From an uncultured Flavobacteriales bacterium (GTDB lineage Bacteria > Bacteroidota > Bacteroidia > Flavobacteriales_D > Crocinitomicaceae), in NCBI GenBank assembly GCA_943789205.1, contig CALSTG010000001.1, positions 1,912,435-1,976,434 of the forward strand: a DNA stretch of 64,000 nucleotides, written 5' to 3'. Position numbers and translations under genes: made by a program. Positions 1-64,000 of this stretch are shown here, piece after piece (position 1 is the first letter of the stretch; the number at the start of each line of letters is the position of its first letter). A model generated the notes under the pieces. The model was not told where the DNA came from, did no database searches, and saw only the letters and a program-made list of their open reading frames with translations.

Positions 1-244
1 TCTTCCCGTTCTCGTATCCACTAATGGTGGTCTACATGAGCAGATTAAGGAAGGGCATAATGGGTTTATTGTAGACCACCTCAATGAAGAAGCGCTAGCA
101 AATAAGATAGAAAATGTTTTTTCAGGAGGTAAATTGCAAATTGTTGAAGAGTTCCTATTGCAGCAAGATGATGCTCAAAAAGATGAATGGTCGGAATTTG
201 CAGACCAAATCTTAAACTTTATTTCTTTCGAGAAGTCCAAATGA
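1..244 (+). CDS. Glycosyltransferase family 4-like protein, C-terminal fragment
   Basis: Only the last 80 codons lie in the window; the frame enters at base 2 and ends with TGA at 242-244. The visible segment STNGGLHEQIKEGHNG resembles the donor-nucleotide-binding region near the C terminus of GT-B fold glycosyltransferases (GT4), where a Gly-Gly pair and a Glu bind the sugar nucleotide. A helical tail rich in Glu and Gln follows. This end of the protein normally binds a UDP- or GDP-sugar; the acceptor cannot be inferred. The gene is read in the same direction as secDF, but a well-formed promoter separates them, so they are probably separate units. The family call rests on a short segment and is moderately sure. 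Confidence 0.6.
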   Translation, partial: LPVLVSTNGGLHEQIKEGHNGFIVDHLNEEALANKIENVFSGGKLQIVEEFLLQQDDAQKDEWSEFADQILNFISFEKSK

Positions 245-293
245 AGTAAGGAATTATAGCTGAGTATCTATTTACCTTTTAACTAGGTTTTTA

Positions 294-325
294 TTTGAAT
301 ATAAGATATGTAAATTCTATATTTG
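294..325 (+). promoter_or_regulatory. Bacteroidota-type promoter of secDF
   Basis: TTTG at 294-297 and TATATTTG at 318-325 are 20 bases apart, matching the Bacteroidota sigma factor consensus TTTG-N17-23-TAnnTTTG. The second box ends 31 bases before the secDF start codon, leaving room for a short untranslated leader. Confidence 0.65.
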
Positions 326-356
326 CACGCTTATTAAAACATTAATCTAAAATTAC

Positions 357-3303
357 ATGCGCATTAAAGGATTCTTTTGGTTTTTAACCATTTTGTTGAC
401 CGCTGTTTGTTTATACCAATTGTCTTTCACTTGGGTGGCAAATGATGTAGAAAGCCAAGCCGGAAAGGAGGCAGATCAAAAAATTGCTACTATCAAAAAA
501 GAAGCAATGGCTTCTTCTAATGGAATAGCTACCGTTGGTACAAATAATGATATCGTAGATTTCAAAGAGCCAGAGGCGATGGAAATTGCAAAAGGTATTC
601 TTGTCAATCAAATTTTAAGAAGTAAAGCTGAAAAGAATGTTTATCCTCTTTTAGGTTCGACTTTTGCAGAAGTTAAGAAACGTTCACTCGCTTTTGGATT
701 AGACCTTGTTGGTGGGATGAGTGTTACTTTGGAGATTTCAGTTCCTGAATTTATAAAATCCCAGGTTAAAAACCAGAATGACATTTCTTTCAAAAAGCCA
801 TTCGAGCAAGCCCTCGCTAAAAGGAGTAATGATGCCTCTGCTGATTTTTTAACACTTTTCATTGATGCTTACAAAAAATACAATGACGGAACAAAACTTG
901 AATGCCATATTTTATGGAGAAGGTATAGAAATTACAACTCCTGATGCAGATGTTGAAGCATCCTTAAGAGCTAGAATAAGTGAAGCAATGAATGGCATTG
1001 AAAATGTCATGAACAAAAGAATTAACCAATTCGGTGTTGCACAGCCAAATATTCAAAAAGATGAAGCGAATAATCGCTTATATATCGAATTACCAGGTGT
1101 TCAAGATGAGCGAACAGTCGCTGAGAAATTACAATCTACTGCGAACCTTGAGTTTTTTGAAACCTATTCATTTGATCAAGTACAAACCAATTGGAGTGAA
1201 GCAAATAGACTTTCTTTACAGGAAGAAGGTTCTGAAATTGATTCTACAGAAGAAATCTCCTTTGATGAAGATGTTCAAGAATCCTCAAATGGTTTAGCCT
1301 CTTTGATGCAATCAACTGGCGGCTATTCATTTGGTTATGCAAAGAATGATGCGGATAAGGCTGCAGTTACAGCTTTCCTAAAGAGAAGTGATATTGCAGG
1401 CCAGTTCGATGCGCAACTAAGATTTATGTGGGGTGCAGAGAGAGAATATGTAGACAACGAACAGACTAAGAAAGGATGGCGTTTGTATGCATGTAGAATA
1501 CCAGATAATGGTAAAGCCCGCGTAAATGGGAGTCACATTGCCCGAGCAAGTCAAGGTTACGACCAAGTTGCAGGAGATATTACAGTTGATTTATCTATGA
1601 ATGACGAAGGAATGGAGCAGTGGTCAAGAATGACCTCTGAAAACGTGAATCGATTGGTTGCTATTACCATGGATAATGTGGTTTATAGTGCGCCGCAAGT
1701 TCGAGGAGCTATAAATGGCGGTAATACACAAATTTCCGGAAGCTTTACATTCGATGAAGCAAATGATCTTGCAGGTCTTTTAAATGGAGGGGCATTACCG
1801 GCACCTCTTGTAATCAAAGAAAAAACTAAGGTTGGTCCTACTATAGGTAAAGAAAATACGCGTGCAGGTTTGATTTCTTTCGGGATTGCCTTCCTGGTAG
1901 TTCTTCTTTATATGTTCTTTTATTACGGTAAATCAGGAATTGTTGCAGATATTGCATTACTTGCGAATGTTGTATTCATTTTTGGCTCGTTAGCGTCGTT
2001 TGGTGCTGTATTGACGTTGGCGGGAATTGCGGGTATTGTTCTGACCATTGGTATGGCGGTTGATGCGAACGTACTTATTTTCGAAAGAATACGTGAAGAA
2101 CAAGCGAATGGTAAAGACTTAGCCAGTGCTGTTGAAACAGGTTTTCAAAAAGCACTTTCATCAATTATCGATGCGAACGTGACAACCCTCCTTACCGCAA
2201 TAGTTCTGAAAGTATTTGGTACAGGACCAATTGAATCTTTTGCAACTACTCTTATCATTGGTATTTTCTCTTCAGTTTTTGCAGCCTTAATTATTTCTCG
2301 TTTGATTTTTGAATGGAGACTTGGAAAAGGCAAATCAATAGAATTTGATACAAAGCTTACGAAAAATGCATTTAAGGGATTAAATATTAACTTTTTAGAT
2401 AAGCGAAAGTTCGCTTATGTTGTTTCTACAATTTTAGTTGTAGGTTCTCTTGGCCTTCTTCTTACAAAAGGAATATCAAAATCGGTTGAATTCTCAGGTG
2501 GTCGTACATACGCTGTTAAATTTGAGAAATCTGCAGAAAACAAATCTGAATTCATTAAAAAACAGCTTGCGGAGGCAATGCCTAAGTCATCGGTGGATGT
2601 AAAGACCAAGTCTAGCTCATTTAATGTTGAAATAACAACAAACTACCTTCTTGAGAAAGAAAATGCGGAGGAGGACGTTCGTAATAAGCTGAATGAGGCA
2701 TTAGAAAACTGTAAAGCAGAGCTTGGAACATATTTTATCGAGCCAGAGTCAAGGTTTGTATCGAATACCGTTTCCGCTGAATTAGAGGATTCTTCTAAAA
2801 TATCTATTGGCCTATCACTACTGATAATCTTTGCATACATATTTATTCGATTTGGAAAATGGCAGTATTCGGCAAGTGCGATTTTTGCATTGTTCCATGA
2901 TGTTGTTATCGTCCTAGGTTTATTTGCTTTATTGGGTGATATGCTACCCTTTAATATGGATTTAGACCAGGCCTTCGTTGCCGCTATTCTTACCGTAATT
3001 GGATATTCTATCAATGATACCGTTGTGGTGTTTGATAGAATACGTGAGGATTTATCATGGAAAAAGGATTCTGATTTTAAGTCGGAAATTAATGGTGCCC
3101 TAAATTCAACACTTTCGAGAACTATTAATACCTCTATGACGACCTTAGTTGTACTTTTAATTATTTTCTTCTTTGGAGGAGCGGCGATTAAAGGATTTAT
3201 TTTTGCGCTTATTTTAGGAATACTTGTTGGGACATACTCATCTATGTTCGTAGCGACACCTTTACTTGTTGATTTAACGAAAAAGATTCAACTTAAAAAA
3301 TAA
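357..3303 (+). CDS. secDF: SecDF fused protein-export membrane protein, reading frame broken once
   Basis: SecDF uses the proton motive force to complete Sec-dependent export across the inner membrane. The first frame (357-944) has an N-terminal membrane helix and the SecD P1 start (FGLDLVGGMSVTLE). The second frame (open from before 862 to 3303) carries the rest of P1 (INQFGVAQPNIQ), the SecD membrane block with GIVLTIGMAVDANVLIFERI, and the SecF half with the matching motif IGYSINDTVVVFDRI. The two frames overlap and homology passes from one to the other at about 873-897; dropping one A from the A4 run at 893-896 reads smoothly as ...NDGTNLNAIFYGEG. The repaired protein would be about 981 residues, normal for the fused Bacteroidota form. 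The gene is too important to be casually lost, so a sequencing error or slippage is likelier than decay. Confidence 0.88.
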
Positions 3304-3320
3304 TCTACAATTTAAGAAAA

Positions 3321-3351
3321 GGCCCTCTCATGACAATGAGAGGGTTTTTTT
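3321..3351 (+). terminator. Rho-independent terminator after secDF
   Basis: CCCTCTCAT (3323-3331), loop GACA, ATGAGAGGG (3336-3344), then seven T. It lies just past the secDF stop. The stem would also fold on the minus strand, after the repressor gene that ends at 3370, but the A tract on that side is shorter. Confidence 0.9.
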
Positions 3352-3369
3352 GTACTTAAATGTTTGATG

Positions 3370-4023
3370 CTACTGAACAACGAGTAAGCAGCTGCATACT
3401 TGTTGCGTCATAGTCATTCGTACCGTTTCTTCCAACAGAATTGAGCAGCTTTTATCAAATGGCTCAATCGAAATGATTTGAATTGTATCTCCAAGCTTTA
3501 TTTTTTTGTTGTTCAGATAATCTAGTAATTCAAAAGAACTATTCTTTAAAGCCACGATTGTGACTTTTACATTGGGTTCAATTTGCGCAAGTGTTTTATA
3601 ATGCTGTTCTATAATTTCACCATTCTTATCTGGAATAGGTGAGCCGTGAGGATCTGTTTTTGGGAATCCTAGTAATTCATCCATTCTATCAAAGAAATCA
3701 TCAGATTTAATGTGCTCAATTTGCTCTGCAATGTCATGAACTTCTTCCCATCCAAAGCCCATTATTTTTACTAAAAACATTTCAGTTAATCGATGCTTTC
3801 TTATAATTGCAGCAGCTTGTATGGCTCCTTCTTTTGTGAGTTTAATGGGTTTATATTTTTGATAAGCTACCCATCCTTTATCTTGTAACTTCTTAATCAT
3901 ATTATTTACAGTAGGTGCACTCACATTCATTTCTTTACTTAGGTCAGTTAATGAAATCGCACTGCTTTCCTGATTTAGGTTGTAAAGCGCTTTGAGATAA
4001 TTTTCGATGGTAATCGTTGCCAT
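3370..4023 (-). CDS. DtxR/MntR-family metal-dependent transcriptional repressor
   Basis: This is a 217-residue repressor of metal uptake genes. An N-terminal winged helix-turn-helix (ITIENYLKALYNL; VSAPTVNNMIKKLQDKGWV) is followed by the metal-binding and dimerisation domain (RKHRLTEMFL; EEVHDIAEQIEHI, with the His and Glu ligand positions of the family). The family signature TDPHGSPIPDKNG comes next, and then a FeoA/SH3-like C-terminal domain. I start it at the ATG at 4021-4023 (MATITIENYL) because family members begin here; an upstream in-frame ATG at 4053 would add ten residues without homology. It is divergent from a TonB-dependent receptor, with a palindromic operator between them. Whether the metal is Mn, Fe or Zn cannot be read from the sequence. 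Confidence 0.88.
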   Translation of the reverse strand: MATITIENYLKALYNLNQESSAISLTDLSKEMNVSAPTVNNMIKKLQDKGWVAYQKYKPIKLTKEGAIQAAAIIRKHRLTEMFLVKIMGFGWEEVHDIAEQIEHIKSDDFFDRMDELLGFPKTDPHGSPIPDKNGEIIEQHYKTLAQIEPNVKVTIVALKNSSFELLDYLNNKKIKLGDTIQIISIEPFDKSCSILLEETVRMTMTQQVCSCLLVVQ

Positions 4024-4070
4024 TATTTTTTTTGAGGTTAAATATACATACATTTTTATAGCCCTAAAAA

Positions 4071-4094
4071 AAATGTTAGATTTGTCTAACTTTT
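4071..4094. promoter_or_regulatory. Palindromic operator overlapping the receptor promoter
   Basis: GTTAGATTTGTCTAAC at 4075-4090 is a perfect 6-4-6 inverted repeat. It is extended by AAA at 4071-4073 and TTT at 4092-4094 after one mismatched pair. Its core contains TAGATTTG (4077-4084), which matches the Bacteroidota TAnnTTTG promoter box reading towards the receptor gene at 4111. The site lies 51 bases from the repressor ATG and 20 bases from the receptor GTG. Size and symmetry fit DtxR/MntR boxes. Binding there would cover the receptor promoter and could also regulate the repressor gene. Confidence 0.72.
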
Positions 4095-4110
4095 AAAAAT
4101 CGTTGTTTTA

Positions 4111-6447
4111 GTGAAATATATTTCCAAATTCTACTTCTTATTTCTTCTTCTTTTTTTTTCATTGAATTATTTTGATGCGATATGCCAAATAAGCATTAAG
4201 GGTACTGTCACCTATGAAAATAAACCCATTGAATTTGCTAGAGTGTCTATTTATTCACTTTCAAAACATATGTTGACCAATTCGAAAGGTTCTTTCCATT
4301 TTTCTGAAATACCCACTGGAACGCATATTATTGAATGCTCGGCAATTGGCTTGAAATCTGTATTTGATACTGTTACGATTGATAATAGGACGAAGGATCT
4401 TGAATTATTAATGATGTTTAGTCAAGAAATAATGGAATTAGATGCCATTGTTGTTACAGGATCAAAAACATTTAAGCGTAAAACGAATTCTAATGTGATA
4501 GTAAATGTAATCAGTGGTGAAAGCTTGGAGGAATTGCAATCGTGTAACCTTGCCGAAGGTTTGAGATTTCAGCCTGGATTACGCGTCGAAACGGATTGTC
4601 AAACTTGTAATTATACGCAGCTTCGAATGAATGGTTTAGCTGGAGGGTATTCTCAAGTATTAATAAATGGAAGACCTATATTCAGTCCATTAACCGGTTT
4701 GTATGGTCTCGAGCAGTTACCTGTAAATATGATTGAGCGTGTGGAAGTTGTTCGCGGTGGAGGTTCTTCGTTGTATGGATCAAGTGCAATTGGAGGTACT
4801 GTTAACGTAATCACAAAGCTGCCAAAAACAAATAGCTTTGATATCAACTTTACGCTTCAAAATATCAATACTCAAAGTGTTGATGAAATTTTAAATGGAA
4901 ATTTCACGACCGTAAACGAACAAAAGAATTTTGGTGTATCATTATTCTTAAACACCAGACGCCGGGACTTTTACGATCATAATGGTGATGGTTTTTCAGA
5001 GCTGCCACTTTTAAAAAATAATTCCTTTGGAATAACGTCATTTTATCTGCCTAAAGAAAATCATAAGTTTGAATTGAGTATCAGTAATTTAAATGAATAC
5101 AGATTTGGAGGTGAAATGAGAGAAACTTCTTTTGCCTATGAACGTGAACAGGCTGAAGAAAGAACACATAGAGTATGGATGGCTAGTGCAGATTATCAAA
5201 TTAATTTCAATAGAGATTTATCATCATTTATTGCCTATGCAGCATACCAACATACCTACAGAAGTCATTATACGGGGATAATACCAGATGACACTCTAGC
5301 ACAGACGGATCATTATGCGAACCCTCCTTATGGTACATCTAATGTATCCACAATGAATGTGGGTGTTCAAATCAATCATAAGCTTGAAAACTTTTTAACA
5401 ACGGGATCAAATATATTTACATTTGGTGCTGAGCTTTTATACGATGATGTTTTTGATGAAATTCCTTCGTATGGGTATTTGATAGATCAGGAGGTTCTAG
5501 ATTTGGGGATCTTTCTGCAAAGCGACTGGGCTTTGTTGCCAAACTTGAATTTATTATCAGGATGCCGAATGGATTTAAATAACACACTTAATAATCCGAT
5601 TTTGAGCCCAAGAGTTTCTGTATTGTACAAATTAAAAAAGAATACCCAGCTAAGATTAAGTTATGGATCAGGATTTAGAGCGCCTCAAGCATTTGATACA
5701 GATTTACATATTGCATTTGCAGGAGGAGGCATCTCTCGGGTTACTCTCGACCCTAATTTAAAAGAAGAACGTTCTCAAAGCTATAGTGCCTCTATTAACT
5801 ATGATAAACCATATGATAATTTTATTTTTGGATTTACGTTTGAAGGGTTTCACACTATTTTGAACGATGCATTCTTTCTGCAACCTAATGGCTCAGATGA
5901 TTTTGGATTTCTTTTTGAAAAACAAAATGGACAGTCAGCTAAAGTTTCGGGACTTACTTTAGAGCTCAGGACAAATTACAGAAAAATAATTCAGCTTGAG
6001 GCAGGAGGGACGATACAAGCGAATCGCTACGATATAGCTATTCCTTATATAGATGGAGTTCCCCCAACAAGAAATTTTATTCGTACACCAAATAGCTATG
6101 GTTTTGCGATAATCACATTGAATCCCATTAAAAAAGTCAGCATGAATTTGAATTATGTCTATACTGGTGAGATGTTAGTGCCTCACTTTTCTGGAGCTGA
6201 AAATCAGCTGATTGATGAAATGTTGACTACTAAAGAATTCTCTAATATTAGCTTTAAATTAAACTATGCGATAAATATTAAAAAACCAAAACTCATGATC
6301 GAGTGTTATCTTGGTATTAAAAATATATTTAACGCTTATCAAACCGACTTCGATATAGGAAAAAATAGAGACAGTAATTTTATATATGGTCCTGCGCAAC
6401 CTCGAACTTTTTTTGGTGGTGTTAAGATTCGTTCAGGAAGACCTTAG
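4111..6447 (+). CDS. TonB-dependent outer-membrane receptor, probably metal-related
   Basis: A 778-residue outer-membrane active transporter. It has a signal peptide (hydrophobic to about residue 26), a carboxypeptidase-regulatory-like beta-sandwich (ISIKGTVTYENKPIEFARV, about 27-110) and a plug domain (about 120-235: LQSCNLAEGLRFQPGLRVE; VEVVRGGGSSLYGSSAIGG). A 22-stranded barrel is expected from there to the C terminus. The plug contains a CQTCNYTQLRMNGL segment with a Cys-x-x-Cys pair that may touch the ligand. Translation appears to start at GTG; no ATG lies suitably close to the signal peptide. The operator upstream and the divergent DtxR/MntR-type gene suggest it imports a metal, metal chelate or haem. 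The ligand itself is not shown. Confidence 0.87.
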   Translation: MKYISKFYFLFLLLFFSLNYFDAICQISIKGTVTYENKPIEFARVSIYSLSKHMLTNSKGSFHFSEIPTGTHIIECSAIGLKSVFDTVTIDNRTKDLELLMMFSQEIMELDAIVVTGSKTFKRKTNSNVIVNVISGESLEELQSCNLAEGLRFQPGLRVETDCQTCNYTQLRMNGLAGGYSQVLINGRPIFSPLTGLYGLEQLPVNMIERVEVVRGGGSSLYGSSAIGGTVNVITKLPKTNSFDINFTLQNINTQSVDEILNGNFTTVNEQKNFGVSLFLNTRRRDFYDHNGDGFSELPLLKNNSFGITSFYLPKENHKFELSISNLNEYRFGGEMRETSFAYEREQAEERTHRVWMASADYQINFNRDLSSFIAYAAYQHTYRSHYTGIIPDDTLAQTDHYANPPYGTSNVSTMNVGVQINHKLENFLTTGSNIFTFGAELLYDDVFDEIPSYGYLIDQEVLDLGIFLQSDWALLPNLNLLSGCRMDLNNTLNNPILSPRVSVLYKLKKNTQLRLSYGSGFRAPQAFDTDLHIAFAGGGISRVTLDPNLKEERSQSYSASINYDKPYDNFIFGFTFEGFHTILNDAFFLQPNGSDDFGFLFEKQNGQSAKVSGLTLELRTNYRKIIQLEAGGTIQANRYDIAIPYIDGVPPTRNFIRTPNSYGFAIITLNPIKKVSMNLNYVYTGEMLVPHFSGAENQLIDEMLTTKEFSNISFKLNYAINIKKPKLMIECYLGIKNIFNAYQTDFDIGKNRDSNFIYGPAQPRTFFGGVKIRSGRP

Positions 6448-6486
6448 CGTTAATATAAATTCATTAACTTGTAATTACAAAATTGT

Positions 6487-7251
6487 ATGATGCTTAAAGT
6501 ACTTTTATCTCCGGCAAAATCTATAGCAAAAGAACCTGCATTATTTGGTTCGCCAACAAGGCCAATTCATGAAAAAATGGCGGTCGACTTAATAGCTGTG
6601 TTAAAGAAAAAGACACCAAAAGAATTACAAGGATTAATGTCTATTTCTCCGGCATTGTCGGATTTGAATTGGTCTAGATATCAAGATTGGAACCCATTGC
6701 AATCAAATAGAAATGTGATGCAGCCTGCTATGGCTTTCACGGGAGAGGTTTATAAAGGATTTGATGCTACCAGCTTTGATGAGGAGGATTATGCCTTTGC
6801 TCAGCAAACGATAAAAATAATTTCTGGTTTGTATGGGTTTTTGAGGCCATTAGATGGTATTGCGCCGTATCGATTAGAGATGGGAACAAAATTAAAGATT
6901 GATAAGTCATCAAAAAACTTATATGAATATTGGCGTGAAACGCTTACAGAATCAATGATTTCAGAGCTGAATTCGGATGATGTTATTTTGAACCTAGCTT
7001 CTTTAGAGTATGCAAAGGCAATCAATTTTAAAGCAATATCTAATAAGATTATTACACCTGTTTTTAAAGATTTTAAAAATGGCAAGCTAAAAACCATTAT
7101 GATGTATGCGAAACGCGCGAGGGGAAGTATGGCGCGTGCAGTAGTTAAAAAACGAATTGATCAAACTAACGATTTGAAGCTTCTAGAATTAGATGGCTAT
7201 AGTTATGACGAGCGTTTATCTTCTGAAAATGAATGGGTATTTACACGCTAA
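6487..7251 (+). CDS. yaaA: YaaA-family peroxide stress protein (DUF328)
   Basis: 254 residues beginning with the family hallmark VLLSPAKS and containing FTGEVYKGFDA, ISGLYGFLRPLD and AKRARGSMARAV, all typical of YaaA. In E. coli YaaA lowers free intracellular iron during hydrogen peroxide stress and binds DNA. It starts 40 bases after the receptor stop with no terminator between, so it may be cotranscribed with the metal-controlled receptor, which would fit a role in iron handling. Its last 11 bases overlap the end of the convergent DUF2452 gene. Confidence 0.9.
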   Translation: MMLKVLLSPAKSIAKEPALFGSPTRPIHEKMAVDLIAVLKKKTPKELQGLMSISPALSDLNWSRYQDWNPLQSNRNVMQPAMAFTGEVYKGFDATSFDEEDYAFAQQTIKIISGLYGFLRPLDGIAPYRLEMGTKLKIDKSSKNLYEYWRETLTESMISELNSDDVILNLASLEYAKAINFKAISNKIITPVFKDFKNGKLKTIMMYAKRARGSMARAVVKKRIDQTNDLKLLELDGYSYDERLSSENEWVFTR

Positions 7252-7720
7252 ACTCAAAATCTTCATTTTTGTCTAGCACATCCCATGTGTGGTCAGCAAG
7301 GAGCTTGACTGTTGCAACAAATTCAAAAACGTGTTTTGTTTTACCCCATTGATTTGGTCCAATTAAAGATAAAAGAAATGTGCCATTTTCTCTATTGTAT
7401 AAATGGTAAGTATGGTTGATGAAAGGCTCGAATCTGGATTCAGCGGTATAAATAAACTCAGAGATCTTTTTTCTTTCATTCAGTCTTTGGGCTTGGGATG
7501 CTAAGAGCTGCATTTGTTCATAAATCTGACCCAATTGCATATCTGTTTGATGGTCCATAGCAGAAAGGGCACGCCCTTTAAGCTTTCCTTGATCTTCAGG
7601 TTTGATTAAAGCGCTTCCACTGTGATGCCCATATTCAAGACTATGCGGGTTTTCAGTGATTTTGTCAGGATCAATAGGATTGACAAATTTTTCAGTTTGT
7701 TTATTTTCTTCTTTTTTCAT
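7241..7720 (-). CDS. DUF2452-family protein of unknown function
   Basis: A 159-residue soluble protein without signal peptide or membrane segment. The core from about residue 25 (ENPHSLEYGHHSGSALIKPEDQGKLKG; MQLGQIYEQMQLLASQA; RFEPFINHTYHLY; FLLSLIGPNQWG) matches what I know of DUF2452, a family shared by Bacteroidota and some eukaryotes. No catalytic motif is evident and no function is known to me. Its start lies one base from the stop of the upstream FAD oxidoreductase gene, so the two are probably cotranscribed. Confidence 0.7.
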   Translation of the reverse strand: MKKEENKQTEKFVNPIDPDKITENPHSLEYGHHSGSALIKPEDQGKLKGRALSAMDHQTDMQLGQIYEQMQLLASQAQRLNERKKISEFIYTAESRFEPFINHTYHLYNRENGTFLLSLIGPNQWGKTKHVFEFVATVKLLADHTWDVLDKNEDFEFSV

Positions 7721-7721
7721 G

Positions 7722-8849
7722 CTAAAAATAGCTTGACAGCTTTTTACCCACTTGAGAACCCAAAGCGACTCCCATACCTCCTAGTCTAACACCTATAGCT
7801 GTATTTTTGTTTAGCATCTTAATTATAGGGCTTTTATTCGCTCCCACCCCCATAATCCCCGACCATGAGTAATCAATACTATAACTTTGGTTTGGTATAA
7901 TCGTTTCCTTTAGTAAGGATTCTAATGCATTTTGAATTTTTTGAGTCGTGCCGAATGTGGCTGTTTTCTCTCTTTCAAAGTCAATATTCCTTCCACCTCC
8001 AAGCAGAATTCGGTCACCAATATTTCTGAAATAGTAAAATCCTTTATCATAGTGAAAGGTTCCTTTTATTTTTAAATCTTTTATAGGATTAGTCACCAAT
8101 ACTTGAGCACGAGCAGGCTGAATGTCCTCATTAACCCATTGCTTTGCAAAACCATTTGTTGCAATTATACAATGCGCACTTTTGACAAGGCCTTGATTTG
8201 TATCCAGTATCACCTCTTGATCATTTGACTCCATAGAAAGCGCTTCAATGCCAAAAACAATCTGAACACCTGTATCAACTGCTCTCTGATGCAGTGACTT
8301 CACAAGTAATCCTGTATTGATTCCGCCTTCTAGCGAATTACAATATGCAGTTTCTATTTTTTTAAAACCAAATGTTTTTGCGGCTAATTTATCTTCAAAA
8401 TAAATCTGATCAATACCCGTAATGTCTTTAGCTTTTTCATTTATATATGCAATGAATTCAGGATTGATTTCATTTTTTGAATGCTTAGCTATCAAATCCC
8501 ATGACTTACACGGGTCATATTCAATAGCTTTTGGATCGATCAAATCGAACAAACATTTTAATCCATGATAGCGATCTGAGAAGGTTTCCCAAACTTGATG
8601 CTCATCCATGGTGTTCAAATCATCAAAAAGTTCCGTAGGACTGCCAAAACAGGTAAATCCAGCATTTTTGGAACTAGCACCGGTCGGTAAATAACCTCTT
8701 TCCAATATTACGATTTTCGCATTCGGATATTTAGTTTTCAGATAAAGGGATGTACTTATACCAACAATACCAGAACCAATGATCAAAAAATCAATATTTT
8801 CAAAATATGATGTTTTTTCCCAAAAGCTTAATTCATCAATTCTAAGCAT
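7722..8849 (-). CDS. FAD-dependent oxidoreductase, DAO family
   Basis: 375 residues. Near residue 24 there is a Rossmann dinucleotide-binding motif (IIGSGIVGISTSLYL), followed by the ILERG strand end that carries the Glu for the FAD ribose and by GASSKNAGF, typical of D-amino-acid-oxidase-like flavoenzymes. The C-terminal part has the second FAD contact region (YSWSGIMGVGANKSPII; GVRLGGMGVALG). Homologues oxidise amino acids or other amines, but the substrate is not given by sequence or context. It is followed one base later by the DUF2452 gene. Cytoplasmic; no signal peptide. Confidence 0.82.
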   Translation of the reverse strand: MLRIDELSFWEKTSYFENIDFLIIGSGIVGISTSLYLKTKYPNAKIVILERGYLPTGASSKNAGFTCFGSPTELFDDLNTMDEHQVWETFSDRYHGLKCLFDLIDPKAIEYDPCKSWDLIAKHSKNEINPEFIAYINEKAKDITGIDQIYFEDKLAAKTFGFKKIETAYCNSLEGGINTGLLVKSLHQRAVDTGVQIVFGIEALSMESNDQEVILDTNQGLVKSAHCIIATNGFAKQWVNEDIQPARAQVLVTNPIKDLKIKGTFHYDKGFYYFRNIGDRILLGGGRNIDFEREKTATFGTTQKIQNALESLLKETIIPNQSYSIDYSWSGIMGVGANKSPIIKMLNKNTAIGVRLGGMGVALGSQVGKKLSSYF

Positions 8850-8890
8850 TTTTTTATTCGTCTTTTTTACGCATTTTTGTAATAGTGCAA

Positions 8891-8922
8891 CAAAAATAGA
8901 ATTTTACGTTTATTGTGCACAA
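8891..8922 (-). promoter_or_regulatory. Likely promoter of the FAD oxidoreductase operon
   Basis: On the minus strand, TTG (8920-8922) is separated by 21 bases from TATTTTTG (8891-8898), a match to the Bacteroidota promoter consensus. The box lies about 41 bases before the start codon at 8849. Confidence 0.45.
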
Positions 8923-8938
8923 TGCAAGCAAGCTTTCT

Positions 8939-11452
8939 ATGACTCGAATTATTTTTTCTTTGATGCTTCTTTTGACTGTGAATTCATACGCACAGAAAAG
9001 GTTGGAAATATCTTTAGAAGGAAATATTAATAATTTCACAACAAAGAAAAAGATTTTCGGTGCGGCCATGTATATGTTCCAAAATGGAAAGATGGTATCT
9101 AAGTCGTTGTCAGATGCAAAAGGCTTTTATTTCATCAGTGGCGCAATACAGACTAAGTTTCCTTTCGAGCTTATGGTTTCTAAGCCCGGTTATATTCCTA
9201 AAAAAGTTCTTCTCGATTTTGAAGAGTTGAAGGTTCAAAATCCAAATGGTGTGCTTCAGGCTATGGAAGAATTAATAGTGGAGCTTTTTGAAGATCGTGA
9301 CGGTGCTGATTTGAATTTTGTTAAAAATACTTATGCTGAAAAATTTAATTGGGATGCTTCAAGGAATATGGCTGTGCCAGAGGAAAAATATAAGAAAGAT
9401 ATTGAAGATGAAGTCCTAAAGGTATATGCTCTTGCCGAACAGGGGTCTAAAGCGGATTTATTTAAAAAGAAATTAGCATCGGCATTGAAAAGAAATGATT
9501 TTGAGCTTGCTATTACACATATTGATTCAGTTTTGGTACATGAACCAAACAATGCTGCCCTAACTGCTAAGAAAAACGAACTAAACCTGCTACTTGAAAA
9601 AATCAAAAAGGATAGAGAGGAGAGAGCAAAATTTGAAACGCTAAAGAATAAAGGGGATATGGCCTTTGCATCCGGAGATTTGGACGAGGCAGAATCTAAT
9701 TATAGGAGTGCTTTAAAAATAATTGATGATAATCAAGTAAAGTTTCGACTTACAAAAATTGCTGAAGCAAGGTCAACACAAGAAAAACAACTTGAAAGTA
9801 ATAATAAGCTTATCACGCTGCGAAGTTCAGCAGATTCACTAAGAACTGAAAAGGCATTTTCCGAAAGTGTCGATAAACTAAAAGAGATTCAGATATTAGA
9901 TCCAGGTCAAAGGGTAAAAATCCAAGCTGAAATTAAAGCAATTCGCAAAGAGTCAGAGAATTATAGATATTCAACTTCAATCGAAAAGTATATTGAAATA
10001 GCGCAAAATCAAAATGATACCGACTCTGTTGACGCCGGTCTCGCAAATTATAAAAAGGCAGATATGCTGATTAAAAAGTTATCAAATCAGCAAATGATAA
10101 ATAATTATTCATCTCAAGTAGAGAAGGGAATAGCTCAAATCTCAAGTAAAAAGAACTCCAAGGAGGAGGCTTTTAGAAAACAAATTGAAAAAGCTTACAG
10201 CAATGTTTTAAAAGGACGAGACTCTTATGAACTGGCAAGCCGAATATTAGATTCAGAGCCAATGAAGGCACGGTCTAACGATGCGCGTGTTATTGCATTA
10301 AAAAAACAAATAAAAAATCTTGAAGAAATGTATGCACTCAAGGATAAGGCGTTTGGAATGCTAAATTCAGATAAGCAGGCTGCACTCATTGATTTAAAGA
10401 AGGCATTCAAGATTGCGAATGTAAATTATAGAATTCTTCCTGAGGAAGATTTGAGACAAATGAAGGATTCTTTATCAAGCTGGTCTGGAGGTGCTGATTT
10501 TGTGACTAATACGAAAAAACCAATATCTAATGGAATAAGTTCTGGAGCAACGGTGCGCTCTCCTGGAGAATTACATCAGGGTTCCGACTTTGAGGCTTTT
10601 AATGATTTATCGGCTACGATTCGGAAAAAGAAAAGCGATCCATTAAAGGATTTACAAGACATTAAAAATGAAATCGATTACGAGATATTTTTTACCAAAA
10701 CAAAGGAAAATGTTCGAAGTGAAGCTTCTTCTCAACAATTAATGACCTACTTAAATTCGATGGAGCTAAATCAAAAAGAAGTCCTCAATCAAAAGGTTAT
10801 TCTTCAAGATGAGCAAGCAATTTCAAAACAAGAACTTGATGCAGCTGTAAGCTTTAAGGCGCAAAAATATAAAGAGCAGCAGGAGTTGTCTGCTTTGCAA
10901 ATAGAGGAGTGGAAGACAGAGAAGGAGTATCTCGATAATATGGAATTGATGAACCAATTGGTTCGTGGTGAATCCTTTTCAGAGCGTCAAAATACCTTAG
11001 ACAATGAGCGTATTATGATTGATAGACAAAATGAAAATGACAATACTGATAGGTTGGCTGAGAGTCAAAACCAGATGTTGCGTCTGGGCTATGCCGTTCA
11101 AAAACGAGATTCCATAGAGAAGCTTTCGGGTGAGAATAGAGTAAAAGCTATGGAGGCACTAAAGTCATCGAAACCAAAGTTTGAAATGCAACCGAATTTT
11201 TTAAAGGACGAAAACGGCATTCTTTTTCCCTCTAACGCCATGACACAAAGGGTGTTTAAGCGAACAAATTCTCAGGGAGATGTAGTGTCAGTGACAATAC
11301 AACGTGTCGTTGTTGATGCTAATGGTCATGGTAACGTATATGAGCAAACAACCGACCAAAGTGGTGGTGCCTCATACACCCGAAACAACGCTTCAATATC
11401 CGAGCATGTTTGGTTTAACGAATCTAAAGGGACAGATGTTGTCGAGGATTAA
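8939..11452 (+). CDS. Large secreted coiled-coil/TPR-like protein of unknown function
   Basis: I do not recognise a family for this 837-residue protein. A signal peptide (MTRIIFSLMLLLTVNSYAQ) supports the start at 8939 rather than the in-frame ATG 24 bases upstream. Residues about 20-95 look like a carboxypeptidase-regulatory-like sandwich (FGAAMYMFQNGKMVSKSLSD). Paired-helix TPR-like segments follow (NDFELAITHIDSVLVHEPNN; FASGDLDEAESNYRSALKI), then a very charged helical and coiled-coil region to about residue 750. The last 80 residues are polar and contain a strand-like repeat (QRVFKRTNSQGDVVSVTIQRV). It probably sits in the periplasm or on the outer membrane. Its stop codon overlaps the start of apbE, so the two are translationally coupled. 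Confidence 0.7.
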   Translation: MTRIIFSLMLLLTVNSYAQKRLEISLEGNINNFTTKKKIFGAAMYMFQNGKMVSKSLSDAKGFYFISGAIQTKFPFELMVSKPGYIPKKVLLDFEELKVQNPNGVLQAMEELIVELFEDRDGADLNFVKNTYAEKFNWDASRNMAVPEEKYKKDIEDEVLKVYALAEQGSKADLFKKKLASALKRNDFELAITHIDSVLVHEPNNAALTAKKNELNLLLEKIKKDREERAKFETLKNKGDMAFASGDLDEAESNYRSALKIIDDNQVKFRLTKIAEARSTQEKQLESNNKLITLRSSADSLRTEKAFSESVDKLKEIQILDPGQRVKIQAEIKAIRKESENYRYSTSIEKYIEIAQNQNDTDSVDAGLANYKKADMLIKKLSNQQMINNYSSQVEKGIAQISSKKNSKEEAFRKQIEKAYSNVLKGRDSYELASRILDSEPMKARSNDARVIALKKQIKNLEEMYALKDKAFGMLNSDKQAALIDLKKAFKIANVNYRILPEEDLRQMKDSLSSWSGGADFVTNTKKPISNGISSGATVRSPGELHQGSDFEAFNDLSATIRKKKSDPLKDLQDIKNEIDYEIFFTKTKENVRSEASSQQLMTYLNSMELNQKEVLNQKVILQDEQAISKQELDAAVSFKAQKYKEQQELSALQIEEWKTEKEYLDNMELMNQLVRGESFSERQNTLDNERIMIDRQNENDNTDRLAESQNQMLRLGYAVQKRDSIEKLSGENRVKAMEALKSSKPKFEMQPNFLKDENGILFPSNAMTQRVFKRTNSQGDVVSVTIQRVVVDANGHGNVYEQTTDQSGGASYTRNNASISEHVWFNESKGTDVVED

Positions 11453-12464
11453 CTTCTCTGGGTTACTAATTATTCTTCTTATATCTTGTAAAAGTTCTGA
11501 TGAAAAAAGTTCTTTTGCGATGTTTAAGCTTAGTGGACGTGCGCAGGGAACAACATACACGATTCAGGTATATGACTCAATATTAAATTTCAATCAAAAT
11601 GAAATTGATTCAATTTTATTAGATTTTGATAAGGATTTATCGACCTACAGAAACAATTCTCTCGTCTCTCGGATAAACTCAAATTCTTTTACAGACTCCG
11701 TAATTGAAGTTCAAAGTTACTTTGGTCAAATGCTTCTCTTTAGTGATTCTTTGTATGAGCTGAGTAATGGTTATTTCGACCCATCCATAAAGCCAATTAT
11801 GGATTTATGGGGAATTGGTTCAAATAATGCAAGTGTTCCTTCGGATAATGAGATCAATAATACGCTGAAAAACGTAGGGTTTAAAAATAAAGGACACTTT
11901 AAATATTCATTGTCCGAAGCTCAAATTGAGCTAATAAAATTAAACCCAAATTTCCAATTAGATTTTAATGCCATTGCACAGGGTTACTCTGTTGATGTTT
12001 TAATGAAGTTTCTTAAGGATCGTGGACATAGAAATGTTTACATTGAATTAGGTGGTGAAATTAAACTTTCTGGATTCAAATCAAACCACAGAAAGTGGAG
12101 GATTGGGATTGAAAAACCGTCTGAATCAAATGACACGAGGAATCAAATCGTCCAAAAAAGTATTGATTTAACGAATGCTGCAATTGCCACAAGTGGTAAT
12201 TACAGAAAGTATTTTGAAGAAGATGGACAGCGTTATGCACACACGATAAACCCTAAAACTGGTAAACAGAATAGACATAAACTTTTGTCTGCAACTGTTA
12301 TTTCAAGTTCGTGTGCTTATGCAGATGCATTGGCAACATATTTCATGGTAATTGGTATGGAAGCTGCTAAAGACTTCCTTTCAGAAGACAAGGGGCGTGG
12401 CACGGAAGCTTACCTGATTTATTCTGAAGATGGCATCCTGAATAGCTTTAGTACAAGTCAATAA
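11436..12464 (+). CDS. apbE: FAD:protein FMN transferase, lipoprotein
   Basis: ApbE attaches FMN covalently to Thr or Ser of exported targets such as NqrB, NqrC or RnfG. The 342-residue form starting at 11436 has a lipoprotein signal with lipobox LISC (Cys at about residue 17), which decides this start; the frame is open further upstream, but only inside the preceding gene. Family motifs are RAQGTTYTIQV, FDPSIKPIMDLWGIG, FNAIAQGYSVD, YIELGGEIKLSG, the substrate/metal region ATSGNYRKYF, HTINPKTG and AYADALATYF with its Asp. It overlaps the preceding gene by 17 bases. The presence of ApbE implies a flavinylated membrane complex elsewhere in the genome. Confidence 0.93.
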   Translation: MLSRINFSGLLIILLISCKSSDEKSSFAMFKLSGRAQGTTYTIQVYDSILNFNQNEIDSILLDFDKDLSTYRNNSLVSRINSNSFTDSVIEVQSYFGQMLLFSDSLYELSNGYFDPSIKPIMDLWGIGSNNASVPSDNEINNTLKNVGFKNKGHFKYSLSEAQIELIKLNPNFQLDFNAIAQGYSVDVLMKFLKDRGHRNVYIELGGEIKLSGFKSNHRKWRIGIEKPSESNDTRNQIVQKSIDLTNAAIATSGNYRKYFEEDGQRYAHTINPKTGKQNRHKLLSATVISSSCAYADALATYFMVIGMEAAKDFLSEDKGRGTEAYLIYSEDGILNSFSTSQ

Positions 12465-12562
12465 TCAAAAGCAATAGCAATTCATATTCTTTTGTCAGTA
12501 ACTCTTTAAAACCTCTATATTTTGAATATCTTTCATTCATATTTTAGTTGAAATTATTTAAA

Positions 12563-13918
12563 ATGAAAATACATTTTATTGCAATAGGAGGGAGCGCCAT
12601 GCACAACTTAGCAATTGCATTAAGTAGAAAAGGGTTTGAAGTTTCAGGTTCTGATGATGAGATTTTCGAACCATCTCGATCTCGTTTGGAGAATCAAGGT
12701 GTTTTGCCCAATGAAATTGGTTGGAACAAAGATCGTATTAACGAGCATATAGATGCTGTTATTCTTGGTATGCATGCTAGAGCGGATAATCCTGAGCTAC
12801 TTGAAGCAAAGCGTTTGTCGATTCCTATTTTTTCTTATCCTGAATATTTATTTGAGCAGAGTAAGTCAAAGAAAAGAATTGTCATTGGTGGTAGTCATGG
12901 AAAGACGACAATCACATCTATGCTTTTGCACGTGTGTAAAAAGCAAAATGTGGATGTAGATTATATGGTAGGTGCGCAGCTTGATGGCTATGATTGTATG
13001 GTAAGACTAACAGATTCTTCCGAATATATGATTTTGGAAGGGGATGAGTACTTAAGCTCTCCAATAGATAGAAGACCGAAATTTCATTTATATAATCCAG
13101 ATATTGCTTTAATCAGTGGTATTGCATGGGATCACATTAATGTATTTCCAACTTTTGAAAATTATGTTTTACAATTTGATGTTTTTTGTTCTATAATTAA
13201 GGATGAGGGTTATTTGATATATAATTCACTAGACCAAGAAGTGGAACGTTTAGCTCATAAGTATTCAAATTCATTGAACATTGTGCCTTATAAAACACCT
13301 GTTTTCAAATCTATTGACAATGGTACTGAGGTCACTTGGGAAGGAAAAGTATATCCCCTTCAGATTTTTGGCAGTCATAACCTTCAAAATATGATAGGCG
13401 CGATGCACCTTTCGTCACATATGGGTATTTCAAATGAGCAATTCTTAGATGGCATGTCTGATTTCACTGGAGCCGGAAAGCGTTTACAGAAGGTTGTGGA
13501 GTTTGGTTCTTTTGTAATGTATAAAGATTTTGCCCATTCTCCTTCAAAGTTAAAGGCGACTACAAGAGCTGTTAAAGAACAATATGGTGCAAGAAAGATT
13601 ATTGCATGCATGGAACTTCATACCTTTTCATCCTTACGTAAAGACTTTTTACCGTTTTATAAGGATTGCATGAATGCCGCTGATCATGCTTTAGTTTATT
13701 TCAGCCCGGAGGTTGTTGCGCACAAAAAGCTTTCTCCTTTAAGTATAGATGAAGTTCAGCAGGCTTTTGGAAGTCACGTTGTGGTTAAGAATACCACTGA
13801 ATCAGTATTAGAATTTGTACGTGATATTACAGATCAAAACTGCGTTCTTCTCATGATGTCTTCCGGTAATTTCGACGGAATAGATTATGAGGCGTTAGGC
13901 GAGGAGTTCTCAGTTTGA
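12563..13918 (+). CDS. mpl: UDP-N-acetylmuramate:L-Ala-gamma-D-Glu-meso-DAP ligase
   Basis: Mpl recycles peptidoglycan by joining the tripeptide L-Ala-D-Glu-mDAP to UDP-MurNAc using ATP. The 451 residues show the Mur ligase layout: N-terminal UDP-binding Rossmann part (IHFIAIGGSAMHNLAIAL), ATP-binding P-loop GGSHGKTTITS at about 105, central motif EGDEYLSSPID, ISGIAWDHINVFP, and a C-terminal domain with KDFAHSPSKL and MSSGNFDG. GGSAMHNLA distinguishes Mpl from MurC. I start at the ATG at 12563; a TTG 15 bases upstream is less likely. Its final 34 bases overlap the convergent DUF4199 gene. Together with murQ, an NlpC/P60 enzyme and mltG it points to active wall recycling. Confidence 0.93.
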   Translation: MKIHFIAIGGSAMHNLAIALSRKGFEVSGSDDEIFEPSRSRLENQGVLPNEIGWNKDRINEHIDAVILGMHARADNPELLEAKRLSIPIFSYPEYLFEQSKSKKRIVIGGSHGKTTITSMLLHVCKKQNVDVDYMVGAQLDGYDCMVRLTDSSEYMILEGDEYLSSPIDRRPKFHLYNPDIALISGIAWDHINVFPTFENYVLQFDVFCSIIKDEGYLIYNSLDQEVERLAHKYSNSLNIVPYKTPVFKSIDNGTEVTWEGKVYPLQIFGSHNLQNMIGAMHLSSHMGISNEQFLDGMSDFTGAGKRLQKVVEFGSFVMYKDFAHSPSKLKATTRAVKEQYGARKIIACMELHTFSSLRKDFLPFYKDCMNAADHALVYFSPEVVAHKKLSPLSIDEVQQAFGSHVVVKNTTESVLEFVRDITDQNCVLLMMSSGNFDGIDYEALGEEFSV

Positions 13919-14454
13919 TGCTTAAATATGATTTTTCGAAAAATCAATGATATTAATAAACTGTTTAGTGTTGAATAAACGAGTAATCCCAGTAATGAAA
14001 TAGTCATTGTGAATTGTGCAGAGTAATATTGACTAATACTGGTCATAACCTTATTTCTAATTTCGTCACTGCTGCTGTTTTCCATATCTGGATTAGAGAC
14101 TCTCAATTCCGCCACCTTAGACTCGTCAGCTAACAATAATTCCATTTCACTAATTTTTGAGCTATTGAATTCTGGGTAAATAGATTGATAATAGAAATAG
14201 ATAAATGCGCTTACTAATACTGTATAAATAATACTTGAGGTCATTCCCGTTTTTACGTCACCCAAAAGATTTGAAGCTTCTCCTGTTTTTTTCTTTAAAT
14301 ATAATGAGACGCAAATACCAAGAGTTACGAACAACATATTGGCAAAAATAAATGGCTTTAAATCTGTCAAAAAGATCTGAAAATTAAAAGCAATAAGCTT
14401 TAAGATGATCCATATAACGGCAAAACCAATACCGATATTAATAGCTTTTTTCAT
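13885..14454 (-). CDS. DUF4199-type integral membrane protein
   Basis: A 189-residue protein with four predicted membrane helices (about residues 6-26, 34-52, 73-92, 147-170). Between helices 3 and 4 there is a polar segment of about 50 residues rich in Ser, Glu and Asp. This layout and the motif of Gly-rich helix 1 followed by a short loop match the Bacteroidota-specific DUF4199 family, whose role is unknown. It starts one base after the rho stop codon and is probably cotranscribed with rho; its end overlaps mpl on the other strand. Confidence 0.68.
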   Translation of the reverse strand: MKKAINIGIGFAVIWIILKLIAFNFQIFLTDLKPFIFANMLFVTLGICVSLYLKKKTGEASNLLGDVKTGMTSSIIYTVLVSAFIYFYYQSIYPEFNSSKISEMELLLADESKVAELRVSNPDMENSSSDEIRNKVMTSISQYYSAQFTMTISLLGLLVYSTLNSLLISLIFRKIIFKHQTENSSPNAS

Positions 14455-14455
14455 T

Positions 14456-15964
14456 TTAGCTATTCATAGAAATCAAGAACTCTTCATTGGAAACTGTATT
14501 TTCCATATGGTTCTTTAAGAATTCCATCGCTTCAACAGGGTTCATGTCTGCAATGAATTTTCGCATTAACCAAATTCTCTGCATTACATCTTTACTGAGT
14601 AAAAGGTCTTCTCGTCTTGTTCCTGATGCCGTAATGTCTATTGCTGGATAGATTCTTCGATTAGAAATTTTTCGGTCTAATTGAAGCTCCATGTTACCGG
14701 TTCCTTTAAATTCTTCAAAAATAACTTCATCCATTTTTGAACCTGTTTCGGTAAGTGCGGTGGCTAGAATAGATAACGAACCGCCATTTTCGATTTTACG
14801 AGCGGAACCAAAGAACCTTTTGGGCTTGTGCAAAGCATTTGCATCTACACCGCCGGAAAGTACTTTTCCAGATGCAGGAGAAACGGTGTTGTAAGCTCTT
14901 GCTAGTCTTGTAATAGAGTCAAGTAGTATACATACGTCGTGACCGCATTCTACCATTCTTTTTGCTTTTTCAAGAACAATATTCGCTACTTTAACATGTC
15001 TATCCGCAGGCTCATCGAATGTGGATGCAATTACCTCAGCTTTTACACTACGCGCCATATCTGTTACCTCTTCCGGTCTTTCATCTATCAGAAGAACGAT
15101 AAGATATGTTTCTGGGTGGTTTGCGGCAATGGCATTTGCAACATCCTTCAAGAGCATTGTTTTACCTGTTTTCGGTTGTGCAACAATCATCCCTCTTTGA
15201 CCTTTACCTATCGGGCAAAACAGGTCCATTATTCTTGTTGATAAGGAATCTTGTTTATGTCCGGTTAATTTGAATTTTTCTGAAGGGAATAATGGAGTTA
15301 AATATTGAAAAGGAACGCGATCCCTAATATACGAGGGGTCTCTTCCATTAATCGACTCTACGCGCACCAAAGGAAAGAACTTTTCACCTTCTTTAGGAGG
15401 TCTTATTGTACCTTTAACAGTGTCTCCTGTTTTTAAACCAAAAAGCTTAACCTGATTTTGCGAAACATAAATATCGTCAGGGGAAGGTAGATAATTATAG
15501 TCTGATGACCTTAAGAAACCATAACCATCCTGAATCACTTCAAGAACACCTTCTGCAGAAACAATTCCAACTAAGTCATAATTACTTTTGTTGTCATTAT
15601 TTTTATGATCCTTAGAGCGGTCTTTATGATTGGATTTTTTGTCATCCTTTTTGGGATGACGTACTTCCTTTGATGGCTTATCCTCTATTTTCTTTTCGTT
15701 GGTCTCTTTTTTAGCTTGAGGTTTATTCGTTTCAGTGTCCTCAGGTAATACTTCTCCATTGGATTTCTTATCAGTAGTTGTATCCATTGGTTTAGCTGCG
15801 ATTTCTTCCTTATTTTCTTCTGTAGGAGCTTCAACTTTAATACGTTTCCGAGTTCTCTTTTTTACAGGAGCAGGTTTCTGACCTTCTTCTTTAGAAGCAT
15901 CTTTAGCCTCATTACTGGTGTTGTCGAATAAGTCTTTTGCATCTTCAGCGGATGAATTTTCCAT
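14456..15964 (-). CDS. rho: Transcription termination factor Rho
   Basis: Rho is the hexameric RNA helicase that terminates transcription. The 502-residue protein has a low-complexity N-terminal tail of about 130 residues rich in Lys, Glu, Asp and Asn. This leads into the RNA-binding cold-shock-like domain ([20 protein letters not shown]) and then the ATPase: Walker A region [19 protein letters not shown] at about 270, Walker [17 protein letters not shown]-loop [21 protein letters not shown] and R-loop region [12 protein letters not shown]. No N-terminal Rho_N (SAP-like) helical domain is visible, and an in-frame stop lies three codons upstream. A promoter is recognisable upstream, and the DUF4199 gene follows directly. 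Confidence 0.96.
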
Positions 15965-16006
15965 TATTTGTTAATTGATTTAAGGATTTTTGTGACGAGA
16001 TATCGT

Positions 16007-16037
16007 CAAATATATTTTGTAGTTATAATTACTTCAA
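16007..16037 (-). promoter_or_regulatory. Promoter of rho
   Basis: On the minus strand, TTG (16035-16037) is followed after 20 bases by TATATTTG (16007-16014), a full match to the Bacteroidota consensus. The box lies about 42 bases before the rho ATG. The remaining sequence up to 16155 shows no other feature I can support. Confidence 0.6.
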
Positions 16038-16155
16038 TAAAGTTATTCTATTCATTACTTTTTAGGAACAGATGAGGAAATTAAAGACTTAGAACTTTGT
16101 CTTTGTTTTACAAGTTTAACAAAATCCTTTGACATACCAATAAAATTGAAAGATT

Positions 16156-17421
16156 TTATGTTTTTCTTTTTTTCTTTTTAGCCGCAGGAAAAAGGATATT
16201 GTTTAATATAAGTCTATATCCTGGTGAATTTGGATGTAAGTTTAAGTCCGTTGGTGGATCTCCAACAAAATGCTGATAATCTTCAGGGTCATGTCCTCCA
16301 TAAAATGTCCAAGTACCTTGTCCCATCTCACCGTGAATGTATCTTGCTGTTTGCGCAGCTTCAGTCTCGCCTAAAATGAGTACACTCGATTTAATCAGGT
16401 CTTTTTTGAAATCAGTTGTTTGACCCATAAAACCCTTGATGACATCCTGATGACATTGCGTAAGCATGGTAGGAACAACATCCCACTTTGCCGAGAAATC
16501 AAATAAAGTGAATTCATCCATTTCTTTAGGTATGGTTCGATTGGTTCTTAAATAGGTACCATCAATATCTGAGTATTCATATACCATAGGATCTTTGATG
16601 AGCTTAAAGTCCTTGAATGCGAATGTTTTAGAATAATCTAGCTCTTGATCACTATTAGGATTAGAAGGGTCTCCATCAAATACACTTTCACATATATCTG
16701 TGTTTTGAGCTGCTAAAGCAATATCAAAGCTATCGGTACCGCTACACATTGTAAATAAGAATCCACCGCCCAAAACAAAATTCTGTATATTTTTTGCCAC
16801 ACCTAATTTCAGTTCTGAAACTTTTTTAAATCCAAGAAGTTTAGCGTTTCCTTCCGCGACATCTATCTGTTCTTGATACCATTTTTGATAGCGTGCAGAC
16901 CTGTAGAATTTCCCATATTGTCCAGTAAAATCTTCATGATGCAAATGAAGCCAATCATATTCAGGAAGTTTACCCATTACAATGGAGGAATCGTAGATTT
17001 TATCATATGGAATTTCTGCATATTCCAATACCATTGTTACCGCATCATCCCATGGTTGCTTGTTTGGTGGTGTATATACAGCAATTTTTGGAGGTTTTTC
17101 TAACTGAATAACTTCCATATTCACCTCTGGATTTGCTATTTGAGTTTTGATTTGTGAGACTTGACCTTCAGTTAAAATTTGATACGAGACACCTCTAATC
17201 ATTAATTCTTCCTCTATTGTAACCAAATGAGGCATTAGGAAGGATCCCCCTCTGTAGTTTAGTAACCATTCGATGCTCACATCTTTTTCGATTACCCAAT
17301 ATGCTATTCCATAAGCTTTAAGATGATTCTTTTGTTTTTCTCCCATGAACACTAAAATTTGTGTTGCATTTGCAAAATTGCAGGAGAGAAAGAAGAAGAG
17401 AAAGAGAATGCTCAGCTTCAT
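16156..17421 (-). CDS. Secreted Bacteroidota protein of unknown function (often mislabelled asparagine synthetase B)
   Basis: 421 residues with a Sec signal peptide (MKLSILFLFFFLSCNFANA), which fixes the start at 17421, two bases below the end of dnaB. Conserved-looking blocks include LKAYGIAYWVI, WLLNYRGGSFLMPH, PWDDAVTMVLEYAEIPYDKIYD, YDWLHLHHEDFTGQYGKFY, LGGGFLFTMCSGTDSFDIALA and GTWTFYGGHDPEDYQH. From memory, close relatives in flavobacteria carry the automatic label asparagine synthetase B. The protein has neither the N-terminal Cys of a glutaminase nor an SGGxDS ATP-pyrophosphatase loop, and it is exported, so that label cannot be right. The His-rich LHLHHED and GGHDPED blocks might bind a metal or form an active site, which is inference. 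The C terminus is a basic KKKKRKT tail. Confidence 0.72.
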   Translation of the reverse strand: MKLSILFLFFFLSCNFANATQILVFMGEKQKNHLKAYGIAYWVIEKDVSIEWLLNYRGGSFLMPHLVTIEEELMIRGVSYQILTEGQVSQIKTQIANPEVNMEVIQLEKPPKIAVYTPPNKQPWDDAVTMVLEYAEIPYDKIYDSSIVMGKLPEYDWLHLHHEDFTGQYGKFYRSARYQKWYQEQIDVAEGNAKLLGFKKVSELKLGVAKNIQNFVLGGGFLFTMCSGTDSFDIALAAQNTDICESVFDGDPSNPNSDQELDYSKTFAFKDFKLIKDPMVYEYSDIDGTYLRTNRTIPKEMDEFTLFDFSAKWDVVPTMLTQCHQDVIKGFMGQTTDFKKDLIKSSVLILGETEAAQTARYIHGEMGQGTWTFYGGHDPEDYQHFVGDPPTDLNLHPNSPGYRLILNNILFPAAKKKKRKT

Positions 17422-17422
17422 T

Positions 17423-19003
17423 TTAGAAATCATTTTCGTGCGTATCCTCATTTTTTCCAAAGTCACCATAATCATCTGAGTCTTCGGTTTCGTTCATTTT
17501 ACTTGGAACCGTAAATGTGTTATTTGGATTGTTAATAGCACTTGTCTTCTCACTAGATTCTTGGGTGATTTGATTGTAATCTGGCATCTCATCTAGGTTG
17601 TCAAATCTTGCATACTGATCGATGAACTTGAGTCTTACAGTTCCTTGAGCACCATTTCTATGTTTTCTTATAATGATTTCTCCAATGCCCGTATTATCAT
17701 TTCCTGTGGCTTCATCTGTCATAAAGCCATAATAATCTGGACGGTAAATAAACGAAACGATATCAGCATCTTGTTCGATTGCTCCTGATTCACGCAAGTC
17801 AGATAAAATGGGTCTTTTATCACCTCCTCGTTGTTCCACAGAACGGCTGAGCTGTGCCAGGGCAATAATTGGTACATCTAGTTCCTTAGCTATTTCTTTT
17901 ATAGACCTAGAAATTGTAGAAATTTCTTGTTCTCGATTTCCGTTTGATCTAGAATTCTCACTTGTTTTTGCAGACATTAACTGCAAGTAATCAATGATTA
18001 TTAAATCTATGTCATATTGAGATTTAAGCCTTCTACATTTCGCTCTGAAATCAAAGATGCTCAGCCCGGGAGTATCATCAATATAAATTGGAGCAGTAGA
18101 TAATTTTTTAATTCTAGTATGGAGCTGCTGGAACTCGTAATCTTTCAGATCTCCCTTTCTTAGTTTTTCTCCAGAAAGTCTCGCTTCGCTAGCAATAAGT
18201 CTTTTAACAAGCTGTACACAAGACATTTCTAATGAAAATATAGCGACACCTTTATTATGATCTACAGCGGTGTTTCGTGCCATTGATAAGACGAACGCTG
18301 TTTTACCCATACCTGGTCTTGCAGCGAGAACAATCATATCAGACCTTTGCCATCCCGCAGTGATTTTATCAAGTTCATAAAAACCAGAAGCGACACCCGA
18401 AAGACCATCGGAATTTTTTGAGGCCTTTTCAATTTCATCAATCGCCTCACTAATAACATTTTGCATTGTCGCTGCTTGCTTGCTCATATTTGCTTCGGCT
18501 ATTTTAAATAAATTAGTCTCAGCATTATTTAGTAATTCGAAAACGTCCTTTGTTTCATCATATGAGTCTTTTATTATATCACTACTTACGCGAATAAGCT
18601 CTCTTTTAATATGCTTTTCAGAAATTATTCTTGCGTGGTATTGTATGTGAGATGAAGATGCTACTCTATTGGTTAAAGAGGATAAATATGCTGCACCACC
18701 TGCCGCTTCAAGTTCACCGTTTTTTTGAAGTTGAGCTGATACGGTAACTAGATCAATTGGGCTAGTACTCGCAAACAAAGAATGTATCGTTTTGAATATG
18801 ATTTGATGTTTAGGATCGTAAAAACTTTCATCATTAAGTATGTCAATAGTATTGTTTACCGCATCCTTTTCTAACATCATCGCTCCGAGGACAACTTGCT
18901 CAATATCAATCGCTTGTGGAGGAAGCTTACCCATGTCATTAATTAAACTAGGTGTGTTCTTTAATCTCTGAATTGGGGTTTTTTTTCCTTCTGAAGTATC
19001 CAT
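17423..19003 (-). CDS. dnaB: Replicative DNA helicase DnaB
   Basis: DnaB unwinds DNA at the replication fork. The 526 residues contain the N-terminal primase-interacting domain (PPQAIDIEQVVLGAMMLEKDAV), a linker, and the RecA-like C-terminal domain. Walker A ARPGMGKTAFVLS is at about residue 225. Further motifs are SLEMSCVQLVKRLIA, Walker B LIIIDYLQLM, ALAQLSRSVEQR and the arginine finger region SDLRESGAIEQDADIV. No intein is present. The C terminus carries an acidic tail (NETEDSDDYGDFG). A TATATTTG box sits at 19008-19015, only four bases before this ATG. Either the message is nearly leaderless, or translation starts at the internal Met-24 (18934), just before the conserved GKLPPQA segment. 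Confidence 0.96.
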   Translation of the reverse strand: MDTSEGKKTPIQRLKNTPSLINDMGKLPPQAIDIEQVVLGAMMLEKDAVNNTIDILNDESFYDPKHQIIFKTIHSLFASTSPIDLVTVSAQLQKNGELEAAGGAAYLSSLTNRVASSSHIQYHARIISEKHIKRELIRVSSDIIKDSYDETKDVFELLNNAETNLFKIAEANMSKQAATMQNVISEAIDEIEKASKNSDGLSGVASGFYELDKITAGWQRSDMIVLAARPGMGKTAFVLSMARNTAVDHNKGVAIFSLEMSCVQLVKRLIASEARLSGEKLRKGDLKDYEFQQLHTRIKKLSTAPIYIDDTPGLSIFDFRAKCRRLKSQYDIDLIIIDYLQLMSAKTSENSRSNGNREQEISTISRSIKEIAKELDVPIIALAQLSRSVEQRGGDKRPILSDLRESGAIEQDADIVSFIYRPDYYGFMTDEATGNDNTGIGEIIIRKHRNGAQGTVRLKFIDQYARFDNLDEMPDYNQITQESSEKTSAINNPNNTFTVPSKMNETEDSDDYGDFGKNEDTHENDF

Positions 19004-19007
19004 AAAA

Positions 19008-19015
19008 CAAATATA
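19008..19015 (-). promoter_or_regulatory. TAnnTTTG promoter box before dnaB
   Basis: TATATTTG on the minus strand, ending four bases before the dnaB ATG. No well-spaced TTG element is found upstream (the nearest, at 19030-19032, is 14 bases away), so this is supported by the downstream box only. Confidence 0.35.
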
Positions 19016-19098
19016 GGAATTCGAATCCCCAAACTAGAGACTTTTAAAAATATAATTTATACACACCTTATCAAGAGCACTTTTCAACAATTGTTGAT

Positions 19099-19743
19099 TT
19101 ATTTGAGCTCTTTCATTGCTTTTTTGGTACCAATTTTAGCTGTAATGAAATCAATAGCAAGTTTTGGGTTTCTTGCAGGGGAGTATGCGCGTCCGTAGAA
19201 AATAATTTGTAAATGTAGCTTGTTCCATGTTTCTATTGGAAATTGTCTTTTGGCATCTTTTTCAGTTTGTACTACATTCTTTCCACTCGTGATACCCCAT
19301 CTTGTTAGAAGGCGGTGAATATGGGTGTCAACAGGAAAAGCAGCTTGTCCAAAGGCCTGAGATACAACAACAGAAGCTGTCTTATGACCAACGCCAGGAA
19401 GGGCTTCAAGTTGCATTAAGGTCTCAGGTACGCGACCGTTATATTTATCAATTAAAATATTTGAAAGCTCCCAAATGGCTTTTGATTTTTTTGGAGAAAG
19501 GCCACACGGTCTTATAATAGCTCGAATGTCATCGACATTTTGCTGACTCATATCCAAGGGATTATCAGCAAGTTTGAAAAGTGCAGGTGTAATTTTATTT
19601 ACACGCTCATCAGTGCATTGGGCGGATAAAAGTACAGCAATTAATAGTGTGTAAGGATCCTTATGATCTAATGGAACAGGTGTTTCCGGGTATAAATCTT
19701 CAAGTGTTTTAATGATATATGTTGCTTTCTCTTTTTTAGTCAT
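19099..19743 (-). CDS. nth: Endonuclease III-like DNA glycosylase lacking the iron-sulfur cysteines
   Basis: This base-excision repair enzyme removes oxidised pyrimidines and cuts the abasic site. The 214 residues have the full glycosylase fold: LLSAQCTDERVNKITPALF, the helix-hairpin-helix LEALPGVGHKTASVV with the catalytic Lys, and FPVDTHIHRLLTRWG with the catalytic Asp. The C-terminal region that normally carries four Cys for a 4Fe-4S cluster reads YGRAYSPARNPKLAIDFITA and has no Cys at all. The fold is of normal length up to that point. The next gene, a J-domain protein, ends three bases upstream of this start, so they are one transcription unit. Confidence 0.9.
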   Translation of the reverse strand: MTKKEKATYIIKTLEDLYPETPVPLDHKDPYTLLIAVLLSAQCTDERVNKITPALFKLADNPLDMSQQNVDDIRAIIRPCGLSPKKSKAIWELSNILIDKYNGRVPETLMQLEALPGVGHKTASVVVSQAFGQAAFPVDTHIHRLLTRWGITSGKNVVQTEKDAKRQFPIETWNKLHLQIIFYGRAYSPARNPKLAIDFITAKIGTKKAMKELK

Positions 19744-19746
19744 TTT

Positions 19747-20562
19747 TTAAAATTTCAGAACATCTATCATTTCGGGATGCTCGATAATAAAATAGATGAG
19801 CCAAGGTGTAGTAATAATTAAGGTTGCGTAATGGAAAAAAACAAACCAGCCATTATTTTTTCTGAAAAACAGATAAAAAATCAAGGGGAGCATAGATACC
19901 ACAAATACTACGGGGAAACCCCAATAAAAACTAGGACCTCTCGGTCCGAATAATACCTTATGGTAAAAGTATTTGCCATCGTGTTTGTATGCAGCATAAA
20001 CAGATTGCTTTAAATATTTACTTTCGAATAAGACTACGTATGCTTTTGATCTGATAATAGAGTGAATGTTTTGTAGCGTATAACCTCCCTCCAACGTGGT
20101 AATTTCATTTGATTTAGATAAATTCTGGAAGCTTGTAATTTTAATTTTTCTTTGAGTTAAATGACTTTCTTGATCTGCTACAAGGAAAACACAAATAATA
20201 ATACTGAATACAACATTAACCCGAATCCATCCTCTTCTCCATCCAGTTCTCAGACTTTGATAAAATCTTTTAATTTCTTTTGCCTTTTGTGCGTCTCGTT
20301 GGGCTGTTTTTTTTCTACTTTCTTCTTTATAGTTTTGCCATTTTTGAGCTTTAGTCGTTGTGGTTTTTCTTTTGATTTTCAGTTTAGGTTCCAGCAGCGC
20401 TTCATACGCCTCATTTATTTCTAAATATTTTTCATGACAATTGGGATCCTTCGAAACATCAGGGTGATATTTTTTAACGAGCTTCCTGTAGCTTTTTTTG
20501 ATTTCAGCTTTCGACGCTCCTTCTTTAAGGTTTAATATGCTATAGTAAGATTTGCCAGGCAC
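19747..20562 (-). CDS. Membrane-anchored J-domain protein
   Basis: 271 residues. An N-terminal J-domain ([24 protein letters not shown], with the HPD triad in KYHPDVSKD at about residues 33-35) should stimulate an Hsp70/DnaK partner. It is followed by a basic linker and three hydrophobic segments (about residues 114-128, 216-232 and 240-260). It lacks the Gly/Phe region, the zinc-finger cysteines and the C-terminal substrate domain of true DnaJ. It is therefore a type III J-protein that probably recruits DnaK to the inner membrane. Its start lies inside the end of the menE-like gene (23-base overlap). Confidence 0.82.
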
Positions 20563-21580
20563 TTTTATTAATTTTAGACGCAGTTTTTTTACGGTCTAAC
20601 TTTCCATTAATGGTTCGTTCGAACGATGAAATAAAGGTAACCATTTTCGGTATTTCGTAGGGATGTAAAATTGATTTGAGATCAGCTTTCCGAATATTTA
20701 CACTATCCTTTGTTCCTTTTATTATCAGTCCTACTTTTTCCCCAAATTCTAAATCCTTTAACCCAGTTAATAGAATTTCATTGCTAAATAATTTTTGAAT
20801 TTTATCTTCGATAATTTCGGGTGAGATCTTATATCCTCCGGAATTAATCACGAAATCATTACGTCCAATCCATTTAAAATGTTGGGCGTCTTTTAGCTCA
20901 ACTAGATCGTTTGTCTTTATTACGGTTGTAGACATTTTTGGATAATGTATTAACAAACAACCATCCAATGTTTCGAATGAAACACCGGCTATCGCCTTGT
21001 AATTTGTCTCCTGAAGGTATCCTGTTTTTTTTAAGGCAATATGAGATACAGTTTCTGTCATACCATAGCTTTGGTAAACGGTAACCTTATTTTTAATTAG
21101 CTGTTTTTCTAATTCTTTTGAAATTTGTGCGCCTCCAATTAAAATATTTCGGCAACGCTTTAATTTGTCTATACCATCTGCTGTATTCATAAAGCGTCCA
21201 AGCTGTTTAGGGAATAGTGCAATAAAGTCGCTTGGTAAAGATAGATTTCCTGTAGATGCATTCACTGAATAAACCTTCAAATGCATGCCTCCAATTAATG
21301 CACGAACGATCATCATTTTCCCAGCAATAAATTCTACTGAAATACACAGTGAGGCTTTGTATTTAGGTTTGAGGTTAAAAAAACCAATCGTATTTTCCGC
21401 AGATAGCACAAGCGCTTCCTTTGAAATGCGGATGGCTTTTGGTATACCAGTTGATCCAGAGGTATGGCAGGTGATAAACGGCACATCAGTTTCTAGTTCT
21501 TCAATAAAAGAGTTTATTGTACTTTTTTGCTCTTCTGAATAAAAGTCAATTAAAAAATCTTTATGAGGTATAATCCTCAA
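20540..21580 (-). CDS. menE: AMP-binding ligase, probably o-succinylbenzoate--CoA ligase
   Basis: An adenylate-forming enzyme of 346 residues, shorter than the usual 450 or more because the N-terminal subdomain is reduced. This is typical of Bacteroidota MenE. The ATP-binding loop [17 protein letters not shown] is at about residue 37, then [46 protein letters not shown], and the C-terminal catalytic Lys in NGKLDRKK. MenE activates o-succinylbenzoate with CoA in menaquinone synthesis. No other men gene is nearby, so the substrate is inferred from size and similarity. It overlaps the end of dnaX by four bases, which couples its translation to the long dnaX product. Confidence 0.78.
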
Positions 21581-23333
21581 AATTCAATGTCTAAATTGAA
21601 TAAGTTTTTCAAAGTATTCAGGTTTGGATTTTTTTTCGCCATTGCCTTGAACTTGTCCTTTCCGTGCATGAGTTTTATATCTTCTACAGGGTTTTCAGTC
21701 AGCTCAATTTCAATGGTAATATTATAATTTTGTACACTTTTTCTTATAAAGGAAATAAGCTCATTTAGCAATGGTTTAATATAGTCGACTTGAATTTGAT
21801 TTTCTACAAATAATTTGAGTACATCGTTCTTTTCAATTAATGGATCTCTTTTAACCAATGCATTATAGAACGTTTCTTGACCTTCATCTTTAACCTGGAA
21901 TGCATATTGCCTCCAAACTCTTACAAGTCTATCCGCAGTATATTTTTCTTCAGGAAGATTTTCATCAGCAGGTTTATTTTTGAGCTCCTTTTCTTTCTTT
22001 AGCATATCCTTTATGGAAAGGCGGCTTTCAGATTTTTTGACAATTTTTGGAATTGGAAGAGGCTGATTCTCAGTTTTCTTTGAGTTTTCATTAATCTCCA
22101 CGTCAGACATTTTTACTGACTGAGTGTTGACTGGCTTCTGCTCTTGTTTCGGTACTACTTTCTTTTTTTCTTTACGAAGTGATTTTTCAGGAAAGGGTAA
22201 AAAGTCAATACGATCCGTTAGGGCTTTTTTTTTTCTTGCTCTTGTTTGAGTGAACAGAGCTCCATTAATGCAACTTCAACAAGAAGCCTTGGGTTTTTTG
22301 AAGACTTGTAGGTGTTGTCGGCCTTACTTAAAGCGTAAAGAGCTCTCGTAATAGTGTGATAAGGAATCCCTTTTGATTGCTCAATATATCTTTTTTGAGT
22401 CTGTTCCGGTACTTCTAGCAAAGTTGCAGATCGATCGTCTTTACAGACTAATAAATTCCGGTAGTGTGATGACAATCCTGACAAGAAATTATGCGCATCA
22501 AAACCTTTCTCAAGGATTTCGTTGAAGAGTAACAAGGAACCTGGAATATCCTCTTTTTCAGTGAAGTCGACAAATTTGAAAAAATAATCATAGTCAAGAA
22601 TATGAAGATTTTCAATGACTTGATTGTAGGTTAATTTATTTCCTGAAAAAGTAACCATTTGATCAAAAACAGACAAAGCGTCTCTAAGTGCACCATCTGC
22701 TTTCATAGCAATTAAGTGAAGAGCTTCAATCTCCGCCTTAACTTTTTCCTTTTTTGAAATTTCAGCTAAATGTTCGGTAATATCTTTTACAGTGATACGC
22801 GAAAAATCAAAGATTTGACATCTCGATAATATTGTAGGAATTATTTTATGTTTTTCAGTAGTTGCTAAAATAAAAATAGCATGCTTCGGAGGTTCTTCTA
22901 ACGTTTTTAAAAATGCATTAAATGCATTTGTTGAGAGCATGTGGACCTCATCAATAATATAGACCTTGAAATCACCGAGTTGCGGTGCAATGCGCACCTG
23001 GTCTATAAGTCCTCTTATATCTTCAACGGAATTGTTAGAGGCTGCATCCAGTTCATAAACATTTAGAGAAGCTCCCGAATTAAAACTTTCACAAGAGTCA
23101 CACTTATCACAGGCTTCTGTGTTTTCAGTTCTTTGAGTGCAGTTTATCGTCTTCGCTAAAATTCTTGCAGTTGTTGTTTTACCAACGCCCCTCGAACCAC
23201 AGAAAAGAAAAGCTTGTGCTAAATGTTCTTTTTTAATGGCGTTTTTGAGTGTGCCTGTAATAGACTTTTGACCAACTACGGTATCGAAAGTCTGAGGGCG
23301 GTATTTTCTTGCTGAAACAACAAAGTCACTCAT
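21577..23333 (-). CDS. dnaX: DNA polymerase III gamma/tau subunit, frame change at an A10 run
   Basis: DnaX is the clamp-loader ATPase. The zero frame (23333 to 22218, 371 residues) holds the AAA+ domain: FDTVVGQKSITGTL, Walker A GSRGVGKTTTARI, four zinc-binding Cys (CTQRT...CDKCDSC), Walker B VYIIDEVHMLS, sensor TTEKHKIIPTILSRCQ, and domain III. It ends KKKP-stop directly after a run of ten A. The -1 frame continues without a stop from that run to 21577 through ALTDRIDFLPFP, a basic linker and a tau-like C-terminal domain (TADRLVRVWRQYAF; DVLKLFVENQIQVDYIKPLL). The joined protein would be 585 residues. The end of the -1 frame overlaps menE by four bases, so it is under selection as coding sequence. 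The zero-frame product alone would resemble gamma. Confidence 0.9.
22224..22234 (-). other. Slippery A10-G tract in dnaX
   Basis: On the coding strand the run reads GAA AAA AAA AAG CCC TAA in the zero frame. It thus contains A AAA AAG, the same heptamer used for programmed -1 frameshifting in E. coli dnaX, followed at once by a stop. Ten A is also long enough for RNA polymerase slippage as in Thermus dnaX. A GGAG lies 25 bases upstream, farther than the spacing that stimulates shifting in E. coli, and I see no strong downstream stem. One missing A from sequencing is the alternative. Confidence 0.6.
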
Positions 23334-23337
23334 GTTT

Positions 23338-23345
23338 CAAAGATA
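23338..23345 (-). promoter_or_regulatory. TAnnTTTG promoter box of dnaX
   Basis: TATCTTTG on the minus strand ends four bases before the dnaX ATG. No TTG at the expected distance is visible, so support is partial. If used, the transcript would have almost no leader. Confidence 0.35.
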
Positions 23346-23380
23346 TTGATTTCTTCGTTTGGAATTACATATGTTGAAAA

Positions 23381-23414
23381 CAAAAAAGCTGTGAGTACAT
23401 CTACTCACAGCTTT
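23381..23414 (-). terminator. Terminator of the M16 peptidase operon
   Basis: A 13-base-pair hairpin: AAAGCTGTGAGTA (23385-23397), loop of four, TACTCACAGCTTT (23402-23414). On the minus strand it is followed by further T. It lies 26 bases after the stop of the peptidase gene and before the dnaX promoter. Confidence 0.85.
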
Positions 23415-23439
23415 ATTTATTAGATATGAATTGTAAGTT

Positions 23440-25512
23440 TTACTTAAAATCTTTTTTGCTGACGCCTTCGTTTATTTTAATCTTAGACGCAGTAAAAGTA
23501 ATTACCTGCGGTCCAGCGCTAATTGTTCTTGTATGTGGCATCATAATGCCATTTACAGATTTATAATCTGAGTAATCTGATACTTGAGTCAATTTTTGGC
23601 CTTGAGAATCTATTTTATTCTCAGTTCTGATAAGCATGGCATTTTCTGCATCGTAATATCTAAAGAAATCATTCTTTCCTGACACCTGAATTTTATAGGC
23701 ATCTGTTCCGTTTACAGAAATTAGGCTTATTAAAGTGATTTCCTCCTTTTCGAGATGGGCTTCGGGAAATAATCCTTTTTCCTTTTGTTTTTCTACTATT
23801 TCTTCCGCGTCCATTTCAGTCTTTCTACCTTGTTGTTCGACATAGCCATTTTTCCCGTCAAATTTTTGCTTCACAATTGTTCCCATACCCTCCATGAACA
23901 TCTCCATTGATGTTTTATTCGGTGCCATACTTTTTATAGTGGCACTAGGTTTGAATGGTGCACCTTCAATTGTTACATCCGCATTGGTAAGGATTGTTTT
24001 AACTCCTGCAAGCGCTTTTGAACCTCCAATAGCATCAATGTAATCTGAAATTATCGATTGCGCAGTAACACCGGCAGGGATTGGTTTTTGGAATTCTGGC
24101 TTGTCAACGGGATTAGCCTCTCTGTCGAAGTAATTGATTGGAATACCCGTTTTTTCAAGGTTTTCAACAACATCACTTCCTTTTCCAACCACAATGAATC
24201 GTGCATTTTCAGCATTGAAATATTTGTTGGCAACACGTTGCACATCCTCTACAGTGACTGCGTTTATTTTCTTTAAATATTCTGCATAGAAATCTACAGG
24301 TAAATTATTTGTTTTAATATTTATGGCATATTGTGCAATTGTAGACGGCCTTTCCAAGGCCAATACAAAATCACCTACATATTTCGCTTTGGCATTCGCT
24401 AATGCCTCCTCTTCAACGGGTTCATTTTGTATTCGTCTAACTTCTTTTAACGATTGCACGACAGCGCTGTCTGTTACTTCATTACGCACAGATGCAGAAG
24501 TTCTAAAACGAGTAATAAATTCATCTGAACCTACAGAGGATCTCGCCCCATAAGTATAACCGTGTTCTTCTCGAAGATTCATATTTAAATAACTGTTAAA
24601 TCCACCACCTAAAATCTTATTTGCAAGAAGCACTGCGTGGTAATCTGGATCACCCATTTTTAAACTAACGTTACTTGTTAAAGAAATATTTGACTGCACC
24701 GCATTTGGCATATCTATAAAATTAATTTCTAGCGCTTTCGGGTTGCTCTGTGCGTCAGGTATGGGGTTTTCTGTAATAGATCCATTTTCCCAAATATTGA
24801 AGCGACTTTCGATGATAGGCTTTACTTTATCGGGGTTAATATCTCCTATAATTACAAGATATGCCTGTTTTGGATTAAAGAAGTTTTTGTAGTATTCTTG
24901 AACATCTTCGAAGCTTACGTTATTAATAGATGCTTCGTTTTCAAATTCTCCATATGGATGATTTCTTCCGTAAGCCAATGCACCGCCAGCAATACTCGCA
25001 ACGGCATCAACACTTTTCTCTTGACTTTTCAGACCTTCTAATAAGCGTTCTTTTTCTTTTTCAAATTCTTCGGGAGTCAATAATGAATTCATTGTTGCAT
25101 CAGCTAATAGCTCCATCATTCGTTCAAAATATTTTGATAATGAGCTTGCATATCCACCGTCAAATCCAAAGGATAAATCCGCACCTAGAAAATCAATTTC
25201 TTCGTTAAAATCATCTTTTGATATAGTTTGTGTTCCGTTTCCAAGCATAGAACCTAGCAGAGAGGTAACACCTGCTTTTTCTTTCATTAAAAAAGGTGTT
25301 CTATCAAAAAAGAGACTGAGGCTCACCCGAGGAAGTTTATGGTTTTCAACAATCATTACGTTCAAGCCATTGTCCAAGGAGAATTCAATGGGGCGCTCCA
25401 TATTTATTTTTGGAGCTGGTCCCGGTTCTGGTTGCTTTGATCTGTCAATTTGAGCAAAGCTACTTGCCGAAGCAAGTAAAATAGTTAGGATAAGTAATAT
25501 GCTATTTTTCAT
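23440..25512 (-). CDS. M16 peptidase, non-catalytic subunit with extra C-terminal domain
   Basis: 690 residues with a signal peptide ending near FAQ. Two M16 domains follow (about 35-260 and 265-460). The HxxEH zinc site is absent from the expected place (PFLMKEKAGVTSLLGSMLGNGT), so this chain cannot bind the catalytic zinc. It does keep the Arg/Tyr region of the partner subunit (REEHGYTYGARSS). In two-chain bacterial M16B enzymes one subunit supplies HxxEH and the other Arg/Tyr, and the gene just upstream supplies HxxEH. Residues from about 480 form an additional domain resembling periplasmic lipoprotein-carrier-like beta sheets (GGSKALAGVKTILTNADVTI; YYDAENAMLIRTENK). It starts 16 bases after the upstream gene. 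Probably a periplasmic or surface peptide-degrading heterodimer. Confidence 0.85.
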   Translation of the reverse strand: MKNSILLILTILLASASSFAQIDRSKQPEPGPAPKINMERPIEFSLDNGLNVMIVENHKLPRVSLSLFFDRTPFLMKEKAGVTSLLGSMLGNGTQTISKDDFNEEIDFLGADLSFGFDGGYASSLSKYFERMMELLADATMNSLLTPEEFEKEKERLLEGLKSQEKSVDAVASIAGGALAYGRNHPYGEFENEASINNVSFEDVQEYYKNFFNPKQAYLVIIGDINPDKVKPIIESRFNIWENGSITENPIPDAQSNPKALEINFIDMPNAVQSNISLTSNVSLKMGDPDYHAVLLANKILGGGFNSYLNMNLREEHGYTYGARSSVGSDEFITRFRTSASVRNEVTDSAVVQSLKEVRRIQNEPVEEEALANAKAKYVGDFVLALERPSTIAQYAINIKTNNLPVDFYAEYLKKINAVTVEDVQRVANKYFNAENARFIVVGKGSDVVENLEKTGIPINYFDREANPVDKPEFQKPIPAGVTAQSIISDYIDAIGGSKALAGVKTILTNADVTIEGAPFKPSATIKSMAPNKTSMEMFMEGMGTIVKQKFDGKNGYVEQQGRKTEMDAEEIVEKQKEKGLFPEAHLEKEEITLISLISVNGTDAYKIQVSGKNDFFRYYDAENAMLIRTENKIDSQGQKLTQVSDYSDYKSVNGIMMPHTRTISAGPQVITFTASKIKINEGVSKKDFK

Positions 25513-25528
25513 TTTAAATATGTTTTAT

Positions 25529-26854
25529 TTATTCTTTACTCGATTCAGGTAAATAGTTTAAAATCAATCTTTGATTAGGGTTTAAATATTTTTTAGCCAC
25601 TTTTCTAATCTCTTCTCTTGTAATCGATCGGAAGATATCTATTTCGGTATTGATGAGGCTTATATCACCATACAACATATAATACCTGGCTAATGAATTT
25701 GCAATACCAGAAACGCTTGAATTGGCATTTACAAATGTATTTTCAAATTTATTTTGGAGCTTTTGATAATCTCTCTCTGATATAAGATCTGTTTGGACTT
25801 TGAGAATCTCAGCATCTATATCAGTTGTTAATTCTTCCAGCGCAACTTCTCCGAGAGGCAAAGCGATAATATTATATACACTGTAGTCTTCCATTCCTCT
25901 ATTGAAAGCAAAAACCTGCAAGGCTTTTTTGTTATCATCAACAAGATTCTTATAAAGCTTGGAGCTTTTTCCGTCACTCAGATAAGTAGAAATCATTTCA
26001 AGTACATATGCATCTCTATCTTTCATTGAAGGTGTTCTATAACATAACACTAGGGCAGGTATTTCAATATTCGAATCATACTCCGTTTCTATTCTAGTTT
26101 CAGTGATTGGTTCTTCAACAACCGTTTTCCTCTCAATATCTTTACCTCTCGGTATAGGTCCGAAATAAGCCTCAATCATTTTTTTTGTTGCTTCAATGTC
26201 TATATCACCTGCTACAACTAACGCTGCATTGTTCGGTACATAATATTTTTTATTAAATGACTGAAATTCTTCAAGAGTAGCAGCATCGAGGTGTTCCATT
26301 TCACCAATGACAGACATTTTGTATGGATGCTGATCAAAAAGATACTTATTTGTTGCAGTTGCATACTGAATACCACCGTAGGGTGCATTATCGATTCTAC
26401 TTCTTTTTTCTTCCTTAACTACTTCGTTTTGGGTATCTACACCAATCTGATTGATTATGGGGTGCATCAGACGTTCTGATTCCATCCACAGTCCTAGCTC
26501 TAGGCTGTTAGAAGGGAATACTTCGTAATAATAGGTTCTGTCTGAGGTTGTGTTTGCATTGTTACTTCCTCCATTTGAGCTTACAATGGTAAACCATTCA
26601 CCTCTCGGAATATTTTCAGTACCCTCGAATAAAAGATGCTCAAAAAAGTGTGCAAATCCAGTTCTTTCTGGATTTTCATCTTTTGCTCCAACATGATACA
26701 TAACCGCAGTTGTAACTATAGGAGCAGAATTATCCTTATGTAGAATAACGTGCATACCATTCTTTAGATCATATTCCGTATAGTCTATACTTGGTTGTGC
26801 AATTACAATGCAGATTACTAACAGGAACGAAAAACTCAATAATATTTTGTTCAT
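25529..26854 (-). CDS. M16 zinc peptidase, catalytic subunit
   Basis: 441 residues with a signal peptide (MNKILLSFSFLLVICIVIAQ). The inverted zinc motif HFFEH occurs in ERTGFAHFFEHLLFEGT at about residues 69-73, with the third ligand Glu expected in NEVVKEEKRSRID. An M16 C-terminal half (YLSDGKSSKLYKNLV) follows. It lacks the Arg/Tyr pair provided by the downstream subunit. The product is a periplasmic metallopeptidase that probably degrades peptides inside a closed chamber formed with its partner. On the minus strand a TATTTTTG box at 26873-26880 may be its promoter. Confidence 0.9.
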   Translation of the reverse strand: MNKILLSFSFLLVICIVIAQPSIDYTEYDLKNGMHVILHKDNSAPIVTTAVMYHVGAKDENPERTGFAHFFEHLLFEGTENIPRGEWFTIVSSNGGSNNANTTSDRTYYYEVFPSNSLELGLWMESERLMHPIINQIGVDTQNEVVKEEKRSRIDNAPYGGIQYATATNKYLFDQHPYKMSVIGEMEHLDAATLEEFQSFNKKYYVPNNAALVVAGDIDIEATKKMIEAYFGPIPRGKDIERKTVVEEPITETRIETEYDSNIEIPALVLCYRTPSMKDRDAYVLEMISTYLSDGKSSKLYKNLVDDNKKALQVFAFNRGMEDYSVYNIIALPLGEVALEELTTDIDAEILKVQTDLISERDYQKLQNKFENTFVNANSSVSGIANSLARYYMLYGDISLINTEIDIFRSITREEIRKVAKKYLNPNQRLILNYLPESSKE

Positions 26855-26982
26855 AGTTTAAAATTTGAGAATCAAAAATACACCTCTTTTTGTAGAATCC
26901 TATAATTATTGGAAGTATTAAGGTTCAACAATGTTCAATTTAGGTCATTTGAGTTGGTCCGAATTTTGATATCTTAGTACTC

Positions 26983-28065
26983 GTGAAAAACATTTTAATT
27001 TTTACTTTTCTTTTTGGCGCCAAAATTTTTGGTCAGGGTGTGATACCAATTATTGATTTTAATAATTTTTTCCTAAGCTTTCAGGATGGATTTTTTAGAT
27101 CCGTTGAAGTTCAGCCGATTCAAGACTTCAAGGCAGGAGATGATCTGATTGCATACAGAGACACTCGTGGAAACCTAAGGCTTTATGACGGTGTGAAAAG
27201 AAGTGACATTACCAACCTAAATGTACAGTACCAGGTTTCAGATTACTTAATGGGCTACATGATAGGCCCAACGTTGAATATGTGGGACCAAGGTGAGCTT
27301 TCAACCCTTACTTATTTTGCAAGAAATTTTAGTGTTAAAGATAGTTTGATTGTTTTTGAAGATACACGCTTCAATACAATTAATGCCTATTGGAAGGATT
27401 CTTCTTACATGCTGTCAACACTCATGCGCGATCTTGAAATGCCGGCTGCTATTGGAGAGAATATTGTCGTTTTTAAGGATAATGGCAATATGTTCAAGAC
27501 ATTTTGGAATGGGGACGTTTATGAGATTGATGTATGGAACAACCCGCAATACGTAAACTTTGAGGTAGGTACAGATATTATGTGCTTTAACGATCCTACA
27601 ACTCAAACTTTTGTAGTTTTTGATAAAGGTGTTTTTTACGATATAGAACAACTACCAATGGTTCGTTTTAAAGCTGGTAGGGGGTTTGTTGTCTATGAAG
27701 ATAACAGCGGAAATCTATGGTATTATAAGGATGGTGAGAGTTTTCAGCTTTCAAATTTTGGTGCTGACTTTTGGGATGTGAAAGATGATATTGTTGTCTG
27801 GACAGAGAGCTCTTATTTCTTTGCTTATTGTAATGATGAAAAGACTGAAGTCGCAAATTTTAAGCCTTTAGATTATCAAATTAAAAATGATGTTTTGGCC
27901 TATCGCAATATTTTGGGTGGCGTGAATGCATTCGTTGGAGGTGAGGCATATGAATTAACAAATATGTCAGATTCAAATTATTCGATTTATGGAAGCAGGG
28001 TCCTGGTTTCAATGTTTAACAATTCATATATAGTTTTAGAAAATGGTGTTCAGTACAAAAATTAG
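26983..28065 (+). CDS. Secreted protein of about eight propeller-like repeats, unknown function
   Basis: 360 residues starting at GTG with a signal peptide (VKNILIFTFLFGAKIFGQG). The mature part is built of about eight diverged repeats of 38-47 residues. Each has the pattern (hydrophobic)-(V/A)-(Y/F)-x-D-x-x-(G/N)-x-x-x-x-(F/Y)-x-x-G: DDLIAYRDTRGNLRLYDG, DSLIVFEDTRFNTINAYW, ENIVVFKDNGNMFKTFWNG, TDIMCFNDPTTQTFVVFDKG, RGFVVYEDNSGNLWYYKDG, KDDIVVWTESSYFFAY, KNDVLAYRNILGGVNAFVGG and SRVLVSMFNNSYIVLENG. This suggests a beta-propeller. There is no sorting domain or lipobox, so it is probably periplasmic. It overlaps the start of the NlpC/P60 gene by 23 bases, which suggests the two work together, perhaps as a binding partner for the hydrolase. 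Confidence 0.72.
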   Translation: MKNILIFTFLFGAKIFGQGVIPIIDFNNFFLSFQDGFFRSVEVQPIQDFKAGDDLIAYRDTRGNLRLYDGVKRSDITNLNVQYQVSDYLMGYMIGPTLNMWDQGELSTLTYFARNFSVKDSLIVFEDTRFNTINAYWKDSSYMLSTLMRDLEMPAAIGENIVVFKDNGNMFKTFWNGDVYEIDVWNNPQYVNFEVGTDIMCFNDPTTQTFVVFDKGVFYDIEQLPMVRFKAGRGFVVYEDNSGNLWYYKDGESFQLSNFGADFWDVKDDIVVWTESSYFFAYCNDEKTEVANFKPLDYQIKNDVLAYRNILGGVNAFVGGEAYELTNMSDSNYSIYGSRVLVSMFNNSYIVLENGVQYKN

Positions 28066-28951
28066 CCGCATCCTTTTATTGTTTGTGATTTTCACATTTC
28101 CGGCAAAATTTGTTTTTACACAAAACAAGAAAATAGATCGATTGGAACAATATTACAGCCAAAAACATTATAAAATAGTAAATCGCCAATCCAATAGATT
28201 GTTAAAGGATCCAATGTATGTCGATTATATTTTGCCTTCGTATTATAGTGCGATGAGTACATTTCATCTTCTTCAAAATCCATATTGGATGCGGCGTAAT
28301 ATTGCAAAAATAGATGAAAGCTGCAGACTCATGTCCTTAGTTTTTAATCACCCTAGTTGGTCCGAGATTAAAGAAAGTCATGCGCAAGAGCTTGGCGAAA
28401 TGGCTGTTATTTTTGAGATTTGGTTGAAGGATAACAATACAATTGTCAACGAAGAGAACAAGGCACAGTTGTCTCAGTGGATAGAAAATGTTTACAAAGG
28501 ATATAAGTTTAAGAACCCAATCCTAGAGGAAGTTGATGAAGAAGGTTTTGTTTCAGAAGGCATGAGCAATTCAGAGAGAACGGATCTTATTCATTATGCA
28601 TATGAATTTATGGGCATTCCATATAAATGGGGAGGAGACAATGAAGATGGTTTTGACTGTAGTGGATTCACAAGTCATATTTTCAAACAACAAGGTATAA
28701 CTTTGCCGCGTGTTGCATCGGGTCAATATAAAATAGCAAAAACTATAAGGGGTAAAAGAGCCTTTATGGGTGATCTTGTGTTTTTTTCAGAAGGAAAGGA
28801 AATCACTCATGTAGGTATTTTAGTTAATCAGCCAAATGAACAAAAACGTATGATTCATTCAGGTTCTTCAAAAGGGATTTCAGTCGTAGATATCGAGGCT
28901 TCGGATTATTGGCGAGGGAGGCTAGTCGGTTTTGGGCGAATTATTAAATGA
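28043..28951 (+). CDS. NlpC/P60-family cell-wall peptidase
   Basis: 302 residues. A signal-anchor-like hydrophobic segment sits at about residues 8-27, then a helical region of about 150 residues, then the NlpC/P60 domain (about 180-302). The domain begins YEFMGIPYKWGG and has the catalytic Cys in DGFDCSGFTSHIF, the catalytic His in ITHVGILV and the third residue in RMIHSG. Such enzymes cut gamma-D-Glu-mDAP or related peptidoglycan cross-bridges. Its start lies 23 bases inside the end of the repeat protein gene, so translation is coupled. The N-terminal helical part has no family I recognise. Confidence 0.88.
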   Translation: MVFSTKISRILLLFVIFTFPAKFVFTQNKKIDRLEQYYSQKHYKIVNRQSNRLLKDPMYVDYILPSYYSAMSTFHLLQNPYWMRRNIAKIDESCRLMSLVFNHPSWSEIKESHAQELGEMAVIFEIWLKDNNTIVNEENKAQLSQWIENVYKGYKFKNPILEEVDEEGFVSEGMSNSERTDLIHYAYEFMGIPYKWGGDNEDGFDCSGFTSHIFKQQGITLPRVASGQYKIAKTIRGKRAFMGDLVFFSEGKEITHVGILVNQPNEQKRMIHSGSSKGISVVDIEASDYWRGRLVGFGRIIK

Positions 28952-28977
28952 TATGTTCTTTCCTCTGTCTTATAGGT

Positions 28978-29781
28978 TTATTTGAAATTCTCTATAGCAG
29001 CTCTAACAGAGCCATGTTTTAGAAGTAGGGCCTTTCCAACTTCTTCGGTAATGTCTAGTTGTTCACATACCATTCTTGTTCCACGTTCCACCAGTTTTTT
29101 ATTGCTTAGTTGCATGTCAACCATTTTATTGCCTTTGACATGACCCAATTGAATCATGAGAGACGTTGATATCATATTTAGTACCAGTTTTTGAGCTGTT
29201 CCTGATTTCATCCTTGTTGATCCTGTTACAAATTCAGGACCCACCACAGGTGTTATTGGGTATTTAGCTTTCTGTGCTAATTTTGATCCTGGATTGCAAG
29301 AAATACCTGCGGTAAGCATTCCAAATTCATTTGCTCGTTCTATAGCGCCAAGCACATATGGAGTCCCTCCTGAAGCAGCAATTCCAACGAGAATATCATC
29401 TTTAGACACCTCATGTTTTAATAAGTCTGCCCATCCTTGGAGCATATCATCTTCTGCAAATTCTACGGCTTTTCTTATAGCCCTATCACCACCTGCGATA
29501 AGGCCAATTACTAAACCATGAGCAACACCAAAAGTTGGAGGGCATTCACTTGCATCGACCACACCGAGTCTTCCACTTGTTCCTGCTCCGATATAAAAGA
29601 GCCTTCCGCCAGCCTTCATTCTTGTTAAGGCCTTGTCAATAAACCTTTGTATTGATGAAATCTCTTGTTCAACAGCTAGTGCAACGCTTTTGTCTTCTTT
29701 ATTTATGTTTACAAGAAGTTCGCTTGTACTCATTTCTTCAAGATGGTCGTGATTTGAGGCGGCCTCCGTTGGTTTTTTCAT
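28978..29781 (-). CDS. murQ: N-acetylmuramic acid 6-phosphate etherase
   Basis: MurQ cleaves the lactyl ether of MurNAc-6-phosphate to give GlcNAc-6-phosphate in cell-wall recycling. The 267 residues show a SIS-type sugar phosphate isomerase fold with GAGTSGRLGVVDASECPPTFG (catalytic Glu within ASEC), AGGDRAIRKAVEFAEDD and the family signature TGSTRMKSGTAQKLVLNM. Length is slightly below the 298 of E. coli. It overlaps the upstream phosphoribosyltransferase gene by four bases. No PTS or kinase for MurNAc is in the window. Confidence 0.93.
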   Translation of the reverse strand: MKKPTEAASNHDHLEEMSTSELLVNINKEDKSVALAVEQEISSIQRFIDKALTRMKAGGRLFYIGAGTSGRLGVVDASECPPTFGVAHGLVIGLIAGGDRAIRKAVEFAEDDMLQGWADLLKHEVSKDDILVGIAASGGTPYVLGAIERANEFGMLTAGISCNPGSKLAQKAKYPITPVVGPEFVTGSTRMKSGTAQKLVLNMISTSLMIQLGHVKGNKMVDMQLSNKKLVERGTRMVCEQLDITEEVGKALLLKHGSVRAAIENFK

Positions 29782-30272
29782 ATAAGAAAGGCTTTTGTGT
29801 CTCCTTCGCTAAGATCAACTTCAATTCGGTCCTGTAGTGTTGTAGAAAGTGAAATACCTACGAAATTTGCTTTTATCGGATATCTTCGATGCTTTCTGTC
29901 AACCAATACTACAGTTTTTATTGCTTTAGTGGGTTGTTCTAGGAATTTCACAAGCGCGTATTGAAGTGTTTTTCCCGAATTGATGACATCATCAACAAGT
30001 ATGATATACCCCTTTTTCAACCTGGCTTCTTCAATGCTAAGGGATATGGGTTCCGCCCAAGGTTCAATTTTATTTATTTTTATTTCAAAGCTCGTTATTT
30101 TTAACGTTGCATTCTTTTCTATGATACTCGCAATCATTGAAGCCAACTTGTAACCATTTCCATTAATTCCTCCGATGAAAAGTTCCGTTTCTTCAAAACA
30201 GTTTTCGATTAACTCATGACCGAGACGTGTTATCTTTTGTTGAGTTTGAATATGGTTGAGTATAATTTGCAT
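29778..30272 (-). CDS. PyrR-like phosphoribosyltransferase
   Basis: A 164-residue type I phosphoribosyltransferase with the PRPP loop IILVDDVINSGKTLQYAL at about 90-107 and a C-terminal hood LQDRIEVDLSEGD. Size and order match PyrR/uracil phosphoribosyltransferase-like proteins common in Bacteroidota. Whether it regulates pyrimidine genes, salvages a base or does something else is not clear; no pyr gene lies near. It is read through a four-base overlap into murQ. A TATATTTG box on the minus strand at 30289-30296 is a likely promoter element, 16 bases before the ATG. Confidence 0.82.
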   Translation of the reverse strand: MQIILNHIQTQQKITRLGHELIENCFEETELFIGGINGNGYKLASMIASIIEKNATLKITSFEIKINKIEPWAEPISLSIEEARLKKGYIILVDDVINSGKTLQYALVKFLEQPTKAIKTVVLVDRKHRRYPIKANFVGISLSTTLQDRIEVDLSEGDTKAFLI

Positions 30273-30375
30273 GCATTATGACTTTGTACAAATATATCTC
30301 TTTTCCTTCTTTATTTTTGTTGATTCATAGGATATTCTTTGTTCGCCGAATCTCGAGATTTTGTAATTTCGTTTT

Positions 30376-31395
30376 ATGTCAAAGATCAAGGACTCAATAA
30401 GCATCATTCGCCATTTAACACTTCAAAGAATTTGGAATGTGGTCCTGTTGAGATTGAGCTTCTATTTGACTAGAGTTCAAAAAAAATCAATTCATTTTGG
30501 ATATCCAGCCTCCATGAGTATAGAGCCTACCACTGCTTGTAATCTAGGCTGTCCTGAATGTCCTAGTGGTTTAAAGCAATTTACACGTCCAACAGGAAGA
30601 CTTGATTTAGGTTTACATAAAGAATTACTGGAACAGATTAAATCTTCTGTTTTCTATGTTAATTATTATTTTCAAGGCGAACCTTTTTTACATCCAAATT
30701 TTTTAGAAATCATAAAGGATGCGAAGCGCGCAAATATTTACACAGCCACTTCTACAAATGCCCATTTTATTGGAGCAGAGAAAGCATTGGAAATCGTCGA
30801 TTCAGGATTAGACAGGCTAATTATTTCAGTTGATGGCCTCACACAGGAGACTTATGAGAAATATAGAGTCAATGGTTCATTAGATAAGGTAATTGCTGCA
30901 AGTAAGCATTTGGTTGAAGCCAAGCGCAAAAGAGCTTCCAGCACACCTCACTTAATTTTTCAATTTCTTGCTGTTCGTCATAATGAGCATGAAATCCCAG
31001 AAGTTTTTAAATTGGCATCAAGACACAATATTGATGAGGTAAGGATAAAAACTGCACAGCTTTATGACTACAAAAACGGTAATCCATTAATGCCTAAAAA
31101 TGAGCAGTATTCGAGGTATCGAATGCAGCGAGATGGTACATACAAGCTTCGTGGGAATCCGGGAAATCATTGTTGGAGAATGTGGTCAGGATCTGTGAGT
31201 ACTTGGGATGGAAGTATAGTGCCATGTTGCTTTGACAAGGATGCAAAGCATATACTCGGGAGTGTGAAAAACAACACGTTTAGACAGATTTGGAAAACTC
31301 CGGCTTATACAGAGTTTAGAGCCTCAATCATTAAGAACCGGCAAGCGGTAGATATTTGTACAAATTGTTCAGAAGGAACAAAAGTATGGGCTTAA
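30376..31395 (+). CDS. Radical SAM protein with SPASM-type C-terminal domain
   Basis: 339 residues. The radical SAM cluster motif CxxxCxxC appears as TACNLGCPEC at about residue 58. It is followed by GLDRLIISVDGLTQETYEKYR, characteristic of the SPASM subfamily. The C-terminal auxiliary-cluster region carries Cys in GNHCWRMWSG, GSIVPCCFDKD and VDICTNCSEG. Such proteins modify peptides or small molecules, and many lie in cell-surface polysaccharide or lipid loci. No precursor peptide or partner is visible here, so the substrate is unknown. Its stop codon directly abuts the stop of the B12 operon's last gene on the other strand, with no room for a terminator. Confidence 0.87.
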   Translation: MSKIKDSISIIRHLTLQRIWNVVLLRLSFYLTRVQKKSIHFGYPASMSIEPTTACNLGCPECPSGLKQFTRPTGRLDLGLHKELLEQIKSSVFYVNYYFQGEPFLHPNFLEIIKDAKRANIYTATSTNAHFIGAEKALEIVDSGLDRLIISVDGLTQETYEKYRVNGSLDKVIAASKHLVEAKRKRASSTPHLIFQFLAVRHNEHEIPEVFKLASRHNIDEVRIKTAQLYDYKNGNPLMPKNEQYSRYRMQRDGTYKLRGNPGNHCWRMWSGSVSTWDGSIVPCCFDKDAKHILGSVKNNTFRQIWKTPAYTEFRASIIKNRQAVDICTNCSEGTKVWA

Positions 31396-32355
31396 TTAAT
31401 TTTTAATGAATTTAACGAAATAGATGCCTTGTCTGACGGTGTAAATACCTTCCTGTAGTTCCGATATATTAATCTGATTTCCTTCAAAATATTTTATCTC
31501 TTTCCCCATATTATTTATGATAACTTTAGGTTCATCAGAAAAACCTTTAAGGTTTAGTAAATCTTTTACTGGGTTCGGAAACAATTTTAAGTTTTTTGAA
31601 GGTTCATCAATTCCTGAATTTAAAGTATGAATCACACCAATGGCATCTAGGTCAAAACCACCTGATTCAAATGGAGTAGGGTAAGGGTCATTTATGATAT
31701 TTCCTTGACTATCTTGACTGCCAATTTCGGGAGATATACTTCCGATAACGTCTATAATCCTGATTTTAATAATATTATTTATATCTAAGCCAGGAAGACC
31801 TTCGAGTTCCTCAAGGTCAAAGGGTGTCCCATAATGAACACGGTATTTTCCGGCTAGATTGTGAATAAACCGACAGTCAAAAAAACTGAAGTTGTCAAGT
31901 TGAATGTCTGAGGGTGTTTCTGAGATGGATGGAAATCGGGTAAATTGTATGCCATCTGAGCTGACCTCTACAAAAGCAAGTTCCATATAGTTGTTTGCAA
32001 AGCCGTTTTCAAAAATTGCAAAATCAGGACCGTTTCCATTTCTTATGGGTTGTGCAAAAGTTGCAATGGCAACTCCTCCGTCTCCAAGTGAAACGACCGT
32101 ATTGTCGGCTATTGAGGTAGCGTCCGATGGTAGGCCATGATTAACCAGTCCTTCACTAGCTTGCTGAATGTCTTTAGGCCCTCTTTCAATTTCAATATTA
32201 TTGGCCCAGTCTATAATGATAGAAGAGTCCTTATAAATTGCATTTGAACCTGCTTCATCGGGATTGGGTTCAAAAGACTGTGAGGTGCTGTGAAAACTCA
32301 AAGTCATCAAAAATAAAACGGGAATGACTTGAAATCCCCTGGTCAATTTATTCAT
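31396..32355 (-). CDS. T9SS-sorted surface protein of the B12 uptake operon
   Basis: 319 residues with a signal peptide and, from about residue 245, a type A T9SS sorting domain (LKLFPNPVKDLLNLKGF; IYFVKFIKN). The passenger part contains DGGVAIATFAQPIRNGNGPDFAIFENGF and ESGGFDLDAIGVIH, Gly/Asp-rich beta segments that may bind calcium. It is the last gene of the riboswitch-controlled operon and overlaps the end of the BtuG-like gene by eight bases. I infer a role in capturing cobalamin or a corrinoid-binding protein at the surface. The fold is not one I can name from sequence alone. Confidence 0.78.
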   Translation of the reverse strand: MNKLTRGFQVIPVLFLMTLSFHSTSQSFEPNPDEAGSNAIYKDSSIIIDWANNIEIERGPKDIQQASEGLVNHGLPSDATSIADNTVVSLGDGGVAIATFAQPIRNGNGPDFAIFENGFANNYMELAFVEVSSDGIQFTRFPSISETPSDIQLDNFSFFDCRFIHNLAGKYRVHYGTPFDLEELEGLPGLDINNIIKIRIIDVIGSISPEIGSQDSQGNIINDPYPTPFESGGFDLDAIGVIHTLNSGIDEPSKNLKLFPNPVKDLLNLKGFSDEPKVIINNMGKEIKYFEGNQINISELQEGIYTVRQGIYFVKFIKN

Positions 32356-33403
32356 AGACTAAAATTTTAGATGGGTTGAGCCCGACATGATGGCTTTGAA
32401 TATAATCCCCTTGAATATTATATTCTCTGACGTATCCTGAATTTGTAAACCCCATTGCATCAGACACTAAAAAACGATTTCCAATAGAATCAAAGGTTAG
32501 ATGATATAAAGTTTGAACTTCATTTAGGTTTAAAAATGAAGCAATCTCAATTTCTTTAGTTGAAGTATTGAAAAGACTCACATTTGCCTCGTTTGTATTG
32601 TAATCATACTGAGTGATTAAAAAGTCATTATTAAAATGAGAAATACCTGAAATATTGAAATTAAAAGATTCTTCTATCACATTGCTTTCGCTATTAATTC
32701 TTTTCATTCTAGAAGGTATGCTGCCGTAGTTTCCTCTTACAATTACATATATATCATCGAAAATGTCTGTTTTAATAGTTCCGGGATTCATTCCAACAGT
32801 GATTTTTTCAATTTCTTGGTTTGTGTTCAAATCAATCACTGAAACTGTTGAATCCATGAGAGGGCCATTCAGGCCTCCCGAGTTTGAGACAAAAAGCTTG
32901 TTGTTAGCAATGGCTATTCCTTCAGGGTTGGAGCCAACTTGAATTCGACTGTCTACTGTCAAGGAAACGGTATCAATGACATCCACATATCCGTCGAAGC
33001 AGGTCACATACGCCCGGCCATTATGAAATGCAATTGAACGCGGTTGTTTTGCTGCACTGCCATTCATCATCGATATTTGCTTAATGGAGCTAAAACTCAA
33101 TGCATCGATGACTTCGATAGTGCTTGAAACATTTACTACAACGTAGATTTTATCGCCATATCTTTTCAAATCGTTCCCTGTATCTCCAAGTTGGCGATTG
33201 TTCCTATTCAGAAAAAAATTATTTTCTACTTGGTTGTCTTCAAAGCTCACAAAAGAAAGTTGAGAATTATTTTGTTGAAATAATCCTTCGCAAAGCACTA
33301 GGGCTCCATTTGTAACCGAATCAATCATCACCGGAGGCTTATTGTCTTTTCCACAAGAAAAGAGCAGCAAAGATAGGTATGAAAGAAGTTTAATTAAACG
33401 CAT
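32348..33403 (-). CDS. BtuG-like YncE/DUF5074 propeller lipoprotein, cobalamin capture
   Basis: A 351-residue lipoprotein with lipobox LLFSC (Cys at about residue 17). The rest is a seven-bladed YncE-like propeller with repeated VIDALSF/VIDTVSLTV/VIDLNTN-type strands and blade motifs RSIAFHNGRAYVTC, EGIAIANNKLFVSNSGG and GTIKTDIFDDIYVIVRG. In Bacteroides the surface lipoprotein BtuG has this fold and binds B12 with very high affinity on top of BtuB. The gene lies directly behind the BtuB-like receptor (14-base overlap) and under a B12 riboswitch, which strongly supports the same role. Expected location is the outer leaflet of the outer membrane, beside BtuB. Confidence 0.84.
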   Translation of the reverse strand: MRLIKLLSYLSLLLFSCGKDNKPPVMIDSVTNGALVLCEGLFQQNNSQLSFVSFEDNQVENNFFLNRNNRQLGDTGNDLKRYGDKIYVVVNVSSTIEVIDALSFSSIKQISMMNGSAAKQPRSIAFHNGRAYVTCFDGYVDVIDTVSLTVDSRIQVGSNPEGIAIANNKLFVSNSGGLNGPLMDSTVSVIDLNTNQEIEKITVGMNPGTIKTDIFDDIYVIVRGNYGSIPSRMKRINSESNVIEESFNFNISGISHFNNDFLITQYDYNTNEANVSLFNTSTKEIEIASFLNLNEVQTLYHLTFDSIGNRFLVSDAMGFTNSGYVREYNIQGDYIQSHHVGLNPSKILVYE

Positions 33404-35354
33404 ATTTTAGAACAATTAAATAATTTCGACCAGGCATAACAAAGCTTCTAATTACCGCATATTGCGAATTGAATAAATTTTTGACCGTAAACCTAAAGGT
33501 AAGGTTGTTTTTATTTTTGAGTTTTAAGGCGTAATAAGTGCTTAAGGTGCTCACCCAAAACCCTTCCACTTGATTCGCGCTAATATTTTCGTTTAGTGAG
33601 TACCTCAATGAGTTGGTATAATTGGAAAGTCTCATTCCGAAAGTTCTGTAGTTGATGGAGAAGTCAATATTCCCTGTATGTATTGGTATGTAAGCGATCT
33701 GGTCTTTGTAGGTCGGAGAATTTGGGTCAGAAACATCTACAGCTCTTTGGAAACTGTAATTGAGGTCTAGGTCAAATTTTAAATGTTCAGTAATTCCCCA
33801 TTTTGAACCTAGTTTAAAATCAGCTCCCAAAATTCTGGCATTTTCCACGTTTTGCATCGACCATGTAAAGAGATTTTTAGTTGGAATTGCTATAATTTTA
33901 TTGGTAACATAATTCAAATAAACATTATTACGGAAATACCATTGAAGTATTCCTTTTGGCGAATTGGATAAGGACCATCCATAATTTATTTGATGGGCCT
34001 CTTCAGGTTCTAGATTCACATTCCCAATATTGTTGTAATAAAGCTCATTGAAAGAAGGCATTCGAAAAGAGCTACGGTACCAAATTTCGTGTCCAAACTT
34101 TTGACTTTCATCTTTTGTGGATAACTCGATATATGGGTTTATTTTGAATTTGTTTTCGGCACTAATCCCGGCTGAATTGTTTTCTTTAATGAATTGTTCA
34201 GATAGCTGAATGCTTAAGTTAAATCTTTTTGAAAATTTATATTTCAGACCTAAAATGGCATAATTATGATATCTCAAGGGGCTTGCAAAAGTGGTATCGC
34301 TGACCAATAAGTCACTAATAACTTCTTCTGCGCCAAAGTGGATTTTAAGATTTTCCGCAAGCTTATTTTCTCCCACAATACCAGCTTGCATTGACCTATT
34401 TCGGTAGCTTATATCAATACCACCATCCTGACCTAAATAATTTGGATCAGTATATTTCATATGATTTTCATTTATTTTTATAAAGCTTCGAAGGCTTGTT
34501 TTGTTTCCTTTAAAAACATAATCTCCAAATAAGTTTTGATCTCGATTCTCAATTCGTTCATCAGCTGAATTGTTGTATAGAATTACAGCTCCCGGAAGTC
34601 CTTGATCGAATTCTTTTTGCATATAACCCAAGCGGATGACTGATTTACCTTTTTTGATACCGCTTGTGAAACCAAAATGGTAGTCTGTGTAGTCATTATT
34701 AGAACGGGTCTCCTCTGAAGTTTGATTTCCGTTTACAAGCGTGAAGGGGTAGTTTCCATCAGCGCTTCTAAAGCTACCATGACCACTAAAGAGAAGTTTT
34801 TCGCTCGAGAATTTCATTGCTCCATAGGTCCCCCATTGATTGAAAGAACCTTGCTTTGCTAGTAATCGAAATTGGAGACCCTCATTACCAAAGTTGTTTT
34901 CAAAAGTTTCTAAAGAAAATTGGCTTCCTGCGACTTGGGCTGAAATGGGTTGTAAGAATTGTGATCGGCCGTCAGAATTACTTCTGACATATATTATATT
35001 GTCTGAATGAATTTGACCTAAGTTTACTTGGCCATTTTGTGTATTCGTTATACTGAATCCGTCGGCCACAATCTTTGAGTGATTCGCTCCTAGACCACGT
35101 GAGGATACCGTTTTTAAACCTCCGAGCCCTCCATAAGACTTAATACTAGTACTTGTGAGTTTTCTTATCAGCCCTGCTGCGTCATTAACTTGTAATGATT
35201 CAATTTTTGAAGCGTTTATACCTTCCCATTCGTTTTGGATTTTTACCGTGTCAAGGTTGAATGTAATGGTCACCTCATTAATTTCTTGTATCCTGTTTTT
35301 TTGCCCTATACAATGGGTTCCGATCCATAAACAGAAAATAATGACCAATCTCAT
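33390..35354 (-). CDS. btuB: BtuB-like TonB-dependent cobalamin receptor
   Basis: 654 residues. There is a signal peptide (to about residue 17), a short TonB-box-like stretch (INEVTITF), and a plug domain (about 40-150: LQVNDAAGLIRKLTSTSIKSYGG; VSSRGLGANHSKIVADGF). A barrel follows, ending in aromatic strands (YLIVLKYAFN). It lacks the carboxypeptidase-like N-terminal domain of the metal receptor at 4111 and is close in size to E. coli BtuB. The cobalamin assignment rests on the riboswitch upstream and on the BtuG-like and DUF4465 neighbours. It is the second gene of the operon; a hairpin separates it from the first. Confidence 0.86.
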   Translation of the reverse strand: MRLVIIFCLWIGTHCIGQKNRIQEINEVTITFNLDTVKIQNEWEGINASKIESLQVNDAAGLIRKLTSTSIKSYGGLGGLKTVSSRGLGANHSKIVADGFSITNTQNGQVNLGQIHSDNIIYVRSNSDGRSQFLQPISAQVAGSQFSLETFENNFGNEGLQFRLLAKQGSFNQWGTYGAMKFSSEKLLFSGHGSFRSADGNYPFTLVNGNQTSEETRSNNDYTDYHFGFTSGIKKGKSVIRLGYMQKEFDQGLPGAVILYNNSADERIENRDQNLFGDYVFKGNKTSLRSFIKINENHMKYTDPNYLGQDGGIDISYRNRSMQAGIVGENKLAENLKIHFGAEEVISDLLVSDTTFASPLRYHNYAILGLKYKFSKRFNLSIQLSEQFIKENNSAGISAENKFKINPYIELSTKDESQKFGHEIWYRSSFRMPSFNELYYNNIGNVNLEPEEAHQINYGWSLSNSPKGILQWYFRNNVYLNYVTNKIIAIPTKNLFTWSMQNVENARILGADFKLGSKWGITEHLKFDLDLNYSFQRAVDVSDPNSPTYKDQIAYIPIHTGNIDFSINYRTFGMRLSNYTNSLRYSLNENISANQVEGFWVSTLSTYYALKLKNKNNLTFRFTVKNLFNSQYAVIRSFVMPGRNYLIVLKYAFN

Positions 35355-35363
35355 AATTTTTAG

Positions 35364-35398
35364 AAACAGAGGTTGAGAAAATTCTCCAACCTCTGTTT
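35364..35398. repeat. Intergenic hairpin between the DUF4465 gene and btuB
   Basis: Outer stem AAACAGAGGTT (35364-35374) with AACCTCTGTTT (35388-35398), and inner stem GAGAA/TTCTC with an AA loop and one bulged base. It occupies most of the 54-base gap. On the operon (minus) strand it is not followed by a T tract, so it is more likely an RNA processing or stability element, or a partial attenuator, than a full terminator. Confidence 0.7.
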
Positions 35399-35408
35399 TC
35401 TTGACAAA

Positions 35409-36368
35409 TTATTTTATAATTCGTTTCGAGACAATACCTTTCTGCGTATTGATATTTAAAATGTATACACCTGAGGTAAGTGCTGAAAGATTTATTTTCG
35501 ATTGCGCGCTGTGCGTGTATGATAAAACCTCTTGTCCGCTAATAGTATTTAAAGATATCCTGCCCGAAGGTCCGTTGATGAATAAGTCGTTCTTAACGGG
35601 GTTGGGGAAGATTTGAAAAAGGGATTCATTTACTTCAGAAATCCCAAAAGTACCTTCCCAATTTATATTGTCTATTGCGACATATGCTGGAGTATTCATT
35701 CCGAATTCTCCATTATCAGAAGATTCCAATCTCATTGACACTTTTGTCACACTGAATTCAAGCGAGCTCAAATCGATTGTTTCCCATGTATCAACTATGT
35801 AATCCTCACTATTATCTGTGAACCGATAATCTGCAAGAAAGAATTCAATAGAATCTTTTGCTCCCTCTGTTTCGTTCTCACAAAAGATCCATACCTTAAA
35901 GAAGTCTTCTCCATCTGTACCATCCAAATCGCCTAGAGCATTTGTTGGCTCTCCGAATTTTTTTGCATAAGAATCTCCATCTCTCATGGACAAGCCTGCA
36001 TACGTCGTATTAGATATTTGAAAAGAAGTAATTCTCGCTTGCTCAGATGTAGTGTAAAATTCAGGACTACCATAGGCTACAGCGTAAGAAATTGAATTGT
36101 CAGCTCCTTCACCAGCATAAGCACTATATTGGTTCATGTATCCAGGAGTTAAATTATCCGAGACATTAGATATAGCAAAACCAGTAAAATAACTGAATTC
36201 ATTATCGTAGTAATTCACTAGTTGAACTGGTGAGAAATCAAAACCTTCGGCCCCTTCAGAACCGTTATTGAAGGTTTCGGGATTACTTAAGGAGGACTCA
36301 AAGTCAATTTGAGCCTCTGTGTTTGCTCCAATAAAAAGAGCAGTCATTAAAATGTAAACATTCTTCAT
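35409..36368 (-). CDS. DUF4465 T9SS-sorted protein, BtuH-like cobalamin-binding candidate
   Basis: 319 residues with a signal peptide (MKNVYILMTALFIGANTEAQ), a beta-sandwich of the DUF4465 type (about 20-235: GFAISNVSDNLTPGYMNQYSAYAGEGAD; FKVWIFCEN; AYVAIDNINWEG), and a T9SS type A sorting domain (FQIFPNPVKNDLFINGPSG). In Bacteroides thetaiotaomicron the DUF4465 protein BtuH is a surface lipoprotein that binds cobalamin. Here the same domain is exported through T9SS instead of being lipid-anchored. It is the first gene after the B12 riboswitch. The cobalamin role is inferred from family and position. Confidence 0.84.
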   Translation of the reverse strand: MKNVYILMTALFIGANTEAQIDFESSLSNPETFNNGSEGAEGFDFSPVQLVNYYDNEFSYFTGFAISNVSDNLTPGYMNQYSAYAGEGADNSISYAVAYGSPEFYTTSEQARITSFQISNTTYAGLSMRDGDSYAKKFGEPTNALGDLDGTDGEDFFKVWIFCENETEGAKDSIEFFLADYRFTDNSEDYIVDTWETIDLSSLEFSVTKVSMRLESSDNGEFGMNTPAYVAIDNINWEGTFGISEVNESLFQIFPNPVKNDLFINGPSGRISLNTISGQEVLSYTHSAQSKINLSALTSGVYILNINTQKGIVSKRIIK

Positions 36369-36440
36369 CGTTAAAAAATTAAAAATTAAAAAATAAAACG
36401 TTGAAGAAATCAGCTAAAAGAAAATAATATCCCTTACGAG

Positions 36441-36462
36441 AGATTAAGTCCGACTTTAATCT
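36441..36462 (-). promoter_or_regulatory. Hairpin between B12 riboswitch and first gene (possible expression platform)
   Basis: AGATTAA (36441-36447) pairs with TTAATCT (36456-36462), with further GTC/GAC pairing inside after a one-base bulge. It follows the aptamer by 15 bases on the transcript and precedes the start codon by 72. Only a loose T-rich stretch follows, so termination is possible but not obvious. Confidence 0.5.
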
Positions 36463-36476
36463 GAAGTCTTCTCTAA

Positions 36477-36636
36477 CACTCAAAGGCAAGTATTCTGGCT
36501 CATGTCAACTTCGACTAACCTTCCCGAAAGTCAGTGGTTTATTAAGTCGTTTTTAAGACACTTACAGCTGCAGATACAGCTCCGGATTTACACCGGATTC
36601 CTTTTTAAGTAAATAAAAATTTACACCTAAAAGCGA
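36477..36636 (-). promoter_or_regulatory. Cobalamin (B12) riboswitch
   Basis: Read on the minus strand, the conserved blocks occur in the right order: AGGTG near the 5' end; GGTGTAAATCCGG (36582-36594); GCTGTATCTGCAGCTGTAAGT-type core (36560-36580); CCACTG (36532-36537) followed by GGGAAGG (B12 box region); and GAGCCAGAATACTTGCC (36485-36501), the AGCC...ATAC..GCC block. The ends can pair weakly (CTTTTAGG with CCTTTGAG). Binding of adenosyl- or other cobalamin should lower expression of the downstream four-gene uptake operon. Confidence 0.93.
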
Positions 36637-36638
36637 TA

Positions 36639-36646
36639 CAAATGTA
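36639..36646 (-). promoter_or_regulatory. TAnnTTTG promoter box of the B12 operon
   Basis: TACATTTG on the minus strand, immediately before the riboswitch 5' end, so transcription would begin at the aptamer. No clear TTG upstream element. The rest of the gap to 36831 is AT-rich with no other feature I can support. Confidence 0.5.
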
Positions 36647-36831
36647 ACACAATAACATCAGTAAAACCGCTGAAGAGATATTAATTAATTGTTTAATCGT
36701 TAATAGTGAGCACTAACGTTTACAGGCGTTACACGTAATATACACATTTGTGTTGTTAATAACTTAAATTCATAATCAATTGTATCACAAGTAATTATAA
36801 TTATTTTAAGTTAAATCTAAAATTTAATATT

Positions 36832-37611
36832 ATGGAAAATTATGTTAATCAATTATTGGACCTGCCCAAATCGGTAGGAGAAATGTTGCCTGGAAATTCG
36901 TTTAATTCGATAGTGGACGATTCTGAAAATAGCATTGCAAAATGGACAGGTACTATATACAAGTTTGCTGCTCTAGTTTTAGTTCTTGGTGCGGTTTATG
37001 GTTTGATAAGCCCACTTTGGGATGCTGATGTTAGTTTGGGTGAAGGTACAGATATGGTGGGTGCAATACTCGGACTGTTGATTGCGCTCTATGCCGTATT
37101 TCCAGTTGCACAGGTTGTGCGCACTGCTGGAGATAATTTATCAGCATCATCAAGTAATATTATCAATTTTGTGTTTAAAGATTTAATCGTTGAAAACATA
37201 AAACTTATTGGAAAGGTAATGGCTATTGGTGCAATTTTTTCGGCAATATGTATGCTGCTGTCTTGGTTAACAGACATCACTATTTTTGGTGGTTTTGGTT
37301 ATGTATCAATGGATAGTGTCAATCAATTCGCCAACTTACCAATGGAGGGTCTGAGTGCTTTATGCGGAATGTTTGGTCTTGATTTTGTATCTCAAGTGAT
37401 TGGAGATTGGATGAGCTGGGATGTTTCGGTATCAGCCGGTGAGGCTTGGTCTTGGGAAGGTTTAGTTGCTGTAGGATGGGAACTCGTTGGTGCAGTTCTT
37501 ATTTTAGCACGTATGTTTGTTTCATTAGCAGTCTTTCATTTTCTGTATAGTTTGTTAACGTCTTTTGCAGGTTGGTTAAGAAGCCCATATTTACCGTTTA
37601 AGACTATGTAA
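36832..37611 (+). CDS. Unrecognised integral membrane protein
   Basis: 259 residues without homology I can name. A polar N-terminal segment of about 35 residues (LLDLPKSVGEMLPGNSF) is followed by five or six hydrophobic segments: about 42-60, 76-95, 122-146, 175-190 (weak), 208-228 and 229-245. A Trp- and acid-rich loop lies between the last ones (DWMSWDVSVSAGEAWSWEG). There are few charges inside and no signal peptide cleavage site. It stands alone between the B12 operon and rpsO and has its own strong terminator, so it is a single-gene unit. Codon use looks like that of its neighbours. No function is proposed. Confidence 0.62.
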   Translation: MENYVNQLLDLPKSVGEMLPGNSFNSIVDDSENSIAKWTGTIYKFAALVLVLGAVYGLISPLWDADVSLGEGTDMVGAILGLLIALYAVFPVAQVVRTAGDNLSASSSNIINFVFKDLIVENIKLIGKVMAIGAIFSAICMLLSWLTDITIFGGFGYVSMDSVNQFANLPMEGLSALCGMFGLDFVSQVIGDWMSWDVSVSAGEAWSWEGLVAVGWELVGAVLILARMFVSLAVFHFLYSLLTSFAGWLRSPYLPFKTM

Positions 37612-37630
37612 AGTATTTTTTATTTTTTTT

Positions 37631-37657
37631 AAAGAGGGCAAATGCCCTCTTTTTTTG
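37631..37657 (+). terminator. Rho-independent terminator before rpsO
   Basis: AGAGGGCA (37633-37640), loop AA, TGCCCTCT (37643-37650), then six more T. It lies 20 bases after the membrane protein stop. Confidence 0.92.
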
Positions 37658-37719
37658 TATCCATATTTTTAAAGAAGTTACACAAAATCGCAATATGTAG
37701 TTTAATACGAGTTATTATG

Positions 37720-37749
37720 TTGTTTATTAAAAAACAATCCCTAAATTTG
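37720..37749 (+). promoter_or_regulatory. Promoter of rpsO
   Basis: TTG at 37720-37722, then 19 bases, then TAAATTTG at 37742-37749: a full Bacteroidota promoter. The leader to the ATG at 37798 is about 40 bases, which could host autoregulation by S15, though no structure is obvious. Confidence 0.7.
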
Positions 37750-37797
37750 CGCTCGTTCATAGTGAACTACATAATAATCATTTACAATAATATTAGC

Positions 37798-38067
37798 ATG
37801 TATTTAGATAAAAAAGTTAAAACAGACATTTTCAAAAAGCACGGGGGTTCTGAGAAGAATACAGGATCTACTGAAGGGCAAATTGCTTTATTCACATTTA
37901 GAATTAGCCATTTAACAGAGCATTTGAAAAAAAACAGAAAAGATTACGGTACGCAACGAGCACTTCAACTATTAGTTGGTAAAAGAAGAAGTTTGTTGGA
38001 CTACCTGAAGAATAAGGATATTGAAAAATATCGTGAATTGGTTAAAGAATTAGGGCTTCGTCGCTAA
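37798..38067 (+). CDS. rpsO: 30S ribosomal protein S15
   Basis: S15 is a primary 16S rRNA-binding protein of the small subunit. The product of 89 residues (MYLDKKVKTDIFKKHGGSEK to ELGLRR) has the normal length. It contains the conserved GSTEGQIALFTFRISHLTEHLK and GKRRSLLDYLK segments and the C-terminal ELGLRR. The frame is open far upstream, but that stretch covers the promoter and terminator and is not coding. The order rpsO-pnp is the same as in many bacteria. Here a hairpin and its T tract lie between them. Confidence 0.98.
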   Translation: MYLDKKVKTDIFKKHGGSEKNTGSTEGQIALFTFRISHLTEHLKKNRKDYGTQRALQLLVGKRRSLLDYLKNKDIEKYRELVKELGLRR

Positions 38068-38099
38068 TATCAATTGGTTTACATTACGTATTAAAAAGA

Positions 38100-38137
38100 G
38101 GGGACATTCGATAGTATCGGCTGTCCCTTTCGTTTTT
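38100..38137 (+). terminator. Hairpin with T tract between rpsO and pnp
   Basis: GGGACA (38101-38106) pairs with TGTCCC (38122-38127), with inner CGATA/TATCG pairing, and is followed by TTTCGTTTTT. It may terminate rpsO transcripts partly. In other bacteria a hairpin at this spot is the RNase III site that controls pnp expression. Confidence 0.7.
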
Positions 38138-38167
38138 AATAATTTGATAATAATAGAAAAATAGAAT

Positions 38168-40309
38168 ATGAATATAGGAATAAAAAAGACCATCGAAATA
38201 GGTGGCAAAGAAATCTCCATTGAGACGGGTAAATTGGCTAAACAAGCCGATGGAGCTGTTGTCTTAAGAATGGGAGATACGATGATTTTGGCTACTGTTG
38301 TAGCGAACAAGGATGCAAAAGACGGCGTCGATTTTTTACCACTTACAGTAGACTACAGAGAAAAGTTTGCAGCGGATGGTAGAATTCCTGGTGGCTTTTT
38401 TAGAAGAGAAGCACGTCCTTCAGAACGAGAGATTCTTGTGATGAGAATTGTTGATCGAGCACTACGTCCTTTGTTTCCAGATGATTTTCATGCGGAAGTT
38501 CAGTTAATGATGCAGTTGATTGCTTATGATGGTGTTAATAGCCCCGATGCTCTTGTTGGTTTTGCGGCTTCATCATGCATTGCTGTATCTGACATTCCTT
38601 TTAATGGACCAATGTCTGAAGTTAGAGTAGGTAGAGTGAATGGTGAGTTTGTTATTAATCCAACTTTAGAGGAAATGGCTGTTTCTGATGTTGATTGTAT
38701 CATTGCAGGTACAATTGATAATATCGTAATGGTTGAAGGTGAATTAGCGGAAGCTTCTGAAGCTGAAATGGTAGATGTTATTAAAATTGCACACGAGGCA
38801 ATCAAAAAGCAATGTCAGTTCCAGTTGGATTTGGCTGCTGAGATTCCCTCTTCTTCTCCAAAAAGAGAGTACGAGCACGAAGACCATAATGAAGATGCTC
38901 GAGCACGAGTTGCAGCCTTTTCTTATGACAAGTGCAGGGAGGTGGCAAAGCAGGGATTAGCTTCTAAAGAAAAAAGAGCTGAATTGTTCGGTGCTATTAA
39001 AGAAGAATTTTTAGCCTCATTGACAGAAGAGGAAACAGAAGAAATAGGAAAATACGTTTCTGTTTATTTCAAAGAGTCAATGAAAAAAGCAGTTCGTGAT
39101 ACGATGCTTGACGATAATATTCGTTTGGATGGACGTCAGTTTGATGAAGTTAGAGCAATTTGGTCTGAGGTAGATTATTTACCTACAGCTCACGGATCTG
39201 CTGTCTTTACAAGAGGCGAAACACAGTCTTTAACGACCTTGACATTAGGAGGTAAAATGGATGAACAAATGATTGATGATGTTACCTTTAAAGGGTCTAC
39301 ACCATTTATGCTTCATTATAATTTCCCGCCTTTCTCAACTGGTGAAGCCAGAATGAAATTTAATGTTTCAAGAAGAGAGATTGGTCATGGTAACTTGGCG
39401 CTAAGAGCGCTAAGGCCTGTTTTGCCAGAAGATAATCCTTATACAATTCGTTTGGTTTCAGAAATATTAGAATCGAATGGTTCTTCTTCAATGGCTACTG
39501 TTTGTGCAGGAACACTTGCTCTAATGGACGGTGGTATTCAAATTAAAGCGCCTGTTACAGGAATCGCAATGGGATTGGTTGCTGAAAATGGGAAATTCGC
39601 AGTATTATCTGACATATTAGGAGATGAAGATCACCTAGGTGATATGGATTTTAAAATTACCGGAACTGCAAAAGGAATAACCGCTTGTCAAATGGATATC
39701 AAGGTCGACGGATTGCCTTATGAGGTTCTTATTCAGGCTTTAGAACAAGCAAAAGCTGGACGTTTACATATACTAGATAAAATTCTAGAGACGCTACCGG
39801 CTCCAAATGCTGAGCTTAAGCCACAAACTCCGAGAGTTGAAGCATTTAATGTTCCAAACGAAATGATTGGTGGAATTATCGGACCTGGTGGAAAAATTAT
39901 TCAAGGCCTTCAAAAAGAAACCAATACAACAATAACTATTGAAGAATTAGAAAATGGTGAAGGTCGTGTTCAGGTTCTTTCTAATAATGGAGATGATATG
40001 GCAAATGCTTTAGAAAAGCTCAAATTGATTGCTTTTCCTCCTCAAGTAGAAGATCAAACCGAATATGAAGGTGTTGTCAAGTCAGTAAAAGATTTTGGAT
40101 GTTTCGTAGAGATTGTACCAGGAACTGACGGACTTATTCACATATCTGAATTTGCTTGGGAAAAAACTGCTCGTATGAGTGATGTTTGTAAAGAAGGAGA
40201 TATGCTAAAGTTTAAGGTTATAGGAAAAGATCCTAGAACAAGAAAATGGAAGCTTTCAAGAAAAATTCTTTTACCAAAACCAGAACGTAAAGAAGAGCCT
40301 AAGGCTTAA
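38168..40309 (+). CDS. pnp: Polyribonucleotide nucleotidyltransferase (PNPase)
   Basis: PNPase degrades RNA 3' to 5' using phosphate. The 713 residues contain two RNase PH domains (first: LAKQADGAVVLRMGDTMILATV, FFRREARPSEREIL; second: RLDGRQFDEVRAIWSEV, FTRGETQSL, GHGNLALRALRPVLP, with the catalytic Asp region GDEDHLGDMDFKITGT). They are followed by a KH domain (NEMIGGIIGPGGKIIQGLQ at about 565) and an S1 domain (GVVKSVKDFGCFVEIVPGTDGLIHISE). All domains are complete. It lies 100 bases behind rpsO. Confidence 0.97.
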   Translation: MNIGIKKTIEIGGKEISIETGKLAKQADGAVVLRMGDTMILATVVANKDAKDGVDFLPLTVDYREKFAADGRIPGGFFRREARPSEREILVMRIVDRALRPLFPDDFHAEVQLMMQLIAYDGVNSPDALVGFAASSCIAVSDIPFNGPMSEVRVGRVNGEFVINPTLEEMAVSDVDCIIAGTIDNIVMVEGELAEASEAEMVDVIKIAHEAIKKQCQFQLDLAAEIPSSSPKREYEHEDHNEDARARVAAFSYDKCREVAKQGLASKEKRAELFGAIKEEFLASLTEEETEEIGKYVSVYFKESMKKAVRDTMLDDNIRLDGRQFDEVRAIWSEVDYLPTAHGSAVFTRGETQSLTTLTLGGKMDEQMIDDVTFKGSTPFMLHYNFPPFSTGEARMKFNVSRREIGHGNLALRALRPVLPEDNPYTIRLVSEILESNGSSSMATVCAGTLALMDGGIQIKAPVTGIAMGLVAENGKFAVLSDILGDEDHLGDMDFKITGTAKGITACQMDIKVDGLPYEVLIQALEQAKAGRLHILDKILETLPAPNAELKPQTPRVEAFNVPNEMIGGIIGPGGKIIQGLQKETNTTITIEELENGEGRVQVLSNNGDDMANALEKLKLIAFPPQVEDQTEYEGVVKSVKDFGCFVEIVPGTDGLIHISEFAWEKTARMSDVCKEGDMLKFKVIGKDPRTRKWKLSRKILLPKPERKEEPKA

Positions 40310-40326
40310 AATTTATAAAATCAACA

Positions 40327-40352
40327 AAAAGGCACTTCGGTGCCTTTTTTTG
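40327..40352 (+). terminator. Terminator after pnp
   Basis: AAAAGGCAC-TTCG-GTGCCTTTTTTT: a short stem with a stable TTCG tetraloop and a T tract, 18 bases after the pnp stop. Confidence 0.95.
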
Positions 40353-40419
40353 TTTATAAGTAATTCTCCTAGATTAGGATTTCCTTTGTATTTTTATGAC
40401 ACTAAATATAAAAACAACT

Positions 40420-43400
40420 ATGAAAAAAAATTACACTTTTTTACTGCTAATAACTTTCTTTTTTAGCAGTTATTCTTTTAGTCAATTAATTATATCTGAA
40501 TTGGCCGATCCCAATGATAACGCTGGGGCTCGTTTTGTAGAAATTTATAACGTTAGCGGTTCTTCAGTTGATCTCACAGATTGGGAGTTGCGTAGATGGA
40601 CCAATGGTAATGCCGGTCCACAGGGGACAGGAGTTGATTTAACACCCATTTCAAGCTTAGCTGCTAATTCTTTTATTATAATTGCAGCAAATGCTGCCGA
40701 GTTCGAGGCTGTTTATGGATTCGCTCCAGACATTGAGGCTGGAACAGGAGGTGCTTCAGATAGTAATGGTGATGATCAAATTGCAATTTTTGATCCTGCC
40801 GATAATACAATTGATATTTTCGGTGTGCCAGGTGAAGATGGTTCTGGAACTTGCCACGAATTTGAAGATGGACGAGCAGAACGTATTGCGTCTGTAACCG
40901 CCTCAAACCCAACATGGGATGAATCTGAATGGAATGTATGGGCTGATAGTCAAGTTACAGGATGTACGAGCCACACTCAGCAACCCATTAATGTTGGTGA
41001 TAATATTTACGATCCAGGATCATGGATAGGTGCGTCTGCTGGTACAGACCCAACAGTCTCTGTTTCGGCTACTGAATTGACAAATTTCGTTCAATTCGTT
41101 GGTGCGCCATCTGATGAGCAAACAACAGAAGCATCAGGTTCAAACTTGACTGCTGATGTAAACGTATCCGTTTCTGGAGATTACGAAATCTCTTTAACTA
41201 CAGCTACAGGTTTTGCAACGAGTCTTATTCTTACTCAGAATGCAGGAGAATTAGCTCCAACAATGATCTATGTTCGCCTAAATGGTTCAGCACCTGCAAG
41301 TCCGTCAAATGGTGAGATTACCTTTGATTATGGTACAGATGTAACTCTCGTATCATTAAATGGTGAAATTTTAAATCCAGATCCAGTTCTATTTACACAA
41401 CAAGATACTTTAGTTGGATTCTCTCATTTTGTAGGAACTCCTTCAGCTGAACAAACTGTAAATATTTCAGGAAACTATTTACTTGATGATGTGATCATTG
41501 ATGTTACTGGAGAATTTGAAATCGCATTGGAATCCAATGGTACCTTTGGAAATTCATTGTCTATTCCAACATATGCGAATGCAACAGTTTTTGATGCAAA
41601 TGCGACTTGGAATGGTTATATGAATGTGTTTGAACTTCCTGAAAATGGTGGTGGTTATGCCTTCGGTTCTCCATGGGGTCTTGCGGATTTAAGAGCGTTT
41701 GTCACGCCTTCATCTAATAGTGTTAAGCTCATGCCAAATACAAACACCTATGCTGACAATACAGCGGATCCATTCTGGGTGAATCAAACTACAGGTGCAG
41801 GTAACAAGAATATGGAGGCAAACACTTTTGTTGAGCCAGGTCCAACGGCGAATGATAATGATTTAACCTTTGCGGGCAACGTAGTAAATAATAACTTAGA
41901 TGCTGCCTACACAGCAAAATATTTTATTAAAGCTTTGGATCCGAATAATGGTTTTGCAGATGCCTTCAACGGTTCTAAAACTTTTGATTTACCTATTTCC
42001 GGAAACTTCTCAGTGTCCGCAACCGCGGCTGAATTACCTGCAGGACTGATTATTCAGTATGGATTTGTTATGGTAGGTCCTAACGCTGATCCGTCTACAG
42101 CCGGTGCTTTAGGTTCTGTAACAATTAATGGTGACTTTTTAGTAGGTGAAGTTGCACCTACGCCAGTTTATGTCAGACTTAATGGTGCTGCTCAAAATTA
42201 CAACCAAACAGGAACTTTAACTGTTTCATCTGGAAGTGATGCTGGTGCCCACATTATAAATGCAGGAAGCTTTTATTATGCCCCAGCCCAATTAACGATT
42301 ACAGCTGGCGATACTGTTTATTGGGTAAACGATGGAGGAACGCATAATGTCAATTTTCAGACCAATACAGTAACAGGAGATCCTTACAATAATCCTGAAA
42401 GCTTTGTTTCAAGTCCAACTGGTGATGCAGCGTTATATTCCTATGTGTTCAACACGCCAGGGACTTATCAATACGACTGCTCTGTTGGTTCTCATGCGGC
42501 AAATGGAATGTCTGGGACGATTACTGTTTTGGATAATCCAGCTCCAGAGGCAGGGTTAGTAGCCCTATTTGGAGAGACACTTGATTATTCTCCATACGCT
42601 ATTGGTGAAGTAACAACAAACGCTGCAAACGGGTCGGCTGATTCTATTGACGTGTTGGTTTCTCTTGTTGGTGTGGTTCATTGTATTGATTTCGATGGAA
42701 ATGAGGGCTTGAGCTTCACGATTATTGATGAAAACAATGATGGTATAAATGTCTTTAATTTCGATGATGTAAGTGATTATGTTGTCAATGAGGGAGATAA
42801 AATAACAGTACTTGGTAAGATTGGACAGTTCAATGGTTTAACACAAGTCTTCGCAGACAGTATCTTAACTTTAGAAACAGGCTTGCCAACTGTTACGCCA
42901 ACAATCGTTACAACGCTTGATGAGTCAACAGAGGCGCAATGGATTACTATTGAAAATGTAAGTTTTGTAGATCCAATTGCAACGTTTCCAACAGGATCGA
43001 ATAATATAGATGTAACAGATGGTACAAATGTTTTTGCATTGCGTATTGATAGTGACACAGATATTCCAGGATCCGCCGCGCCACAAGGCTTGTTTGAGGT
43101 AACTGGCCTTGGTGGTCAGTATGACACTTCAGATCCGTACGATTCAGGATACCAACTATTCCCTTGCGGAGTAGGAAGCATTGTTCCGAATAGTACATCA
43201 AGTATTGTTGAGGGAACTATACTGAAAGCTGGGGTATCGCCTAATCCATTTGTAGATGAGGTGGAAATTGCTATTTCTTTTGGTGATGAACTTTTATTAA
43301 ATGTTCGTGATGTGCAAGGAAGGCTTGTTTTTCAAAATGTAGTTTCGCATGGTGAAAAATTATCTACTGTAGAATGGCCTAAGGGTATGTATCTTTTCAC

Positions 43401-43449
43401 TTTTGAAGATAAAATGAATAACCTACGAACAATACGTGTAGTTAAATAA
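40420..43449 (+). CDS. Large T9SS-exported protein with lamin-tail, cupredoxin and OB-like domains
   Basis: 1009 residues from the ATG at 40420, which directly precedes a signal peptide (KKNYTFLLLITFFFSSYSFSQ). In order: a lamin-tail domain (about 22-150: LIISELADPNDNAGARFVEIYN; DLTDWELRRW); two copies of a beta-domain with FVGAPSDEQTT and FVGTPSAEQTV; and an intervening region. Next is a type I copper (plastocyanin-like) domain near 610-710 with ligand candidates His in GGTHNVNF and Cys, His and Met in YDCSVGSHAANGM. Then come an OB-like domain (VSLVGVVHCIDFDGNEGLSF) and a T9SS sorting domain (AGVSPNPFVDEVEIAI; YLFTFEDKMNNLRTIRVVK). Ligand residues for copper are complete. Role unknown; surface attachment or secretion is expected. 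Confidence 0.87.
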   Translation: MKKNYTFLLLITFFFSSYSFSQLIISELADPNDNAGARFVEIYNVSGSSVDLTDWELRRWTNGNAGPQGTGVDLTPISSLAANSFIIIAANAAEFEAVYGFAPDIEAGTGGASDSNGDDQIAIFDPADNTIDIFGVPGEDGSGTCHEFEDGRAERIASVTASNPTWDESEWNVWADSQVTGCTSHTQQPINVGDNIYDPGSWIGASAGTDPTVSVSATELTNFVQFVGAPSDEQTTEASGSNLTADVNVSVSGDYEISLTTATGFATSLILTQNAGELAPTMIYVRLNGSAPASPSNGEITFDYGTDVTLVSLNGEILNPDPVLFTQQDTLVGFSHFVGTPSAEQTVNISGNYLLDDVIIDVTGEFEIALESNGTFGNSLSIPTYANATVFDANATWNGYMNVFELPENGGGYAFGSPWGLADLRAFVTPSSNSVKLMPNTNTYADNTADPFWVNQTTGAGNKNMEANTFVEPGPTANDNDLTFAGNVVNNNLDAAYTAKYFIKALDPNNGFADAFNGSKTFDLPISGNFSVSATAAELPAGLIIQYGFVMVGPNADPSTAGALGSVTINGDFLVGEVAPTPVYVRLNGAAQNYNQTGTLTVSSGSDAGAHIINAGSFYYAPAQLTITAGDTVYWVNDGGTHNVNFQTNTVTGDPYNNPESFVSSPTGDAALYSYVFNTPGTYQYDCSVGSHAANGMSGTITVLDNPAPEAGLVALFGETLDYSPYAIGEVTTNAANGSADSIDVLVSLVGVVHCIDFDGNEGLSFTIIDENNDGINVFNFDDVSDYVVNEGDKITVLGKIGQFNGLTQVFADSILTLETGLPTVTPTIVTTLDESTEAQWITIENVSFVDPIATFPTGSNNIDVTDGTNVFALRIDSDTDIPGSAAPQGLFEVTGLGGQYDTSDPYDSGYQLFPCGVGSIVPNSTSSIVEGTILKAGVSPNPFVDEVEIAISFGDELLLNVRDVQGRLVFQNVVSHGEKLSTVEWPKGMYLFTFEDKMNNLRTIRVVK

Positions 43450-43470
43450 CAACGCATTTTACGTATTTTT

Positions 43471-43500
43471 ATGGGCTGCAATGTTGCAGCCCATTTTTTT
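43471..43500 (+). terminator. Terminator between the cupredoxin protein and the M1 peptidase
   Basis: ATGGGCTGCAA (43471-43481), TG loop, TTGCAGCCCAT (43484-43494), then a T tract. It ends five bases before the peptidase ATG at 43505, so the peptidase needs its own promoter upstream of or within this region, or readthrough. Confidence 0.88.
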
Positions 43501-43504
43501 TGTC

Positions 43505-46500
43505 ATGAATCATAGCTTTGCCCTCCTAATATTACTTTTTTTAATTTCGAATCCAAAGTATTCTTTCACCCAAGAATACTGGCAACAGGAGGTGAATTAT
43601 AGGATGGATGTGCGCTTGGATGATGAGCATCACATGCTTCATGCGACTCAAGAATTTGAATACATCAATCATTCACCTGATACTTTACTTGAACTCTATA
43701 TACATATATGGCCAAATGCATATAGTAGCGGTCAAAGTGAGTTGTCAAAGCAGCTAGCAAGTAACGGAAATAACACATTGCTTTACAGTTCAGAAGAGGA
43801 TAGGGGCTACATAGATTCGCTTACTTTTAAGGTTAATGGAGAATTTGTAGAACATGTCGTATACGACCAGAAAATTGATATTGTCAAGCTAAAATTACCT
43901 TCATCCTTGTTGCCTGGTGCGTCGATAAATGTTTCGACACCGTTCCGAGTTAAATTACCTTCAGGTCGAATCTCTAGATTGGGCCATATTGGTCAATCCT
44001 ATCAAATCACGCAATGGTATCCTAAACCAGCGGTTTATGATAAAAATGGTTGGAACCCTATGCCTTATTTGAATCAAGGTGAGTTTTATTCAGAATTTGG
44101 TTCCTTTGATGTGTCCATAACTTTACCGGCTAATTATGTGGTCGGATCAACTGGTGACTTGCAGAATGCAAGTGAAATAAAATTCATGAATGAGTTGGCG
44201 GAGAAAACTGCCGGGGGAATTGAGTCTTTAGTCAATAACGCCAAAAGCGAAGGTGATTCACCTTTTCCTAAATCAGATTCGAAATTCAAAACAATTCGTT
44301 TTAAACAAGAACAAGTTCATGACTTTGCATGGTTTGCAGATAAGCGGTATTCTGTCTTGAAGGGTGAAATTGAGCTTCCTAAAACTCGAAAGCTTGTGGA
44401 TACATGGGCACTTTTTGTTCCGCAAAATGCAAGTCAATGGCAACATGCTATTGAATATTTAAATGATGCTACGTATTATTATTCTTTGTGGAATGGAAAT
44501 TATCCCTACAGTCATGTAACCGCTGTCGATGGCACAATCAGTGCGGGAGGCGGAATGGAGTATCCAAATGTCACTGTCATAGGTAATAGCTCAACCAAGG
44601 AAGAGCTTGAAATTGTTATTGTTCATGAAGTAGGTCACAATTGGTTTTATGGAATTTTGGGCAGTAATGAACGCGTTCACGGCTGGATGGATGAAGGAAT
44701 TAACACTTTAAACGAAGTAAGATATATTCAAACCAAGTATCCCGGAAATACGCGTCTTTCTGACATGGTTTTAAATGGAAGATTTCATTTGAATGATTTG
44801 GATTATCATGATTTGGGTGATTTAACTTATCGTTTTGCGCATACTACAGGTTATGATCAACCTATCGAGACGGACTCAAAGGAATTTTCTTCAGCGAATT
44901 ATGGAATCATCATGTATCAAAAAACGGGTTTGGTCTTTTATTACTTAAAAGATTATTTAGGGGACAGTGAATTTGACCGAGTAATGAATGTTTATTTTGA
45001 AAAATGGAAATTCAAGCATCCTCAACCTGAAGATTTACGTGCGTTGTTTGAATCAGAAACTGGGAAGGATCTTTCTTGGTTCTTTGAGGATTTAATACAA
45101 TCTACGAATCATGTTGACTATAAAATTAAATCTGTAAAACCTAAATTAAAAACTGGTTCTTTGGTAAGGGTTAAGAATGTAGGGCAAGTAAATGGCCCTA
45201 TCGAACTGAATGTCTTTAGTGATGACGATTTACTCGAAAGTTTATGGATCGAACCTGGGGAGACGCAGGTGGTTCTTAAATCAAATCTTTCTGATATCAC
45301 GCATGTTGTTATAGATGACAGTAGAGATATCCCTGAGATTTCAAGAAAAAACAATACATGGCGAAAAAAGGCCTTATTTCATAAAATAGAGCCTTTAAAA
45401 CTTGAGTTTGCTACTGGAGATCATGAGACAGATCGCTCTAATATATTTTGGACGCCTACAATTGCAGGAAATGCCTATGATGGCTTTATGTTTGGTACAG
45501 CTTTTCACAACTTGGGAATCCCTTTACAACGCTTTCAATATTTAGTAGCACCGCATTTTGGATTGAAAAGTAAAAGCTTAGTGGGGATTGCTGAGGCTTT
45601 ATATGTTGTACTTCCGAAGAATAAGATTAAGCAACTAAAAATTGGATCATCCCTAAAGTCATTTACGAATCCCGGAGTCTTTTCAACACGTTTCATAGGT
45701 TTTTCGCCGTATTTAAAGATGATTTTTGGTGACAGAAGTAAAAAGAACACCTTCTTTAGTTATGCTGAATTAAAGGGTATCTTAAAAGTCGATTATACAA
45801 CAGAAATGGCACTAGACCAAACCCATAGAGGTTTAAAAGCAAAGTACCTTTTTACAAAGGAATTTAAAAACACCTCTTTTACTATTTCTCCTACCTTAAC
45901 GTATTACGAGCAATTTATGAATATCGACGGGTTTGGGTTTCTAGATTTTGACCGGATGTTTCGTGCTGAGCTTAATGTAAGCTACAACATTAAGTTCCGA
46001 TTAGGGGATATGAAAAGGTACTTAAAGTTCAATGGTTATTTTGGTAAGAATTTAATGACGAAACTTACCACATTTGATAGTGACCACCAATCCTTATCAA
46101 TGTCTGGTGTTCAAGGGGGGCGAGATCTTTTTCTAGAGCAGTATTATTTTGCAAGAGGTGGGGTTCAGCAACAAATGGATGGTATGGGTAATTTTTATTC
46201 CACTTCTGCAGTTGGAACGAACAGGAACTGGATCGCATCTTTGACCTCATATATGGCGTTACCCGTAAAGCCTAACGTTTTTGGTCTGTTTTACAATCAA
46301 GGATTTTATCCTGGTTTTGAAAAGGTTGAATATATGTTTAATGCAGGTGCTGCATTTATTATTGGAGATATATTTGGACTGTATTTCCCCTTAGTTCGTT
46401 CTTCAAATATGGGTAAGCTCTTTACGGATAATTATCTAAAAGAAATACGTCTTACTTTACAGTTCAATATTGTTGCTAATGGATTTAATCTCGGGAAATT

Positions 46501-46510
46501 TATAAATTAA
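43505..46510 (+). CDS. M1-family metallopeptidase with C-terminal barrel-like domain
   Basis: 1001 residues from 43505 (MNHSFALLILLFLISNPKYS, signal peptide). The N-terminal M1 beta domain (about 30-260) leads to the catalytic domain. This has the exopeptidase motif SAGGGMEYPN and the zinc site HEVGH (residues 374-378) with the third ligand Glu-397 in GWMDEGIN, giving HExxH-x18-E. A helical part ends near 560. From about 630 to the end, about 370 residues are amphipathic beta strands with alternating aromatic residues (FKNTSFTISPTLTYYEQF; RAELNVSYNIKFRL; IRLTLQFNIVANGF). They look like an outer-membrane barrel or barrel-like domain rather than the usual ERAP1-like C-terminal helices. It would place the peptidase at the cell surface or facing the periplasm. 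sppA follows five bases later. Confidence 0.85.
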   Translation: MNHSFALLILLFLISNPKYSFTQEYWQQEVNYRMDVRLDDEHHMLHATQEFEYINHSPDTLLELYIHIWPNAYSSGQSELSKQLASNGNNTLLYSSEEDRGYIDSLTFKVNGEFVEHVVYDQKIDIVKLKLPSSLLPGASINVSTPFRVKLPSGRISRLGHIGQSYQITQWYPKPAVYDKNGWNPMPYLNQGEFYSEFGSFDVSITLPANYVVGSTGDLQNASEIKFMNELAEKTAGGIESLVNNAKSEGDSPFPKSDSKFKTIRFKQEQVHDFAWFADKRYSVLKGEIELPKTRKLVDTWALFVPQNASQWQHAIEYLNDATYYYSLWNGNYPYSHVTAVDGTISAGGGMEYPNVTVIGNSSTKEELEIVIVHEVGHNWFYGILGSNERVHGWMDEGINTLNEVRYIQTKYPGNTRLSDMVLNGRFHLNDLDYHDLGDLTYRFAHTTGYDQPIETDSKEFSSANYGIIMYQKTGLVFYYLKDYLGDSEFDRVMNVYFEKWKFKHPQPEDLRALFESETGKDLSWFFEDLIQSTNHVDYKIKSVKPKLKTGSLVRVKNVGQVNGPIELNVFSDDDLLESLWIEPGETQVVLKSNLSDITHVVIDDSRDIPEISRKNNTWRKKALFHKIEPLKLEFATGDHETDRSNIFWTPTIAGNAYDGFMFGTAFHNLGIPLQRFQYLVAPHFGLKSKSLVGIAEALYVVLPKNKIKQLKIGSSLKSFTNPGVFSTRFIGFSPYLKMIFGDRSKKNTFFSYAELKGILKVDYTTEMALDQTHRGLKAKYLFTKEFKNTSFTISPTLTYYEQFMNIDGFGFLDFDRMFRAELNVSYNIKFRLGDMKRYLKFNGYFGKNLMTKLTTFDSDHQSLSMSGVQGGRDLFLEQYYFARGGVQQQMDGMGNFYSTSAVGTNRNWIASLTSYMALPVKPNVFGLFYNQGFYPGFEKVEYMFNAGAAFIIGDIFGLYFPLVRSSNMGKLFTDNYLKEIRLTLQFNIVANGFNLGKFIN

Positions 46511-46515
46511 AAAAT

Positions 46516-48306
46516 ATGGAAGACAAGCAAACTAAAATACCATTCAAAAAATTATTTTTATCTGTCTTTTTATCTCGTATCTTATCATTTTTGGCCCTTA
46601 TTTCTTTGATAGGTTTCATCGTAGGCATTATCTTACTATTTGATTCTGAGGAAACGAATATTAAAAAAAATACAATTTTACATGTTCAGTTGAAAGGGCC
46701 AATAGCTGAGAAGGGAAGTGCTGAATTAGATCCATTATCATTATCAATTAATTCAACGAATGGACTCTCTGCATTACTTTATGGTCTTGAATCTGCGGCA
46801 TCTGATGATAATATTGAAGGGTTATTTTTAGATTTTGGCACCTTAAATTGTGGAATGGCAACTGCTCAAGAGCTGCGCAATGGAATTCAACGCTTCAAAG
46901 AGAGCAAGAAATTTGTTGTAGCATACAATTCAGGAGAATATATTTCTCAACAAGCCTATTATTTAGCTTCAGTAGCAGATGAAGTTTACGGTTTTCCTAC
47001 CTCAACTTTTCAGTGGCTGGGGTTAGGTGGTGAACTTTATTTCATAAAGGATATGCTTTCAAAGCTTGGTGTTGAAGTAGCGATTCTAAAAGGGAATAAC
47101 AATGACTTTAAGAGTGCTGTAGAACCATTGTTTCTTAATAAAATGAGTGACTCGAGTCGTTTACAAATGAATGCATATATGCAATCGACTTGGAATTCTA
47201 TGCTTGATGATATTATTGGGTCCCGACCATTAACCTATGATTTACTGAATTCCTATGCCTCCAATCTTGATATAAAAAATGTTGAAGATGCTGTAGACAA
47301 GGGTTTTATGGATAAATCTTTATACAAAGATGAAGTGCTGAAAATACTCATGAAAAAAGTAAATGTAAAAGCTCAAAAAGACTTGAATTTATATCAGTTT
47401 TCAGACTACAGTAATGATGTCTTTTATAGAAACCAAACACTTTCTCAGGCAGGCGAACCAACAGTAGCTGTTATTTTAGCCGAAGGTTCAATAGCAAAAG
47501 AGGGCAAGGGTTTTTCAAGTGATAATATTTGCAAGTTGTTTAGAGAGGTCAGAAAAATAAAGTCTATTAAGTCCGTTGTATTTCGGGTGAACAGTCCTGG
47601 AGGAAGTGCTTTGGCATCAGAAGAAATATGGCGTGAAGTTGCATTGACAAATAAAGAAATGAAGGTAATTGTTTCAATGGGTGACTATGCTGCTTCTGGA
47701 GGGTATTATGTATCGACACCAGCAGATTTTATTTTTGCAGACCCAACAACTTTGACGGGTTCAATCGGTGTATTTGGTGTGTTACCGTACACTAAAGAAA
47801 TGCTAGGTAAAATAGGTGTTGATGTTGACATTATTGGTACACATGAGCACTCTGTGATGTCTCTAAATCGCAAATTGACGGATACTGAATTTGCCGTTGC
47901 ACAAGGAGAAGTAAATAATATATATCAACAGTTTTTAGAAAGAGTTAGTAATGGGAGAAACCTGTCAAAGGACGCTGTCAATAAAATAGCGAGAGGTCGC
48001 GTTTGGACTGGGGCTGATGCAAAATCTGTTGGTTTGGTGGATTCTATAGGGTCTCTTTACATGGCCATTAACTATGCAAAGTCACTTAATGGAAATAAAT
48101 CTGATGAGGTCATTTATTTTCCAAAAGTTAAGGAGGACCCCTTCAAGGAGTTAATTTCGTTTATGGAGCATCAAGAACTAAATATTGAATCTTCGAATAA
48201 TATCATGAAGCACCCTATTCTTAAATCAATAGAGAGAAGTATTCAATTTAGCTCTGAATGGAATGGCGCAATGATGCGACTGCCTTTTCAAATAGAATAC
48301 AAATAG
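46516..48306 (+). CDS. sppA: Signal peptide peptidase SppA, long form
   Basis: 596 residues: an N-terminal membrane helix (about 15-42: FLSRILSFLALISLIGFIVG) and two tandem SppA/ClpP-like domains. The catalytic Lys is expected in the first (GNNNDFKSAVEPLFLNKMSD, about residue 200). The nucleophile Ser is in the second (GDYAASGGYYVSTPADFIFAD, followed by TGSIGVFG). This is the 67K type, as in E. coli, forming a tetrameric dome on the periplasmic face that degrades cleaved signal peptides and membrane fragments. Its start follows the M1 peptidase stop by five bases, suggesting joint expression of two peptidases. It converges with the E1 dehydrogenase gene with six bases between. Confidence 0.94.
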   Translation: MEDKQTKIPFKKLFLSVFLSRILSFLALISLIGFIVGIILLFDSEETNIKKNTILHVQLKGPIAEKGSAELDPLSLSINSTNGLSALLYGLESAASDDNIEGLFLDFGTLNCGMATAQELRNGIQRFKESKKFVVAYNSGEYISQQAYYLASVADEVYGFPTSTFQWLGLGGELYFIKDMLSKLGVEVAILKGNNNDFKSAVEPLFLNKMSDSSRLQMNAYMQSTWNSMLDDIIGSRPLTYDLLNSYASNLDIKNVEDAVDKGFMDKSLYKDEVLKILMKKVNVKAQKDLNLYQFSDYSNDVFYRNQTLSQAGEPTVAVILAEGSIAKEGKGFSSDNICKLFREVRKIKSIKSVVFRVNSPGGSALASEEIWREVALTNKEMKVIVSMGDYAASGGYYVSTPADFIFADPTTLTGSIGVFGVLPYTKEMLGKIGVDVDIIGTHEHSVMSLNRKLTDTEFAVAQGEVNNIYQQFLERVSNGRNLSKDAVNKIARGRVWTGADAKSVGLVDSIGSLYMAINYAKSLNGNKSDEVIYFPKVKEDPFKELISFMEHQELNIESSNNIMKHPILKSIERSIQFSSEWNGAMMRLPFQIEYK

Positions 48307-48312
48307 CGCGAC

Positions 48313-50763
48313 TTAATACAAAGAAGGAAAGGAGGAAGGGTCACTCTCAGTCATAATAGCGTATATCTTCTCCACAATATCATCAATATTTGGTTTTGAA
48401 AAGTAGTCTCCATCTGACCCATATGCAGGTCTATGGTCTTTTGAACTCATAGTGTGTGGTGCAGAGTCTAAATGATAAAAACATTCTTGTTCTACCATGA
48501 TTTTATCCAAAATATAACCTGTTGCACCACTACTGACATCTTCGTCTACAATCAATAAACGGTTCGTTTTTTTAATTGAATCAGAAATTAAATGTTTGAT
48601 ATCAAACGGAATTAAAGTTTGGATATCGATGAGCTCTACGGCAATACCCAATTGTGTAAGTTGTTGCGCTGCAACTTGACATAGATTAAAAGTTGAGCCA
48701 TAAGAGACAACAGTAATATCTTTACCTTCTTGGACAATATCAGGTACTCCTAAGGCTTCTTTAAAAGCACCTATGTTTTCAGGGTACTTCTCTTTAGTTC
48801 TGTAGCCATTTAGAGGTTCAACAACCAAAGCTGGTTCATCTGCAGCGAGAAGCGTGTTGTAAAAACCTGCTGCTTTTGTCATATTTCTAGGAACACAAAT
48901 ATGCATACCTCTTAGCGCATTAATGATCATTCCCATGGGAGATCCACTATGCCATATTCCTTCTAGTCGATGGCCTCTAGTACTAACAATTAAGGGTGCT
49001 TTTTGACCACCTTTAGTCCTGTATTGAACTGTAGATAAATCATCAGACAATACTTGAACTGCATAAAGTAAATAGTCCAAATATTGAATCTCAGCGATAG
49101 GTCTCAATCCGCGCATTGCCATTCCTATACCTTGTCCAATAATTGTACATTCTCTGATTCCAGTATCAAATACACGATTGACCCCAAAAGTATCTTGCAG
49201 ACCTTCAAGAGATTGGTTCACGCCACCAATTTTCCCAGCATCTTCCCCAAAAATGAGAAGTTCTGGCATTTGTTCTAGCTGTTTTTTAAAGTTTTCTCGC
49301 AAAATGATTCTTCCATCTTCCATGCGGCCATCCGAACCATAAATAGGTGCGACTGCTTCAACTTTATGAATATTAGCGTTTGATTCTGAATATAAATGTG
49401 AGCTGTATTTCTCGTGCGAGCTATCAATAGATTTTTTTATCCAATTTCCAAGCTCTTCTTTTTGAGGGGATTGCTCTTTGTGCAATAGTCGAAGCACTTT
49501 TCTCGCAGCATTAAGGAGGTCTTTTCTTATTGGCTCGTAAGTTTTCTTTAGCGCTTCTAATTCTTTAATTATAAAGGCTTTTTGGCTACTCGTTGCCGCA
49601 ACGGTTTCTATAATGTTTATGATTTCAGTCAGTTCTTCTTGAATTTCAGAGGTGAATCTTTTCCAAGAAATATTTTTTGCTTGTCTAACCTCTACTTTAG
49701 CCTCTTTTTGAAGCAATTCTAATGTTTCTTCATCCGCAATTTTATTGCCATCCACCTCAAATGCAAGAATCCATTCTTTGAATTTCGCTATGCAGTCGTA
49801 TTCTTTTTCCCATCTAAGACGTTCCTCAGTTTTATACCTTTCATGTGACCCTGATGTTGAATGGCCTTGTGGCTGGTTAACTTCCTTGACATGAATAAGA
49901 ACCGGCACGTGCTCTTCACGCGCAATTTGTACGGCTTTCTTGTATGTTTGACACAAATGTGCGTAGTCCCAACCTTTGGTAACAAATATTTCGTATCCTT
50001 TTTTGTCTTCGGTTCGTTGCATACCTGCTAATGCCTCCGATATAGAACCTTTTGTTGTTTGAAATTCTCTTGGAACAGATATGCCATATCCATCATCCCA
50101 TACTGACATAACCAACGGTATTTGCATAACACCCGCGGCATTTATAGATTCCCAAAATGGTCCTTCACTTGTTGAGGCATCGCCTATGGTACCAAAAGCA
50201 ACCTCGTTTCCTTTATTTGTAAATTTCTTTGAGTTTTCAAGTGCACTTAAAGCCTCATTTTCTCGATATACTTTCGATGCTTGAGCAAGGCCGACAAGTC
50301 TTGGCATCTGACCCGCAGTTGGCGAAATATCCGAGCTGCTATTTTTTTGTTGCATGAGATTTTTCCAATGCCCATCCATATCCAGGTTTCTTGTCGCATA
50401 ATGACCTCCCATTTGACGTCCGGCAGACTGAGGTTCTATTGCAACATCGGTATGTGCATAAAGCCCTGAGAAATACTGCTCAATTGTAAGCTCCTTAATC
50501 GCTAACATTATGGTTTGATCTCGATAATAACCTGATCTAAAATCACCGTTCTGAAATTCCTTAGCTAAGGCAATTTGTGCAAGCTCTTTACCGTCGCCAA
50601 AAATTCCAAATTTAGCTTTCCCTGTTAAAACCTCTTTTCTTCCTAATAAAGAGGCCTCTCTTGATAAACAAGCCAATTTGTAATCCTCCAATATTGTTGT
50701 TTTAAAGGATTCGAAATTTACATTTTCGTTTTGCTGTTTTTCTTTTTGTGATGTACCTTTCAT
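48313..50763 (-). CDS. Fused alpha/beta 2-oxo acid dehydrogenase E1 (thiamine diphosphate-dependent)
   Basis: 816 residues combining an E1-alpha part (about 20-450: RSGYYRDQTIMLAI, GRQMGGHYATR, GTIGDASTSEGPFWESINAAG, VWDDGYGISVP) and an E1-beta part (about 470-816: LLIFGEDAGKIGGVNQSLEGL, AEIQYLDYLLYAVQVLSDD, VVSYGSTFNLC, DVSSGATGYI). It decarboxylates a branched-chain 2-oxo acid or pyruvate and passes the acyl group to E2. The thiamine-binding motif has GDAS for GDG and WDDGYG for the usual NN, which I recall as normal for this Bacteroidota family. The promoter box shows that the ATG at 50763, not the TTG at 50772, is the start. No E2 or E3 gene is near. Confidence 0.88.
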   Translation of the reverse strand: MKGTSQKEKQQNENVNFESFKTTILEDYKLACLSREASLLGRKEVLTGKAKFGIFGDGKELAQIALAKEFQNGDFRSGYYRDQTIMLAIKELTIEQYFSGLYAHTDVAIEPQSAGRQMGGHYATRNLDMDGHWKNLMQQKNSSSDISPTAGQMPRLVGLAQASKVYRENEALSALENSKKFTNKGNEVAFGTIGDASTSEGPFWESINAAGVMQIPLVMSVWDDGYGISVPREFQTTKGSISEALAGMQRTEDKKGYEIFVTKGWDYAHLCQTYKKAVQIAREEHVPVLIHVKEVNQPQGHSTSGSHERYKTEERLRWEKEYDCIAKFKEWILAFEVDGNKIADEETLELLQKEAKVEVRQAKNISWKRFTSEIQEELTEIINIIETVAATSSQKAFIIKELEALKKTYEPIRKDLLNAARKVLRLLHKEQSPQKEELGNWIKKSIDSSHEKYSSHLYSESNANIHKVEAVAPIYGSDGRMEDGRIILRENFKKQLEQMPELLIFGEDAGKIGGVNQSLEGLQDTFGVNRVFDTGIRECTIIGQGIGMAMRGLRPIAEIQYLDYLLYAVQVLSDDLSTVQYRTKGGQKAPLIVSTRGHRLEGIWHSGSPMGMIINALRGMHICVPRNMTKAAGFYNTLLAADEPALVVEPLNGYRTKEKYPENIGAFKEALGVPDIVQEGKDITVVSYGSTFNLCQVAAQQLTQLGIAVELIDIQTLIPFDIKHLISDSIKKTNRLLIVDEDVSSGATGYILDKIMVEQECFYHLDSAPHTMSSKDHRPAYGSDGDYFSKPNIDDIVEKIYAIMTESDPSSFPSLY

Positions 50764-50769
50764 TGCTTG

Positions 50770-50798
50770 CAAATATAGGGAAAAAATAGTGCTTCAAA
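50770..50798 (-). promoter_or_regulatory. Promoter of the E1 dehydrogenase gene
   Basis: On the minus strand, TTTG (50795-50798), 17 bases, TATATTTG (50770-50777). The box ends only six bases before the ATG at 50763, so the transcript should be leaderless or nearly so. Confidence 0.65.
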
Positions 50799-50876
50799 TG
50801 GAGTTTTTGGTATTCCCAATTTAACCTATCTTTAAGATTGAGTATCAATAATACGAGACAATAAATACAAATGATT

Positions 50877-51572
50877 ATGCAAATTGAAATCTGTGCGTCT
50901 AGTTATACCTCTTTAGAACTTGCGGCTCAACATAAAGTCAGTCGGGTTGAATTATGTCAGAATCTAAGTTGTGGTGGATTAACACCTTCTTTAGCGCTTG
51001 TTAGGAGGTCCTTAGCTTTGGATTTGAATACACATGTGCTAATTCGTCCGCGAGCAGGAGATTTTTGTTATTCAGAAAGCGAATGCCAACAAATTATCGA
51101 TGAAGTTCATCTATACAAGGAACTAGGAATACAAGGTTTAGTAATTGGAGCGTTATCAAAAGAAAGACGATTATTGACTTCTCTAATTAGACAGATTAGA
51201 GAAATAAGCTTTGGTCTTGAGCTTACTTTTCACAAGGCCTTTGACGATATTGTCCGATTGGAAAAGTGCAATGGATACTTTAATTGAAGCTAAAATTTGA
51301 TCGAATTCTAACCTCAGGTCAATCGGCAAATGTCCTTGAGGGGATAGAAACGCTGAAGATCTTATAAATCATATGCCAATGGGCGTATACAAATTTTACC
51401 AGGTGGGGGAGTAGGAGTTGACAACATTCAAGCCTATTCTAAATGGATTGCAACCTGACGAAATTCATTTTTCAGGGACAAAAAAGGAAGTAAAAGACAA
51501 TTCTGAATATTTTGCTTCAGATGTGCTTGCAGTGTAGATTCGCAAGAAGCTACAAAATCTTGGTGGAATTGA
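50877..51572 (+). pseudogene. cutC: Decayed copper homeostasis protein CutC
   Basis: The first frame encodes a convincing CutC N-terminal half (MQIEICASSYTSLELAAQHK; RVELCQNLSCGGLTPSLALV; LIRPRAGDFCYSE; LTFHKAFDDIVR) and stops at 51287. CutC homology then continues in other frames: AMDTLIEA, then KFDRILTSGQSANVLEGIE, then ANGRIQILPGGGVGVDNIQAYSKW, then DEIHFSGTKKEVKDNSEYF, then VDSQEATKSWWN with a stop at 51570-51572. At least five frame changes or stops are needed to rebuild a full-length protein of about 235 residues. This is too many for sequencing error in a region whose neighbours are intact. CutC is a TIM-barrel protein once linked to copper tolerance. Confidence 0.92.
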
Positions 51573-51587
51573 CTAAATCGTATCGGG

Positions 51588-52838
51588 CTATTTAACAGGA
51601 GCAATCTTGTCAGCCATATACTCACCAGCTTTCAACTTACCTACAATTTTAGAAAAACAATCAATAGTAAATGAGACATCTTCCAAAGTATGGGAAGCTG
51701 TAGGTATAAGTCGTAAAATAATCATACCCTTAGGTACAACAGGGTATACAACCATTGAGCAAAAGACATTAAAGTTTTCGCGCAAGTCGTAAATTAAATT
51801 TGTCGCTTCTGGTATGGATCCATTCAGATAAACAGGGGTAACGCATGAGTTTGAAGGCCCTATTTCAAAGCCATTGTCTACCAATCCACTCTTGAGCGCA
51901 TTCGTAATCTCCCATAATTTATCTTTATGTGCTGTACTTCTTCTCATGATCTCGAGCCTTTTTAACGCACCTTTTACGAGCGTCATAGGAAGAGATTTTG
52001 CGAAAATTTGAGAACGCATATTGTACCTAAGAAATTCTACTACTTGTGCATCGCTAGAAATAAATCCACCGATTAATGCAAATGACTTTGCGAACGTTCC
52101 AAAATAGATGTCAATACCATCTTGGCAGCCTTGCTCTTGTCCAGTTCCGCCACCTTTTGCACCAAGTGTTCCTATACCATGGGCATCGTCAACGAAAAGT
52201 CTGAAATTATATTTTTCCTTTAAAGCAACAATTTCTTTTAGTTTCCCTTGATCTCCTCTCATTCCGAAGACACCTTCAGTAATGACAAGAATTGCACCAC
52301 CTGTTTCTTCCGCAAGTTTTTCTGCTCTTATCAATTGTTTTTCACAATCTTCAACATCATTATGTTTGAAGACATATCTTTTACCCATGTGAAGACGAAC
52401 ACCGTCCAGAATACATGCATGAGATTCAGCATCGTAAACAATAACATCCTTCCTGTCAACGAGTGCATCAATACAAGAAAGTACTGCTTGGTATCCGAAG
52501 TTACAAAGTATGGTATCCTCCTTTTCTACAAATTCAGAGAGTTCATTTTCAAGTTGTTCGTGAAAATCTGTATTTCCACTCATCATACGAGCTCCCATTG
52601 GGTGTGAAAATCCATATTCCTGAGCTACCTCAGCGTCTAGCTTTCTAACTTCCGGGTCATTTGCTAAGCCTAAATAATTATTTAATGACCAGTTGAGCAT
52701 TTTTCTACCTCTAAAAACCATGTGTGGGCTAATTTCACCCTCAAGTTTTGGAAATGTAAAATAACCATGGGATTCTTTAGCGTGGATTCCTAATGGTCCT
52801 CTATTGGCTTGAATTTTCTCAAAAATATCTGCAGACAT
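51588..52838 (-). CDS. Serine palmitoyltransferase-like alpha-oxoamine synthase
   Basis: 416 residues of the PLP-dependent class II aminotransferase/alpha-oxoamine synthase family: NWSLNNYLGLANDPEV, YGFSHPMGARMMSGNTDFHEQLE, LFVDDAHGIGTLG, the PLP Lys in YFGTFAKSFALIGGF, and the C-terminal RLIPTASHT. Family members condense an amino acid with an acyl-CoA. In Bacteroidota the close homologue is serine palmitoyltransferase (first step of sphingolipid synthesis); 2-amino-3-ketobutyrate-CoA ligase is the alternative. I start at the ATG at 52838 (MSADIFEKIQANRG). A TAACTTTG box on the minus strand at 52862-52869 is a likely promoter element. Confidence 0.85.
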   Translation of the reverse strand: MSADIFEKIQANRGPLGIHAKESHGYFTFPKLEGEISPHMVFRGRKMLNWSLNNYLGLANDPEVRKLDAEVAQEYGFSHPMGARMMSGNTDFHEQLENELSEFVEKEDTILCNFGYQAVLSCIDALVDRKDVIVYDAESHACILDGVRLHMGKRYVFKHNDVEDCEKQLIRAEKLAEETGGAILVITEGVFGMRGDQGKLKEIVALKEKYNFRLFVDDAHGIGTLGAKGGGTGQEQGCQDGIDIYFGTFAKSFALIGGFISSDAQVVEFLRYNMRSQIFAKSLPMTLVKGALKRLEIMRRSTAHKDKLWEITNALKSGLVDNGFEIGPSNSCVTPVYLNGSIPEATNLIYDLRENFNVFCSMVVYPVVPKGMIILRLIPTASHTLEDVSFTIDCFSKIVGKLKAGEYMADKIAPVK

Positions 52839-53101
52839 AAATATTGGCTTAAACTTTACCACAAAGTTAGGTATTTAGTAGAATAGAGATAGCATTTTAT
52901 TAAAAAAAAATGGTTTGACTAAAATCTAATCAAAAGCCAGACCAAATAAAGGTATTAAGCGTGTTTCACATTTGAATGTTTAAATCTTCTATCTCGAAAA
53001 TTGTCCATTAAATATCTCAATTACCATTAAAAAGTATTGAACACTAAAATGGCAAAAACTAGACAGTGAAACTAAATTAGGAGTCCAACGTAATAGTTAT
53101 T

Positions 53102-53221
53102 ATGGCAGAAAGACACAGTAAAAGAAGTACAATAGCCCTTTGGATCGCAGTTATTGCACTTCTTATTTCGTTAATAAACTTGTACTTGGCAACTGAGTTG
53201 CCAGGTGTAGCAAATCAATAG
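53102..53221 (+). CDS. Possible small single-pass membrane protein, 39 residues
   Basis: An open frame from ATG 53102 to TAG 53219-53221. The N terminus is short and basic (MAERHSKRSTIALW), followed by one hydrophobic helix (IAVIALLISLINLYLA) and a short tail. The layout (positive-inside, one helix) is typical of real small membrane proteins and unlikely by chance in such a compact form. It lies in the 376-base gap between two minus-strand genes and its end overlaps the end of the GAPDH gene by seven bases. No promoter is clear. Unknown function. Confidence 0.45.
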   Translation: MAERHSKRSTIALWIAVIALLISLINLYLATELPGVANQ

Positions 53222-54666
53222 TATATCGCGCGACGTACTTTTGTAATGTACTTAGCAAGCCTTATAACTTGCTTTGTATATCCGTATTCATTGTCATACC
53301 ATGTGTAGAGTACAACACTCTTTCCATCCTTCGAGCTCAAAGTAGCTTGTGAATCAAAGACAGCACAACATGTATTTCCGATAATATCATTTGACACAAG
53401 TTCACTATCTAATGAATAATAGATTTGATTTACCAGTTCTCCATTTAGCGCCTCATTATGAACAACTTGATTGACTTCTTCAACAGTTGTCTCTTTATTT
53501 AATTCTAAACTAATAATCGCTAATGAACCATTTGGTGTTGGTACACGAACAGCATTTGCCGTTAACTTATCCTTAAGCTGAGGAATTACTTTTGTAACTG
53601 CCTTTCCTGCTCCCGTTGATGTAATAACCATATTTATTGCAGCAGAACGACCTCGTCTAGGTTTTTTATGCATATTATCTAAAAGGTTTTGGTCATTTGT
53701 GTATGCATGAACAGTTTCAATGTGTCCTTTTTGAATTCCAAATTTGTCACTCATTAATTTGAGTATTGGAGATATGGCATTTGTCGTGCACGACGCAGCA
53801 GAATAAATATTTTCATTTTCAAGATCCAATTCACCTTGATTTATTCCGTAAACAATATTTGGTATCTCTTTACCTGGTGCAGTTAGCAGAACTTTTGCTG
53901 TTCCTTTTGAGCTAAGGTGTCGTGCTAAAGCCTCTCTGTTTGTGTAAACTCCTGTATTATCTATTACAAGTGCATTCATAATACCATAGGTTGTATAATC
54001 TATTTCTTCTGGAGCATTCGCACTAATCATGTGAACCAATTGACCATTGATTACTAAAGCCTTCTTATCTAAGTCTTCAATGACAGAACCTTTAAAAGCA
54101 CCGTGAACAGAATCATTTCTTAGGAGCGATGCTCTTTTTATGATGTCAGCATCTTTAGAACTTCTGGTTACAATAGCTCGCAATCGTAATTGTTGTCCTT
54201 TTCCAGCTTGTTTTATGAGTTCTCGTGCAGCTAGTCTACCAATTCTACCGAATCCGTATAAAACCACATCTCTTGGTTCTACCGGTTGCTCTTGATTTTC
54301 TTCAAGGATAGAAAGTTTTTCTAAAAGAAATTCTTTTTGATTCTTATAGTTTTCTTTTTCTTTATTCCATTCATTGGCAAGTTTTCCGATATCGAGTTTT
54401 GAAGGAATGATCTCGAGGTCTAGTAATTGTGTTGCAAGATCTGAAGTTGTAAATACATCAATAGATTGACTTGTTACTTTCCTCGAATAGTCGTGAAGAT
54501 TTATAATTTCTGATATCGTTATATCTGTTAAGTGATTTCTAAATAGAACCAGTTCAATACCTTTTTCATAAAGTAGTTCTCCCACTTTACTTTGAAGTTT
54601 TACTGCTGCACGTTCTTTTTCTATGTGAAGGCGCAAGCCTTTTTCATAACCCAATTCGATTTCCAT
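53215..54666 (-). CDS. gap: Long-form glyceraldehyde-3-phosphate dehydrogenase
   Basis: 483 residues, about 140 more than classical GAPDH. The first 130 residues are a helical extension (LQSKVGELLYEKGIELVLFR; NEWNKEKENYKNQKEFLLEKL). The NAD(P)-binding domain follows (LYGFGRIGRLAARELI), then the catalytic domain with the nucleophile Cys in SAASCTTNAISP, the His in HIETVHAYTNDQNLLD, and RRGRSAAINMVITSTGAGKAV and WYDNEYGY. After the second strand the sequence is AIVTRSS, without the acidic residue that selects NAD, which suggests NADP use and perhaps a gluconeogenic role. This long form is known in Bacteroidota besides the classical enzyme. Confidence 0.9.
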   Translation of the reverse strand: MEIELGYEKGLRLHIEKERAAVKLQSKVGELLYEKGIELVLFRNHLTDITISEIINLHDYSRKVTSQSIDVFTTSDLATQLLDLEIIPSKLDIGKLANEWNKEKENYKNQKEFLLEKLSILEENQEQPVEPRDVVLYGFGRIGRLAARELIKQAGKGQQLRLRAIVTRSSKDADIIKRASLLRNDSVHGAFKGSVIEDLDKKALVINGQLVHMISANAPEEIDYTTYGIMNALVIDNTGVYTNREALARHLSSKGTAKVLLTAPGKEIPNIVYGINQGELDLENENIYSAASCTTNAISPILKLMSDKFGIQKGHIETVHAYTNDQNLLDNMHKKPRRGRSAAINMVITSTGAGKAVTKVIPQLKDKLTANAVRVPTPNGSLAIISLELNKETTVEEVNQVVHNEALNGELVNQIYYSLDSELVSNDIIGNTCCAVFDSQATLSSKDGKSVVLYTWYDNEYGYTKQVIRLAKYITKVRRAIYY

Positions 54667-54692
54667 TTGTATTTGATTTGTTGTTGTTGCTA

Positions 54693-54722
54693 ATAAAAAA
54701 AAGCCGCCCTTTCGGGCAGCCT
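54693..54722 (-). terminator. Terminator of rpoD
   Basis: On the minus strand GCTGCCC, GAAA tetraloop, GGGCGGC, then eight T. It lies about eight bases after the rpoD stop and before the GAPDH start. Confidence 0.93.
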
Positions 54723-54730
54723 TGGTGTCA

Positions 54731-55597
54731 TTATCCTAAATAAGATTTTAGTAATTTATTTCGAGAGGTATGTCGAAGTCGTCTTATAGCTTTTTCTTTA
54801 ATTTGACGAACTCTTTCTCTGGTAAGATTGAACTTAGAACCAATTTCCTCAAGGGTTAATCCGTGGTTCATTCCAATTCCAAAAAACAATCGAATGATTT
54901 CTCTTTCTTTATCTGTCAGCGTGCTTAAAGAACGTTCTATTTCTTTTTGGAGTGATTCAGCCATTAATGTCTGGTCTGTTTTCGGCGCATCACTATTTGC
55001 CATAACATCCATTAAAGTACCACCATCTTCATTAGTAGTCAATGGTGCATCCATAGATACATGACGACCTGATACATTTAAGCTCTCTTTAATTTTATCT
55101 TCGGGAACTTCTAGTGCCTCAGCAAGTTCTTCAGCAGAAGGCGGCCTTTCATATTCCTGCTCGAGTTTAGAAAACGCTTTATTTATTTTATTCAAAGAAC
55201 CCACTTGATTCAATGGCAATCTAACAATTCTGGCTTGCTCTGCTAATGCCTGTAAAATTGATTGACGAATCCACCACACGGCATAGGAAATAAATTTAAA
55301 TCCTCTCGTCTCATCAAATTTTTGGGCTGCTTTTATGAGACCAAGGTTACCTTCGTTTATCAAATCGGGTAATGTTAGACCCTGATTTTGGTATTGTTTG
55401 GCAACAGAAACCACAAATCGCAGGTTGGCTCTTGTAAGTTTTTCAAGGGCCAATTGGTCCCCAGCTTTAATCTTTTTCGCTAACTCTACTTCCTGTTCAG
55501 CAGTAATTAAATCTTCACGACCAATGTCTTGTAAATATTTATCTAATGATTGACTTTCTCGGTTCGTTATCGATTTAGTTATTTTGAGCTGTCTCAT
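54731..55597 (-). CDS. rpoD: Primary RNA polymerase sigma factor (RpoD/SigA type)
   Basis: 288 residues, the short form normal for Bacteroidota, with no region 1.1 or non-conserved insert. In order: region 1.2 ([24 protein letters not shown]), region 2 ([53 protein letters not shown]), region 3 and region 4 with the helix-turn-helix [23 protein letters not shown]. This factor is expected to read the TTG/TAnnTTTG promoters listed here. It has its own strong terminator. Confidence 0.96.
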
Positions 55598-55749
55598 GCG
55601 CTAAAGGGGTGATTTATGATGATTATTTTATTCAATTACAGGAGGCAAAGTAAAGCCAAAAAAAGCAGAATGAAAAATATTCTACAGCTTTTTTATAAAC
55701 AAAATTTAACATTTGCATTTGTCAAAAACCGTGCCTTAAAATGTGTTTT

Positions 55750-57234
55750 TTACAAACCAAATCCAACATAATCTCTTTTGCCACTTTCGGACATGATTTC
55801 TAGTAATATGCCCCTATTCGAGTCATTTAGTTTTGTGGCTAATTGTTCGACCGATTCAACAGGTTCATTATTGATCTTTGTAATAATGATGCCTTCACTC
55901 AATCCAAGTGCCTTTAACTTCCCAGTAGTAATAGCGATTATTTTAACACCGTAATTTATTTTAAGAGACGCTTTTTCCTTTTTTGAGAGAGCTTCAAAAG
56001 TAGCACCTAAGGCAATATTCTTTTTAATTTCCTCTTTTGATACAAGTTTGGTCAGTCCCTCTTTATTCCTTAGAACGATTTCTTTAATTTCTTGTCCTCC
56101 TTTACTATCTCGAATTGTTACCGCCACTTTGTCACCAGGTCGCATTTTTCCGATTTCTTCCTGAAGTGCCGCTGCGGAGTTGACCTCTTTTGTACCTACC
56201 TTGAGTATGACATCACCTTTTTTAATTCCTGCTTTATCCGCACTGCCATCTTCTATGACTTTAGCGATGTATACACCTTTTAGATTTGGAAGGTTTTTTT
56301 CTGTTTTCAATTCCTGCGTAAGATCTGCAATCTGTACTCCTAGATATCCTCTTTGTACAATACCATAATCAATAAGATCTCTCATTACCTTTTGGACGAG
56401 ATTGACAGGTACAGCAAATGAATAGCCAGAATAACTTCCTGTTTGCGACGCAATGGCTGTATTGATTCCTACGAGTTCTCCGTTTGTATTTACCAGTGCT
56501 CCTCCACTGTTGCCGGGATTTACAGCGGCATCTGTTTGAATAAAAGATTCTATGGGGACAACATTTTTACTAGGGTTATTGAGAAGGTTTATATTTCTTG
56601 CCTTTGCTGAAACAATCCCTGCTGTAACAGTAGAAGTTAAATTGAATGGGTTGCCCACAGCCAAGACCCATTCCCCAATTGCCAAATCGTCACTGTTGCC
56701 AAGTGCAATTGCATTTAAACCTGTTTCTTCGATTTTAATAACCGCAATATCTGTGGCTGGGTCAGCCCCAACTACTGTTGCCGTATATTTTGAATTGTCA
56801 TTTAGCGTTACTTCTATTTCACTTGCATTTTCAATTACATGATTGTTTGTTACGATGTAACCTTGAGAGGAAATGATGACTCCTGAACCAGCACCTTCAC
56901 CAAATTGCTTAAATTCTCTGCCACCTGCACCAGGACCATAGAAAAATTCTTGAAAAATATCCCTCTGAAATGTTGTTTGTACAACTTTGGTTGTGACATG
57001 AACTACCGAGTTAATGGAATTTTTGGAGGCCTCTTTAAAGTCAACCGATGACGCCCCCGTATAATTTACTTGTCTAATTGCAGTTTGTTGTCTATTGCCG
57101 TCTATGAGTTCATTTGCACTTAGCTTTTTTGTTTCTGCCTTTTCAGTTTTTTGAATTCCAAGAATTACAGTTACTGCGAGGAGACCTCCTATAAAACCAA
57201 AACCTACAGTTTTGAGTGTTGAAAGTTTTTTCAT
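55750..57234 (-). CDS. degP: DegP/HtrA-type periplasmic serine protease
   Basis: 494 residues: an N-terminal membrane anchor or uncleaved signal (TVGFGFIGGLLAVTVILGI), then a trypsin-like protease domain (about 65-290) with the triad His in VTNNHVIENA, Asp in ATDIAVIKIE and Ser in NPGNSGGALVN. Two PDZ domains follow (about 295-390: RGYLGVQIADL; and about 400-494). It degrades or refolds damaged envelope proteins. The linker between protease start and triad is Gly-rich (YGPGAGGREFKQFGEGAGSG), as in other Do-like proteases. It is transcribed alone, divergent from dapF. Confidence 0.94.
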   Translation of the reverse strand: MKKLSTLKTVGFGFIGGLLAVTVILGIQKTEKAETKKLSANELIDGNRQQTAIRQVNYTGASSVDFKEASKNSINSVVHVTTKVVQTTFQRDIFQEFFYGPGAGGREFKQFGEGAGSGVIISSQGYIVTNNHVIENASEIEVTLNDNSKYTATVVGADPATDIAVIKIEETGLNAIALGNSDDLAIGEWVLAVGNPFNLTSTVTAGIVSAKARNINLLNNPSKNVVPIESFIQTDAAVNPGNSGGALVNTNGELVGINTAIASQTGSYSGYSFAVPVNLVQKVMRDLIDYGIVQRGYLGVQIADLTQELKTEKNLPNLKGVYIAKVIEDGSADKAGIKKGDVILKVGTKEVNSAAALQEEIGKMRPGDKVAVTIRDSKGGQEIKEIVLRNKEGLTKLVSKEEIKKNIALGATFEALSKKEKASLKINYGVKIIAITTGKLKALGLSEGIIITKINNEPVESVEQLATKLNDSNRGILLEIMSESGKRDYVGFGL

Positions 57235-57345
57235 TTGAAATTGTTTAAAGTAATACTACAAGTTTAACACCTAAAACCCTACTATTGGTACATCTCCAAT
57301 GTTAAAGAATGTTAAGCTGATTCTTCAAATAAAATGGATAATGTT

Positions 57346-57353
57346 TACATTTG
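57346..57353 (+). promoter_or_regulatory. TAnnTTTG promoter box of dapF
   Basis: TACATTTG ends seven bases before the ATG at 57361. It lies inside the reading frame that would start at 57334, which argues for the downstream start and for a leaderless message. No TTG at the right distance is seen. Confidence 0.45.
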
Positions 57354-57360
57354 TTCATCT

Positions 57361-58182
57361 ATGGATATCTCGTTTTCAAAGTATCAAGGCACAGGGAATG
57401 ATTTTGTTCTTATTGACAATATGAATGGAATGTATAATGGTTTGGAATTGGAACAAATCAAACATCTTTGCAACCGAAATTTTGGCATTGGTTCTGACGG
57501 TTTAATTATGCTTAATGCATCAGAGTCGAACGATTTTTATATGGATTTTTTTAATCCAGATGGCTCAAAAAGCTTTTGTGGTAATGGTGCGAGATGTGCA
57601 GTGAAGTTTGCATTTGATGCTAACATAATCAATGAGCACAAAATATCTTTCGAGGCTATTGATGGCACGCACCATGCGTCGGTATGTAGTTCTGAGGTAA
57701 AATTAGAAATGGCTATTGATTCATTGCCAATCAAAACAACCCTTGAGTCAAATATTACAGAGGATTTCATTGAAACATATTTTATGGATACGGGTTCGCC
57801 TCATTTTGTTGCATACGTTGATAGGCTGAATTTACTTGAATCAAAAAGGTTGATTCAGATAGGTCAAGAAATAAGATACTCCTCTGAATATATCGATAAA
57901 GGAATTAATGTGAATTTAGTTTATGTTCTGGATTCAGGTGAGTTGTCTATTGCTACCTACGAGCGAGGTGTAGAAAATGAGACATTATCATGTGGGACAG
58001 GAGCAACAGCATGTGCCTTAATACATACAATTCATAAAAAACAGCAATCGGGCGATATAAAAGTCAATACAAAGGGAGGACTGTTGCAGGTTACTTATGA
58101 GAAAAACAATCAGGGTCGTTTTAATGCTGTATATTTAATTGGCCCCGCAATGCTAATTTACAATGGCAAAATACGAATATAA
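57361..58182 (+). CDS. dapF: Diaminopimelate epimerase
   Basis: DapF converts LL- to meso-diaminopimelate for lysine and peptidoglycan. The 273 residues have two mirror-like halves with the catalytic Cys pair in GSKSFCGNGARCAV and ETLSCGTGATACAL. Other motifs are KYQGTGNDFVLID at the start, FGIGSDGLI and MDTGSPHFVAYV. I choose the ATG at 57361 because the motif KYQGTGNDF then follows immediately and a promoter box precedes it. The stop lies 20 bases inside the next gene, so the run dapF to the asparaginase is coupled. Confidence 0.94.
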   Translation: MDISFSKYQGTGNDFVLIDNMNGMYNGLELEQIKHLCNRNFGIGSDGLIMLNASESNDFYMDFFNPDGSKSFCGNGARCAVKFAFDANIINEHKISFEAIDGTHHASVCSSEVKLEMAIDSLPIKTTLESNITEDFIETYFMDTGSPHFVAYVDRLNLLESKRLIQIGQEIRYSSEYIDKGINVNLVYVLDSGELSIATYERGVENETLSCGTGATACALIHTIHKKQQSGDIKVNTKGGLLQVTYEKNNQGRFNAVYLIGPAMLIYNGKIRI

Positions 58183-58660
58183 ATTTCAAAGTAAGCACCA
58201 GTTAAATGATGTTTCTGATGATTCGGATCAACTTATATGGGTATTCCATGTTGATAAAATACCTCCACATATTGGAATTTCCAGTCAAGGTGTATTTTTT
58301 AGCTTGAAAAGTAATGGTCAAGATGAAATACCAACTAGTAAGGTAAATCAAATCGTTGAAAGTAAGTCTATTAAGTTAATTAAGATAAAGTTAAGATATA
58401 GGTTTTCTCCTTCAGCTTTAAAAGAAGTTTTTGCCAACTATACCAGTGCAACTTCTGCCGTTTGTTCCTGTTTGATTCCAATCAGAGAAGCGTTACAAAT
58501 AACGGAGAATGTTCAAAAGCTCGCATCTCTTTTGAAACACCTTGAAATGCATAATAAAATTGAAGGGTGGTATGCCGAAAATGTTTCTTTTGACGAGGCA
58601 GGAATACGACCGTACGAGATACATGATATTGAAAAAAGATTAGATTTACTTAATGCATGA
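58163..58660 (+). CDS. Conserved-looking protein of unknown function next to dapF
   Basis: 165 residues, cytoplasmic, no signal or membrane helix. The first half is beta-rich (DQLIWVFHVDKIPPHIGISSQGVFFSLK); the second half is mainly helical (ALKEVFANYTSATSAVCSCLIPIREAL) and ends with DIEKRLDLLNA. I recognise no family or catalytic motif. It overlaps dapF by 20 bases and the acetyltransferase gene by 8, so it is clearly translated as part of this run. Codon use is like its neighbours. Confidence 0.65.
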   Translation: MAKYEYKFQSKHQLNDVSDDSDQLIWVFHVDKIPPHIGISSQGVFFSLKSNGQDEIPTSKVNQIVESKSIKLIKIKLRYRFSPSALKEVFANYTSATSAVCSCLIPIREALQITENVQKLASLLKHLEMHNKIEGWYAENVSFDEAGIRPYEIHDIEKRLDLLNA

Positions 58661-59147
58661 ATCGACAGATATTTTTTTACGTTTAATCTGTAAGGATGAT
58701 GCATTTATGACATATCTATGGGAATTGACTGAGGATGCTAAAAATGTAACTCAAATTCAAAATAAGGTTTCTTTAGTGTTGATTTATGAGCTCATTGAAG
58801 AACAACAAAATTTCAGAGATTCAGGTCAAACACGTTTTGTGATATGTCTAAAAGAAAATAAAAGGCCTATTGGAACTATTGACTTGTATGATTTTAATGT
58901 AAATAAAGGATTGGCCTCCGTAGGTATTCTTATAGCTGAAAAAGAAATGCGTAATAAAGGGTATGCAAAGGAGGCTATTTTACAGCTTCATCAAATCGCA
59001 AATAAACAATTGGGGATTAAGTATCTTGAGGCGAAAGTCCAAATTTCTAATGTAAACAGTATAGGATTTTTCGAAAGTATAGGTTACACAAAAATAGTAC
59101 AGGAGGAAGTTGTTTCTGACGCGATTATTTACCAATTCAAATTATGA
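58653..59147 (+). CDS. GNAT-family N-acetyltransferase
   Basis: 164 residues with the GNAT core: beta strand pair FVICLKENKRPIGTIDLYDF, the strand before the acetyl-CoA loop SVGILIAEKEMRNKGYAKEAI (the R/Q-x-x-G-x-A pyrophosphate loop as RNKGYA) and the C-terminal VNSIGFFESIGYTKI. It resembles the RimJ/RimL branch, which acetylates protein N termini or small amines; the target is unknown. It overlaps both neighbours (8 and 4 bases). Confidence 0.88.
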   Translation: MHESTDIFLRLICKDDAFMTYLWELTEDAKNVTQIQNKVSLVLIYELIEEQQNFRDSGQTRFVICLKENKRPIGTIDLYDFNVNKGLASVGILIAEKEMRNKGYAKEAILQLHQIANKQLGIKYLEAKVQISNVNSIGFFESIGYTKIVQEEVVSDAIIYQFKL

Positions 59148-60217
59148 AAAAAGTCATCAAATTAATTTTAATTCTGTTCATAATATGCTTAGGTGTTTTG
59201 TTTGCCTACCCTAAAGTTCAGCTTTACTTAGCCTCTCAGAAGAAGACAATAAATAAGGAAGATGTTGTGTTTTATGTTCTAGATGCTACAGACCTCGAAT
59301 CTTTAGCTGATGAGCTTATTGAAAAAAATATTATTGATGATAAAATGTTGTTTTTGGCGGTAGGCGAATATAAAGAGATGAGTATATCGAATATAGCACT
59401 TGGTAAATACAAACTTACCTCTGAATTATCATACAGTAATCTGCTCAATGGGTTTAAGAAAAATAGACTGGGTAATGGAAATGGAGAATTGGAGGTAAAG
59501 GTAACCTTCAATAATTGTTCTGGACCAAAACAACTTGAAAAAATTTGTCAAAAGGTCGCTAAACATATTCAGGCAGATAGTAGTGAACTTGCTTCATATA
59601 TTTTGAATCCTGAAACAAGTAAAAATTATGGTTTCTCCTTAGAAGAATTCCCTGCAATGTTCCTTTCAAACACCTATAATTTCTTTTATGATACGGATCC
59701 TAAGCAATTTACAAAAAGAATGGCCAATGAATTTAAGTCCTTTTGGTCCGATGAACGACTCGATAAATTGAAACAAATTGGTTTAACAAAGCCAAGTGAG
59801 GTATACACGTTAGCCAGTATTGTTTATTCTGAACAGTCTCGAATTTCAGATGAATGGCCTACGATTTCGGGCTTATATCTAAATAGATTAAAGCAGCGGA
59901 TTAAGTTGCAGTCCGATCCTACATTTAAGTTTTGTTGGGGCAGTAAATTAGATGGTGTTCAACGACTGCTTTATAAACATAGAGATATTGTATGTGATTA
60001 TAATACTTATAAGTATTTCGGTCTGCCTCCTGGACCGATTTGTATTGTGGATAAACCCCTTCTTGACGCTGTTTTGAATCCAGCAAAGGTTGATTATTTA
60101 TTTATGTGCGCTAGGGCGGATTATTCAGGGAGGCATAATTTCACAAAATCTGGACGACAGCACGTAAATAATGCAAATGAATTCCAGCGATGGTTGACGA
60201 ACGAACAAAGAAAATAA
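59144..60217 (+). CDS. mltG: Endolytic murein transglycosylase MltG
   Basis: MltG cuts nascent glycan strands in the inner membrane's outer face and sets their length. The 357 residues have one N-terminal membrane helix (about 3-22), a LysM-like region, and the YceG domain. This contains LASIVYSEQSRISDEWPTIS, in which the conserved catalytic Glu is kept, followed by LYLNRLKQRIKLQSDPT, TYKYFGLPPGPIC and SGRHNFTKSGRQH. It overlaps the acetyltransferase gene by four bases. With dapF in the same run, this looks like a small cell-wall operon. Confidence 0.93.
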   Translation: MKKVIKLILILFIICLGVLFAYPKVQLYLASQKKTINKEDVVFYVLDATDLESLADELIEKNIIDDKMLFLAVGEYKEMSISNIALGKYKLTSELSYSNLLNGFKKNRLGNGNGELEVKVTFNNCSGPKQLEKICQKVAKHIQADSSELASYILNPETSKNYGFSLEEFPAMFLSNTYNFFYDTDPKQFTKRMANEFKSFWSDERLDKLKQIGLTKPSEVYTLASIVYSEQSRISDEWPTISGLYLNRLKQRIKLQSDPTFKFCWGSKLDGVQRLLYKHRDIVCDYNTYKYFGLPPGPICIVDKPLLDAVLNPAKVDYLFMCARADYSGRHNFTKSGRQHVNNANEFQRWLTNEQRK

Positions 60218-60221
60218 AGTT

Positions 60222-61220
60222 ATGAAAAGAAGGTCCTTTTTTAAATTTAGCCTGGCTACTGCATTAACGTCTTTAATGAAACCCGAATCTATTTTTGGCA
60301 TGCAAACTCCAGAAATTAAAAGAGGGGAGACGAAAACTGACCCAATTGTTATTTCTACATGGAGTCATGGGATAGCTGCTAATGAGGAGGCATGGAAAGT
60401 GCTTGAAAGTAATGGTAAATCATTGGACGCAGTAGAGCAGGGCGTAAAATTAACGGAAGCAGACCTTTCAAATCGAAGTGTTGGTGTCGGAGGAAGGCCT
60501 GATCGAGATGGTCACGTAACCTTAGATGCCTGTATTATGGATGAAAAATCTCGGTGCGGTGCTGTTGCTTATCTCGAAGGAATACAACATCCTATATCAG
60601 TTGCTAGAGCGGTAATGGAGAAAACACCGCATGTTATGCTTGTAGGTTCTGGTGCAAAAGCATTTGCTTTGAACTACGGTTTTGAGACTTTTAAGACACC
60701 AATTAAAGAGGTTAAAAAGGATTGGAAAGCCTGGAAGAAGGAAAATAAGGAAGCTTTCGAAAAACCTGTAATTAATCATGAGAATCATGATACTATTGGT
60801 ATGCTAGCGATGGATTCATTTGGAAATATTAGTGGGTCTTGTACGACAAGTGGTTGGGCTTATAAGCTGCCAGGTCGTGTTGGTGATTCTCCAATTATTG
60901 GTGCCGGATTATTTGTCGATAATGAAATTGGTGGGGCTTGTGCAACAGGTATGGGCGAGGCGATTATTCGTATTGCGGGAAGCCATACCGTTGTTGAACT
61001 TATGCGTCAGGGTTATCATCCACAGGAGGCATGTAAGCTGGCCGTAGAAAGAATTATTGAAAAACATGAAAACCTTGAAGGTTTGCAATGTGGTTTTATT
61101 GCAATTAATAAAATGGGTCAAATTGGTGGGTTTTCTGTCTATAATGGATTTAATTATGCTGTTAGGACTACGAATAGTAAAGGGAGATTATTCGATGCCG
61201 CATTTGATCGTAAATGGTAA
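60222..61220 (+). CDS. Glycosylasparaginase/isoaspartyl peptidase-type Ntn hydrolase
   Basis: 332 residues of the N4-(beta-N-acetylglucosaminyl)-L-asparaginase family. The protein should cleave itself between Asp-190 and Thr-191 in NHDTIGMLAMD, freeing Thr-191 as the nucleophile. Supporting motifs are SVGVGGRPDRDGHVTLDACIM, SGSCTTSGWAYKLPGRVGDSPIIGAG and GGACATGMGEAIIRI. The N terminus (MKRRSFFKFSLATALTSLM) has a twin-arginine RRSFFK motif, so export through Tat is likely. A secreted form of this enzyme is well known from a Flavobacterium-related species. It frees Asp from N-glycans or acts on beta-aspartyl peptides. It starts four bases after mltG. Confidence 0.92.
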   Translation: MKRRSFFKFSLATALTSLMKPESIFGMQTPEIKRGETKTDPIVISTWSHGIAANEEAWKVLESNGKSLDAVEQGVKLTEADLSNRSVGVGGRPDRDGHVTLDACIMDEKSRCGAVAYLEGIQHPISVARAVMEKTPHVMLVGSGAKAFALNYGFETFKTPIKEVKKDWKAWKKENKEAFEKPVINHENHDTIGMLAMDSFGNISGSCTTSGWAYKLPGRVGDSPIIGAGLFVDNEIGGACATGMGEAIIRIAGSHTVVELMRQGYHPQEACKLAVERIIEKHENLEGLQCGFIAINKMGQIGGFSVYNGFNYAVRTTNSKGRLFDAAFDRKW

Positions 61221-61228
61221 AAATGTTT

Positions 61229-62518
61229 TTAAACTGTTAATTCATTTAGTCTTAAGGAGAATTCTAATACCCTTGACCATCCCGACCAGTGTCCATAATC
61301 ACTGATGGTATCATTGTGCCATAAAAAGATAAATTGACCACCAAACATTTTTGTTTCCAAATAGAGTTTTGCGATATGCTCCTCCGCTTCATTAGTATTT
61401 AGCTTAAGATATTCGTTAAGGCTTCCATCCATATAAAGGAATGGCCGGACGATCAACGAAGTTTTCTTATTTTCTGATAAATCGAACCAATGAAATTTAC
61501 GTGCAGTTCCCGATCTGAAACCTGTAATGTCGGCATAACCCATACTGTAATCTTCTTCAATTTCCTGTTCTATGAGGGTTCTGTATGTTTTAGGAAAACT
61601 GAGCATTAAATAGTGTTGACGACTAATGCGAACATGTTTTTTAATGATTTTTTGAAGACGTTCTATTTCGTTATGAATATGAAATTCGTTAAAGTTAGAT
61701 TTGAAGCTTGGATGAATACCAATAGTTGCAATCTCATTCATTTTTCGAATAAGACGCTGATGTCTCTTATTTTTGTGTGAAATATTTTTGTCTAATTTGC
61801 TATAATCACCAAGCAACCAAAATAATTTGACGTCAAATCCGCGATTTTGAATTTCGTAAATTTTATCATAGTTATCAAAAGGGTCTTTTCTACTTCCCGC
61901 GATAACCATTCTTCGTTCTTTAGTTTGGGCCTGATTTCCAGAAAAGAGGTCTTTAAAATAACCTAAGAAATTTCTAATAAGTCCTTTATGTTTGAATGCG
62001 TACGCTTTATCAATATCAAACGTTGGAATGATTTGAGGTTTGTATTTTTTTTTCTGATATACTAGGTCGCTCTTTTCTGTCATAAACAACAGTAAGTCCT
62101 CGCTCCAACGGTCGCACATGGCTTTGTGATGCCAACCAAATCGATATAGCACAGATTTCTTTCCTATATGCCTGCCAAATTTATCCTTTAGGCTTGAGTT
62201 GTATTCCTCGTAGCGGGTAAGGATGTAAAAAACACTTGCTATAGGATCCATTATTCCATTAATAGATAAGCATTGTTCTTTGTAAAAAACCGAAGTATCA
62301 ATCGTGTAATTTTCTATACCTGAATTAAATAAAATTGGGCTTGGTTTGATTTGAACGGTATTGGCTATCGTTTGGTCTGAATAATTTAGTTTTGGCTCTT
62401 GCGACTTCTCGAATAAATTTAGATTATTCGTCGTTTGATATTTCAAATCACGTTCTTTGAAGATAAAATCAAGCGTGTAGGTGAGTCTTTCCGTTATGTT
62501 TTTAACATAAATGAGCAT
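61229..62518 (-). CDS. Polysaccharide deacetylase-like protein
   Basis: 429 residues. The first 140 residues form an N-terminal domain found with Bacteroidota members of the family (DPIASVFYILTRYEEYNSS; DKFGRHIGKKSVLYRF). The second part has a NodB-like deacetylase fold with the metal/catalytic Asp segment IPTFDIDKAYAFKHKG, the His segment IGIHPSFKSN, and FRSGTARKFHWFDL and FLWHNDTISDYG. It probably removes acetyl groups from a surface sugar, or is an inactive relative. It starts three bases after the frame-broken wecB, so both likely serve surface polysaccharide synthesis. It converges with the asparaginase gene, eight bases between stops. Confidence 0.82.
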   Translation of the reverse strand: MLIYVKNITERLTYTLDFIFKERDLKYQTTNNLNLFEKSQEPKLNYSDQTIANTVQIKPSPILFNSGIENYTIDTSVFYKEQCLSINGIMDPIASVFYILTRYEEYNSSLKDKFGRHIGKKSVLYRFGWHHKAMCDRWSEDLLLFMTEKSDLVYQKKKYKPQIIPTFDIDKAYAFKHKGLIRNFLGYFKDLFSGNQAQTKERRMVIAGSRKDPFDNYDKIYEIQNRGFDVKLFWLLGDYSKLDKNISHKNKRHQRLIRKMNEIATIGIHPSFKSNFNEFHIHNEIERLQKIIKKHVRISRQHYLMLSFPKTYRTLIEQEIEEDYSMGYADITGFRSGTARKFHWFDLSENKKTSLIVRPFLYMDGSLNEYLKLNTNEAEEHIAKLYLETKMFGGQFIFLWHNDTISDYGHWSGWSRVLEFSLRLNELTV

Positions 62519-62521
62519 GTG

Positions 62522-63668
62522 CTATAAATCACTTAATATTTTTGAGCAAATAAATTTACCTGCTGCTCCATCTCCGAAGAGCTCGGGGAATGTAAAGTCA
62601 GTTTTATAGAGTAAATATGACAAAGCCTTCTTGATTTTATTATAATCGGAACCTGTTAAAATTGCATTACCATTTTCGACAATTTCTACCCATTCGGTTT
62701 GTTCTCTTAATATAACGCAAGGCTTTTTAAAAAAGTATGCCTCTTTTTGAAGCCCTCCACTATCTGTTATTATCAGTCGTGTGTTTTTTTCGAGCGTGAT
62801 GATATCTTTAAAACCAGCAGGTGGTAGCATAAGAATATTTGGGTTATTGCGTATATTTTCAACCAGCTTCTGATCTGAGAGTTGTTCAATCTTTGCTTTT
62901 GTTCTTGGATGAAGGGGGAGAACAATTTTTAGTTTTGTTTCTTTTTGGCAATCGAGTATAGCATTCAGAATATTTTTAAGATTACTCGCAATATCTGTAT
63001 TATTGTCTCTATGTATGGTGCATAAGATGTATTGATCGGAGACTAGGTTTAATTCTTTTAGTAGGTCGTCTTTAGTTTCTTTGGCAAAATAGATACTGTT
63101 ATCCAACATGATATCTCCACAATGATACACATGAGGCATATCAATCGATGCTTTACCTTCAGTATTGGTATTAAAGCCTTCTTTTTTTAAATTCTACAAT
63201 TCCTTGTGCGGTAGGCGAGAAAAGTAAGGTAGACATATGATCGCAAGAGATACGATTTATTTCTTCTGGCATTTTTTTGTTGAAGCTCCGCAGTCCTGCT
63301 TCAATATGAACCACAGGTATATGAATCTTAGCAGCAGCAAGCGCACCTGCAATTGTTGAATTTGTGTCACCATAAAGAATTACCGCATCTGGTTTTTCAT
63401 TAACCAAAATTTGCTCAATGCCTTCCATCATTTTAGCAGTTTGTTTTCCATGACTTCCCGAACCAACATTTATATTATAGTTTGGCGCAGGAATGCCTAA
63501 TTCTTCAAAAAATATTTGTGACATATTTTCATCATAATGCTGTCCGGTATGTACAATAACTTCATCAATTTTATCTTTAAAAAATAAAGATATTGATCGG
63601 CTTATCGCGGAAGCTTTTATAATCTGCGGACGTGCACCAACTATTGTAATGACTTTCTTTTTGTTCAT
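62522..63668 (-). CDS. wecB: UDP-N-acetylglucosamine 2-epimerase, reading frame broken at an A7 run
   Basis: WecB interconverts UDP-GlcNAc and UDP-ManNAc for surface glycans. The first frame (63668 to 63171) has VITIVGARPQIIKASAI, VHTGQHYDENMS, ILYGDTNSTIAGALAA and HIEAGLRSFNKKMPEEINR, then ends EFKKRRL-stop. Coding homology continues in another frame as EGFNTNTEGKASIDMPHVYH and on through CTIHRDNNTD, VLPLHPRTK, LIITDSGGLQKEAYF and REQTEWVE. Removing one A from the run of seven (63182-63188) joins them into 381 residues, the normal length. All catalytic regions are present. Sequencing error, slippage or recent inactivation are all possible. Confidence 0.88.
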
Positions 63669-63758
63669 TTGGTTTAATTCTTCGCTTGTAAAATTAAATA
63701 TTTAACTTACAAAGTATCCATTACTTTTGCATGAGATTAGGAATCCAAAATCTTTAAG

Positions 63759-64000
63759 ATGAAAAAAAAGAAAAAAAACAGAGTGAATGTGGTTTATTCT
63801 ACGAACCCAGATTTTCAATTTGAAGAATTACATGATGCTATTGAAGAAACCTTGGAGCCTGCTCAACAACAACTTTATATTTCTTTAGATCGTAAAAATA
63901 GAGGAGGAAAAGAGGTCACGTTAGTTGAGGGATTTATTGGTTTAGACGAAGATTTAAAAACCTTGGCTAAGACGCTCAAAAGTAAATGTGGTGTCGGAGG
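63759..64000 (+). CDS. SUI1/YciH-family translation factor, 5' part
   Basis: The frame opens at ATG 63759 with a basic start (MKKKKKNRVNVVYSTNP) and runs off the end of the window after 80 codons. The segment YISLDRKNRGGKEVTLVEGF, then LKTLAKTLKSKCGVG, is characteristic of SUI1 domain proteins (bacterial YciH, related to eukaryotic eIF1). About 30 residues are missing. TACTTTTG at 63722-63729 is a likely promoter box. The role in bacteria is thought to be start-site fidelity. Confidence 0.85.
   Translation, partial: MKKKKKNRVNVVYSTNPDFQFEELHDAIEETLEPAQQQLYISLDRKNRGGKEVTLVEGFIGLDEDLKTLAKTLKSKCGVG

Follow-up and report, generated by a model that had tools for sequence, protein, structure and literature searches.

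A conserved A10 run in dnaX of a Flavobacteriales bacterium is probably a site of transcriptional slippage that gives two clamp-loader subunits

The dnaX gene of Escherichia coli has been described as the site of a programmed -1 ribosomal frameshift (PMC5009743, PMC3711429), and dnaX of Thermus thermophilus as the site of transcriptional slippage at an A9 run (PMC1088944, PMC5009743). Slippage has also been reported to be needed for the longer product of mxiE in Shigella flexneri (PMC1088944). Two-ORF dnaX genes were reported in 2013 in a set of 17 genes, all of them with a -1 shift and nine of them with an A10 run, and transcriptional realignment was suggested for them (Antonov et al., PMC3711429). 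According to a 2016 review, such two-ORF cases occur in many fewer bacteria (PMC5009743).

We examined a dnaX gene of the two-ORF kind in a stretch of 64,000 nucleotides from an uncultured Flavobacteriales bacterium, which is referred to here as the window. The features on which the analysis rests are the following.

22225..22234, minus strand: A10 run in dnaX, the putative slip site, read as ten T on the plus strand; 176 of 217 loci have at least nine A's where the site is homologous
22218..23333, minus strand: zero-frame dnaX ORF (gamma), 371 aa, with DnaX domains I-III, ending in EKKKP and the stop
22218..22220, minus strand: zero-frame stop TAA, which ends gamma
22205..22207, minus strand: +1-frame stop TGA, six codons past the run, closing the second non-productive frame
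21577..22224, minus strand: C-terminal part of tau in the -1 frame, 215 codons plus TGA, evolving as a protein
22239..22241, minus strand: codon 365, which is GAG in every one of 30 genus loci despite a codon usage that favours GAA
20540..21580, minus strand: menE-like ORF with a TTG start and a four-base overlap with the tau stop, scoring below the curated cut-off

The zero-frame product matched PF13177, PF22608 and PF12169 (the last over residues 237-367). Gamma comprises the clamp-loader ATPase, the lid and domain III, and its last match stops at residue 367, at the run. The final zero-frame codons are GAA AAA AAA AAG CCC TAA, with the stop as the second codon after AAG. These coordinates and matches bear out the preliminary description, which had proposed complete clamp-loader domains followed by a stop two codons past A AAA AAG. 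It had also proposed that the -1 frame stays open after the run with a tau-like domain, and this agrees with the 215 codons found there and with the ORF at 21577-22110 inside them, which matched the C-terminal part of the DnaX model PRK14971 (E = 2.2e-18; profile positions 458-613 of 614). The clamp-loader domains end the zero frame and tau lies in another frame, a layout that reverses the one in E. coli as had been anticipated: it is tau, and not gamma, that needs a change of frame at A10. A four-base overlap at the end of tau had previously been pointed out; the bases common to the tau TGA and the TTG start of the next ORF were located at 21577-21580. The best NCBIfam match of this ORF was menE (E = 1.5e-32), with 113 bits against a cut-off of 330, and we call it menE-like. 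Among 29 of the 30 loci from the genus and its near neighbours (L024 was left out, its tau being cut off), 23 have an ORF of at least 120 codons after tau; 22 of these ORFs start between -11 and +4 nt from the tau stop and one, in L026, starts at +37 nt. No ORF of at least 120 codons was found after tau in the other six.

A homopolymer is a classic error site, and an A11 run misread as A10 during sequencing or assembly, or a degraded dnaX, would produce a similar break. We found an A10 run with tau at -1 in 28 of these 30 dnaX loci, one of which is that of the window. The zero frame ended at codon 371 in all 23 same-genus dnaX matches; one of the 24 same-genus genomes searched (G012) gave no dnaX match. 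In the -1 frame, the mean pairwise difference was 0.34, 0.23 and 0.63 at codon positions 1, 2 and 3 (codons 3 to 16 past the run, compared over 29 loci), and tau evolves as a protein in the -1 frame directly past the run. Because the same run and frame recur in 28 of 30 loci, sequencing error is rejected for the genus, and error or decay can hardly account for the locus. The suggestion that one A had been missed in an A11 run falls on the same count, and the proposal to align related dnaX genes was answered by recurrence of both run and stop. Two loci depart from the common pattern: L010 has A11 with tau at -1, and L062 has A11 with tau at 0 and is a natural frame flip. The +1 frame reached a stop within six codons of the run in all 30 loci.

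To place the run in a wider setting, 217 distinct dnaX loci were assembled from Bacteroidota, some of which were placed in this phylum, that of the window, by kinship. Loci L005-L061 and L062-L141 are best matches to the protein of the window in searches, and L063 was left out as a duplicate of L012 (identical over the compared part), as were L002-L004, which are not dnaX. The search for the run was confined to a stretch near the homologous codon, and whichever frame stayed open longest past the run was assigned to tau. A run of at least nine A's was present at the homologous place in 176 of the 217 loci (A9 in 28, A10 in 134, A11 in 12, A12 in one and A13 in one). A homopolymer of at least eight at the frame transition is a feature of programmed transcriptional realignment (PTR; PMC3711429), and the run found here is both longer than this and conserved among relatives. 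In an even draw of 61 genomes of the class, the own genus and order included, A9-A11 was found in 57 (A10 in 44, A11 in seven, A9 in six), with tau in frame 0 in 29 of these, at -1 in 27 and at +1 in one. All 14 genomes of one group (g19, Flavobacterium by inference) carried A10 with tau at -1. Outside the class, 41 loci (L181-L221) were hand-picked from 184 matching genomes among 186 searched, a short frame being the reason for choosing seven of the loci; the run was present in 17 of the 41, which gives no prevalence because these loci were hand-picked from the matches listed.

Among the 41 of the 217 loci that have no run of nine, the zero frame extended over at least 541 codons in 37. A tau outside the zero frame (82 of 176 run-bearing loci) goes with the run, because loci without it mostly have a long zero frame. 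The exceptions were L111, which runs off its contig, and L112, L115 and L125, which carry no A run and whose zero frames close at codons 383, 366 and 441, respectively. At the break in L112 there is an overlapping +1 frame of 266 codons. These three short frames may be errors or may reflect another mechanism. It was also noted that the run is absent from the site in L045, L047, L091, L104 and L124, where the zero frame covers 581-671 codons; these lineages (L091, L104 and L124 being Bacteroidaceae or Bacteroides) may have lost the slip site.

Long A runs are scarce in the surrounding DNA. A9 words were rarer in the window than chance predicts (5 vs. 16.4 expected from shuffles), and the genome contained 24 A10 words at 20 places, compared with about 254 expected from the dinucleotides of the window. 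Among the other 19 A10 places in this genome, four lie inside ORFs of 80 aa or more. One (L237) lies mid-gene in a 411-codon ORF that looks glycosyltransferase-like by eye, two (L223 and L236) are no more than about 35 nt away from an ORF start, L236 being an A11 right after the start, and one A10 (L240) lies within a 106-aa ORF. The runs in L237 and L236, rare within the coding sequence of this genome, make phase variation or slippage possible there. Within the 371-codon gamma part of dnaX, synonymous-codon constraint peaked at codons 365-371, which cover the run and its edges (30 genus or near-genus loci). We also compared 69 representatives, defined as run-bearing loci under 75% identity, with a synonymous null that keeps the residues and uses the codons of each gene. 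At least nine A's were expected in 24.7 of the 69 and observed in 69, a comparison that serves only as a yardstick because the representatives were chosen for having the run.

While the run stays, the tau frame changes in evolution. Over the 176 run-bearing loci, tau lay in frame 0 in 94, at -1 in 77 and at +1 in five. An HMM representing the C-terminal 150 residues of the zero-frame taus matched 79 of the 82 off-frame peptides at E ≤ 1e-10, and the three without a match were cut by contig ends; none of 82 reversed decoys matched. All five +1 peptides matched at E ≤ 1e-38. On a FastTree phylogeny of the N-terminal part without the run (217 rows), the tau frame changed about 24 times, and well-supported branches alone required 15 changes of the label 0, nine of -1 and three of +1, counts that place the run-less rows among the others. 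On a tree of the 69 representatives, 16 changes were obtained, and the numbers forced in the same way were 8, 8 and 1. Both trees were built quickly and have weak support at many of their forks. The shift direction is thus unconserved among orthologues, which is a feature of PTR, and a related rule given by Antonov et al. (2013; PMC3711429) holds that orthologues with different shift directions indicate transcriptional realignment.

The frame change could be followed at the level of single bases. Two Aquimarina dnaX genes that are 93% identical, both with A10, have tau in different frames, and their spacers differ in length by one base. The sequence ATAATNCC was found within 30 nt after the run in 29 loci. 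The 15 loci with tau at -1 all have a spacer of 12 nt between A10 and ATAATNCC; the spacer was 13 nt (five loci), 10 nt (two) or 20 nt (one) in eight loci with tau at 0, and 10 or 20 nt in two loci with tau at +1. The phase of the run differs between some of these ATAATNCC-bearing loci and varies as 106/47/23 over the 176 loci, and the base following the run varies too.

Gamma and the C-terminal part of tau might instead be two separate proteins, the second beginning at a start codon of its own after gamma. The window offers an ATG as the 39th codon after the run in the -1 frame (22108-22110). ATG, GTG and TTG were absent from the first 40 codons of the -1 frame in 19 of 29 genus loci with tau at -1, any one start position was common to at most two genus loci, the codons that directly follow the run show conservation at the protein level, and tau is fused in frame 0 in the 94 loci mentioned above. 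An independent tau start was rejected, as its start codon is not conserved, and we consider it extremely improbable.

The next question is which machine slips. A ribosome shifting to -1 enters one alternative frame, and polymerase slippage feeds all three, so that the distance to a stop in the third frame discriminates between them. Both non-tau frames stopped within seven codons in 147 of 176 loci, compared with 16% (downstream) and 18% (upstream) of control positions, and in 53 of the 69 representatives, compared with 15.3% of controls, the controls being positions in the same genes and not independent genes. The third frame stopped within seven codons in 56 of 69 representatives versus 36.6% of controls (binomial p ~4e-14); this is the +1 frame for tau at 0 or -1, and the -1 frame for two representatives with tau at +1. 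In all 77 loci with tau at -1, the zero-frame stop lay at most seven codons past the run. Nearby stops in both non-productive frames, a feature of PTR as in Thermus dnaX, are therefore found here. The third-frame stops and the tau in the +1 frame match the prediction of slippage, and -1 ribosomal shifting explains neither.

A conserved recoding site at this locus is real, as seen in its anatomy, its conservation, its closed non-tau frames and a tau frame that changes while the run stays, and RNA polymerase slippage at A10 is most likely what acts there. Under this model, RNA polymerase would stutter on the A10 template and give mRNAs with 9, 10, 11, 12 and so on A's. The unchanged A10 message would give gamma, ending at the stop two codons past the run. 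Messages whose frame has moved by -1 (A11, also A8) would be translated through the tau C-terminus up to the start of the next gene, and the remaining frame would meet its stop six codons past the run and give a gamma-sized product as well. That polymerase slippage on ten A's would give both forms, as in Thermus, had been put forward in the preliminary description, and the run, the drifting tau frame and the third-frame stops back it. From these comparisons we infer RNA polymerase as the slipping machine, the production of both proteins and their ratio. It is probable that the single dnaX gene of this Crocinitomicaceae-like flavobacterium gives rise to both clamp-loader subunits through transcriptional slippage.

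Tau could also arise by programmed -1 ribosomal frameshifting at A_AAA_AAG (or A_AAA_AAA), with gamma as the unshifted product. The window carries the E. coli heptamer in frame; the same holds for 38 of the 77 loci whose tau is at -1 and for 58 of all 176 run-bearing loci. The codon after AAA AAA was AAG in 15, AAT in 13 and AAA in two of the 30 genus loci, and the base following the run within the genus was G in 16 and T in 14. These counts do not uphold the heptamer, to which attention had been drawn, as the core element; the conserved element is the run itself, mostly A10. For ribosomal shifting, tau in the +1 frame (five loci) is out of reach and the third-frame stops are left without a reason. 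The -1 stops, in turn, are tightest in loci with tau at 0, where they lie nearer (median 1 codon) than the +1 stops (median 5). This pattern would be predicted by -1 ribosomal shifting, and also by one-base insertions of the polymerase.

The sequence upstream of the run carries a signal of its own. Codon 365 was GAG in 30 of 30 genus loci, although GAA makes up 70% of the Glu codons of the gamma part. This GAG sits five to seven bases before the run and is constrained as strongly as the run. Shine-Dalgarno (SD)-like 4-mers were enriched upstream of the run (89 of 176 loci vs. 16%; 28 of 69 representatives vs. 17%), mostly 4-9 nt before it among the relatives, and G was over-represented at positions -5 (36 of 69 representatives) and -1 (39 of 69). 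The constrained GAG, the enriched 4-mers and the over-represented G's speak for a ribosomal stimulator and count against pure slippage, for which a run alone would do. An SD at 9-14 nt upstream is reported to be wanted for -1 stimulation (PMC5009743). By arithmetic, about 8 nt separate the end of GAG from the heptamer in the window, and for GGAG in many Flavobacteriaceae-like loci this distance is about 4 nt. Five SD 4-mers were tested, and the window has none of them. According to a published report, SD sequences are not recognised by the ribosomes of Bacteroidia (PMC9976891), and frameshifting at the prfB motif of F. johnsoniae has been reported to be low (PMC12421855). The upstream signal fits either a ribosomal stimulator set too near or an RNA-polymerase element; the GAG with G at -5 and -1 may be a pause element for RNA polymerase or an SD-like stimulator.

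Folding downstream of the run was also assessed. Folds with z < -2 occurred after the run in 9.7% of cases compared with 10.3% of controls, the window itself had z = 0.3, and the mean z was -0.40 (175 loci) versus -0.16 (174 control stretches). A downstream hairpin as a ribosomal stimulator was rejected, with hardly any excess over controls apart from four loci. These four (L029, L030, L119 and L200) have a strong hairpin in the 60 nt after the run (z of -3.8 to -4.3), unlike most loci, and it is possibly an added ribosomal stimulator or a structure that enhances slippage. Weighing both sides, we regard ribosomal frameshifting as the source of tau as unlikely.

Both processes might also act together, with polymerase slippage giving mixed messages on which ribosomes slip too; one of the two would then be tuned by the GAG or SD-like element upstream. 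Poly-A sites have been described as substrates of either mechanism (PMC3711429, PMC5009743), and the upstream element is conserved. Nothing in our comparisons separates joint action from pure slippage, and the upstream words do not have one fixed place. We consider joint action very unlikely.

Returning to slippage by RNA polymerase, a broader model can be drawn for the class, which we hold to be evenly balanced between right and wrong. Bacteroidia dnaX would be frame-neutral: an old slip site of about A10 would feed three frames, the tau frame would drift freely, and which product is the standard one would be interchangeable. GAG, the G's at -5 and -1 and the run would together form a composite pause-and-slip element. 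If true, the replicative clamp loader of most sampled members of a large class would depend on the stuttering of RNA polymerase, and a dnaX whose tau is off frame would be annotated as short or broken. The class would also serve as a natural experiment, in which a conserved protein domain has a reading frame rendered nearly neutral by a slip site. The third-frame-stop test could then separate polymerase slippage from ribosomal frameshifting by comparison and without RNA data.

A search of the literature, which left supplements and most subscription papers outside its range, found no report of a +1-frame tau or of frame drift through Bacteroidota. The dnaX arrangement is of a known kind, and its new aspect is the freedom of the tau frame. 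E. coli dnaX shares the gene and the products with the window, where A_AAA_AAG is also found. The window differs in that the shift is needed for tau and not for gamma, in its long run, in having neither an SD 4-mer at 9-14 nt nor a stem-loop signal, and in a shift direction that is not conserved among its relatives. The mxiE gene of S. flexneri resembles it in that the longer product requires slippage; mxiE is a transcription activator gene with a U run, whereas a replication gene with an A run is concerned here, and class-wide. T. thermophilus dnaX is alike in its A run, in yielding tau and gamma from one gene and in the stops in both non-tau frames, but tau lies there in the zero frame and in the window at -1. 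In the two-ORF dnaX genes of Antonov et al., gamma likewise ends just past the poly-A run and tau lies at -1. Theirs are all -1, whereas we found tau also at +1 (five loci) and at 0 beside the same run, and the site was traced here through most sampled genomes of a class.
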